Source of the DNA: Planctomicrobium piriforme
GTDB taxonomy: Bacteria > Planctomycetota > Planctomycetia > Planctomycetales > Planctomycetaceae
Direction of reading: 5' to 3'
DNA: 39,789 nucleotides
NCBI GenBank assembly: GCA_945860955.1
Contig: CAMATH010000078.1
Location: 1-39,789 of the forward strand
A program made the translations under genes and the position numbers. How positions within the stretch are numbered: the first letter of the stretch is position 1; each line of letters opens with the position of its first letter. A model generated the notes under the pieces. That model had not been told where the DNA came from, ran no database searches, and saw nothing but the letters and a program-made list of their open reading frames with translations. Below are positions 1 through 39,789 of the stretch, one piece after another.

Positions 1-26
1 CCACTTCGGCGAAGCAGAAGAGAGCA

Positions 27-93
27 GGAGAGAGTAGTAAGTAGAGAGCAGAGAAGACATAATTTCTCCTGCGGTCTCCTTTCTACTCTCTCC
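27..93. repeat. purine/pyrimidine inverted repeat upstream of the four-helix-bundle gene
   Basis: The arm at 27-37 (GGAGAGAGTAG) is matched exactly in inverse at 83-93 (CTACTCTCTCC). Around the perfect 11-bp arms the left side (11-56) is almost all purine with AGAG and GTAG words, and the right side (62-95) is almost all pyrimidine. It lies directly before the start of the next gene. Similar GAGAGTAG-type repeats beside genes of this family are something I recall from other genomes. It could form a long hairpin in the leader RNA. Confidence 0.6.
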
Positions 94-116
94 TTTTTCG
101 TTCTTTGAGCCTCGAA

Positions 117-479
117 ATGGCATTCGCCTTCGAAAAACTCATTGTCTACCAGAAGTCAGTCGACTTCGCCGACGTGATCTGCCAGGCAACCGAGCAATTC
201 CCACGTGGGTACGGATTCCTTTCCGATCAACTGAACCGGGCGGCGTTGTCCATCTCGGCCAATATTGCAGAAGGCAACGGCCGCTTCACCAAACCAGATC
301 GACGCAACTTCTTCGGCATCGCCCGCGGCTCCGTGCAGGAGTGCGTTCCGTTTCTTGAGCTGGCAAAACGGCGGGGAATCATTGCCGTCGAACAGCATGC
401 CGCCCTTAAGGATCGCCTGGAGGAAATCGCGAAAATGCTGGCCGGACTGATTTCGGGGCTTGGCGATCGTCGCAATTGA
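117..479 (+). CDS. four-helix-bundle protein (S23/IVP-like family)
   Basis: A 120-residue protein matching the family first described from proteins encoded in 23S rRNA intervening sequences, structurally related to Avd of diversity-generating retroelements. Visible family landmarks are FEKLIVYQKSVDF near the N-terminus, QLNRAALSISANIAEGNGR in the middle and DRRNFFGIARGSVQEC after it, followed by a C-terminal helix. The ATG at 117 is preferred to an in-frame TTG at 105 because the family normally begins just before the F-x-x-L-x-V-Y-Q motif. The molecular role is unknown; a nucleic-acid-binding scaffold is an inference. It stands alone, preceded by an inverted repeat and followed by a terminator-like hairpin, so it looks like a self-contained cassette. 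Confidence 0.9.
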   Translation: MAFAFEKLIVYQKSVDFADVICQATEQFPRGYGFLSDQLNRAALSISANIAEGNGRFTKPDRRNFFGIARGSVQECVPFLELAKRRGIIAVEQHAALKDRLEEIAKMLAGLISGLGDRRN

Positions 480-549
480 AACGGCGCACACATCTGAAGA
501 GATTCCATTTGAACATCCGGTCGTCAGAGGTTGTCAGAAACCAAAACTG

Positions 550-581
550 AAAACGCCGAGGTCAGTCGACGTCGGCGTTTT
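550..581. terminator. terminator-like hairpin, possibly bidirectional
   Basis: AAAACGCCGA (550-559) pairs perfectly with TCGGCGTTTT (572-581), giving a 10-bp stem and a 12-base loop. The stem starts with A residues and ends with T residues, so it could act on either strand. It lies 70 bases after the stop of the four-helix-bundle gene, which suits an intrinsic terminator. The T-run is short. Confidence 0.65.
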
Positions 582-598
582 CGTTCTTTGGCCAGTCT

Positions 599-661
599 CA
601 GCGAGAACTTGCGTCGAGACGCCCGTGCTCGGGTCTCGGCAAAGAGACTCGTCGAGACACC
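599..661 (+). repeat. dispersed repeat, copy 1
   Basis: This 63-base stretch aligns without gaps to 5336-5398, with 46 of 63 identities by hand count. Conserved blocks are TGCGTCGAG, TCGGCAAAG and CGAGAC at the same spacing. Both copies are in gene-poor gaps, so this is a degraded dispersed repeat rather than coding homology. Confidence 0.55.
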
Positions 662-984
662 TCTGGCGACTCCGGTCTGCGCGTTCCCGTGGGGTTTCGG
701 ACAAGTCTCAGAGTCTCGCGCAGAGCCCGACCGGGGGGTTATCCAGGGAAATCGGGCGAGACACGCGCCCGGGCCAAAGTTAGAAAAACCTGCCGACAGG
801 GTTATGTGGAACGCGAAAGCTGAAGGTCGCGGTGGTGGCTGAACGAGTGTGCCCAGAGGAACATCAGGGAATCCCGGGAGTTATCCGGTCGCAACTTCAG
901 TACTGCATTGAGTACCGGAGCCGTGCCTCGTAAGATCCACCATCGCGCGGTCAACTCGCTTGGAAGGCACATTGGTGAGGCTCG

Positions 985-1377
985 ATGAAACCGTTGCTGC
1001 TTCCCTACATCTTCAACATCATTGTCCTGGTGCCGATCGCCTTGATGACGCTGTTCGGTGGGGAACCGGGCGGGCAACTTGCCAGTCAGGGGAAATTCCC
1101 GGAAAGCGCGGGCTTCCGTACCATCCTCGGCTCGCTCTGGACGGCGATATTGATCGGGTCGGTTCTGGGCTTGGTTTGGCCAGTCCCGATGTCGCCGCTG
1201 TTGCTGATCCAGGTGATCTACAAGACACTGTGGCTGCTTGTGTTCGTGCTCCCCCGATTGCTCGGCGGACGCAGCCAGGAAGTCCCCTGGGGCATCGCGC
1301 TGACGTTTCTGGTGATCGTCGCGAGCTACCCATTGGTGATTCCGTGGGGGCAAGTGTTTGCGGAGAGACGACCATAA
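985..1377 (+). CDS. small integral membrane protein, function unknown
   Basis: A 130-residue hydrophobic protein. Likely membrane segments are at about residues 3-24 (beginning LLLPYIFNIIVLVPIALM), 46-66, 68-90 and 98-118, with a polar Gly/Ser/Lys loop at 25-44. The ATG is preceded by GGTGAGG at good spacing, which supports the start. Codon use is GC3-rich like the neighbours. No catalytic motif is visible and I do not recognise the family. It appears to be monocistronic, with no close partner on either side. Confidence 0.75.
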   Translation: MKPLLLPYIFNIIVLVPIALMTLFGGEPGGQLASQGKFPESAGFRTILGSLWTAILIGSVLGLVWPVPMSPLLLIQVIYKTLWLLVFVLPRLLGGRSQEVPWGIALTFLVIVASYPLVIPWGQVFAERRP

Positions 1378-1944
1378 CGAAAGCACTTCTGGTGTTCCCT
1401 ATAAGGTTACTACTTCTGCGGCGGCAAGTTCCCGTTATGGAACACGGAGGCCGCACTCAAGAATGTACTGAGGGCTTACACCAGGTCGAACGTTCACCGG
1501 GGCCGGGCCGCTGGGTCGGCCACAACGCGAGCCTCGATCGTCTGCTTCCTCGACAACGACGATATACCGCCCCCGGACTATCTCAAGTCTGGTATTCCCC
1601 GATATGACGCGCCGTCGGTCGGGATCGTTGACTCGGACGCGGATCCGGAACCAGAGATCTCGCAGCCGTTGCCAAATCTCGATCGTCCTCGAATTCTCCA
1701 CCAGAGAAAGCCGATCTGCCAGTTCAGTCGGGCCCAAATGTTTCAGCGTCCGATGCAGAACTGTCAATCGGGCCGACGATTCGACGATTTCCACCGATCC
1801 AATTGAACAGTCACACCTTCCGTGTCGACAGCACCCATTAAACCCTGCCGGCTCTAGGAAGGACTGAGATCTCCAATGGATCGCGAACCGCGCCCTCCGA
1901 AACGGCATACATAACCCCCAGCACAATCATTTCGGGGGAACAAC
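1378..1944. other. sparse region with possible decayed ORFs
   Basis: No intact gene can be supported. On the plus strand one frame is open from about 1407 to 1806 (starting G-Y-Y-F-C-G-G-K-F) but has no credible start codon and follows an in-frame stop. On the minus strand a 163-residue frame (1435-1926) contains a helical-looking piece (LGPTELADRLSLVENSR). Either may be a remnant of a mobile or regulatory gene; neither was identified. The last bases contain CGGGGGAA just before the next ATG. Confidence 0.35.
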
Positions 1945-2223
1945 ATGCCGCGGCACCACCATCAATCCGATCCCACGTCGGAGCAGCGGCGCGAGGAGAT
2001 CGCCGGCATTCTCGCGTTGGGCGTCACCCGATTCAAGCGCGATCAAGAGCAGGCGGCGGCGTTGATCGCCGACGGTCCCACGACCGCCGCCCCATCCCTT
2101 GAGGTCGACGCGGAACTCGGGCTCACTGGGGACGACGGTGCCCGGCGTTCGACCGGTGCCAGTCACAATCCAGGATTCCATGGAACCACTCCGATCGAAT
2201 TCGCGAGCGCTGTCCCATACTGA
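1945..2223 (+). CDS. small protein with a (P)xxEQRREEIAxILAxGV motif
   Basis: A 92-residue protein whose first 40 residues (TSEQRREEIAGILALGVTRF) resemble a small planctomycete family that I recall near site-specific recombinase and DUF2924 genes. That association is from memory and no recombinase is present here. A strong purine run (GGGGGAA) sits 6-10 bases before the ATG. The second half is low in hydrophobics and may be drifting. It could be an orphan left after loss of a mobile module. A minus-strand frame across the same DNA is considered a shadow. Confidence 0.5.
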   Translation: MPRHHHQSDPTSEQRREEIAGILALGVTRFKRDQEQAAALIADGPTTAAPSLEVDAELGLTGDDGARRSTGASHNPGFHGTTPIEFASAVPY

Positions 2224-2280
2224 CGGCGATGGCTAAAATTCGGCCGACTTCAGTTCGGCCTCCCCGTGAGCAGGTTCACC

Positions 2281-3663
2281 ATGCTGCGACTCGTGACCAT
2301 TCTGTTTTTCGTCGGCTTTGCGGCAACACCAGTTCTGGCCTCCGAACCTGCGGACCATCGGGATGGACGGTTCGAGGCCGCGTCCAATCTGCGGGCCGGA
2401 GTCGCCAAGGTGGACATCACCCCCTCGGTGAAGGGGGGCCTGGAAATTTCGGGGCATCGACGCATCGTCGAGAAGATTCGCGATCCGCTGAGGGCCGGTG
2501 TGCTGGTGCTGGATGATGGCGAAACCAAAGCCGCCATTGTGACACTCGATACGGTCGGGGCGTGGGACGATATGGTCAAACTGGCGCGCGAGCGCATCGA
2601 GGCTCAGACCGGCGTGCCGGCGGCGAACATTCTGGTCGCCGCTTCGCACAATCACTCGGGCCCCGGATTTGAAGCCGATTCCGATTGGGGACGCGGGTTG
2701 ATCGACAAGCTGGGGACGGCGGCGCGGCAGGCGGCCGATTCGATGCGCACCGTCACCATTGGTTACGGCGAAGACAAGATCAGCTTCGGAATCAATCGTC
2801 GCAAGGTGATCGACGGTCGGGCCGTTTTTCGCCTGAATCCCGATGGGCCGAACGATCCGCGGGTGAAGGTACTGCGGTTCGACGACGGCGAGTCCTTGAC
2901 GCCGCTCGCCGTCATCATGCACGCGGTATGTCATCCGTGCTTCTTCACCTGGGGAGACAAGGGAACGCCGCCCTATCCGACCGGCTATCCTCAACTGAGC
3001 GCCGATTTCCCGGGCGAAGCGCAGAGCTTTGTTGAATTGTGCTATGGGCAGCAGACCAGCGCCTTGTTCCTCCAAGGCTGCGCCGGCGACATTCGGCCCA
3101 ATCTGCCGGGCTTTCCCTATCGTTGCGCCGACGAGTCCGACATTCAATGGGCGGGACGCGATCTGGGTTGTGCCGTGGTCCGGTCACTCGCGGCAAACGT
3201 TACCCGAGAGCAACTGAAGAACCGGCCAAAGCACTATCCCATTCGCGTGGCGAACTCGATTGTCTCGCTGCCCGGAAAAGAGAAGCGGGAGACTGCCGAA
3301 CTGCAGGCACTGAAGATCGGCCCGTATCTATTGTTGACCATGCCGGGGGAACCGATGGTGGAGTACGGATTTCGGCTGGAGCGCGCGATTGCCGACCGAG
3401 CAATTCCGATCATCATCGGTTACGCGAACGGCAACCTGGGTTACATCGCAACGGCGGAGGCGTACAAGGAAGGGGGCTACGAACCCAACACCTCGAAATT
3501 GGCCCCGGAAGCGGAAGAAGTCATTTTGGCGGAACTGAGTGAACTGACCGACCGAGTCGTGGGCGATGTGTTCGAGACATTCTCCAAGCATCCGAAGGAT
3601 GTCGAGAAGCGGGAGGCGGAGGAGAAAGCACGCCTGAAAGCCGCGACGAAAACGGGCAGGTAG
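2281..3663 (+). CDS. secreted neutral/alkaline ceramidase-like protein
   Basis: A 460-residue protein with an N-terminal signal peptide (MLRLVTILFFVGFAATPVLA, then SEP). The mature part begins like the neutral/alkaline non-lysosomal ceramidase N-terminal domain: AGVAKVDITPS near residue 40, then AASHNHSGP near 120-128, whose histidines correspond to zinc ligands of the family. Later landmarks are HAVCHPCFF near 218 and FLQGCAGDIRPN near 262. Known ceramidases hydrolyse the amide of ceramide, but many planctomycete members are uncharacterised, so the substrate is not established. ATG 2281 is chosen over a GTG at 2266 because it starts the signal peptide directly. The protein is shorter than classical ceramidases of about 650 residues and lacks their C-terminal domain. 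Confidence 0.85.
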   Translation: MLRLVTILFFVGFAATPVLASEPADHRDGRFEAASNLRAGVAKVDITPSVKGGLEISGHRRIVEKIRDPLRAGVLVLDDGETKAAIVTLDTVGAWDDMVKLARERIEAQTGVPAANILVAASHNHSGPGFEADSDWGRGLIDKLGTAARQAADSMRTVTIGYGEDKISFGINRRKVIDGRAVFRLNPDGPNDPRVKVLRFDDGESLTPLAVIMHAVCHPCFFTWGDKGTPPYPTGYPQLSADFPGEAQSFVELCYGQQTSALFLQGCAGDIRPNLPGFPYRCADESDIQWAGRDLGCAVVRSLAANVTREQLKNRPKHYPIRVANSIVSLPGKEKRETAELQALKIGPYLLLTMPGEPMVEYGFRLERAIADRAIPIIIGYANGNLGYIATAEAYKEGGYEPNTSKLAPEAEEVILAELSELTDRVVGDVFETFSKHPKDVEKREAEEKARLKAATKTGR

Positions 3664-3752
3664 CGATCGAATGGCGGAGCCGCGCCCAAGCGGTTCGTGC
3701 TGGGAATCTGCCGATCGATCACCTGGGCCCGATTGTTGCCGTGCTCGAAGGT

Positions 3753-5243
3753 TCAAGTGTAGTCAATCCAAGCCACCCTGACTCCGTCGAAGTTTCGGGC
3801 GGCCGGATCGGCCTTGGAGATCTGCAGGTGAATCTGCAGGGAATCACTCAGTTGAAACCTGCCGAGCTGCTGCGTTTCTTTGTCTGGCGTGACATCACTC
3901 CCCGTGGTGGGACAGAAATAGCCCAGCAGATCACCGGAAACTTCCAGATTCGCGTAATTCTGGTCTGAGTCGTCATCCTGCTGCTCTTCTGTCAGATTCA
4001 AATCATCTCCCCAGGGACCATATTTGGATGGGAGCGCCAATGTCTCGAACAAGGCGACCGCCTGCACCGGCTTGATCTCGTTCGGCTCGACCAATTCTCC
4101 AGGAGGAGACTTGCGCCTCAGTGCCGATACATCGGGGTGATACATGAGCCTCACCCCGTCCTGCCCTGAGTTCGGATCGATCACAAAAAACAGCGACAGC
4201 AGACCCTGCTCGGGAAACGGCTTCCCGGCCAGCGTCTTCACCAAGTCGGCACAGTGGAACTGCCCCACGAATCCACAAAGCTGCTGCGATTCTTCCGGAC
4301 TCAAATCCGACATGCCGGAATAAGAGTCCGTGCAATCACCAAAAGTTGGCCACGGGACATCGGCAGGCAAATCGGGGAGTCCCCCCAGTTTGCTCGATCC
4401 GATTGGCAGGTCGTCGTCGGTTGTCCTCAATTGCACGATGTCCAGTGCGGGCCGAGCCAGCTTCAGAATCGACTGCTGAGGCTCTGGGTAGCTGTGCCTA
4501 ATCATCGACTGAATCAGGCCATGGCCGACCATATCGCGCCAATCATCGGGAAGTACTCCACCATCCGGGAGATCTCTTCGCCGCATCGATTGTTTGGCTC
4601 GTATGAGCTTTCGCAGAAAATCCCCGCGAGCATTCTCCCCCTGACCTTCCAGCCAGTCTGCATATTTCAGCTTGAGAGAATCGTCATTCTGATCCCCGAC
4701 AACCGCAGACAGGTATTCAGATTCTCCCGGCAACCTGGCGGCGGAAACACCACCAAGCAAACCGAGTTCTCGACGCAATTGCAGGTCAGACTTCCATTCG
4801 AAGGAATTCAAAAAGGCTTCGACTTCTCCTTCCGCCTGCTGTCGCACAGACTCGGCAGCCACGGCCCCCTGTCCGATCAGCAACTTGACCAATTCGAGAT
4901 GCTGATTCTGGATCGCAGAGTGCAGGGACGCACTTTCCCGAAGGCCACGGCTGACGCGATTGACGGGAACTCCCCGGTCAAGGAACCAGCGAACAAGTTC
5001 AAGATGCCCTCCATCGGCGGCATTGACCAATGCCCAGTTAAAATAGACCTCGGCACCAAGGTTTAGCCCCTCCAGGGTTTCCAGAAGCTCAACGGACCCA
5101 GTCTTGGCAGCCTCATCGACTAGATGCTCCAGTCCCTCACCATGCAGTTCCGGAGAACACTGAACAACTCGCCGCAGGGTCTCCCCGTCCCCCCTTGAAA
5201 TCGCCTGCAAGCATTGGCGAAACGGACTGTTTCCATCGGCCAT
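3753..5243 (-). CDS. ankyrin repeat / TIGR02996 / DUF1963 (YwqG-like) protein
   Basis: A cytoplasmic protein of about 496 residues with three parts. Residues about 5-125 are ankyrin-like repeats (for example ADGGHLELVRWFLDRGVPVN and IQNQHLELVKLLIGQGA). Residues about 177-215 match the TIGR02996 repeat-companion domain (LKLKYADWLEGQGENARGDF). Residues about 285-490 look like DUF1963/YwqG (GGLPDLPADVPWP, later FVGQFHCADL). The frame is open up to 5369, but the extra residues have no domain character and that DNA is a copy of a dispersed repeat, so ATG 5243 is preferred. TIGR02996 is largely a planctomycete signature of unknown function. A role in protein interaction is inference. It has no close operon partner. 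Confidence 0.8.
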   Translation of the reverse strand: MADGNSPFRQCLQAISRGDGETLRRVVQCSPELHGEGLEHLVDEAAKTGSVELLETLEGLNLGAEVYFNWALVNAADGGHLELVRWFLDRGVPVNRVSRGLRESASLHSAIQNQHLELVKLLIGQGAVAAESVRQQAEGEVEAFLNSFEWKSDLQLRRELGLLGGVSAARLPGESEYLSAVVGDQNDDSLKLKYADWLEGQGENARGDFLRKLIRAKQSMRRRDLPDGGVLPDDWRDMVGHGLIQSMIRHSYPEPQQSILKLARPALDIVQLRTTDDDLPIGSSKLGGLPDLPADVPWPTFGDCTDSYSGMSDLSPEESQQLCGFVGQFHCADLVKTLAGKPFPEQGLLSLFFVIDPNSGQDGVRLMYHPDVSALRRKSPPGELVEPNEIKPVQAVALFETLALPSKYGPWGDDLNLTEEQQDDDSDQNYANLEVSGDLLGYFCPTTGSDVTPDKETQQLGRFQLSDSLQIHLQISKADPAARNFDGVRVAWIDYT

Positions 5244-5335
5244 GGGATCGTCTCGAGGCTGAAGGTGAGTGGCTTTATGCAATGTCGCGAGAGAAAAAGA
5301 TACCTGGGGAGTCCTTGAGCGCGAAGTCATGGTTT

Positions 5336-5398
5336 CGGCAAGAACCTGCGTCGAGCGGCCGGGGCGCATTTATCGGCAAAGTGACGCCGCGAGACGCC
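5336..5398 (+). repeat. dispersed repeat, copy 2
   Basis: Ungapped partner of 599-661 at about 73 percent identity, counted by hand. Blocks CTGCGTCGAG, ATCGGCAAAG and GCGAGACGCC keep the spacing of copy 1. It lies within the upstream extension of the ankyrin frame and argues that this extension is not coding. Confidence 0.55.
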
Positions 5399-5740
5399 AC
5401 TCAACAGAGTTCTCAGCCGCTCGCGGACGGGGAAAATCGTGCGACGTCGCCGTTCCCTGTCGGGATCGGGGAGAATGAGGGGCGGTCGGTGGCTTGATCT
5501 ATCGGCTTGGGAAATGCGACAATTCTGCTCGCAGGATTTTCTTAACAGTCCCGGTGACTCGATGGACTTGAACTCAATTGTGATTGTGACAGACGAAGAA
5601 AGTGCCACCAAGATTCTTGAGCCACTGTTGATTGTGTCCCTGGAACATGTTGTCAGGCCCGTCGCAGGAAACGGGCAACACCTATCCGAATTGATCGCTG
5701 ACCGACGGCTCTTCCCGTTCACGCTGAGTCAATTCGCTGT

Positions 5741-5767
5741 TCATCCCTTTCATCCTCTTCATCCTTT
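5741..5767. repeat. three 9-bp tandem repeats abutting a stop codon
   Basis: TCATCCCTT, TCATCCTCT and TCATCCTTT follow one another without a gap. Read on the minus strand they form a GGATGAA-type array immediately after the TAG of the giant gene. No stem or T-run is evident, so terminator function is not supported. Confidence 0.7.
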
Positions 5768-8700
5768 CTAATTCTTTTTCAACAGCAGTTCCGCCTGCTT
5801 CTTCAAATTCGCATCACGCAGCGCCAGTAGCCGGTTTCGCTGCCCCTCACTGAGCCATTCGACTTTGACCGTTCCTGATTCCAAAGCCGACAAGAGCGCA
5901 GCGGTCCGGACCGGACCGCGCAGCAGGCCATCGATCGCCAAAGACAGGTTGTGCTTTGAGAAAATTGGCATCCCCGCGAGCAACTGCTCGACCGCGTCGG
6001 GCGAATCGACATCGACCGAACCACTCACCGCCCCCATTTGCAATTCGTCGTTCGTTCCCGTCCGCAAATAACGGGTCAGTTGTTCGCCCGATGATTTCCA
6101 GCCACGCAGCGCGACCATGCGCAACGCGTCGTAGCGGGTTCCATTGGGCACCATCGACGAGTCGGCCATCTCCGCCGACAGTTCCAACGTCCGCTTCCAG
6201 CGGTCTCGTAGTTCGGGGGACTCTTTCAAAACCTCGTCGAATCGCTCAGCGGGCCATTTGTCGAGTTGGCTCACGCCGTTGATCAGCCCACCGCCGATCA
6301 CCACCGCTTCCCAGTCAACCAGCGGAGCCTGTTCGAGCGGCAAGGACACGTCGAGAATCTGTTCCAGAATCTTCGCTTCGTTCTGCTTTCCCGCCGCGAT
6401 CGCCACTCGCCAGATCCAGGGGATGCGCCGATACTCCTCCGGCGTCCCCGGCGTCAAATCGACCACCATTGCCCGAATCAATGCCGGGGCTTCATGCAGA
6501 AATTTGACGATCAACGCCTCCCGTTCCGCCGCCGGGACCGCGTCGTCGAGAATGCGCGCCGCGGCCGATTGCGGGTCTTCCGGTTCGACGGCGGTTGTCG
6601 TCGCCGTTTTGACGATCAACACCGGATCGTCCCCCTCGGGGGCGAGATACACCCCTTGCAGATCCATCAAGGCCCCGCGCAGTGTGGCACCATCTGGCCG
6701 CAGAACCAGTCGTTGGGCGCCGGCGGGGAGCGACAACTGCCCGACCTTGCGGCTTTCATATCGATCCCATCCACCGGTCGACTCCGTGGTTCCATGCCGC
6801 GAGTCGGTTCCCGCTTCCACCGCGAATGCGTTCCCCTTGGAATCGGGGTGACATGAATAATGCAGCCAGATGTCAAATTTACCGGCGAATGGCAGCTCGA
6901 AATTCCACACAAGGTGGTCAGTGAGCGCATGCCAGTAGCCGATGTTATGAAACGGCGGCCCCTCGAACGTGATCTCGGAGCCGAAGATCGAGGCGCGGTC
7001 GGCGGTCAACGCGATTTGTCCCTCGACCATGCGGACCACTCCCGGCTTGTTCCCCGCGACCTGTTTCGCCGGCGGAGCAACCGACGTCAAATACGCCAAA
7101 ACGTCGGCGACATCCTGGGGCTTCAGATCCTTTTCGAGTCCCTCGGGCATCAGGGACTTGCCTGTGCTGGAGAAGTCGTCGATCGCCGAACGCAGCAAGA
7201 CTTGCTCGCGCCCTTCAGGTCCACGCAGTGTGATGCTGGTCCCGGACTCCTCCGCGATCAACCCACTCACCGTCAGCCCCCCCTTGGTCGACGCGGTGTA
7301 TTCGATGTAGCGGGAGTCGGTATTGCGGTTCGGGTTGAAGATCTCCTGGATCAGGAATTGTGGCGATTTGTTCGCGAGTGCCGCCAGATCTGGACCGACG
7401 GCATGCCCTTCGCCGCCCAGCGCATGGCAATTGGAACACGTCTTACCGAAAAGTTGCTTGCCGCGATTCCGATCTGCCTTCAGCTCAATCGCGGTTTGAA
7501 ATTGGGCCACCACGGCGACGCGGTCGCGATTCACCTGGCCTTGCAGGAGTTTCTCGGCCCTCGCGCGAACGCTCTTGTCGGGATTTTGCAAAAGCCGTTG
7601 ACGGCGTGCGACGTCGATTTCCGCCGTCGGGAGTTCATTGCGTTCGATTCGATCGAGCAGCACCGCCTGCCACGCGGGACGCGACAGCAGCGTATCGAGA
7701 ATCTGAGATCGCAACGCGGGACTGTAACCACGCCAGCCCTCCGCAAGCGTAGCCGCCGACTCGGGGAGGTCGATTCTCAGCAGCGCCTGCAATACCTGCG
7801 CTTGCAGCTCCTTCTGCGTCTGCGGTGTCAGCATGGAACCAAGAACCGGAATCTCCTCCGCGCGCGACGCCGGATCCCTTCCCAGCAAGGCGACGTCGGA
7901 CAAACGGAACTCGAGTTTACGGTCCGGATCGACCGCGTTGACCCGGGCACGCTTCAGACGTTTCTTGACTCGGTCGCGAACTTCCGGAGTCGCCGCATCT
8001 GCGACCGAGATTCCACGCCGCGCCAGCGCGTCGAGCGCTCCCACGAGCGCCGCGGCCTTCCATGTCGAATGTCGTTCCACTCCCGGTTTTACCAGGAGGT
8101 CGAGCAGTTGCGACAGCGCCTTCGGCTCGGCGAATCCAATCACGGTTGCCAGCAATGGCTGAACCAGGGCCAGGGGAGGCGTCTTTCCCGGAGCGGCATT
8201 GGAAACCCGCTCCAAAACCTCGGTCGCATTCGATGGATTGAGGCTGCTGAGAACGGCTCCCACCAGATACGGGTCACTTGCATTGGGTGCCACGAGTTCA
8301 AACAACGCGTTACCGGCCCCCGGTGACGGGATCGCGCCCAGCGTGCAGGCGAGTTGTAAGCGAACCTGAGGATCGCCATCGTTCACCAGCGCAAACAGTC
8401 GACGACGGATCGATTCGTTCTCCGAGAACTTCTCCGCGATGCGAATCGCCTGCCGCCGCACCTCGGGAGCTTCGTCGGCCAACCCCTTCAGGACATCCTC
8501 GGGCTGACACACCCCGAGCGCATCCAGAGTCGTCAGCACTTGCATTCGGGTCCACGAGCGGTCTGAATTCGCGAGCAGCCGCGCAAGCGAGTCGCGTGAC
8601 TCGGTCGCCTTTCGCCAGACAAGTAACTGCGAGGCCATGTCGCGCTGCCAGCCGTTGGGGGTGTCGAGCGCCGCGACGAGTTCGGCCGCGTCGAGTCGAT

Positions 8701-11335
8701 CGAGTCGGGTCCAGGGGCGCGGCGTATGGTCGGCCGGGCGAATGCGGTAGATTCGTCCGCGATCATGTCCGGCCCGCACGTCGAGCTTTGAGACTTCTTC
8801 GGGGGGAATCCAGCGGGGATGCTCGATGATGTAGCGGTACATGTCGACAATCCACAAAGCTCCATCCGGCCCCGTGCGGGCTTGTACCGGTCGAAACCAG
8901 TTGTCATCGGACGAGAGGAATTCCGACTGTTCCTCACCCGCCGCCCGCGTCCCCGCGAAACTCGACAAGCGCGCTACCAGAGGCATGCGATGAACCACCA
9001 GATTCACCGGCTCGCAAATGAACGCGTTGCCGCGATAGTCGGAACCGAGCAAGTCGTCGCGATAGATTCCCAGGCCGCAAGCGGCGGTCGCCCGGCCTGA
9101 AGGCCCCGAAAGCTTGAACAACTGCACTTCGCGGGCCGGGTACAATCGAAACGGGTCGGCTCCTTCGCCCACGAATGACGATGCGGGTGGCGGAGCGACA
9201 TGCGGATTCCGGCGGGCGTACTGGGCGGGAAGAGGATAGTGCCGACAGAGATTACTGTTGTCGCAGCCGAACCAGTTTCCGGCATCGTCCCGCGGACGTC
9301 CCTGCTGTGTCCGACCGACTGCGGCTTCAATCGCTCCGGTGTCGGGCTGAATGCGAAAGTCCTGGTCTCCCAGATCGAAGGACTCCCCCCGGAAATTGGT
9401 GATTCGACCGCCAAACAAGCCACACGAACCGTAGACCCAACCGTCCAGCCCATATTCGAGACTGTTGACGCGTGCCTGGTAATTGTGTGTTCCGAAACCG
9501 GTGTAGAGTTTCTTGACGATGTCCGCCCGGCCGTCTCCGTCTGTATCTTCGGCGTAGAGAATGTCGGGGGCCGCACAGACAAGAACACCGTTGCGCCAGA
9601 CCGTCAATCCGGTGGGGAATGGGATCCCATCGAGAAACACTGTCGACTTGTCGAATTTTCCGTCCGCATGACTGGATTCGACCAATCGCACGCGGCCGCC
9701 GGGCTGGTAGTTTCCGTCGATCCCCTGCGGGTAATCGTACATCTCAGCCACCCAGAGTTTTCCATCCGGGCCGAAGTCGATCGCGACGGGAGACGTCACC
9801 AGCGGCTCGGCGACCACGAGGTCCACCGCCGTTCCTGCGCGCGGACGCATGGCGGCGAGCGAGCGTTCGGGTGATAAGGGCCGACTTCCCCGCGTGCGAC
9901 TCGCGTCCGCTTGTGGCGCGAATCGTCCCTTCAGTTGAGACAGGACAACATCGACGATGGGCTTTTCCAAACCAGCGGCGAAGCGCGCGGGACGGTCGAA
10001 ATAGACCATCGCATCCCCTCCCTCGTAGCCCCCCTCTTTCCACACACGTTCGCCAGGAATGTAACACGGAACACCGTTGGAATACCCATTGGTCCACAAT
10101 CGCGCGCCATCCAGCTCGCGTTTCAGGCGCAACGAGTAATCGACCACGACCTCGCCAGGCAGAAAGACCATCGCCAGTGAATCGGCGAAGGCGAACGTCT
10201 GGATCGGGTAACTCAATTGGGTGGGGAGTTCTTCACCCCGATCTAATTTCGCGACCTGAACTTTCGCGTGGTAGCCAATGGCGTCGGTCCGCTTTGCCCG
10301 TTCTTCCCATTGAGCGCGCGTGGGGAGCGCGTCAAAGGGGAGTTCGATCCGCTGGTACATCACCGACAGCGGTCCGTTGACTGGCCTCAAATCCCCTTTC
10401 GAAAGTCGTAGCGATTCCTGGGCGACTTCCAACCCTTGCGCGCTGGCAACTTCCGCCTTGTCACCCGTGACGCCGGAACTGGGGTTGGAGTCGGCACCAC
10501 AACCCACAGAGACGAGACCGACTGCCCCGGGAAAGAGTCGCTCCAGATGCTCCTGGGCGAAGCCCGCCCAGTCGCCCGAAACGCGATTGTCAGAAAGAGT
10601 GACGCAGTGGCAGGCGTAGCTCACGTAGACCGCCTGGACCGCGTCATTTTCGCCGCGAACCAGCAAGAATGGCAAATCGTGATCGACCGGACCGCCAGCA
10701 GTCCGACGATTCTTGGCGAAACCGACCCGACCGATCCCCCAGTCCATTCGAGCGGGCCGCCGATCTTTGAGCGCGTCGATCGCCGCTTGGGCGGCTCGAT
10801 CGACGAGTTGATCGGTGTACTGGTCGATATGTGCCTGGTGTTCGGGAGGGATCGGGACAGTGAATAATGTCGGGCAGACGCCGGTGAGAGCCGGTGCGGT
10901 GTGTGAATGAGTCGCGGTGAGTGCGAATCGTTCGACCGGGACGCCACAGGCCGCCTCGACCTTTTTGGCGACACGAAGAACGAGGTCATCGGAAATCGCC
11001 ATACAGTCGACAGTCACAATGACGACCGGCGGATCGTCACCATGACTCATCGCGAGCGCTTTCGCGAACAAGTGCTGGCGGACCCCCTCCGATTCCGCTC
11101 GTCGAAACGCGAAGCCGGCGAGTCGGATCGGAAATTCGGGAGTGATGTCAACGCGGCTGACGCCGACCTGCCAGGGCAAAGCAGCAGCGTCGGCCCGAGC
11201 CTCCGTCGACTGTGCCATGAGGCCGATCCCCAGCGCTGCGAGCAGCAGAGCGGATCTGATCGGTATTGAATTCCCGACTCGCAGGCTGAATGCGGAACAA
11301 ATCGTGGTGTCGCGGTGTGGAACCATCGGATGCAT
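5768..11335 (-). CDS. giant secreted fusion: ceramidase-like + PVC-type dehydrogenase + HEAT + cytochrome c
   Basis: About 1,855 residues in one uninterrupted frame. After a hydrophobic leader (about 28-47, ending TEARA) comes a ceramidase-like domain (about 55-470; GVSRVDITPEFP, TATHSHTAP near 142-150). Residues about 500-870 match the Pirellula/Verrucomicrobium-type membrane-bound dehydrogenase (TIGR02604; AIDFGPDGKLWVAEMYDYP, DILYAEDTDGDGRAD). HEAT-like repeats run from about 885 to 1270. A cytochrome c domain (TIGR02603) has CSNCH at 1300-1304 and SLMPEG as likely axial Met. About 1430-1565 is a beta-rich, CBM-like region, then a helical tail. It is probably periplasmic or envelope-attached and redox-active. 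The substrate is unknown. The start is uncertain: ATG 11335, ATG 11326 or a codon at 11395 are all in frame. Confidence 0.9.
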   Translation of the reverse strand: MHPMVPHRDTTICSAFSLRVGNSIPIRSALLLAALGIGLMAQSTEARADAAALPWQVGVSRVDITPEFPIRLAGFAFRRAESEGVRQHLFAKALAMSHGDDPPVVIVTVDCMAISDDLVLRVAKKVEAACGVPVERFALTATHSHTAPALTGVCPTLFTVPIPPEHQAHIDQYTDQLVDRAAQAAIDALKDRRPARMDWGIGRVGFAKNRRTAGGPVDHDLPFLLVRGENDAVQAVYVSYACHCVTLSDNRVSGDWAGFAQEHLERLFPGAVGLVSVGCGADSNPSSGVTGDKAEVASAQGLEVAQESLRLSKGDLRPVNGPLSVMYQRIELPFDALPTRAQWEERAKRTDAIGYHAKVQVAKLDRGEELPTQLSYPIQTFAFADSLAMVFLPGEVVVDYSLRLKRELDGARLWTNGYSNGVPCYIPGERVWKEGGYEGGDAMVYFDRPARFAAGLEKPIVDVVLSQLKGRFAPQADASRTRGSRPLSPERSLAAMRPRAGTAVDLVVAEPLVTSPVAIDFGPDGKLWVAEMYDYPQGIDGNYQPGGRVRLVESSHADGKFDKSTVFLDGIPFPTGLTVWRNGVLVCAAPDILYAEDTDGDGRADIVKKLYTGFGTHNYQARVNSLEYGLDGWVYGSCGLFGGRITNFRGESFDLGDQDFRIQPDTGAIEAAVGRTQQGRPRDDAGNWFGCDNSNLCRHYPLPAQYARRNPHVAPPPASSFVGEGADPFRLYPAREVQLFKLSGPSGRATAACGLGIYRDDLLGSDYRGNAFICEPVNLVVHRMPLVARLSSFAGTRAAGEEQSEFLSSDDNWFRPVQARTGPDGALWIVDMYRYIIEHPRWIPPEEVSKLDVRAGHDRGRIYRIRPADHTPRPWTRLDRLDAAELVAALDTPNGWQRDMASQLLVWRKATESRDSLARLLANSDRSWTRMQVLTTLDALGVCQPEDVLKGLADEAPEVRRQAIRIAEKFSENESIRRRLFALVNDGDPQVRLQLACTLGAIPSPGAGNALFELVAPNASDPYLVGAVLSSLNPSNATEVLERVSNAAPGKTPPLALVQPLLATVIGFAEPKALSQLLDLLVKPGVERHSTWKAAALVGALDALARRGISVADAATPEVRDRVKKRLKRARVNAVDPDRKLEFRLSDVALLGRDPASRAEEIPVLGSMLTPQTQKELQAQVLQALLRIDLPESAATLAEGWRGYSPALRSQILDTLLSRPAWQAVLLDRIERNELPTAEIDVARRQRLLQNPDKSVRARAEKLLQGQVNRDRVAVVAQFQTAIELKADRNRGKQLFGKTCSNCHALGGEGHAVGPDLAALANKSPQFLIQEIFNPNRNTDSRYIEYTASTKGGLTVSGLIAEESGTSITLRGPEGREQVLLRSAIDDFSSTGKSLMPEGLEKDLKPQDVADVLAYLTSVAPPAKQVAGNKPGVVRMVEGQIALTADRASIFGSEITFEGPPFHNIGYWHALTDHLVWNFELPFAGKFDIWLHYSCHPDSKGNAFAVEAGTDSRHGTTESTGGWDRYESRKVGQLSLPAGAQRLVLRPDGATLRGALMDLQGVYLAPEGDDPVLIVKTATTTAVEPEDPQSAAARILDDAVPAAEREALIVKFLHEAPALIRAMVVDLTPGTPEEYRRIPWIWRVAIAAGKQNEAKILEQILDVSLPLEQAPLVDWEAVVIGGGLINGVSQLDKWPAERFDEVLKESPELRDRWKRTLELSAEMADSSMVPNGTRYDALRMVALRGWKSSGEQLTRYLRTGTNDELQMGAVSGSVDVDSPDAVEQLLAGMPIFSKHNLSLAIDGLLRGPVRTAALLSALESGTVKVEWLSEGQRNRLLALRDANLKKQAELLLKKN

Positions 11336-11464
11336 TCTCTCGGCGAACAGTGGTATCCCCTCGCAGCGCGACCGACGTCGCGAAGCGGGGTTCACAATGT
11401 CGCAGATGAATATACCGTGCCACCGCGCGAAACGTGATCGATGCGGGCAACGACTCGGTGGTTA

Positions 11465-12322
11465 CTACGAGCCGCGCGTCAGCTTCTGGAACCGCGCGAG
11501 CAGGTTGCGGGTGACCGGACCGGGTTTGCCATCGCCGATCACACGCCCGTCGAGACTGGTCGCGGGAATCACCTCGGCCGCCGTCCCGGTCAGGAAACAC
11601 TCGTCGGCGACGTAGATATCGTGCCGGATCAATGTCGTTTCACGAACCTCAATCCCCGCTTCCCGCGCGAGACGAATCACGCAGTTGCGGGTGATTCCTT
11701 CGAGAATCCCGGAATCGGTCGACGGCGTGCTGAGAATACCGTTCTTCACGATGAAGATGTTGTCGCCCGTACACTCGGCGACATGCCCCAGGTGGTTCAT
11801 CATCAGCGCCTCGACACACCCTGCGTCCGAGCCTTCGACCTTCGCCAAGATGTTGTTAAGGTAGTTTAGCGACTTGATCCGCGGCGACAGGGCCTGCGGA
11901 TGGTTGCGGATCGTACTCGCCGTGATCAGTTTGAGTCCCTGTTCGTACATCTCGTGCGGGTACAGAGAAATCGTGTCGGCGATGACAATGATCTGTGGAT
12001 TCGCGGTCTTTTTCGGGTCCAGCCCCAACGTGCCGGCACCCCGGGTCACAACCAGTCGAACGTAACCGTCGGCAATGCCGTTCGCCCCCGCGGTGTCGCG
12101 GACGGCGGCCGCCATATCCGGGCGGGTCATCGGAATCTCCAGCCGAATTGCCGCCGCGCTTTCGTACAGTCGGTCGACATGCTCTTCCAGCAGAAAGACC
12201 TTGCCGTTGTAGACGCGAATCCCCTCAAACACCCCGTCGCCGTAGAGCAACCCGTGGTCGAAGACGCTGACGACCGCTTGAGCTTTGTCGACGAGTTTGC
12301 CGTTGAGGTAAACCTTGTTCAT
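11465..12322 (-). CDS. ilvE: branched-chain amino acid aminotransferase (class IV PLP)
   Basis: A 285-residue fold-type IV PLP transaminase that exchanges amino groups between 2-oxoglutarate/glutamate and branched-chain oxo-acids or amino acids in the cytoplasm. Visible landmarks are HGLLYGDGVFEGIRVYNG near the N-terminus, the PLP lysine in RIKSLNYLNNIL (about residue 150), ECTGDNIFIVKNG and TPSTDSGILEGITR. The length is typical of the short bacterial/archaeal form. ATG 12322 follows an in-frame GTG, and ATG is preferred. A D-amino-acid transaminase or aminodeoxychorismate lyase is a possible alternative in this fold, but the EGIRVYNG and GDNIF motifs favour IlvE. Confidence 0.92.
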   Translation of the reverse strand: MNKVYLNGKLVDKAQAVVSVFDHGLLYGDGVFEGIRVYNGKVFLLEEHVDRLYESAAAIRLEIPMTRPDMAAAVRDTAGANGIADGYVRLVVTRGAGTLGLDPKKTANPQIIVIADTISLYPHEMYEQGLKLITASTIRNHPQALSPRIKSLNYLNNILAKVEGSDAGCVEALMMNHLGHVAECTGDNIFIVKNGILSTPSTDSGILEGITRNCVIRLAREAGIEVRETTLIRHDIYVADECFLTGTAAEVIPATSLDGRVIGDGKPGPVTRNLLARFQKLTRGS

Positions 12323-12511
12323 CACAGATTCCGAATTCGGCTGCGAGTCGGTGTGGTTTGGACCACGACCGATCGCAGATCAGAGGAGGATTAGAGGGTC
12401 GCGACGCGACGAGAGACAGACGACCCACGGAAAAAGTTCGGTTGGATGAATCGAAAAACCGGTCGATTCAGGAATCCAGCCTAGCAGCCCGTGTCGGTCG
12501 ACCTGCGTCGC

Positions 12512-13240
12512 TCAGGCCGCCTCGCCCCATGCTTCCAGCCGGCCTTCCGCCAGCCGCACGATGCGGTGCGCCAACTGGGCGATCGCCTCGTCGTGCGTAA
12601 CCATGATGATAGTCAGCTCATTCTGCGCGTTCAACGACGACAGGAGTTCCATGATCTCGGCACCGGTCTCGGCGTCGAGGTTGCCGGTCGGTTCGTCGGC
12701 GAGCAGCACTTCGGGATTGCCCATCAAAGCCCGGGCGATGGCCGCCCGCTGCATCTCTCCCCCCGAGAGTTCGCTGGGCCGATGGGTGAGGCGATGTCCC
12801 AGTCCCACTTTGTTGAGAAGTTCCTTCGCCTGCTCGCGAAACGCCTTGCGATGTTTCCAGAAGTCCCACAGGGAGTGCCGGATCATCACGGGAATCAGCA
12901 CGTTTTCCAGTACGCTCAACTCGGGGAGCAGATGATAGAACTGAAAAATGAAGCCGAACACGCGGTTTCGCAATTCATCACGTGACCGGGCCGGCAGGTC
13001 ATCAATGCGGTGCCCGTACAACTGCACCTCGCCCACATCGGGCGAATCGAGCAGGCCCAGCAGATGCAGTAGCGTGCTTTTTCCCGATCCGGACTGCCCG
13101 ATGATCGAGACGAATTCACCCCGGCGGACGTGAAAATCGACTCCCCGCAGCACGGGGATTTTGTGTTCGCCTTTGGAATACGATTTGGCGACGGCCAACG
13201 AGGCGAGGTGCGTCTGGGGCATCTTGATGGTCTCGGACAT
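12512..13240 (-). CDS. lolD: ABC transporter ATPase, LolD/MacB type
   Basis: A 242-residue ATPase subunit of a type VII (LolCDE/MacB-like) ABC system. Walker A is GQSGSGKST at 48-56, the signature LSGGEMQRAAIARAL starts at 158, Walker B is VLLADEP at 178-184, followed by TGNLDAETG, typical of the LolD/FtsE/MacB branch. It lies 111 bases downstream of the FtsX-like permease gene on the same strand, and the two very likely form one complex that uses ATP at the inner membrane to act on periplasmic lipoproteins. The lolD symbol is by family resemblance; the substrate is not shown. Confidence 0.88.
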   Translation of the reverse strand: MSETIKMPQTHLASLAVAKSYSKGEHKIPVLRGVDFHVRRGEFVSIIGQSGSGKSTLLHLLGLLDSPDVGEVQLYGHRIDDLPARSRDELRNRVFGFIFQFYHLLPELSVLENVLIPVMIRHSLWDFWKHRKAFREQAKELLNKVGLGHRLTHRPSELSGGEMQRAAIARALMGNPEVLLADEPTGNLDAETGAEIMELLSSLNAQNELTIIMVTHDEAIAQLAHRIVRLAEGRLEAWGEAA

Positions 13241-13351
13241 TCCGGTCGTCCTGTCGCTGTCGTTCGGGCGGGGATCCGTTCCCCGGAGAAATTGTGAAGC
13301 GTGTGGTGGTCGCGGGGGTTCGACCCGCGCCGACTCAAGTCAGATCTGGGA

Positions 13352-14863
13352 CTATTCGTGCCGCAGGGCGCGAACCGGGTGCAGTCCGGCGGCCCGTCGC
13401 GCGGGGAGGACGCTTGCCAGGACGGCGATCGTCACCGCCCCGAGTGCCACCCAGAAAACCATCATCGGATAGGTCTTCGTGGGAATCGACGGGAAGTAGT
13501 AAATCGTCTCGTCGAACACCTTGCGTCCGGTGAGCCAGGTCAGGCCCCCTTCGATCTGGTTGATGTACCGTACGAAGAGCAGTCCCGCGATCACCCCCAC
13601 GCCGGAACCGACAATTCCCAACGAGACACCGTACGACAGGAAGATCGTCATCACGCCACGGGAGCTGGCACCGAGTGACTTCAGAATGCCGATATCGCGG
13701 GTCTTCTCGACAACAATCATGTAGAAAATCGCAAGAATGCCAAAGCCAGCGACGGCGACAATCAGAAACAGCAGCACGTTCAGAATCGCCGCCTCAACTT
13801 CCACGGCGGCCAGCAACGGTCCTTGCTTCTTTTCCCAGGTACTCACGTGGAACTTGCCGGCCGGAAGCGCGGCTTTGAGTTTTTCCACGACTGTGTCGGG
13901 GTCAGCCCCTTCCCGCAGCTTGATCTGAATCCGTGTGAACGCCCGTTCCCCCGAATCGGGGTCAATCATCCCCCGCATCCGCTGCAGCTCTTCAATGTTG
14001 CAAAAGACCAGGTGCGAATCGTATTCGCTCATCCCGCTTTTGAAGGTGTCGACGACGGTCGCGTAGAAGTGGCACGGCTGTGGCGGTCGACCCGCGGTCA
14101 CGGTGCTGATCTTGATGTCATCGCCTGGGCCGGCCATCGTCAACTGGCGGGTTTTTCCGGTCTCTTTGTCAACATACGGCATCGTCACCAGTTGAAACCC
14201 AATGTACACGCGAGCCTTGTGCGGCGCCGTCGGGTCGGTGGACTCCTGCTCGCCCCCCTCTTGCGCGAACTCCTTGATGGCGGCGTCGGAATCATCTTCC
14301 GTGGAACTTGTCGCAGGTTCATCCACCGGGTCAAACGCCCGGCTGCGGTTGATCCGTTCGCGACGCTCTTCCAGGTAGGTGGGATGCAGATCCCAACTCG
14401 GCGGAATGGTGGCCGCGTAGAGGGGCGCTCGAACGATGTTGCCGTCGTCGTCTTTGACCGGCTTGTAGTTCTCGAGATGTTCAGGCAGCGCCCCGACCTT
14501 CGCCTTGGAGACTGGATCAATCCCCACGATGCTGACGTTTTGGGTGATCCAGTTGCCGCCGTATTTGAAGTGAATCAGGCCGAAAACCTCGACCGTGGGA
14601 GACATCGCCTCAATGTCATCCCCAGCGGTTTCCTTGAGGACGGTCATCCACTTCTCGGGATCCCACTCCCCATCCAGGCTGAACGTCTCGACCAGAACGT
14701 CCGAGAGCAGCCCATGCAGCCGAAATCGCATTTCGGTGCTGAAACCCGCCATGACGCTGTTGACAACGATCATCGTCGCCACACCCAACATCACGCTGAT
14801 CACGCTCGCGAGAGCGATGAAGCGAGTTCGCAGGTAGCGGGTACACAGCAGCAACTTGAACAT
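13352..14863 (-). CDS. FtsX-like ABC permease, LolC/LolE type
   Basis: A 503-residue permease starting MFKLLLCTRYLRTRFIALAS. One membrane helix lies at about residues 14-38, then a large periplasmic core (about 40-370), then an FtsX domain with three helices (AAILNVLLFLIVAVAGFGIL, the segment around MTIFLSYGVSLGIVGSGVG, and MMVFWVALGAVTIAVLASVL). The sequence ends PARRAAGLHPVRALRHE, as usual for this family. ATG 14863 has AAAGGA upstream at good spacing and gives the canonical N-terminus, so it is preferred to upstream in-frame starts at 14983 and 15052. The periplasmic domain has an acidic Ser/Thr/Glu-rich insert (TSSTEDDSD), probably a flexible loop. It pairs with the ATPase gene just downstream. 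Confidence 0.88.
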   Translation of the reverse strand: MFKLLLCTRYLRTRFIALASVISVMLGVATMIVVNSVMAGFSTEMRFRLHGLLSDVLVETFSLDGEWDPEKWMTVLKETAGDDIEAMSPTVEVFGLIHFKYGGNWITQNVSIVGIDPVSKAKVGALPEHLENYKPVKDDDGNIVRAPLYAATIPPSWDLHPTYLEERRERINRSRAFDPVDEPATSSTEDDSDAAIKEFAQEGGEQESTDPTAPHKARVYIGFQLVTMPYVDKETGKTRQLTMAGPGDDIKISTVTAGRPPQPCHFYATVVDTFKSGMSEYDSHLVFCNIEELQRMRGMIDPDSGERAFTRIQIKLREGADPDTVVEKLKAALPAGKFHVSTWEKKQGPLLAAVEVEAAILNVLLFLIVAVAGFGILAIFYMIVVEKTRDIGILKSLGASSRGVMTIFLSYGVSLGIVGSGVGVIAGLLFVRYINQIEGGLTWLTGRKVFDETIYYFPSIPTKTYPMMVFWVALGAVTIAVLASVLPARRAAGLHPVRALRHE

Positions 14864-15195
14864 GAGCCAGTCCTTTGGCGTCGAAAACCATCCGTAGCGC
14901 TGACGCTTCCCGCCGCTGAACTTCGGCGGCGGAACGCGCCCGCGGACCCGGGGCGACCGGATCCTGGGGCGGACTTTAGCCATTCTGGAGAATTCTGGGT
15001 AGTCCGGTTTTGAAAACGGGATTTGGATGCCAATTTGGCGCTGAAACGACACGAATTGGCTGCCGGGTTTCGTATAATCTCCCCACGAGGATTTCTCGTC
15101 CTACAAGATCGCCACTCGCCGAATTGCGCCACCACGGCGCGAACAGGCGGCGTATCCACATTGACATCAACTCCCCCACTTCAGTACTTCGGTTC
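14864..15195. other. divergent promoter region between the LolC-like and lipoprotein genes
   Basis: The genes on either side are transcribed away from each other, so this 332-base gap must carry both promoters. A perfect TATAAT at 15073-15078 faces the lipoprotein gene, but no good -35 lies 16-18 bases upstream. No palindromic operator or coding region was seen. If the permease used an upstream start, part of this gap would be coding. Confidence 0.4.
15073..15078 (+). promoter_or_regulatory. candidate -10 element for the solute-binding lipoprotein gene
   Basis: TATAAT is an exact sigma-70 -10 consensus in an otherwise GC-rich gap, about 118 bases before ATG 15196. The position 17 bases upstream (CACGAA) is a poor -35, so this is only a candidate. 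Confidence 0.3.
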
Positions 15196-16728
15196 ATGCG
15201 TGCATCAGCGGTGATTCCCAGACTTCCATCGCGTTTGGCGCTTTGCGCGATCGCGTTATTCGCGGCTGGCTGCGATTCCAAACCACCCGACGCGGGGAAC
15301 TCGGCCCCCTCGTTGCCATTCGCCGGGAAACAGGTCGAAATCGTGATTCCCGCTGCCACGGGTCTCAACGAACTGTGGCTGGCCCCCGCTCAGGAATGGA
15401 GTACTCAAACCGGAGGGGAGGCGCGGCTGGTCGAATACGACGGAGGGAATCTCAGTGACCTGATGCGCGCTGTCTCCACGGGGGAGGCATCTGCGGTCGC
15501 AGTTGTGTCGACCGGGTTGCTGTTGGACGCCGCTGCGACGCTGGAGATTTCCCCGATTCCCGAGACGGCACTCTCGGTCGAATCAGGGCTCGCTTGGTCC
15601 GACCTTTTGCCGGGTGTTCGCGATCGGCTGGGGGCTCCCCGCCGAAAGCCGCTGATGGTTCCGCTCAATGCACCGGTTCTCGTCTGCTACTACCGCGAAG
15701 ATCTCCTCAAACTGCACAACCTCAGGCCACCTCAAACATGGGAAGAGTACACCGCATTGGTGAACCAGCTTCCCACCTGGGGACCGGGGCTGGTCGCCGT
15801 CGAACCGTGGAGCGAGTCGTTTCGGGCCACCATGTTCCTCGCCCGAGCCGTTTCCTCCGCTCGGCATCCCGACAACTATTCGGTCTTCGTCGATCTTGAG
15901 ACACTCCAGCCGATGATTGACAACCCGGCGTACCTGCGCGCGCTGGAGCAAACGCGGGACGCGGTCTCGAAAATGCCAGACAGCGTTTGGAGTTTGGATC
16001 CGCTGGATTGTCGACGCCTGATTCTTGAAGGCAAAGCGGCTCTCGCTATTGGGTTCGAACCGCGCTGGGGTAGCAGCCGCCCTGATCACGCCGACGGGAT
16101 CGTGAGCCGCGCGGAAGGGATCGAGGTCAGCGTTTGTCCGTTGCCGGGAGCGCGCGAGGCTTACAACGCGGCGCGTCAGAAGTGGGACTCGACGCCACCT
16201 CGCGCAGACGTGAACCGGGGCGATGCACCGTCGGCGGGCGGCCAGGTCTTTCGTTGCACTCTCACGTCGTTTGACGGACATGTGGCGGTTTGTTTCCGCA
16301 AGGTCGGCACAGGAGGAGGAGACGTCGCCTGGAACGCGTTTGCGAGCCTCGCCGGTCTGGATTACGCAAGCCGGCTCCCCGCCGGAATGGCGGGACTGAC
16401 CCGCGAATCGCAGCTTTCCAATCCCGCGCAGTTCGTTGGACCGGAATTGAGTGGCACCGAAGCCAACGCCTACCTGACGACAGTCGCCGATTCGCTTCGC
16501 GCCTCGGGACTCGTCTTCGAATTGCCGTTTCCCCGGCGGGCCGACTTCCGTCGGGCGCTCGCCAGCCGATTGACCGACGCGGTTCGACATCAGTCAGAAC
16601 CTTCAGCGGTCCTGGGTGAAGTCGCCCGGGAATGGCAGGCGCTCATTGAAGAGATTGGTCGCGAGAATTTCCGCACCGCGTATCGGCAGATACTGGGTTT
16701 GGGGGCCAAGCCGGATTCGGGGCGGTAA
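15196..16728 (+). CDS. extracellular solute-binding lipoprotein (family 1-like)
   Basis: A 510-residue lipoprotein. Its signal peptide ends with a lipobox LFAAGC, placing the lipidated Cys at residue 26. The mature protein has a periplasmic solute-binding character: VEIVIPAATGLNELWLAPAQ near the start, a hinge region PLMVPLNAPVLVCYYREDLL, then NLRPPQTWEEYTALVNQLP, which resembles sugar- and iron-type family 1 binding proteins. ATG 15196 is chosen because it opens directly onto the signal peptide; upstream in-frame codons add residues without function. No permease gene of a matching importer follows directly; the ABC pair downstream (16924-19472) looks like an exporter. Whether they work together is unknown. 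Confidence 0.82.
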   Translation: MRASAVIPRLPSRLALCAIALFAAGCDSKPPDAGNSAPSLPFAGKQVEIVIPAATGLNELWLAPAQEWSTQTGGEARLVEYDGGNLSDLMRAVSTGEASAVAVVSTGLLLDAAATLEISPIPETALSVESGLAWSDLLPGVRDRLGAPRRKPLMVPLNAPVLVCYYREDLLKLHNLRPPQTWEEYTALVNQLPTWGPGLVAVEPWSESFRATMFLARAVSSARHPDNYSVFVDLETLQPMIDNPAYLRALEQTRDAVSKMPDSVWSLDPLDCRRLILEGKAALAIGFEPRWGSSRPDHADGIVSRAEGIEVSVCPLPGAREAYNAARQKWDSTPPRADVNRGDAPSAGGQVFRCTLTSFDGHVAVCFRKVGTGGGDVAWNAFASLAGLDYASRLPAGMAGLTRESQLSNPAQFVGPELSGTEANAYLTTVADSLRASGLVFELPFPRRADFRRALASRLTDAVRHQSEPSAVLGEVAREWQALIEEIGRENFRTAYRQILGLGAKPDSGR

Positions 16729-16749
16729 AGAACAGTCATTCCATGGAGT

Positions 16750-16770
16750 GCGGGACCTTGTTCCCGCCTT
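16750..16770 (+). terminator. weak terminator-like hairpin
   Basis: GCGGGA (16750-16755) pairs with TCCCGC (16762-16767) across a six-base loop and is followed by CTTTCCTT. It lies 22 bases after the lipoprotein stop codon. The T-tract is interrupted, so efficiency is doubtful. Confidence 0.4.
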
Positions 16771-16923
16771 TCCTTCAACCTCCCAAGACTTCCGTGTTTT
16801 TGTACACAAAATGCGGTACGATTCTGGTCCACGGATTGACGCGGCACGACAATCCCAATCGCAAGATTGACGCCGATGTCGCAACGACAAGAATGAGATC
16901 GATACGGAATTCGGAGCGAACGC

Positions 16924-17820
16924 GTGATTCGAGTCGAGAACTATACGAAAGCGTATCGCACAACGCTGGCGGTCGATGACCTCTCCTTCCACGTCAAACC
17001 CGGGCAGGTTCTTGGTCTCCTGGGACGGAACGGCGCGGGAAAGACGACGACACTCCGGGCGATCGCGGGGATCATCACCCCCACCAGCGGTCGGCTGTCG
17101 GTTGGTGGTCACGATTTGAAGACCGCGGAAATCGCCGCCAAATCGGTCCTCGCCTACATACCCGATGATCCCAAACTGTTCGAACCGCTGACCGTTTGGG
17201 AGCATCTTGAATTCACCGCGATGGCCTACCAGGTCGCCGACCTGGCCGGGCGTGGTACCGCGCTGCTTAAGCAATTCGAACTGGTCGAGAAGAAAGATGC
17301 TCTCGTTCAGGAACTCTCGCGCGGGATGCGGCAGAAAGTCGCGATCTGCTGCGCCTATCTGCACGATCCCCAGGCGATCCTGTTTGACGAACCACTGACC
17401 GGCCTCGATCCTCGCGGCATTCGCACTCTGAAGGAGACCATTCTCGAAAGGGCCCGAAGGGGGGCCGCCGTCATGGTCAGTTCGCATTTGCTGTCGCTGG
17501 TCGACGATCTGTGTACCGACCTGCTGATTCTCGACCAGGGCAAGCTGCGGTTCTTCGGACCGACCGTCGAGGCCCGACGGATTTTCGCCGGCCATCTGGA
17601 TGAGGCGTCGCTGGAAGAAGTCTTCTTTCAGGCGACCGAAGGAATCTCGCCTTCCTCCGATCGGCAGGCCACAGAAAATGATTTGGATGAATCGGACGAA
17701 GATGACGACCTTGAAACCGTCACGCTGACCGACCTTCCCGACGGGAGTCACAACCCCAGATCCCATTCCGCACCCGACGCCCCTCGTTCTGATGCGACTC
17801 CGCAGGGAAACGCACCATGA
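16924..17820 (+). CDS. ABC transporter ATP-binding protein (exporter type)
   Basis: A 298-residue ATPase: Walker A GRNGAGKT at 34-41, signature LSRGMRQK at 131-138, Walker B AILFDEP at 151-157 and the switch His in VMVSSHLLSLV. It belongs to the ABC-2/CcmA-like exporter branch. The GTG start has GGAG ten bases upstream. After the ATPase core (to about 235) there is an unusual acidic, Ser/Asp/Glu-rich tail (DLDESDEDDDLETV) that is probably disordered. The stop TGA overlaps the ATG of the next gene (ATGA), which indicates translational coupling with the permease. Confidence 0.9.
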   Translation: MIRVENYTKAYRTTLAVDDLSFHVKPGQVLGLLGRNGAGKTTTLRAIAGIITPTSGRLSVGGHDLKTAEIAAKSVLAYIPDDPKLFEPLTVWEHLEFTAMAYQVADLAGRGTALLKQFELVEKKDALVQELSRGMRQKVAICCAYLHDPQAILFDEPLTGLDPRGIRTLKETILERARRGAAVMVSSHLLSLVDDLCTDLLILDQGKLRFFGPTVEARRIFAGHLDEASLEEVFFQATEGISPSSDRQATENDLDESDEDDDLETVTLTDLPDGSHNPRSHSAPDAPRSDATPQGNAP

Positions 17821-19472
17821 ACTTCTGGCACCAAACCGGTCTGTCACTGCCGAGATCGCTGTGGTTCCTGTTGAAGCTGCAGTGGAAAGCCCGCATGCGG
17901 CAGTCGCGGCGCAGTCTGCGGACGACACGCGGGAAGATCTATGGCGTGATCATGGGGCTGATGTTCTGTTTGTGGCTGCTCCCTTCGCTCGTCACCGCCT
18001 TTCTGACCCCTCGTTCCGACCAGGAAACGACGCTAGCCTTTTTCGCCCCCGCTCTGTTCGCGTTCAGTCTGCTGACGATCTTGACCAGCACCGCCGAGAG
18101 TGGGGTGTTTTTCATGCCGGCGGAAGTCGACATGCTGTTCCCGGGGCCGTTTCGGCGACGCGAATTGTTGATCTATCGAATCGTCAGCCTGTGTGCCGGC
18201 GGCAGCTTGGTGGCTCTGGTCTTCTCGGCGATCCTCCTCCGCTGTGTCACCTATTGGATCGCCGCCTATGTGGGGCTCGCGTTGGGACTGATTTTTCTGA
18301 ATCTGCTGCAATTGGCGCTGGGAATTCTGGCGTCAACGCTGGCGGAAGCGGCCTACACCCGCTGGCGGAAAGTGGTCTTGGTCGCGGGGCTGCTGTTGCT
18401 GGCATGGGGAATCTCGCAGGCGCTGCGGACCGCGGACGGTGGGGGGCCGGTGGCGATTGCCTCCGCGTTGCGAACTAGTTTACCTGGGCGAATTCTGCTT
18501 GCACCGTTCGATGTCATCGCCCATGCCGCGACGGCGACGCGACTGTTTCCCGACTTCATCGGCTGGACACTGGTCGCCGTTCACATGAATGTCGGAATGC
18601 TGTGGCTCATTCTGTCGCTCGATTCCAATTACATGGAGAAGTCGATTGGGGCGAGTCAGCGGATGTACGAGCGGTTGCAGCGGGCACGCCGGGGTCAGGG
18701 GCTGGCGGGAGCGGCCAAGGCGCGCGGTCGGCTGCGTTCCATGCGATTTCCGTTTCTGGGGGGGGCCGGTCCCATCGCCTGGCGGCAACTCACCACGGCG
18801 CTGCGGAATTCGCACGTCGTGTTTCTGCTGATTGGCGTTGTGGCCGTTGCGATCACTCTCCCATTCCTCTTCTTGATGAAAGATACCAGCCGCCTCGGCG
18901 GAGCGGTCGCTGGTCCGGTCGTCTCGATGTTTGTCTTTTTATTGCCGCAGTTGTTGCAGTACGACTTCCGCGGGGATCTCGACCGGCTCGATGTTCTCAA
19001 GAGTCTGCCCCTCTCCCCCTGGGGGGTGGTCCTGGGGCAGTTGTTCACACCGGTGTTTCTGGCGTCGACGATAATGGGGTTGGTTCTGGTCGCGCTCAGT
19101 CTCGCTGGGCTGTTGAACTCGGCGTGGTACATCCCGGTGGGATTCCTGATCGTCCCAACCAATCTGTTTCTGTTCTCCATTGAGAATCTGATGTTTCTGA
19201 TATTCCCGTTTCAGATGCAGACGAACGTCACTGGCGATTTGCAGGTGGTCGGGCGGAACATGCTGTCGGCGGTGTGCAAAATCGCCGCGATGATGGTTGG
19301 AATCGGGATCGCGCTGGGGATCGGGACGTTGTTCTACTTCTTGACCGACGAAGCGGCGTTGTCGTACTCGTTGGGAATGGTTGTCGCCTTCCTGGTGATG
19401 ACCGGAATTCTGATTCCGCTCACGGTGCTGTTCTATCATCGCCTCGACCCGGCCTCGACACATTCGGTTTAG
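17817..19472 (+). CDS. ABC exporter permease (putative ABC exporter family)
   Basis: A 551-residue polytopic inner-membrane protein with roughly ten to twelve hydrophobic segments, for example GVIMGLMFCLWLLPSLV (about 42-60), the stretch near 135-180, and repeated helices from about 335 to the end. It resembles the putative ABC exporter family rather than the classical ABC-2 permease. It shares ATGA with the upstream ATPase gene, so the two are made together. The substrate cannot be read from sequence. A run of eight G bases occurs near 18758-18765 within the coding region. Confidence 0.85.
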   Translation: MNFWHQTGLSLPRSLWFLLKLQWKARMRQSRRSLRTTRGKIYGVIMGLMFCLWLLPSLVTAFLTPRSDQETTLAFFAPALFAFSLLTILTSTAESGVFFMPAEVDMLFPGPFRRRELLIYRIVSLCAGGSLVALVFSAILLRCVTYWIAAYVGLALGLIFLNLLQLALGILASTLAEAAYTRWRKVVLVAGLLLLAWGISQALRTADGGGPVAIASALRTSLPGRILLAPFDVIAHAATATRLFPDFIGWTLVAVHMNVGMLWLILSLDSNYMEKSIGASQRMYERLQRARRGQGLAGAAKARGRLRSMRFPFLGGAGPIAWRQLTTALRNSHVVFLLIGVVAVAITLPFLFLMKDTSRLGGAVAGPVVSMFVFLLPQLLQYDFRGDLDRLDVLKSLPLSPWGVVLGQLFTPVFLASTIMGLVLVALSLAGLLNSAWYIPVGFLIVPTNLFLFSIENLMFLIFPFQMQTNVTGDLQVVGRNMLSAVCKIAAMMVGIGIALGIGTLFYFLTDEAALSYSLGMVVAFLVMTGILIPLTVLFYHRLDPASTHSV

Positions 19473-19488
19473 TCGACTTGGGCGGTGC

Positions 19489-19621
19489 CGCCAGGGGGCT
19501 GTCGGTTTTGTAGCGACGACGCTCCGCGGCGTCGCTCCGGATGGGCTTCCCGCGAAGCGGAACCACAATCGGCCAAGGCAAACACGCGACTGGATCGCTG
19601 AAACCGACAGCGCCCCTGGCG
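19489..19621. repeat. 133-bp palindromic element with about 20-bp terminal inverted repeats
   Basis: CGCCAGGGGGCTGTCGGTTT (19489-19508) is matched in inverse at 19601-19621 with a single one-base length difference. Inside, AGCGACG (19512-19518) pairs with CGTCGCT (19530-19536). The element fills most of the gap between the exporter gene and the Usp gene, contains no ORF, and has the form of a MITE or REP-like unit. It could also act as a factor-independent structure at the 3' end of the exporter mRNA. Confidence 0.7.
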
Positions 19622-19682
19622 CGGCGCGTCGGAAGTCTATAAAATGGTGGTCAGCGACAGTGCCGAAACCAGGAGAACCGCC

Positions 19683-20108
19683 ATGCTGCCGCGCTTCCAA
19701 CATCTGTTGGTTCCGCTCGATTTCACGGAAAAGAACAACTCCGCCCTCGAAGTCGCCTTCGAGATCGCGGTCCACAACCGCGCGCGAGTGACACTGCTGC
19801 ACGTGGTGGAACCAATCCCCGCCGTGGACGCCGAGTTGCGGAAATTCGTCGACCAGTTGGCCGTTCGGGCCGAGTCTGAACTCGAAGAACGGGCTCAGCG
19901 ATTTTCCCAGGCGAGAATCGCGGTGGAAACGAAAGTCCACGTCGGTCCACGGCTGCGCGAGATTGTGCAGGCGTCACTCGACCGCGCCGCGGATCTGATT
20001 GTGATGAGTTCCCACGCGATCGATCCGTCCCGTCCCGTACAAAGTTGGAACACGCTGAGCTATCAGGTCTCGGTTCTCTGTTCCTGTCCCACTCTGTTGG
20101 TGAAATGA
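19683..20108 (+). CDS. universal stress protein-like (Usp) domain protein
   Basis: A 141-residue single Usp domain: FQHLLVPLDFTEKNNSALEVA at the start with its nucleotide-site Asp, VTLLHVVEP in strand 2 and DLIVMSSHA near the end. The usual ATP-binding glycine pattern (G-x2-G-x9-G-S/T) after that strand is replaced by HAIDPSRPVQSWNTLSYQV, so it is probably a non-ATP-binding member. AGGAG precedes the ATG by eight bases. The TGA overlaps the ATG of the PQQ-propeller gene (ATGA), so a cytoplasmic stress protein and an exported propeller are translated as a unit. Confidence 0.88.
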   Translation: MLPRFQHLLVPLDFTEKNNSALEVAFEIAVHNRARVTLLHVVEPIPAVDAELRKFVDQLAVRAESELEERAQRFSQARIAVETKVHVGPRLREIVQASLDRAADLIVMSSHAIDPSRPVQSWNTLSYQVSVLCSCPTLLVK

Positions 20109-21421
20109 CCATGCGATCGTGTTCGTTCCTGCGAATTCTGGCCGGCTGTCTGGCGGTGACCTCTGGTGTTGTGTCGGCGACCCGGCCGGCGACCGCCGAC
20201 GACTGGCCTCAATGGGGTGGACCCCGGCGCGATCTGGTCTGGCGGGAAACGGGCATCGTCGACACGCTGCCCGCGGGGGGGACGTTGCCCAGGCAGTGGT
20301 CGACTCCCATTGGCGAGGGCTATGCCGGGCCGGCGGTCGCCAACGGTCGCGTCTACGTGATGGACCGCATCAAGGCGGACGAAACCGAACGCGTGCTGTG
20401 TCTCGACGCCGACAGCGGCAAACTGCTTTGGAAGCACGAATACCCGGCGAAGTACAAAGTCGATTACCCCGCCGGCCCGCGAATGACGCCGGTGGTTGTC
20501 GATGACCTGGTCTTCACCATCGGCACGATGGGACACATGTTCTGCCTGAAGGTCGCCGACGGTTCGGTCGTGTGGAAGAAGCAGTTCGTCGACGACTTCG
20601 ACACGAAACTGCCGATCTGGGGCATGGTCGCTTCACCACTCGTCCTGGAGGATCAAGTGATCACACTGGTGGGTGGTGTTCCCAGCGCGCTCGTCGTCAG
20701 TTTCGACAAACGGACCGGTAAAGAGTTGTGGCGGTCACTCGAAGACACCGAGGTCGGCTACTGCCCTCCGGTGCTGTGTGAATTCGGTGGCAAACCGCAG
20801 ATCATCATCTGGCATCCGCAGTGGGTGTCGGCGATCGATCCCCAGGATGGCCATCTGATTTGGGAAGTGCCGTTTCAGGTCCGCTTTGGACTCTGCATTC
20901 CGCAGCCCCGGCAAGTCGGAAATCGACTGTTTTTGACCGCCTTCTACAACGGCCCGCTGATGTTGGAAGTCGCCGACGACGGTTCCGACGCGAAAGTGGT
21001 CTGGAAGGGGAAATCCAGCAGCGAGATCCGAACTGACGGACTCCACTCCATCATGTCGACCCCGATTTTCGATGGCCAGCACATCTATGGCGTCTGCAGC
21101 TACGGTCAGTTGCGGTGTCTCGACGCGGCCGACGGCAAGCGACTGTGGGAAACACGCGAGGCGACCGGCGAAGGACGCTGGTGGAACGCGTTCCTGGTGG
21201 CTCACGAAGACCGCGTCTTCCTGCACAATGAGCAGGGAGATCTGATCATCGCGAAACTCTCGCCGAAGGGGTATCAGGAACTCAGCCGGTCCAAACTGAT
21301 TGAACCGACGCGGGAGGTGATGGGGCGGATGACGATCTGGTCACAGCCCGCCTTCGCGATGCGAAGCGTCTTCGCGCGCAACGACAAAGAACTCGTGCGC
21401 GTCAACCTGAGCAAGAATTAG
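20105..21421 (+). CDS. secreted PQQ-binding-like beta-propeller protein
   Basis: A 438-residue protein with a signal peptide (about 1-30, ending ATRPATADD) followed by repeated propeller blades of the PQQ/BamB type: CLDADSGKLLWKHEYP, KVADGSVVWKKQF, SFDKRTGKELWRSLED, IDPQDGHLIWEVPF and CLDAADGKRLWETREA. The repeated acidic-turn and L-W motif is diagnostic. No PQQ-dehydrogenase catalytic residues were identified, so binding or scaffolding is more likely than redox catalysis. Start ATG 20105 overlaps the Usp stop; ATG 20111 is an alternative. Its TAG shares bases with the TAA of the convergent gene on the other strand. Confidence 0.85.
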   Translation: MTMRSCSFLRILAGCLAVTSGVVSATRPATADDWPQWGGPRRDLVWRETGIVDTLPAGGTLPRQWSTPIGEGYAGPAVANGRVYVMDRIKADETERVLCLDADSGKLLWKHEYPAKYKVDYPAGPRMTPVVVDDLVFTIGTMGHMFCLKVADGSVVWKKQFVDDFDTKLPIWGMVASPLVLEDQVITLVGGVPSALVVSFDKRTGKELWRSLEDTEVGYCPPVLCEFGGKPQIIIWHPQWVSAIDPQDGHLIWEVPFQVRFGLCIPQPRQVGNRLFLTAFYNGPLMLEVADDGSDAKVVWKGKSSSEIRTDGLHSIMSTPIFDGQHIYGVCSYGQLRCLDAADGKRLWETREATGEGRWWNAFLVAHEDRVFLHNEQGDLIIAKLSPKGYQELSRSKLIEPTREVMGRMTIWSQPAFAMRSVFARNDKELVRVNLSKN

Positions 21422-22662
21422 TCGCGCGTCCCCTGCGACTTCAGCCAACGAACAAGAATCGCTTCGGCGGTCGCGTCCACCTCGGGGTCCTCCCGCGCGA
21501 TCAGGGTGAGATCCTGCGCACGCGCCATTTGCCGGGTGAATTCTTCGCGGGTCGCGCTGTTTGCGGTCAGTTTCGAGCCGGTGATCGAGGGGGCCACCAC
21601 GACAACGTCCCACTCCTGTTTTCCAAACGCCAACGAGTGGTTCAGAATCCAACTGAAACTCCAGATTTGCGGTTCGGTGGGAGCCGCGTCGGGGGTGACC
21701 GCGAGAGGGACCGCGACCAGGACCAGGTCGATCGCCGGGTTCTTGCGGATCTCCTTCGCCGATTCTTCAATCTCGGCCAGTGTTTTGCCCGCGACTGACC
21801 AGGGCCGCACGTCAACCTTCGCCTGGGGATCGACCGCCAGCAACGCCTTGCCGATCAGCGCATCGTAAGGAGCCATCGCGACCACCCGCACCGGTTCGCC
21901 CGCCTTGAGCCGCGCGAGGGTCTTGGTGATCGCCGGCCGGGAGGGCGTGATCGCGTCGAGCGACGCGTCGCGTCCGGAAATCGTGCCGGCGATTTCCAGG
22001 GCATTGCGGCGGTGACCATCCATATTGGGGTGAATCTGATCGCTGAAAAGGAGTCGCCACGCCAGCGGATCGACCGCGTAGATGCGCTCGTAGGCGGAAT
22101 AGACGTCGCACACCGGAGCCTGTTGTTCCCGCCCGACCTGTTTCATCGCGTCGCAGAATTCCACCAGTTTTGGGACCGGCCGGCCCGCGGTGTTCACCAC
22201 TCCGTTGGGAGTGCAGAGCAGCACCTCCGCTCCCGCCTCACGACACCGGGTGATGATGGTCGCGAGGTTTGCCCGGTAATCCGCCACTGGCACACGGACC
22301 ATGTCGTTGAGGCCAAACATCACTGTCACCAACTGCGGCTTGTGATCGAGGACATCTTTCTGCAAACGCCCCAGCCCGTCGATCGTGGTGTTACCGCTGA
22401 TGCCGGCGTTCACGACGCGGAGTTTGCCGGTTGGGAATGTGTGCTTGAGAGCGAGTTCCAGCATTTCGGGATAAGCCCGCACGCCCCCCGTGTGGTAATA
22501 GACTCCCGTCACGCTGTCCCCCAGGCAGACGACGGTCGTCGGTTCGCCCGACTCGATCCGGGCACACAGTTTGGGAAACGCCGGCTCGGCGGCCGTCGAA
22601 GTGGCGGCGACCCAGGCGACGCCGAAAAGAAACGACACACACCAGAAGATTCTGCGGAGCAT
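21418..22662 (-). CDS. secreted SGNH/GDSL hydrolase with a second, degenerate SGNH-like half
   Basis: A 414-residue protein with a signal peptide (1-25, ending STAAEP). Residues about 38-225 form an SGNH hydrolase: GDS at 48-50 (nucleophile S50), GISGNTT near 87 (block II), GLND at 117-120 (block III, N119) and SDQIHPNMDGH at 207-217 (D208, H211). It is likely a carbohydrate esterase or lipase of the envelope. The second half opens with LARLKAGEPVRVVAM, which parallels CARIESGEPTTVVCL of the first half, but the catalytic Ser and the D-x-x-H are absent. It looks like an internal duplication whose second copy lost activity. Confidence 0.85.
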   Translation of the reverse strand: MLRRIFWCVSFLFGVAWVAATSTAAEPAFPKLCARIESGEPTTVVCLGDSVTGVYYHTGGVRAYPEMLELALKHTFPTGKLRVVNAGISGNTTIDGLGRLQKDVLDHKPQLVTVMFGLNDMVRVPVADYRANLATIITRCREAGAEVLLCTPNGVVNTAGRPVPKLVEFCDAMKQVGREQQAPVCDVYSAYERIYAVDPLAWRLLFSDQIHPNMDGHRRNALEIAGTISGRDASLDAITPSRPAITKTLARLKAGEPVRVVAMAPYDALIGKALLAVDPQAKVDVRPWSVAGKTLAEIEESAKEIRKNPAIDLVLVAVPLAVTPDAAPTEPQIWSFSWILNHSLAFGKQEWDVVVVAPSITGSKLTANSATREEFTRQMARAQDLTLIAREDPEVDATAEAILVRWLKSQGTRD

Positions 22663-22743
22663 GGTTGCTGTCCGATTTGCGGGGTCTCACGGAAGAACGG
22701 CGACTCGCAGCACAGTTTGACCTGTTGAATTCGGGGCGTCGAG

Positions 22744-23934
22744 TCAGCCCTCCAGCCGAACTTCCATGACGCCGTCATCAATCAGTTTGTTGGCCCGATT
22801 GGTCAATGAGTCGCGGTGGGTGTTGTATTTCGGGTTGCCCAGGTCGCCTGGTGGCAAGTCATCCAGAATCGCCAGCGCCCGCCTTGGTCGCTGCAAGGGA
22901 TCGATCAGAATCTGGGCCAGCTTCAACCGGACAATGGTCACCTTGGAGGTCTGGAAGCGCGCCAGATAGTCGGTCAGCAGGGGAACCGCTTCCTCGGGGC
23001 CGCCATCGTCGATGAGGAGTTCCGCGAATTGCAACAACTCGGGGCCATCGGCCTCCCAAACCGGAAATCGCTCGCGGAGTTTTTGATAGGCGTCGCGAGT
23101 CGCGCCGGAATTTCGGCTCGAAAGCGCGGCGGTGAATTTTCGGACGAGCGTCTCGCGGGGTGAATTCGATTGGGCAACAGTGAGTTGGTCGCCAGCAACA
23201 GGGGAATCGCGATCGGGTTCCGCCAGAGAGGTCCGATTCGACTTGCGCGAGCCTTTCATCAGCAGATTCTTGCCCGTCATGATCGAAATCAGATCCCATC
23301 CTCGGCAGTCGATCCATCCGGCCTTCAGCGCCAGGTGTGCGATCATCATTCCGCCGAGGAAGCCCGACAGGATCCCCACAATGCACGTTCTTCCGTGGCG
23401 GAAAAAGACCAGAGAGAAGAGTGCAAAGGGGACAAAAAAGAACAACAGGCCAAAGACACTCAAATCAAAAGTAAACGGGCTGCCGACGATTGGTGTTCCA
23501 AAGAACGACCGGTAACCGATCGAGAAACAGGTCAGTTCGTCGCCCGGTCCCCAGTAGAGTGCCATCGCCAAAACTAGTGCGGCGAGGGTTGCGCCGGCCA
23601 CGACGGCACCGGGGGCGATTCCCCAGATCGCGAAACCGATTCCAAGCACTGCCACCCCTCCCAGCGCCAGGCTCCAGCGGGCGGTCGGATTCAAGTGCCG
23701 TTCGAGCGCCATCCCCGCTCCCCATAGGAAATAGGTGGCGAATAGGAGCAGGATGAATCGGACATTTCCGGGAGCCAAGCCCGCGAACATGAACGCAACC
23801 GCCAGATCGCCCGCCTCGAGTTTGTCTTCAGGGGCGAATAGCGACCAGATGGCCAGTGACAGGCCCGTCAAAGCGACGGTGACGCTTGCCCAGGAAAAGG
23901 GCGCGATGTCAGATTTTGGCCGGATTGGAATCAT
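22744..23934 (-). CDS. membrane protein with soluble TPR-like C-terminal part
   Basis: A 396-residue protein of unknown function. Residues about 12-220 contain six or seven hydrophobic segments (for example RFILLLFATYFLWGAGMALE, WSLALGGVAVLGIGFAIWG, VFGLLFFFVPFALFSLVFF), an arrangement like rhomboid-type folds, but no GxSG serine motif is seen. Residues about 275-396 are helical and TPR-like (AYQKLRERFPVWEADGPELL, LLTDYLARFQTSKVTI), with a short polar linker between. AAGGGA lies nine bases before the ATG, and TACAAT at about -22 is a candidate -10. It lies downstream of, and is read away from, the oxidoreductase gene on the same strand. Confidence 0.7.
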   Translation of the reverse strand: MIPIRPKSDIAPFSWASVTVALTGLSLAIWSLFAPEDKLEAGDLAVAFMFAGLAPGNVRFILLLFATYFLWGAGMALERHLNPTARWSLALGGVAVLGIGFAIWGIAPGAVVAGATLAALVLAMALYWGPGDELTCFSIGYRSFFGTPIVGSPFTFDLSVFGLLFFFVPFALFSLVFFRHGRTCIVGILSGFLGGMMIAHLALKAGWIDCRGWDLISIMTGKNLLMKGSRKSNRTSLAEPDRDSPVAGDQLTVAQSNSPRETLVRKFTAALSSRNSGATRDAYQKLRERFPVWEADGPELLQFAELLIDDGGPEEAVPLLTDYLARFQTSKVTIVRLKLAQILIDPLQRPRRALAILDDLPPGDLGNPKYNTHRDSLTNRANKLIDDGVMEVRLEG

Positions 23935-24405
23935 CGTGTCATTCCCTTTCGGAAGGATTGTACCGCGAACGGGACGAAAAGCGACTTGTTTTGGTCGCCC
24001 TCCTTCCCGGGTCCCCCGGCGGGCGAAGTCGATCGGTGGTCATACACAACATGGCGAAAAGTGTGAGATACTTCGCGCGGCCGAAATCGCGACACTGCAC
24101 GCTTCATTCCATACAGCAGCAGACGAACCTGATGATCCTCCGGAATCATCAACTCCAGCGACTTCGGGAACAGCACCATCTGCTCCCGCGGGCAAGCTGA
24201 CTTCGCTCAGAACTCAAAAATAGATCCCTCTACTGTACGCAATTTCAGGAGCGGCGGCCAGTCTTGCCCAGGTTGTCAGGCGAATATGCTAACGTACATT
24301 TATGTTGTATGGAGGAAATCTGGCTTTTTTGACTAAAACGACAGACCCCGAGCCGGATTGGGACTTGGAACCGTGCAACGATGAGAGGCGATTTGAACTC
24401 GGTTC
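23935..24405. other. gap of 471 bases
   Basis: No supported gene. A minus-strand frame of 82 codons (23931-24179) ends with a TGA that overlaps the ATG of the membrane-protein gene, which could suggest coupling, but its codon use is not GC3-biased and a promoter-like TACAAT lies inside it. AT content is locally higher around 24210-24330. The rest shows nothing I recognise. Confidence 0.4.
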
Positions 24406-25413
24406 TCACGCCGGATCGGGGACGATGACGATCTTCCCCGCGAGCGTGCCCTGTTTGTCGAGCGTGTTCGCCTGTTGCAATTGGTGGGCGAGCGCCGTTT
24501 GGGACATGGGAAACGTCACCCCCACCGCCGGATGCCAGCCGCCGCGCACGTAGAGATTGTTGAGAGCGACGGCGCATTCGCGCTGTTCATCGGGCGAGGC
24601 GTTGAACATCGCGTATCCCAGGATCGCGAGATCTTTGGTGTAGAACGCCCCGAGGGTGAACTGCGGTTGCGACTGCCGTCCCGCTATCACGACGATTCGC
24701 CCACGAGGGGCCATCATCGCGATCGTACGGTCGAGCGTTGGCTCGCGCTGCGTTTCGAACCAGACGTTGACTCCACCGTTTGACGCGGAGAACGCGCGGA
24801 TCTGATCGTCCAGATCCGGAGCGTGGTAATCGATGACAAGATCGGCGCCGAGCTGCTGACAATAGACCGCCTTTTGGGCATTTCCCACAGTGGCGATCAC
24901 TTTCGCGCCGGCGGCCTTGGCCTGTTGAATCACTGCCGCCCCGACGCCCCCCGCGCCGCCGTTCACAAACAGGATGTCTCCCTGTTGCACATGCGCGAAA
25001 CGAAACAAACCCAGGTAGGCGGTGATCCCCACCAGCGCCCCCGCAGCCGCTTCGATATCGGACTGGGTGGGAGGGGTCGGATAGAGCCATTTCTCGTCGA
25101 CGACCACATATTCCGAAGTCGTTCCCTGCCTGCCAAACAACCCCTGATTACTCCCCCAGACGCGATCCCCTTCGTTAAATCGACGAACGCCCCGCCCCTT
25201 GACCTCGATCGTTCCCGCGACGTCACAGCCGACTGTGTACGGAAAACGCAGCGGCATCGAGACCATTCCGCTACGAATGTAGATGTCGATCGGATTCACC
25301 GAAACCGCCCCGACCCGAATCAATACCTCACCCGCCTGAGGAACCGGTTTCGGTAACTCGCCGTACTGAATCACACCGGGATCACCGGTTTCCTGGATGT
25401 ACGCTGATTTCAT
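24406..25413 (-). CDS. NADPH:quinone oxidoreductase (zeta-crystallin-like MDR family)
   Basis: A 335-residue medium-chain dehydrogenase/reductase. The GroES-like N-terminal part contains EVLIRVGAVSVNPIDIYIRSG and FPYTVGCDVAGTIEVKG. The Rossmann part has the cofactor motif VNGGAGGVGAAVIQQAKA followed by GAKVIATV. Zinc-binding cysteines of alcohol dehydrogenases are missing, as expected for quinone reductases. ATG 25413 is preferred, because the in-frame upstream extension to 25587 has no family character and would run into the neighbouring gene's end. It reduces quinones or enones with NADPH in the cytoplasm. It is not obviously part of an operon. Confidence 0.9.
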   Translation of the reverse strand: MKSAYIQETGDPGVIQYGELPKPVPQAGEVLIRVGAVSVNPIDIYIRSGMVSMPLRFPYTVGCDVAGTIEVKGRGVRRFNEGDRVWGSNQGLFGRQGTTSEYVVVDEKWLYPTPPTQSDIEAAAGALVGITAYLGLFRFAHVQQGDILFVNGGAGGVGAAVIQQAKAAGAKVIATVGNAQKAVYCQQLGADLVIDYHAPDLDDQIRAFSASNGGVNVWFETQREPTLDRTIAMMAPRGRIVVIAGRQSQPQFTLGAFYTKDLAILGYAMFNASPDEQRECAVALNNLYVRGGWHPAVGVTFPMSQTALAHQLQQANTLDKQGTLAGKIVIVPDPA

Positions 25414-25501
25414 GGCGGGCCGCTTTGGCGGTTTTTGTTGGCGGGATGTGGTGGCGGGGCATGCAGGCGGGTGGAATTCGTGCGATCCATCCGACGCCCG
25501 G

Positions 25502-27616
25502 TTACCGCTCGTGAGAGGTCTGAAGCCCGCCTTCAGGAGCCGCCCGCCGACGCAGCAGATTCGGGTGCCAATATCGCACGTGTCCAATTGTCAAAAGCGT
25601 CAGCAGTGCCAGACCACTGACCACTCCCCCCCAGTATATCGCTCTGGGGACGTAAGTCCAGACGAGCCGGTGTTTTCCGCTGGAAACCTCGACTCCGCGA
25701 AAAACTCTTTCCACCACCCTTTCCACAGCCGGCTGCCCGTCGACCGTCACCTCCCAACCCGGATACGCCAGATCAGTCAACACGACAGTGCCTCCGCTCG
25801 CCGACTCCGCCTCGACTTCCACTCGTGTGGGCTCGTAGTCGATCAACACTGGCGGACTCCCATGTGCCGATTCCAACCACGCCACCCGGCCGCGCGTCGC
25901 TTCCAATTCATACAGGTAAAACCCATGCGTGGCGTTGCGTGCCAACGGCACGTTTAAGCATGGATCGGCTCCAAACCAGACCTGTCGCGCCGGCCAGCCG
26001 CCCAGGTTCACTTCCGTCAAACTCAGGATGTGCGTCACCCCATTTCGGCTCAGCCAGTCAAGCTGCTCCGCCGTCGGCTGGGTTTCGCGAAACGGCATCG
26101 GTTGGGGCAATGTCAACGATTCGTCGTAGTACGCCGCTGGACTCAATCCCAGGTAAACTGGGTAGGTTCCCGCCCCCACCAGCGAGGGAAGATTTTTTCC
26201 CTCGTTCAGCATACGGGTAGGAACGTCGCGGTCGGCAAGGTATTTCCGAATCGGGCTGTTGTCCCGACGACTCACGGGGGAGGTTGCCACGGGAGTTGCG
26301 TGCGTCACCCGTTGGCTCACATCCCACAAATCCCAGGTGGTCGCCCCGAACGCTACGATCCACCATACGAGCATCGAAAGTCCGTCCAGCTTTTTGCAAA
26401 CCGCGGCGAAACCCGCGGCGGCCAGAACTGCACCCCCCAGCGACGCAATAATCCCATAGCGCCCCGGGCCTTCAAAAAAGCTGAACCCCGGCAGATGGTT
26501 CGTGATGGGAATGAGGCACCCCGTGGCGTAGACGATCGCTCCGATCGATAGCAGCAGCCAAAGAATTCGAATCGCCCGGGGTATCGAGTTCCGTCGATCG
26601 AGAACTCCCCACACAATCAGCGGCAACGGCAACAAGCCGAAATAAAGATGTGCCTCCACCCAGTTCGTCCTGGGCATGTCGGGACTCGCGACCGACACAA
26701 TCTCCCGATCACTGGCGTACCATTTCCAGGGCATAAAGACCTGTGTGAGATAGCGCGGCGGTATGTAGCCGTAGCCGGGATTGTGTTCGTCGGTCACCGT
26801 CGCGCGCTGGCTGGTGGTCTTCAACTCCCAGGTGGGAATCAACTGAACGGCTGCCAGCGAGAATCCCAGCAGCGCAGTTCCCATCAGCGCCCAGGCGAGT
26901 CTTCCGCACCGTTGCCGACTTTCGGGCGGCACACTGTCGCGTCCTCCCCACAACCGGCCCGGGATGTAAATCGCCAGTGTCAGTTGCGTGAGGAAGGCGA
27001 TCAGAAAATGACCGGCGAGCATCTGCAATGCCAGAATCACCGAGAGCCAGAGCGCGAACCGCCACAAGCGGGTTTGAAGGAACGACTCGGCACACCACAA
27101 TGCCAGCGGCAACCAGGCCCCGCCCACAATCGCCCACTCCAGAGAGACTCGGGGAGGAAACCAGCCGTACGTGTAGACCAAGGCTCCAAAGACCGCCGCC
27201 ATGGTCGGCAACCCAATTCTCCGGATGTACAACCAGCAGGCAAAGAACGCCAGGATGTAGTGCCCGAGGATCGACGCGTTGAACGCGGCATTGATGTCAA
27301 AAAAGCGATACAGCAGCAGGAATGGAGGATACAGGGTTCCCGTCTGGCTCTCGGCGAGCTGTGGATAACCGTTGCCAACCAGATTGTTCCAGACGGGCAG
27401 CTCGCCACGTTGGAGCGCGTCGGCGTAGAACGCTTTTTGCGGCAGGAAGTAGTAGTAAATATCGCCTCCGACCAGCCCCCCACCGGCCCAGAGAGTGGGC
27501 CAGAACAGCATCGTGAGTCCTGCCGCGAAAATCAGCGTGACCAGCGCGCCGACCCAGGCAGGGCTAACCTGCTTGGGTCGTGAGCGGGTTGCGGGAGCGA
27601 CGGGGGAGACAGACAC
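25502..27616 (-). CDS. YfhO-like polytopic membrane protein
   Basis: A 704-residue protein with about eleven to thirteen membrane helices and a large periplasmic domain near the C-terminus. Family landmarks of YfhO-type membrane proteins are DIYYYFLPQKAFYADALQRG followed by ELPVWNNLVGNGYPQLAESQ (an early loop with the acidic DxYYYF motif) and the final domain ending in a strand-rich region, LTDLAYPGWEVTVDGQPA. These proteins are GT-C-like and are linked to glycosylation of cell-surface polymers. The GTG start at 27616 opens with MSVSPVAPATRSRP before the first helix. It is monocistronic by spacing, with a palindromic element just upstream. Confidence 0.85.
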   Translation of the reverse strand: MSVSPVAPATRSRPKQVSPAWVGALVTLIFAAGLTMLFWPTLWAGGGLVGGDIYYYFLPQKAFYADALQRGELPVWNNLVGNGYPQLAESQTGTLYPPFLLLYRFFDINAAFNASILGHYILAFFACWLYIRRIGLPTMAAVFGALVYTYGWFPPRVSLEWAIVGGAWLPLALWCAESFLQTRLWRFALWLSVILALQMLAGHFLIAFLTQLTLAIYIPGRLWGGRDSVPPESRQRCGRLAWALMGTALLGFSLAAVQLIPTWELKTTSQRATVTDEHNPGYGYIPPRYLTQVFMPWKWYASDREIVSVASPDMPRTNWVEAHLYFGLLPLPLIVWGVLDRRNSIPRAIRILWLLLSIGAIVYATGCLIPITNHLPGFSFFEGPGRYGIIASLGGAVLAAAGFAAVCKKLDGLSMLVWWIVAFGATTWDLWDVSQRVTHATPVATSPVSRRDNSPIRKYLADRDVPTRMLNEGKNLPSLVGAGTYPVYLGLSPAAYYDESLTLPQPMPFRETQPTAEQLDWLSRNGVTHILSLTEVNLGGWPARQVWFGADPCLNVPLARNATHGFYLYELEATRGRVAWLESAHGSPPVLIDYEPTRVEVEAESASGGTVVLTDLAYPGWEVTVDGQPAVERVVERVFRGVEVSSGKHRLVWTYVPRAIYWGGVVSGLALLTLLTIGHVRYWHPNLLRRRAAPEGGLQTSHER

Positions 27617-27699
27617 ACGCAGCCTTTCGGAAGTCGAAGGAATCAGTCGGCTGGGTTCGATGCGATACTCTACGCGGCCGAAAACGAGACGGTTGACTG

Positions 27700-27792
27700 G
27701 TAGGGCGGGTCTCTGACCCGACCGCGCAAAATGGCGGATTGTGTTCCGCCACAGATGCCGCCCCCTCCGGACGGGTCAGAGACCCGTCCTAC
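27700..27792. repeat. 93-bp palindromic element with 21-bp inverted arms
   Basis: The left arm (27700-27720) contains CGGGTCTCTGACCCG and the right arm (27772-27792) contains CGGGTCAGAGACCCG; the arms are inverse complements at 20 of 21 positions, and each is itself palindromic. A third hairpin sits between them, TGGCGGA (27732-27738) with TCCGCCA (27745-27751). The unit has no ORF, so a cloverleaf-like non-coding mobile element is likely. It lies in a gap of about 300 bases upstream of the YfhO-like gene. The rest of that gap shows nothing. Confidence 0.75.
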
Positions 27793-27915
27793 GGCGGCCC
27801 GTACCCAACGCTTCAATTCAGGCCGCATGGAGCATGACTACTGTAAAACCGACCAGAAGATCGGACTCGTCCGCGATGCGATACACCGCTGGGTGGCGAA
27901 CCGGCACACCGACGG

Positions 27916-29280
27916 TTAGGGGCGCGGCTCCAAAATGCGCATTTGAGTCGACAGGCTGTGTTGCAACCCATCGATTTCAAAATCCGCTTCACCGTAGAAC
28001 GCAACGAACTCTGTTTTCGAAGAGGAGACGACCCCTTGCAGTGAATTCTCGGTCAACGGTAACGGCTGTTCCTTCCATTCCACCAGACGAAAATCGCGGG
28101 ACTTCGCGTGGGCAACCCACAGCCGACCGCTGCGCGGCGCGGGGTCGCTCGACAGCGTCAGCCGGGCGGCGTCGTCCGCGGCGTTGTCATGCTTCCAGGT
28201 GACTTTGGGCATCGGATTCTCTTTCATCAGATGCCGTGCATAGGCCGCCAGTCCATTGAGCGCCCGATCGCGACTCTTCTTTCCGTCCGGAAAATTCTGT
28301 TCGAGTCCGTGCCCCGCGTTGGGAACGTAGAGAACCCACTTGTCCCCCTTGAGGTCATCCCAATAGAGGTTGAGCGCGTCGGTCGTCCAGTAGGGATCGT
28401 TCGCGCCATTGATGATCATTTTGGGGAGCAGGAGTTTTTCGCGGTAGACCCAGGGATCGACCATCGCCCACAGAGCCTGAGCTTCCGGAGTATCGGGCAT
28501 GGGGAGCAGTTTGCGCTCGGTGTAGTCATGTACTTGGTCGCTGTACGCTCCGAACGACTTGAGCTGGTAAGGTCCCTGTGCCCTCATATTGAGTGTGTCA
28601 ATGACCAGCGGTGCAATCCCTTTCACGCGAGCGTCCGACGCGCCGGTGAGCCATGTTGTCCAGCCTCGCTTCGATGCGCCGGAAACGACAAACGCCTTGG
28701 TTTCCTGCTTCCATTCCTGAACGGTGAACGCCTGCAACGCGTCCATCGCCTTGACGACGCTTTTGACCATCGGAAACAGCAGCGGCCACTTCTCGTCGCC
28801 GGTTTCGAGGTACCGGATGAACGTTTCTGCGATGAGCTTGTCTTCCGTTTTGTCGTCAAGAATCGGCTGCTTCGGGACGTGGTACAGAAACGCGATCGGG
28901 GAACCAACGCGACGGGCCAGATCCAGCGCGAAGACGATGTTGCGTTCATTTCCCGAGCCCCCGGTATTCCACAGCAGCATCGTCTCGGACGGTTTGCTGT
29001 CGCGCGGAACATACACGTGCAACTGGTGTTCCCAGACAATGCCCTGCCATTCCTGCGAGACCAGCTCCAGGTCGTAAATCGTCCCGAAATAGATCTCGGT
29101 CTTGTCCTTGAGCTTCCACTCAAACTTCGGTTCCGGTCGGGCGATGTAGTTGAACAACGCCTTGGGAACCATCGCCCCGCCAACCTTGTCGTCGGCCGAC
29201 AGTTGCGAAGCCACGCAGGTCAGTCCGCAGAACGCGACCAACAGAAACCACAAACCGCATCGGGTGAGCGAACGGAGCAT
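27916..29280 (-). CDS. PhoPQ-activated pathogenicity-related protein (PqaA-like hydrolase)
   Basis: A 454-residue secreted protein. The signal peptide contains CGLWFLLVAFCGLTCVASQL and ends near SADDK. The mature part matches the PhoPQ-activated pathogenicity-related family, with an alpha/beta-hydrolase fold: MLLWNTGGSGNE near 107, the nucleophile elbow VSGASKRGWTTWL near 223-235, the acid region IINGANDPYWTTD and the His in PNAGHGLEQNF. ATG 29280 has AGGA eight bases upstream and opens the signal peptide; the open frame upstream to 29661 is considered noise. The family was named for a Salmonella gene, and pathogenicity is not implied here. It is more likely an envelope hydrolase. Confidence 0.88.
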   Translation of the reverse strand: MLRSLTRCGLWFLLVAFCGLTCVASQLSADDKVGGAMVPKALFNYIARPEPKFEWKLKDKTEIYFGTIYDLELVSQEWQGIVWEHQLHVYVPRDSKPSETMLLWNTGGSGNERNIVFALDLARRVGSPIAFLYHVPKQPILDDKTEDKLIAETFIRYLETGDEKWPLLFPMVKSVVKAMDALQAFTVQEWKQETKAFVVSGASKRGWTTWLTGASDARVKGIAPLVIDTLNMRAQGPYQLKSFGAYSDQVHDYTERKLLPMPDTPEAQALWAMVDPWVYREKLLLPKMIINGANDPYWTTDALNLYWDDLKGDKWVLYVPNAGHGLEQNFPDGKKSRDRALNGLAAYARHLMKENPMPKVTWKHDNAADDAARLTLSSDPAPRSGRLWVAHAKSRDFRLVEWKEQPLPLTENSLQGVVSSSKTEFVAFYGEADFEIDGLQHSLSTQMRILEPRP

Positions 29281-29329
29281 GAAAATTGTCCTGAGGAAGG
29301 CAGGGGAAGTGTTACGACGTAAGTAGCTG

Positions 29330-29391
29330 GCAGAGCTGCGCCCGTCAGGAAGCGGTTGCTGGGTTCTGCTTCCTGACGGGCGCGGCTCTGC
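29330..29391. repeat. 62-bp perfect-stem hairpin
   Basis: GCAGAGCTGCGCCCGTCAGG and four more bases (29330-29353) pair with 29368-29391 at 23 of 24 positions, with a 14-base loop. No T-run follows on either strand. It sits about 50 bases upstream of the hydrolase start, so it is a promoter-region insertion or a structural repeat rather than a terminator. Confidence 0.7.
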
Positions 29392-29724
29392 GCATAGAAT
29401 CGTCCGATTTCTGACCGCGCGGCGGATAAATCTACGTGACCGTCCGCTGTATGCGAGGCGCTCCGCAGCTCGCCTCAGCGCACCGAAGGTGCCGGCCGGC
29501 AGCGGCAAGAGACATTCGGTTCCGCGTCGCCACTTGTTGAGAGTACGACTTTGGATCTCGTGTCGATTGCCGCCCGGACACACCTTTTTTTCAATGTAAA
29601 CGCAGTGGCGGCTCGGCAGGAGCCTCGCCCTCCCGTGGCACGGTTCTTCGGCATCGCGCATCCTGGCGACGCCGCGACGAACTTCGCATGCAACCGCCGA
29701 CCTGTCGCTCCGCGGTTCCAGACT
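29392..29724. other. gap upstream of the PqaA-like gene
   Basis: No supported gene. At 29604-29640 the string GGCTCGGCAGGAGCCTCGCC occurs, which has the look of planctomycete intergenic repeats, but there is no second copy in this window. An open minus-strand frame across it lacks family features. Confidence 0.4.
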
Positions 29725-30531
29725 CTAAACCGTCTCTTCCACCACCGGGTTTGTCAGCGCGCCGATCTTTTCGATTTCGATTGTCACAGTGTCCCCACCT
29801 TGCAGGAAGACCGGCGGCTTGCGTGCTCCGCCAACTCCGTGCGGGGTTCCCGTGAGAATCACCGTTCCTGGCGTCAGCAGGGTACTACCCGAGAGGAACT
29901 CGATCAGTGTCGGAACGTCGAATATCATGTCATTCGTGTTCCAGTCTTGCATTGTCTGGCCATTGAGAATCGTCTTGATCCCCAGCGTGTTGGGGTTCGG
30001 GATCTCGTCAGCCGTCACCAGGCAGGGACCCAGCGGAGCGAACGTCGCGAATGTCTTCCCCCGGCACCATTGACTTCCCCCCTTTTTCAACTGCCAGTCG
30101 CGAGCGCTCACGTCGTTGGCGCAGGTGTAACCGAGCACATACTTCAGCGCGTCCGCCTTTGAGACGTTGTGGCACGCTTTGCCGATCACCACCGCCAGCT
30201 CGCATTCGTAGTCGACCGCGTCGCTGCGGAGCTTGCGCGGCAGGACGATGGGATCGCCAGGATTGGTGCAGGTACTGCTGGTCTTCATGAAGACAACCGG
30301 GTACTCGGGAATTGCCTGTCCCCCTTCCTCGGCGTGCTTGCGATAGTTGAGTCCGATGCAAACGATGTCGGAGGGATACAGCGGTGCCAGCAGCTTGGCG
30401 ACATTCGCCTTTTCACCCGTGTCACGGAGAGAGCCAAACAGATCCCCTTCGAGGCGGGTGGACGTTCCGTCGGCGTGCGTCTGGCCGTGGTGAATTTTGC
30501 CGGTGGAGTCGCTGTAACGAATGATCTTCAT
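29725..30531 (-). CDS. fumarylacetoacetate hydrolase (FAH) family protein
   Basis: A 268-residue FAH-fold enzyme. Metal ligands are visible as E109 and E111 in DYECELAVVIG and D140 in CANDVSARDWQ, with GLNYRKHAEE near 60 and the C-terminal LTGTPHGVGGARKPP. FAH-family members cleave or isomerise C-C bonds of beta-diketo-type or 2-hydroxyhepta-dienedioate-type substrates; the precise substrate is not shown. Length and domain order are typical of the short bacterial form. It is separated from tsaB upstream by about 175 bases. Confidence 0.92.
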   Translation of the reverse strand: MKIIRYSDSTGKIHHGQTHADGTSTRLEGDLFGSLRDTGEKANVAKLLAPLYPSDIVCIGLNYRKHAEEGGQAIPEYPVVFMKTSSTCTNPGDPIVLPRKLRSDAVDYECELAVVIGKACHNVSKADALKYVLGYTCANDVSARDWQLKKGGSQWCRGKTFATFAPLGPCLVTADEIPNPNTLGIKTILNGQTMQDWNTNDMIFDVPTLIEFLSGSTLLTPGTVILTGTPHGVGGARKPPVFLQGGDTVTIEIEKIGALTNPVVEETV

Positions 30532-30706
30532 GGACGTGGGCTTGAAGGAGGATGTGGGGCGTGGAATCGCGAGCGGACTCGCTGCATACGAAACGTGCAG
30601 TGCGGGAAAACCCGCATGTTAGCGGGGAGGAAAGCGAGCTGCCAATCCGGCGGAATGTGACGGGTCAGTTTTTGGCGACGAGGAACGTGCGACGAAAGGG
30701 AGTCGG

Positions 30707-31402
30707 TTAGCCTCCGGCCGGTCCATGGAGTTTGTCCCACTGGGTCTCCGCCGAGCTTTGCCTCAGATACAGAGGGGACAACGTCATTGGCGAGTCCTCG
30801 TGTCCCGCCGCCAGTTCCCGTCTCGCCAATTGGCCGACCATCGCTGCCCGCGGAAGTTGAAATTCTGGAGAGAGTGTGCGGAAAGTCGCCGGAGTGGCGG
30901 CGGTGAGTTTCGGCAGTCCCGGACCACAGACGAGGTCGGTTGGCGTCAATTGCCCGGCAAGTTCCGACAGGCTCATCACGGAGATCGGGGCGACCTGCCG
31001 CATGCCGGAATTGATCGTTCGGGCATATCGGCCCAAGTAGACCGATTCGCGCTGCGCGTCGGAGATCACCACGACCTCGGATTCCGAACTGGGGATCTGG
31101 GCGGCGATCGCCAGCAATGTCTCTACCCCCACGAGCCGACACCTCGCCCCCCATGCCAGCGTTTTTGCACACACCACGCCGACGCGCAATCCGGTGTAAC
31201 TTCCCGGCCCAACACTGACGGCGACCAAGCCACAGTGGCGCGGCGACCGAGAATGGGTCCGGAACAGCGTTTGGATTTCCGGAAGCAGTGTCTGGCCATG
31301 CTGCCGACCCAATTCGAGCGGCCGTTCCTCCAGGCACAGTTCATTTTCCAACAGTGCGATAGAGCCTTGGAATCCGGAAGTTTCAATGGCAAGTGTGAGC
31401 AT
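30707..31402 (-). CDS. tsaB: tRNA threonylcarbamoyladenosine biosynthesis protein TsaB
   Basis: A 231-residue member of the TsaB family, the partner of TsaD and TsaE in making t6A at position 37 of ANN-decoding tRNAs. The N-terminal MLTLAIETSG is the expected ASKHA start, and VSVGPGSYTGLRVGVVCAKT is the family signature. The C-terminal half is less conserved, as usual. The start ATG lies at the edge of a divergent intergenic region that carries a strong promoter on the other strand. No tsaD or tsaE is in the window. Confidence 0.92.
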   Translation of the reverse strand: MLTLAIETSGFQGSIALLENELCLEERPLELGRQHGQTLLPEIQTLFRTHSRSPRHCGLVAVSVGPGSYTGLRVGVVCAKTLAWGARCRLVGVETLLAIAAQIPSSESEVVVISDAQRESVYLGRYARTINSGMRQVAPISVMSLSELAGQLTPTDLVCGPGLPKLTAATPATFRTLSPEFQLPRAAMVGQLARRELAAGHEDSPMTLSPLYLRQSSAETQWDKLHGPAGG

Positions 31403-31470
31403 CAGGCGCTGGTTTTCACTCCGACTGGCGGGTCTTCAGAAATTGTTGACTTCATGCGAAATAAACCGAA

Positions 31471-31499
31471 TTGACACAAATCCGACAATCGCATCTAAT
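31471..31499 (+). promoter_or_regulatory. near-consensus sigma-70-type promoter
   Basis: TTGACA at 31471-31476 is a perfect -35, followed after exactly 17 bases by TCTAAT at 31494-31499 (five of six to TATAAT). Transcription would start near 31505-31507. It is the best promoter match I saw in the window. It faces away from tsaB. Confidence 0.65.
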
Positions 31500-31505
31500 G
31501 GATGG

Positions 31506-31595
31506 GGGTGTATTCCCCCACGATGGGGGAGTCTGAACCAGGCGATGAACGCCACCGGGAGTGGATTTTCCGCCGCCGGTGGCGTTTTTGTTTTT
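31506..31595 (+). ncRNA. candidate small RNA of about 90 nt
   Basis: The unit begins just after the promoter and ends in a strong intrinsic terminator, with no credible ORF between. Near the 5' end, TCCCCCA (31514-31520) can pair with TGGGGGA (31524-31530), giving a 7-bp stem with a CGA loop. The same C-run can instead pair with TGGGGG at 31503-31508, though the 5' end of the transcript would cut that arm. GGCG (31541-31544) can pair with CGCC (31550-31553), which overlaps the left arm of the terminator. I do not recognise a known RNA family. Alternatively it is an attenuated leader of the 53-codon gene 310 bases downstream. Confidence 0.45.
31548..31595 (+). terminator. strong intrinsic terminator
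   Basis: AACGCCACCGG (31548-31558) pairs perfectly with CCGGTGGCGTT (31576-31586), an 11-bp stem with a 17-base loop. It is followed by TTTTTGTTTTT (31585-31595). No plus-strand protein gene precedes it, so it must end a transcript from the promoter at 31471. Confidence 0.85.
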
Positions 31596-31905
31596 ATGAA
31601 CTGGCGACTTCCTGCGTAGTACTTCCAGCCGACACACATTTCGCGCACCTTTCAGCTCCCACTTTCTGTCGGAATTGACGATGAGAAAACGAACCCCCGA
31701 CCATTTGCTCCGACTGCCACCCGATTTGGGGCCGAACCGCTGTCGAATGCCGCCGCGGCATCGGCGGAGTGTCGTTCCCAGTCGGTTGTCTCGGTGTGCG
31801 GCTCGCGCGGGAGAACGCCATCGGGGCGGTGGGAATGTCAGTCGAGGTGCAGGTCGGATGAGCTGCGTCTCTGTCGATCCGTCACTCAATCTCCCAGGAG
31901 AATCG

Positions 31906-32067
31906 ATGGTGTCCCGGATTACCCGTCGGTTGATGATGGCGTCGCTGTTTATTGGTGGACCCATGGTCGGATACGCGTTCAACGGTGACCGGGGGATCCT
32001 CCTGGGGGCCGCCACCAGTGTGATCGCTCTGGTTTGGTTTCTCCTGGATGAACGTCGCATGTTCTAG
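31906..32067 (+). CDS. 53-residue membrane protein
   Basis: A small protein with two hydrophobic segments, about residues 8-24 (LMMASLFIGGPMVGYAF) and 30-47 (GILLGAATSVIALVWFLL), separated by a short NGDRG turn, and with basic ends. AGGAG is six bases before the ATG. The frame could be extended upstream, but the longer N-terminus is Arg-rich and non-hydrophobic and has no ribosome-binding site. It ends in a TAG that overlaps the stop of the convergent RND gene (CTAG). Function unknown; too short to be found by many gene callers. Confidence 0.7.
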   Translation: MVSRITRRLMMASLFIGGPMVGYAFNGDRGILLGAATSVIALVWFLLDERRMF

Positions 32068-34418
32068 GGCTTTGGTTCCCGCCACGCCAGCTTGAGCCAC
32101 GCCGGCAGTAACAGCAACACGCCCAGCAGGTTTCCCAGAATCGTTACGCAGGTCAGTTCCGCGAATCGTTGCGTGGGAACGAAATTCGAAAATCGCAAGA
32201 CGGCCAGCCCCGCCAGCAACAACAGGCTGGTCGCGACAATCGCGCGGCCGGTCCCCAGAAAGGCCCGCTGAATCGCATTGGGAACGTCGTGTTTCCGTCG
32301 CAGTTCTTCCCTGAACCGATACAGAAAGTGAATCGTGTTGTCGTCGGCCAACCCCAGGCAGACGGTGAACACAATCACGTTGCCGACGTTCATGTCGTAG
32401 CCCCGGAAACCCATGTAGCCCAAGGTGATCGCCAGGGGTGTCAGGTTGGGCAGCGCGGCGATCAGGCCCACGCGGACCGACCGAAACTCCAGCGCGATCA
32501 GTGCAAAAATCACCAGCGACGCGGTCACCAGCGAGAAAAATAGGTCGCGGATCAGGGTCGTCAGCGCGTGGGCCGCGACATACGCCTCCCCGGTCAGTCG
32601 AACTTCGATGCCACTTTCCGGAGGGAAGACCGCCGCCAGACGTTGTTCCAGGTCGGCGATCAATTCCAGCGTTTTCGCCGACCCGATCTCCGCAACCCTC
32701 AATCGGACTCGGGCCCGCGTTCCGTCGGCGTTCAAGTAGTCGGTGTAATGCATCACCTCCGGGAACTGCAGCGCCACGCCGTTCGTTCGCTCCAGCCGGC
32801 GCTGCCCCACATCCCCCGCGGGAACCAGTTCCGCATCCGATTCCGAATGTCGCCGGCCGGGCCAATGGGACAGAATCTCCCGAAACAGGTCGGCGTACGA
32901 TTGTCCCGACAACACGCTGGGAATCTCCCGCGCCTGCCGGGTCGCCTCGACTACCCGATGAAATGTCTCTGGTTCCAAAAACCTCCCGGAACGATCGGCA
33001 TGCAGGCTGATCTCGAGCGGCACAACTCCGGAAAGTTCTCGTTCCACCAGTTTCAACGTCGTGACGGCGCGATGGTCATCGCGAAATGTTTCGAGCGCGT
33101 TGAACGTGTTGATTTTCACCCGGCTCGCCCCCCACAGCGAAACCCCGACCACCAGCAGCGACGCCAGGACCGCCGTCCAGGGATGCCTGGCGACCGCAGC
33201 CCCCACGACGGCAGCCGACCGTGTCACCGGTCCGGGCCGCTCCTGGTGTAGACCCGAATGCCGGGGGGGGGCGAAGTAGCGGAACAGCGCCCCCAACGTG
33301 ACGAGCGTGCAGAGATATTGAAATCCCACCCCCAGCGCCGCCTGCCAGGCGAATCGTTGCAGGACCAGAGACCGCGCGGTCGCCACACTCGCGAAACCGA
33401 TCGCGGTGGTGATCGCCGCCAGCAGACAGGCGGGAGTCATGTGCGCGATCGCCGACGCCGCCGCCCGGCACCGGTCTCCCGGATGCAAGTGGTCCTCCTC
33501 GGCGTAACAGCTCACAATCTGAACCGAGCTGGAGACACCAATGATCAACAGCAGCATCGGCAGGACGTTGCTGACGAGGTTCAGCGATTCCCCAAACAGC
33601 GAGAAACTGGCAAACGTCCAAGAAAGGGCGATTCCGACGGCGACCAGAGGCAGAATCGACCCCGATACGCAGCGGAACATCACCCCGAGAACAATCAGAT
33701 ACGTGATCGCCGCCAGGGGAATCAGCGTGAACTGATCCGCCCGCAAATCGTCGACAATCTCCACCCGCAACACCGGCAGTCCGGTGAACAGAGTTTCGTA
33801 ACCTGCCGGCGCGGGATGTGCCGCCACCACGTTTTGAACGTCGGCAACGAGTTCTCGTGTGGCGTCGATCGCGGGGGTGTCGAGATCCAGAAAGATGGGG
33901 AGCGAAGCAAGGCGATTGTCGTGGCTCAATAGCCCCCCCCGCAACAAGGGCATCGACTCGATTTTTCCCCGTGCCCGAAACGCACTCTCTTCATCAACAG
34001 GATCTCCCTGTATCAATCGCTCGAGTCGCCAGCCCCGCAGGCCGGGGCGGGGGGTCTCCAATGTTCCCAACGACTCGACCCGTGCCACTCCAGCGATGGC
34101 CGCGATCCGCGTCGCGATCTCCGCCTGCCACTGAAGTGCCGCCCCTTCCAGAACATCCTGGTCCCCCGTCGCCCGCAACACCAGCAGAACGACGAATTCA
34201 TCCCGACCAAACGTCTGGCGGAACTCTTCAGAATATTTGACGAGGTTGTCGTTCCCGACAAAAATTGACTGCGGCGCGAAGTCGAACCGCAATCCCGGCA
34301 TCGCGCAGAGCGAGGCGATCAACGAAGCCGCCAAGAGCGACAGCGCGATTCGCGGGTGGGCGAGAAGACTGTCGGCGAATCGCCGACAGGCACGCTCGAT
34401 CGATGAGCCGGTTTGCAT
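32064..34418 (-). CDS. RND/MMPL-family transporter
   Basis: A 784-residue inner-membrane exporter with the two-fold RND plan: one helix near the N-terminus, a periplasmic loop (about 60-220), five helices (about 225-390), then the same pattern again (about 420-770). SSD/MMPL-like segments are seen at NVLPMLLLIIGVSSSVQIVS and NVIVFTVCLGLADDNTIHFL. It is about 250 residues shorter than AcrB-type pumps and resembles the MMPL/hopanoid-type exporters. ATG 34418 lies 28 bases after the Fae-like stop; a GTG at 34442 is possible. A run of nine G (nine C on the coding strand) lies at 33263-33271 within the gene. It is likely co-transcribed with the Fae homologue. Confidence 0.85.
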   Translation of the reverse strand: MQTGSSIERACRRFADSLLAHPRIALSLLAASLIASLCAMPGLRFDFAPQSIFVGNDNLVKYSEEFRQTFGRDEFVVLLVLRATGDQDVLEGAALQWQAEIATRIAAIAGVARVESLGTLETPRPGLRGWRLERLIQGDPVDEESAFRARGKIESMPLLRGGLLSHDNRLASLPIFLDLDTPAIDATRELVADVQNVVAAHPAPAGYETLFTGLPVLRVEIVDDLRADQFTLIPLAAITYLIVLGVMFRCVSGSILPLVAVGIALSWTFASFSLFGESLNLVSNVLPMLLLIIGVSSSVQIVSCYAEEDHLHPGDRCRAAASAIAHMTPACLLAAITTAIGFASVATARSLVLQRFAWQAALGVGFQYLCTLVTLGALFRYFAPPRHSGLHQERPGPVTRSAAVVGAAVARHPWTAVLASLLVVGVSLWGASRVKINTFNALETFRDDHRAVTTLKLVERELSGVVPLEISLHADRSGRFLEPETFHRVVEATRQAREIPSVLSGQSYADLFREILSHWPGRRHSESDAELVPAGDVGQRRLERTNGVALQFPEVMHYTDYLNADGTRARVRLRVAEIGSAKTLELIADLEQRLAAVFPPESGIEVRLTGEAYVAAHALTTLIRDLFFSLVTASLVIFALIALEFRSVRVGLIAALPNLTPLAITLGYMGFRGYDMNVGNVIVFTVCLGLADDNTIHFLYRFREELRRKHDVPNAIQRAFLGTGRAIVATSLLLLAGLAVLRFSNFVPTQRFAELTCVTILGNLLGVLLLLPAWLKLAWREPKP

Positions 34419-34446
34419 GGACGGGACGCTCAACACGTCCACGAAG

Positions 34447-35025
34447 TCATTTCTTCGACGCGTCCACCGACATCTGGTGGAAACAGTGGGTGATGTTCGC
34501 CTGATTCTTCAACAGCCAGTCGATTGAAGGCTCGTTGTTCATCGCCTTGGCGATCGCCTTCGAAGTGGCCGCCCGGTGAGTTTCAAACAACACATTGAAA
34601 TCGACTTCTTCCTTGAGGATCGCCGGGTCGAGCCAGACCGAGACGATAATCCCCAGTTCATTCACCTTCGACTTCGGAATGTCGCCATTTCGCACGGCGT
34701 CGAGAACGCCGTTGGCGATCGCCGCCTGAACGGTCCCCATCAGCACATTCGTGTACCGGGTGCTGGTGACGGTCACTTTACTCACCATCAGCGTCACCGG
34801 ACGGACCTGCACATCGCAATTCAAGATCGCGAAGACGCGGGAGTGACCCTGAACCTGATTTCCCAGAAGATTCGCGATCGCGTACCCCACGGGACCATCC
34901 AGTTCACCAATCACCACTTCCGGTTCCGCCGCCGACCAACCCTGCTCGGCTTCCACCAGCGCCTCGCCAGTCCGCAGAACAATGCGCCCAACGGGTTTCT
35001 TCTTAGCCGCCTTCTTCTTCGCCAT
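34447..35025 (-). CDS. formaldehyde-activating enzyme (Fae) homologue
   Basis: A 192-residue Fae-family protein. The core runs from RTGEALV (18-24) through VTLMVSKVTVTSTRY and VSVWLDPA to the final helices. True Fae condenses formaldehyde with tetrahydromethanopterin, and planctomycetes are known to carry parts of that C1 pathway. By eye alignment with Methylobacterium Fae, the catalytic His17 position (AHIDLIIG) is occupied by Glu34 here (AEPEVVIG), so normal activity is doubtful. The first twelve residues are Lys/Ala-rich (MAKKKAAKKKPV), unlike classical Fae, and may bind nucleic acid or polyanions. It lies directly upstream of an RND exporter gene. It may be one of the Fae-like paralogues of unknown function. 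Confidence 0.8.
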   Translation of the reverse strand: MAKKKAAKKKPVGRIVLRTGEALVEAEQGWSAAEPEVVIGELDGPVGYAIANLLGNQVQGHSRVFAILNCDVQVRPVTLMVSKVTVTSTRYTNVLMGTVQAAIANGVLDAVRNGDIPKSKVNELGIIVSVWLDPAILKEEVDFNVLFETHRAATSKAIAKAMNNEPSIDWLLKNQANITHCFHQMSVDASKK

Positions 35026-35327
35026 GCTGTCGTGTGAGAGAATCTATCGAGTGACGCGGGGAAGAGTGGAATGCGAACCGGAATTCGCCCGCCGCCCCAC
35101 GAACGGCTCACCCGAGGTTACGACACCCCCGCCCCCCCGTCAACAAGGGCGCGGCCCTTGACCCGGTCCGAGCTGCCGCTCGAGGTTGGAGTCGACCGCT
35201 TCCGTTGGTCGCTCGCTGTTTGGAGCGCAGGACGCGTTCGCCGCTTGGCCAACCCACACCGATACGCCGCAGAACAGTGAATACAACTCGCGAATTGGAC
35301 TATGGTTTCGTTTGCAACCGAGGGCCG
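35026..35327. other. gap of 302 bases
   Basis: No supported gene or repeat. It must hold the promoter of the Fae-RND pair; TAGATT about 20 bases before the start is a poor -10 candidate. A C-rich stretch (CCCCCGCCCCCCC) lies near 35127-35140. Confidence 0.35.
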
Positions 35328-36692
35328 CTAAAACAACTCCCGAATCGTTTCTCCCGACTCGACGAGCGGGACGGGACGATTTTGACGATCGGGTACGGTC
35401 GCGTGGCTATCGATTCCCAGGACGTGATAAACGCTGGCCAAAAGGTCGCCGGGGGTCAGCTTTCGATCTCGGGGCTGGCCACCGGTGGCGTCGGTCGATC
35501 CGATGATTTGACCGCCGCGGACACCTCCACCCGCGAGCAACGCGCTCATCACCCAGGGCCAATGTCCTCTCCCCGCGTACGAATCGATCTGCGGTGCCCG
35601 GCCGAAGTCGCCGTAGGCCGCCACCAGGGTTCGATCGATTAGGCCCCGTTCACTGAGATCTTGAATCAACGTACAGAGTGCCTGATCGTAGGTTGGAAGC
35701 CGCTTGCGCAGGTTCTTTTCGATGGTGTAGTGATCGTCCCACCAGTCGATATCTCGCTCGTAGAGATTGATCGTCACAAACGTGACCCCGGCTTCCACCA
35801 GTCGCCGGGCCAACAAAGCCGACTGCCCGTAGAAATGTCTGCCGTAACGCTCGCGAATCGCCGGTGGCTCGCGATCAAGATCGAACGCTTCCCGGGCCGC
35901 TCCACCCGTCACCAGTTCATAGGCTCGCGCCTGCTGCGCATCCAAGGTGTCAAATGCCTGAGAGCTGTCAAGGCCGCGTTTCCACTGGTCGATTTGAGAA
36001 AGCAACTCTTTTCGACCGGCGACACGGGTCACGTCGAGCCCGTCGCGCAAGCGGAATTCCGGGAGTCGGTAGTTTCCGAGACTGGGATCTCCACCGGCAT
36101 TGAGCGCGTTATGCCGGGAACCGAGATAGACCGCCTGCTGATAGAAACCAGCGTGTGTGGCATAGTCTTCGGGAATGCAGACGTACGCGGGGAGCCCGGG
36201 ACGGTTGGGACCGCGCAGGGCCGACGCAACCGCCCCCTCGGCAGGGTGCTGTTGCCCGCGTTGCCGCGCGTTGAGAAGAGGATAACCGGTTTGCACCAGA
36301 TGCTGGGCGTCGTCATGCACTCCATAAGTGTGCGAGATCGTCCGCAGGATGGCAGTCTGGTTCGCGATCTGAGCATGCCGGGGAAGCAGATCGCAGACCT
36401 GAAACCCAGGCAGGTTTGTGTCGATCGCGCCGAACGGGCCACGCACCTCCCGCGCCGCGTCCGGCTTCATATCGTACGTGTCGAGCTGGGAGGGTCCCCC
36501 CGCCATCCAGAACAGAATCACCGAGGTATCGCGACGATCGGCCGATCGGCCCGGTTCACTCGGACCCGCCTCTCCCCCCGAAAGCAGGCGGGGTAATCCC
36601 AGCCCCAGCGAAGCGAACGCCCCAAATTGCAAGAACTCACGCCGGTCAAGGCCCGGCAACAAACGAACATGGCGTCGGCGAAGTTCGAGCAT
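35328..36692 (-). CDS. DUF1501 protein with Tat-type leader
   Basis: A 454-residue DUF1501 protein, a family expanded in planctomycetes and related to sulfatase/alkaline phosphatase folds. The leader LDRREFLQFGAFASLGLGLP near 15-34 is Tat-like. Landmarks are VILFWMAGGPSQLDTYDMKP near 59, ISHTYGVHDDAQHLVQTGYP, VTFVTINLYERDIDWWDDHY, AYGDFGRAPQIDSYAGRGHW and a final GIDSHATVPDRQNRPVPL. The aspartates and histidines in these motifs are consistent with a metal site, but activity is not known. It starts 11 bases after the stop of a small conserved gene, which suggests an operon. Confidence 0.9.
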   Translation of the reverse strand: MLELRRRHVRLLPGLDRREFLQFGAFASLGLGLPRLLSGGEAGPSEPGRSADRRDTSVILFWMAGGPSQLDTYDMKPDAAREVRGPFGAIDTNLPGFQVCDLLPRHAQIANQTAILRTISHTYGVHDDAQHLVQTGYPLLNARQRGQQHPAEGAVASALRGPNRPGLPAYVCIPEDYATHAGFYQQAVYLGSRHNALNAGGDPSLGNYRLPEFRLRDGLDVTRVAGRKELLSQIDQWKRGLDSSQAFDTLDAQQARAYELVTGGAAREAFDLDREPPAIRERYGRHFYGQSALLARRLVEAGVTFVTINLYERDIDWWDDHYTIEKNLRKRLPTYDQALCTLIQDLSERGLIDRTLVAAYGDFGRAPQIDSYAGRGHWPWVMSALLAGGGVRGGQIIGSTDATGGQPRDRKLTPGDLLASVYHVLGIDSHATVPDRQNRPVPLVESGETIRELF

Positions 36693-36703
36693 GGACCACC
36701 TTG

Positions 36704-36976
36704 TTATTCCACCAGTTCCACACGTGTGAACTCATCCATCGCGACGGTGGTTTCCTCGTTCACGGCGCCATCCTTTCGCAACAGGATGAGATCGGCGAAA
36801 GCGTGGTCATCGAAATTCCGTTGGACGTGCAACCCATTCCGGCGACGCTCGGTTCGCGCGACTTTGCCCTGAACTTCCGTCTGCCAGATCTTGAGGCCCA
36901 CCTTGACTCGCTGTGTGATCTTCACACGCTGGCCAGGTTGAAGGTCTTCAAAACGGACGAGTGTGCCAGCGGACAT
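36704..36976 (-). CDS. small conserved protein preceding the DUF1501 gene
   Basis: A 90-residue protein, mostly beta-strand by pattern: LVRFEDLQPGQRVKITQRVK, then VGLKIWQTEVQGKVARTERR and ending VAMDEFTRVELVE. I recall similar short planctomycete proteins with the LKPGQRVR-x-TQRV pattern, without known function. ATG 36976 fits that family start; an upstream start at 37042 adds residues without character. It is 11 bases upstream of the DUF1501 gene. No signal peptide. Confidence 0.72.
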   Translation of the reverse strand: MSAGTLVRFEDLQPGQRVKITQRVKVGLKIWQTEVQGKVARTERRRNGLHVQRNFDDHAFADLILLRKDGAVNEETTVAMDEFTRVELVE

Positions 36977-37086
36977 GGGGCGATGAGGTGTCGTGAAAGG
37001 AGGCAGTGTGGGACAGCAACCGTCCCGTGGACCGATCTTCAAACCGGCCCGACCGACCTAGTTGTATCGGCTAGCGCGGCAGGGGG

Positions 37087-37299
37087 TCAATTGGTGATGG
37101 GACTGGAAGATCCCGGTCCGGGCAGATCGGCGCGCCACGCGATGTTCTCTCTCGCCGACCATTTCACGGGGATTCCCGTTTCGGAGCTGATTCCCTGTCT
37201 CCCCGGCCCGCGAAACTGACGCCATTCATCCGCACAGAGGGGTCCGATCCCCGTGAATGTCGGAAGTGTGACGGTCGCGAAGAGAACCAGTTTTCGCAT
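37087..37299 (-). pseudogene. truncated PQQ-like beta-propeller gene (N-terminal remnant)
   Basis: Seventy residues with a signal peptide (MRKLVLFATVTLPTFTGIGP, then LCADE) and the typical opening of secreted PQQ-like propellers, WRQFRGPGRQGISSETGIP and WRADLPGPGSSSPIT. Full members have 400 or more residues, but here a TGA follows directly, and the next 110 bases do not encode a propeller in any frame I read. GGAG precedes the ATG by eight bases, so the 5' end is intact. It is probably the remains of a deletion. A functional short secreted peptide cannot be excluded. Confidence 0.75.
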
Positions 37300-37343
37300 C
37301 ACATGCTCCGTGGTGGCAATCTTGGAAATCGCACGGGCACAGT

Positions 37344-38654
37344 CTAACCCAGTTCCAACGCCCCATCTCCGCAGAAGTCGGGGTTGCCGAATTTCGTCAG
37401 GTTGTGGCCAAACGACCGGGCGATCGACATCAGCAGGCGATTGTGCGGCACCCGGGGAAACTTGAGCGATCGCCCCATCTGAAAGTCGAGACCGTTCCCC
37501 ACCAGCACAAACGGAATGTTGTCTAGCGTGTGACTGTTCCCCTGGCCCAGTTCATTCGTCCAGACGATGGTCGTATTGTCGAGCAGACTCCCCGTTCCAC
37601 CCGGCTCAGGGGTCGCGGCGAGTTTCTCGCACAAGTAGGCCAGTTCGCCGCAGAACCAGTGGTTGATTTTGGTCAACTTGGCCTGTGCCTCGTCGTTCGA
37701 ATCGGGTTCGTGCGAGAGATCGTGGTGTCCCTCTTCGACCCCCAGCCACTTCATCTTCGCCTGCCCCACCGAGTTGGTGTATTGAAGTGTCGCGACGCGG
37801 GTGAAGTCCGCCGCGAAACTGTTGACCATCAGGTCAATTTGCATTCGGCTGATTTTGGGAAGGTTCTCGTTCTGGGTTTTGATTCCCTTTTCGAGTTCCG
37901 GCACGGCGTGGCCAACGTCCTGCGACTCGCGCAGTTCTTTTTCCATTTCACGCACAAACGTGGCGTGTTCATCGAGCAGCCTGCGATCTTCGACGCTGAT
38001 ATTTTCGCCTATCCGGGTCAGTTCGTCGCGGACATCGTCCAGCACGCTGACGAGCAATTCGCGATTCTTCACCTGCCCGTACAACCGCTGAAACATCTGA
38101 TACGGGTCATCAATCGGGGCGATCGGGCGGTTCGCTCCCGAGTAGACCATGCGGGTCCAGGTGTCGGCCCGTTCCGGCACCAGCACGCCAAACTCGAGCG
38201 AGCCGAACCGGGTGCGGGTTGCTTCGTCGCGTTGCAGGAAATTGCGGATTTCCTGGTCGATGGAAATTCCGCTGGCCCAGCCGGCGGGTGTGTCGGAACC
38301 GCCCTGAACATTCCCGGGGAACAATTCGGCCCCGGTGAGCAGACAGCCAATCCCGCGCATGTGGCTGTCTCCATCACCCCGAACCCGATCGCAAACGCCG
38401 TTGAGGATCAGCGTGCGGTTTTTGAACGGTTCGAGAGGCTGCAGGCTTTCCTTGAGCGTGAAGTCGGCTCCCTGCTCGTCGGGCCAGAAGGTTTTCGGGA
38501 CGATGCCATTGGGGCTGAACAGCACGACCAGCCGTTGTTTTCGGCGGGTTTGGTTCGCGAACGCCAGACTTGGCAGATTGGCGACAAACGGCGCGACGGC
38601 GGCACTGAGGCCCAGATCTCGCAGGAAATCGCGACGTGTGCTGGAACGGGACAT
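37344..38654 (-). CDS. DUF1552 protein with Tat-type leader
   Basis: A 436-residue DUF1552 protein. The leader [20 protein letters not shown] is a Tat-type signal. Family landmarks include [60 protein letters not shown] and [18 protein letters not shown]1552 proteins often occur beside DUF1592/cytochrome proteins in planctomycetes, but none is here. ATG 38654 opens the leader directly, and the upstream in-frame extension crosses the REP region. Function unknown; the fold is probably phosphatase-like, as in DUF1501. Confidence 0.9.
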
Positions 38655-38897
38655 CGATTCGGTTCCGGAAAATGAGGCGTCGACGTGGGGGGGACGCGGC
38701 AGGCAACTTTGATCGCTGTATTCTGATTTGAGTTGGCCTTGAAGTCGAGTCCGGTCGGGATTTCGCGTTCCAAAAAGGAATATCAATCTCGGCGATCGGT
38801 GGTACAGGCGGTACGGCAGGAGGGGCGGAATCGGACGGCCCTCATTGCGCATCATCGCCGGCCTGGCCCAAAAGTCCACATCGTTGTCCCCTCCCCA

Positions 38898-38997
38898 GGC
38901 GAGCCGGCCCGCGTTAGCCGCCGGGTTTTCGACCCGCGTCGGCACACTGCGCGCCAGCCACGCCAAAAACCGGTCGGCTGACGCCGGACCGCTCGCG
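38898..38997. repeat. REPIN: two REP copies in inverted orientation
   Basis: Copy A (38898-38930, forward) starts GGCGAGCCGGCCCGCGTTAG and ends CCGGGTTTT. Copy B (38965-38997) is its reverse complement with several changes (CGGTCGGCTGACGCCGGACC). A 34-base spacer separates them. The pair lies between the DUF1552 leader and the transposase stop codon at 39002-39004, a typical position for a REPIN next to its RAYT gene. Confidence 0.75.
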
Positions 38998-39001
38998 ACA
39001 A

Positions 39002-39637
39002 CTACTTTGCCGGCACCGGTGGTGCGTGTTCGCCAGCAATCCAGATGATGAGTGGATTCGATTGGTTTCTGATGTACTCGACCGCGGCTGCCAATGCTTG
39101 ATCGTTCGGTAGTTTTCGCGTGGATCCTCGGGAGGTCCACCAGGTTTCCGACGCTGGCTTACCCCATTCTCGATTCAGAGCGCGGCTGCCATAGGCTTTG
39201 AAGTCCCCCAGGACATCATTGGGATCGGGATCGCCTGACACCCCCACAACGATGTGTATATGACTTCTGAGGATGCCGACGGCTCGCAAATTCCAGTTGC
39301 GATACCGGGCCGTCTCGTGCAATTGCACGTGCAAGACTTCGGCTTGAGGAATCGTTAGAAAAATGGGGGGGCACTTGAGGGTTCGAGCCAGATGCGACTG
39401 GAGCGCCGGTCGGTCGCGGTCGTACTCTGTGTGGGGCTGATTTTGAATGGATCGGACGCGGTCTGCAGTGTTGCTGCTCCCTGAGCGGAATACCCGGCGG
39501 CTGACGCCGGCCGGCTCGCCAGACGTTGGTTCGCGGCCTGTTTAGTCGTTCCAGGCCCAACCCACGACGCCGCGCGAGTCGCCTGGAAGCCATGTGCCGT
39601 AGGTCGTTGACGTCAGCAACCAATGACGCTGGTCCAT
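39002..39637 (-). pseudogene. REP-associated Y1 (HUH) transposase, RAYT-like, interrupted
   Basis: Read from ATG 39637 (GAGAGGG eight bases upstream), the protein begins MDQRHWLLTSTTYGTWLPGD, a typical N-terminus of planctomycete Y1 transposases. The frame then hits TAA at 39542-39544. The same frame continues to 39002 with the HUH motif SHIHIVVGV (His codons at 39260-39262 and 39254-39256), [32 protein letters not shown] and the probable catalytic Tyr in VEYIRNQ (codon at 39074-39076). About 30 extra residues after the stop include a REP copy (39492-39520). No good restart codon precedes the HUH motif; a TTG at 39334 is the only candidate. It is therefore a pseudogene unless the stop is read through. 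Confidence 0.82.
39492..39520 (-). repeat. REP copy C inside the transposase gene
   Basis: On the minus strand it reads GGCGAGCCGGCCGGCGTCAG followed by CCGCCGGGT, the cleanest copy of the REP in the window. It lies within the transposase frame, 22 bases past the in-frame stop, and preserves the frame. Confidence 0.75.
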
Positions 39638-39775
39638 TATGGCACCCTCTCATGGAAACGAATCGACCGGATCCTGCTGGATACATATGTACCGCATTCG
39701 CAACGACGCTTCAAGCGAAAATCGCACGTACACTCCGCGCTTGATCACAGTCGACATCGTTCGCGACCCCCCACA

Positions 39776-39789
39776 GGCGAGCCGGCCGG
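39776..39789 (+). repeat. REP copy D, cut off by the window end
   Basis: GGCGAGCCGGCCGG matches the head of the REP. The bases before it (ACATCGTT at 39754, then a C-run) also match those before copy A (ACATCGTT at 38878), so the repeat unit is longer than the REP core. The rest lies outside the window. Confidence 0.65.

Follow-up and report, generated by a model that had tools for sequence, protein, structure and literature searches.

A REP sequence carried in frame inside a RAYT-like transposase gene of two related planctomycetes

The RAYT-like transposase gene of a Planctomicrobium piriforme contig carries, within its reading frame, a copy of the REP sequence that flanks it, and the same REP occupies the same codons of the orthologous gene in a second species of the genus, where the frame is open. 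The window, by which is meant the whole stretch of 39,789 nt that was analysed, is the entire contig C78 of a draft assembly (8.4 Mb in 282 contigs) and ends at 39789. In-frame REPs resembling those of the respective flanks recur in the same protein loop in four further genes, which group apart from the window pair. In all likelihood the in-gene REP is an older, translated insert that is tolerated in a variable loop, and the stop codon now interrupting the window copy is a later and unrelated change that has probably turned it into a young pseudogene.

The transposase frame runs on the minus strand from an ATG at 39637 to a stop at 39004-39002 and begins MDQRHWLLTSTTYGTWLPGDSRG. The N-terminal part, recognised by translation and by alignment with homologues, comprises codons 1-31 (39545..39637, minus strand) and is followed by an in-frame TAA at codon 32 (39542..39544, minus strand). 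The remainder (39002..39541, minus strand) stays in the same frame as the N-terminus and contains, by translation, alignment and Pfam, the SHIH (HUH), WW and Tyr motifs and the Y1_Tnp domain. The arrangement initially read from the letters, namely an N-terminus and a HUH/Tyr core in one frame with a TAA at 39544-39542 and a REP inside the gene, was thus recovered in the translation of 39637-39002 and in a REP scan. Beyond the TAA, no other lesion was found in the translated frame. The ORF list gives, after the stop, an ORF of 110 aa with the usual start TTG 39334 (39002..39334, minus strand), in which the beginning of the domain is missing; a restart there would therefore yield an incomplete core. 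Y1_Tnp (PF01797) scores 24.9 bits in the window part after the stop and 26.3 in the sister protein (cut-off 23), and in an alignment of 14 rows H131 is invariant while H133 and the downstream Tyr, Y193, are nearly so. As in RAYT/TnpAREP systems, the gene is flanked by REPs found elsewhere in the genome; the NCBIfam model REP_Tyr_transpos gives 34.7-34.8 bits, below its curated cut-off of 80, and the gene is therefore named RAYT-like. A sequence search of the PDB returned four matches, two of which are IS200-type transposases (2f4f, 2ec2) and two designed repeat proteins that look spurious, and a structure model (mean pLDDT 37.9) was too poor to show loop exposure.

The in-gene REP (39488..39520, minus strand), translated as GEPAGVSRRVF, lies in a loop (39446..39556, minus strand) to which alignment and profile assign 27 extra residues with uncertain exact ends. 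Downstream of the gene stands a REPIN (38898..38996) made up of a REP at 38898-38930 (plus strand) and a diverged REP at about 38960-38996 (minus strand), and upstream the start of a REP (39776..39789, plus strand) is seen in the sequence before the contig end cuts it. An 18-mer of the REP core occurs at three places in the window (with 0, 2 and 3 mismatches) against 0.14 expected, a number of matches reached in 0 of 100 shuffles. With ≤3 mismatches allowed, 32 places in the genome match a REP 27-mer and the backward control gives none; a degenerate REP pattern, too strict for the purpose, matched two places. The proposal that the gene contains a copy of its own flanking REP is correct. No second close copy of the window RAYT was found in the source genome, another RAYT-like gene of which (on C67) is 46% identical, has an open frame of 204 aa and is flanked by a different REPIN family. 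The genome of the second species (G002) holds 34 REP matches, and for 18 of the 30 REP places compared in the source genome ≥200 nt of flank can be matched at a REP place in G002. Many REPs are therefore common to both genomes.

In the 14-row alignment the stretch from the RG-V to the N-P motif is longer by 27 residues in the window protein and by 32 in the sister than in the 12 other rows, of which one (L041) breaks off within the loop at the end of its contig. Measured against the profile, the window insert likewise amounts to 27 residues, close to the 30 or so extra codons estimated beforehand, and it does hold the REP. A class-wide search gave a match in 116 of 397 genomes, and 109 matches were tabulated for excess length, a table that omits partial matches save one as well as matches weaker than E 2.9e-46. 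Among the matches listed, those exceeding the profile by more than 20 residues are G271:C636 (38), the sister (32) and the window (27), and G150:C5 exceeds it by 16. A sample of the phylum yielded matches at E ≤ 1e-35 in 5 of 392 genomes, all of the window's class.

The nearest relative found lies on contig C363 of G002 (L040), a genome of the same genus as the window, and the same sister gene is present on JAPLOC010000363.1, from a metagenome-assembled Planctomycetota genome of Lac Pavin (L069). The other same-genus genomes searched, G001 (83% complete) and G003, gave no match to the RAYT gene or to the REP pattern. Downstream of the stop, window and sister share 92% identity, and the sister frame is open over 220 aa, with the REP in the same codons, in frame and without a stop. 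The 147 core codons differ by 8 nonsynonymous and 16 synonymous changes and no frameshift (NG86 dN 0.031, dS 0.164), and at a dN/dS of 0.19 the core is seen to be under purifying selection in this pair; the ratio, coming from a single sister gene, combines the two branches and gives no date for the stop. Presumably selection has acted on the REP-containing protein during most of the period after the two lineages parted. Divergence is higher in the extra segment than in the core (dN 0.126, dS 0.50), and its dS, higher than the 0.16 of the core, makes gene conversion or a second arrival of a REP at the same spot possible. Within the insert, window and sister differ at 1 of the 27 positions of the REP 27-mer, this sole change being in the hairpin loop, as against 18 of 78 positions in the remainder (Fisher p = 0.023); the same contrast made with a 33-nt REP (3/33 vs 16/72) is not significant (p = 0.17), so that it hinges on the REP length chosen and is weak evidence that the REP itself is kept. 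An in-gene stretch of 48 nt in the sister matches the upstream REPIN at 88%, which indicates that part of the spacer arrived with the REP, and the sister RAYT has a 113-nt repeat on both sides.

The TAA is placed upstream of the in-gene REP, seven codons away and within the same extra segment. In the other 119 rows this alignment column is free of stops, and among the rows compared the TAA is confined to the window copy. Whether a homologue would share both the extra segment and the stop was a point on which the sequence-only reading hung; the sister has the segment and lacks the stop. Nonsynonymous differences between window and sister adjoin the stop, and others fall at residues that could be polarised, using amino acids of distant relatives only. 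At F24V the window residue occurs in 0 and the sister residue in 71 of the 119 rows, at L101I in 1 and 20, and at P139S in 9 and 56, which suggests that these changes arose on the window side at residues conserved elsewhere, while for V132I, A167P and K121N the side of the change is not assignable from these rows. Small in number, the window-side changes would fit a loss of constraint, or decay. Being private to the window copy, the TAA may reflect young decay, a strain variant or an assembly error; assuming that it is a true base, the window copy would most likely be a young pseudogene.

In-gene copies of the flanking repeat were flagged by self-BLAST in 6 of 121 distinct genes, and four of these are REPs (window, G002, G271 and G150); on visual inspection the repeats of the other two, L128 and L154, do not qualify as REPs. 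Two more cases, G339 and G318, both of the same genus as G150, were found by directed search and, as partial matches, are absent from the excess-length table. The extra segment of G271 lies in the same loop and has two copies of the flanking repeat GAGCCGACGACGCCAGTCGTCGGGT, and the same loop of G150 has one copy of GAGCCGCCGACGCCAGTCGGCGGGT; upstream, the 5' portion of the gene is duplicated in tandem together with this REP. By eye, G339 contains one inverted REP and two direct REP-like copies, and G318 one inverted REP and three direct REP-like copies, partly decayed in both; a scan at ≤4 mismatches recovers two in-gene copies in each, and both frames are open, with loops of 70 and 88 residues. 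Throughout these four genomes the in-gene REPs are in frame and resemble the gene's own flanking REPs. At ≤2 mismatches the REP pattern matches 24 places in G150, 10 in G271, 18 in G318 and 5 in G339 (controls 0 each), and since the contig that carries the RAYT accounts for 6 of the 10 matches in G271 and 4 of the 5 in G339, the case for wide dispersal is weak in these two genomes. In a tree of 123 rows, made by a quick method with no bootstrap and with 45 of 120 inner branches weak, the six genes with in-gene REPs need two changes of the trait, one for window and sister and one for the other four, which sit in an 11-row set (SH-aLRT 98) that does not contain the window pair. As the remaining seven rows of this set were unflagged, two origins are the most economical interpretation, though a single origin followed by losses may also apply. 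The search needs a readable frame and therefore favours in-frame inserts. Two neighbouring observations concern the gene ends in these genomes: the 5' tandem duplication in G150:C5 (L224/L132), REP included, is in frame and forms one open frame of 307 aa, and in G271 (L131, 1067-1251) the C-terminus of the RAYT runs on through an array of REP pieces (RADDAIRADDA...), a repeat-coded tail.

According to the preferred explanation, the locus would be the REPtron of a planctomycete Y1 (HUH) transposase of RAYT-like type, whose own REP, with part of the REPIN spacer, would have entered the loop between the first strand motif, TTYGTWLPGD-RG-V, and the N-P-T-Y-D motif before the split of the two species. 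The neighbouring REPIN is the probable source, and the insertion may have been made by the transposase itself or by exchange with the flanking REPINs. Being in frame, the REP would have been translated and tolerated without function, as the length of this loop varies anyway. The same loop would have taken in REPs separately in another clade, where copies may have multiplied by in-frame tandem duplication, and the window copy would later have gained an unrelated stop upstream of its REP.

That the sister keeps the REP in an unbroken gene indicates that the REP did not break the gene. Self-inactivation, as originally suggested, with a REP insertion disrupting the gene and the stop forming part of the inserted piece, is extremely improbable: stop and REP do share one extra segment, seven codons apart, but the stop is upstream of the REP and absent from the sister, the pair is under purifying selection and four further REP-bearing relatives have open frames. 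The companion proposal of a working, self-regulated gene, expressed through read-through or restart, with a REP hairpin that acts on the mRNA or binds the gene's own protein, is also very unlikely. It could draw on the core dN/dS of 0.19, on a REP core little changed between the two species and on the in-gene REP folding as RNA in 4 of 4 cases tried; yet it is for the other clade alone that the fold is clearly better than in shuffled sequences (z of -3.6 for G271 and -3.8 for the duplicated part of G150), not for the window (-0.7) or the sister (-0.9), a restart at TTG 39334 loses the start of the domain, 0 of 119 rows have a stop at that column, and the window gene has likely changed at the conserved F24, L101 and P139. 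The main alternative to a young pseudogene is that the stop arose through an error of sequencing or assembly or through mixed strains, the window gene being whole like the sister's, which we consider unlikely and which is compatible with the REP part of the preferred explanation. Such an error would suit a draft assembly, a contig that ends within this REPtron and a frame with no other lesion, but it does not account for the nonsynonymous differences beside the stop and at conserved window sites, and in-frame stops are not rare in the family, being present in at least seven RAYT-like genes, the window gene included, among the matches listed.

There is likewise a small probability that the in-gene REP is itself selected, either for keeping RAYT and REP matched or as a recombination handle with the flanking REPINs. 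Such a role agrees with the finding that two clades have REPs in this loop, in each gene similar to its flanking ones, and with the lower divergence of the REP core relative to the remaining insert. Against this, in-gene REPs are rare (6 of the 123 in the tree), the recurrence is explained by a loop that tolerates inserts and lies next to flanks rich in REPs, the direct copies of G318 have decayed, and the quietness of the REP depends on the length assigned to it. It is quite doubtful that the pre-HUH loop is a preferred home, into which the enzyme repeatedly feeds its own REP and in which translated copies are kept and multiplied; the copies would then link the protein, the mRNA hairpin or REPIN recombination to whichever REP family is current.

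Repeats in the flanks are the rule for this RAYT-like group, a repeat of ≥18 nt being common to both flanks in 99 of 117 genes as against 2 of 117 with mismatched loci. Genic REPs were surveyed at 30 of the 32 REP places of the source genome and 30 of the 34 of G002, and REP-overlapping ORFs of ≥150 aa were scanned with Pfam (15 in the source genome, the window's contig excepted, and 2 in G002). None of these 17 other long ORFs has a Pfam domain across the REP, a test that is partial, above all for G002. KdpC and DUF1501 are the two REP-overlapping ORFs with a domain, which begins well after the REP in both, so that the REP probably stands before the true start. Next to the RAYT, a DUF1552 gene (Pfam HXXSHH; 37344..38654, minus strand) has an ortholog in G002, and DUF1552 together with the REPIN is 93% identical over 1590 nt between the window and a G002 contig. 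The DUF1552 frame is open upstream through the REPIN into the RAYT (37344-39140), and gene callers may therefore add a false N-terminal extension. The G002 assembly holds forms of the locus with and without the RAYT: at about 1501-1620 of L079 (G002:C798), DUF1552 and a single REPIN are followed by a 143-nt flank and no RAYT, and this flank (96%) adjoins the upstream REPIN of the RAYT in G002:C363. These forms are expected from recombination between directly repeated REPINs, or from a strain mixture, and as the far flank of the sister RAYT differs from that of the window, rearrangement is also possible. At about 1385-1593 of L134 (G002:C85) a REPIN is followed by short decayed pieces of the 3' part of the same RAYT, which seem to be the remnant of a second, defunct copy in G002. 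In L043 (G025:C380) the RAYT frame, a 572-aa ORF, is open into a class II tRNA-synthetase-like domain (Pfam tRNA-synt_2), which represents a fusion or the mere absence of a stop.

In-frame REPs in RAYT genes are known, and what differs here is the RAYT group and the insertion site. According to the passages of PMC6006769 on the RAYT classes, REPs in frame inside tnpAREP are unique to subclass 2.4, where they lie as a rule between the HuH and Tyr motifs, and some members of subclass 2.8 also carry an in-gene REP; class 3 TnpAY1 of Planctomycetes is described in these passages with no mention of in-gene REPs. The premise that REPs are normally extragenic holds in general, with a reported exception in subclass 2.4. 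The sister and the genes of four other genomes share with that subclass a REP inside the RAYT gene itself, in a variable region and with the frame kept, but the REP here precedes HuH, in a Planctomycetia Y1 group with Y-x3-Q, and the motif reads YIRNQ in place of YIxNNP. In described features, which is how the two were compared, the window gene is closest to TnpAY1 class 3, with which it has in common its occurrence in Planctomycetes, atypical flanking repeats and, by eye against the published text, the W[TA] motif (WWT) and an extended conserved N-terminal region (WLLT...TYGTWLPGD-RG). It differs from the class 3 of those passages in its Tyr motif, which is Y-x3-Q in window and sister (other rows are mixed) instead of Y-x4-Q, and in its hairpin, the 5' side of the REP stem reading, by eye, GGCGAG without a CnGA foot. 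Intragenic REPs are reported from many genes of other bacteria in the sections of PMC3733652 concerned with them, and the GTAG/CGTC REPs treated there, Rickettsia palindromic elements included, resemble the present case as palindromic repeats translated in frame; they occur in many unrelated genes, whereas here, among the ORFs tested, the RAYT gene is the only one. As in the E. coli and Pseudomonas REPtrons and REPINs outlined in portions of PMC8266576 and PMC3116915, inverted REP pairs flank the RAYT and like REPs are found elsewhere, but copies are few (32 at ≤3 mismatches), the stem has GGCGAG rather than GTAG, and a REP lies in the gene. No report of in-gene REPs in planctomycete RAYTs was found in the open literature searched, supplements being outside its scope.

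The recurrence in one loop raises the interest of the in-gene REP. It bears on the open questions of REP movement and of RAYT action on the RAYT gene itself, and the natural forms with 0, 1, 2 or more in-loop REPs are ready protein pairs for tests of self-targeting and of an effect of the REP segment on activity. For annotators, REP-derived peptides such as GEPAGVSRRV and RAADASRRV are real parts of some proteins. If the loop should prove to be a preferred home of the REP, the transposase would be encoded by a gene that contains the enzyme's own target and co-evolves with it.
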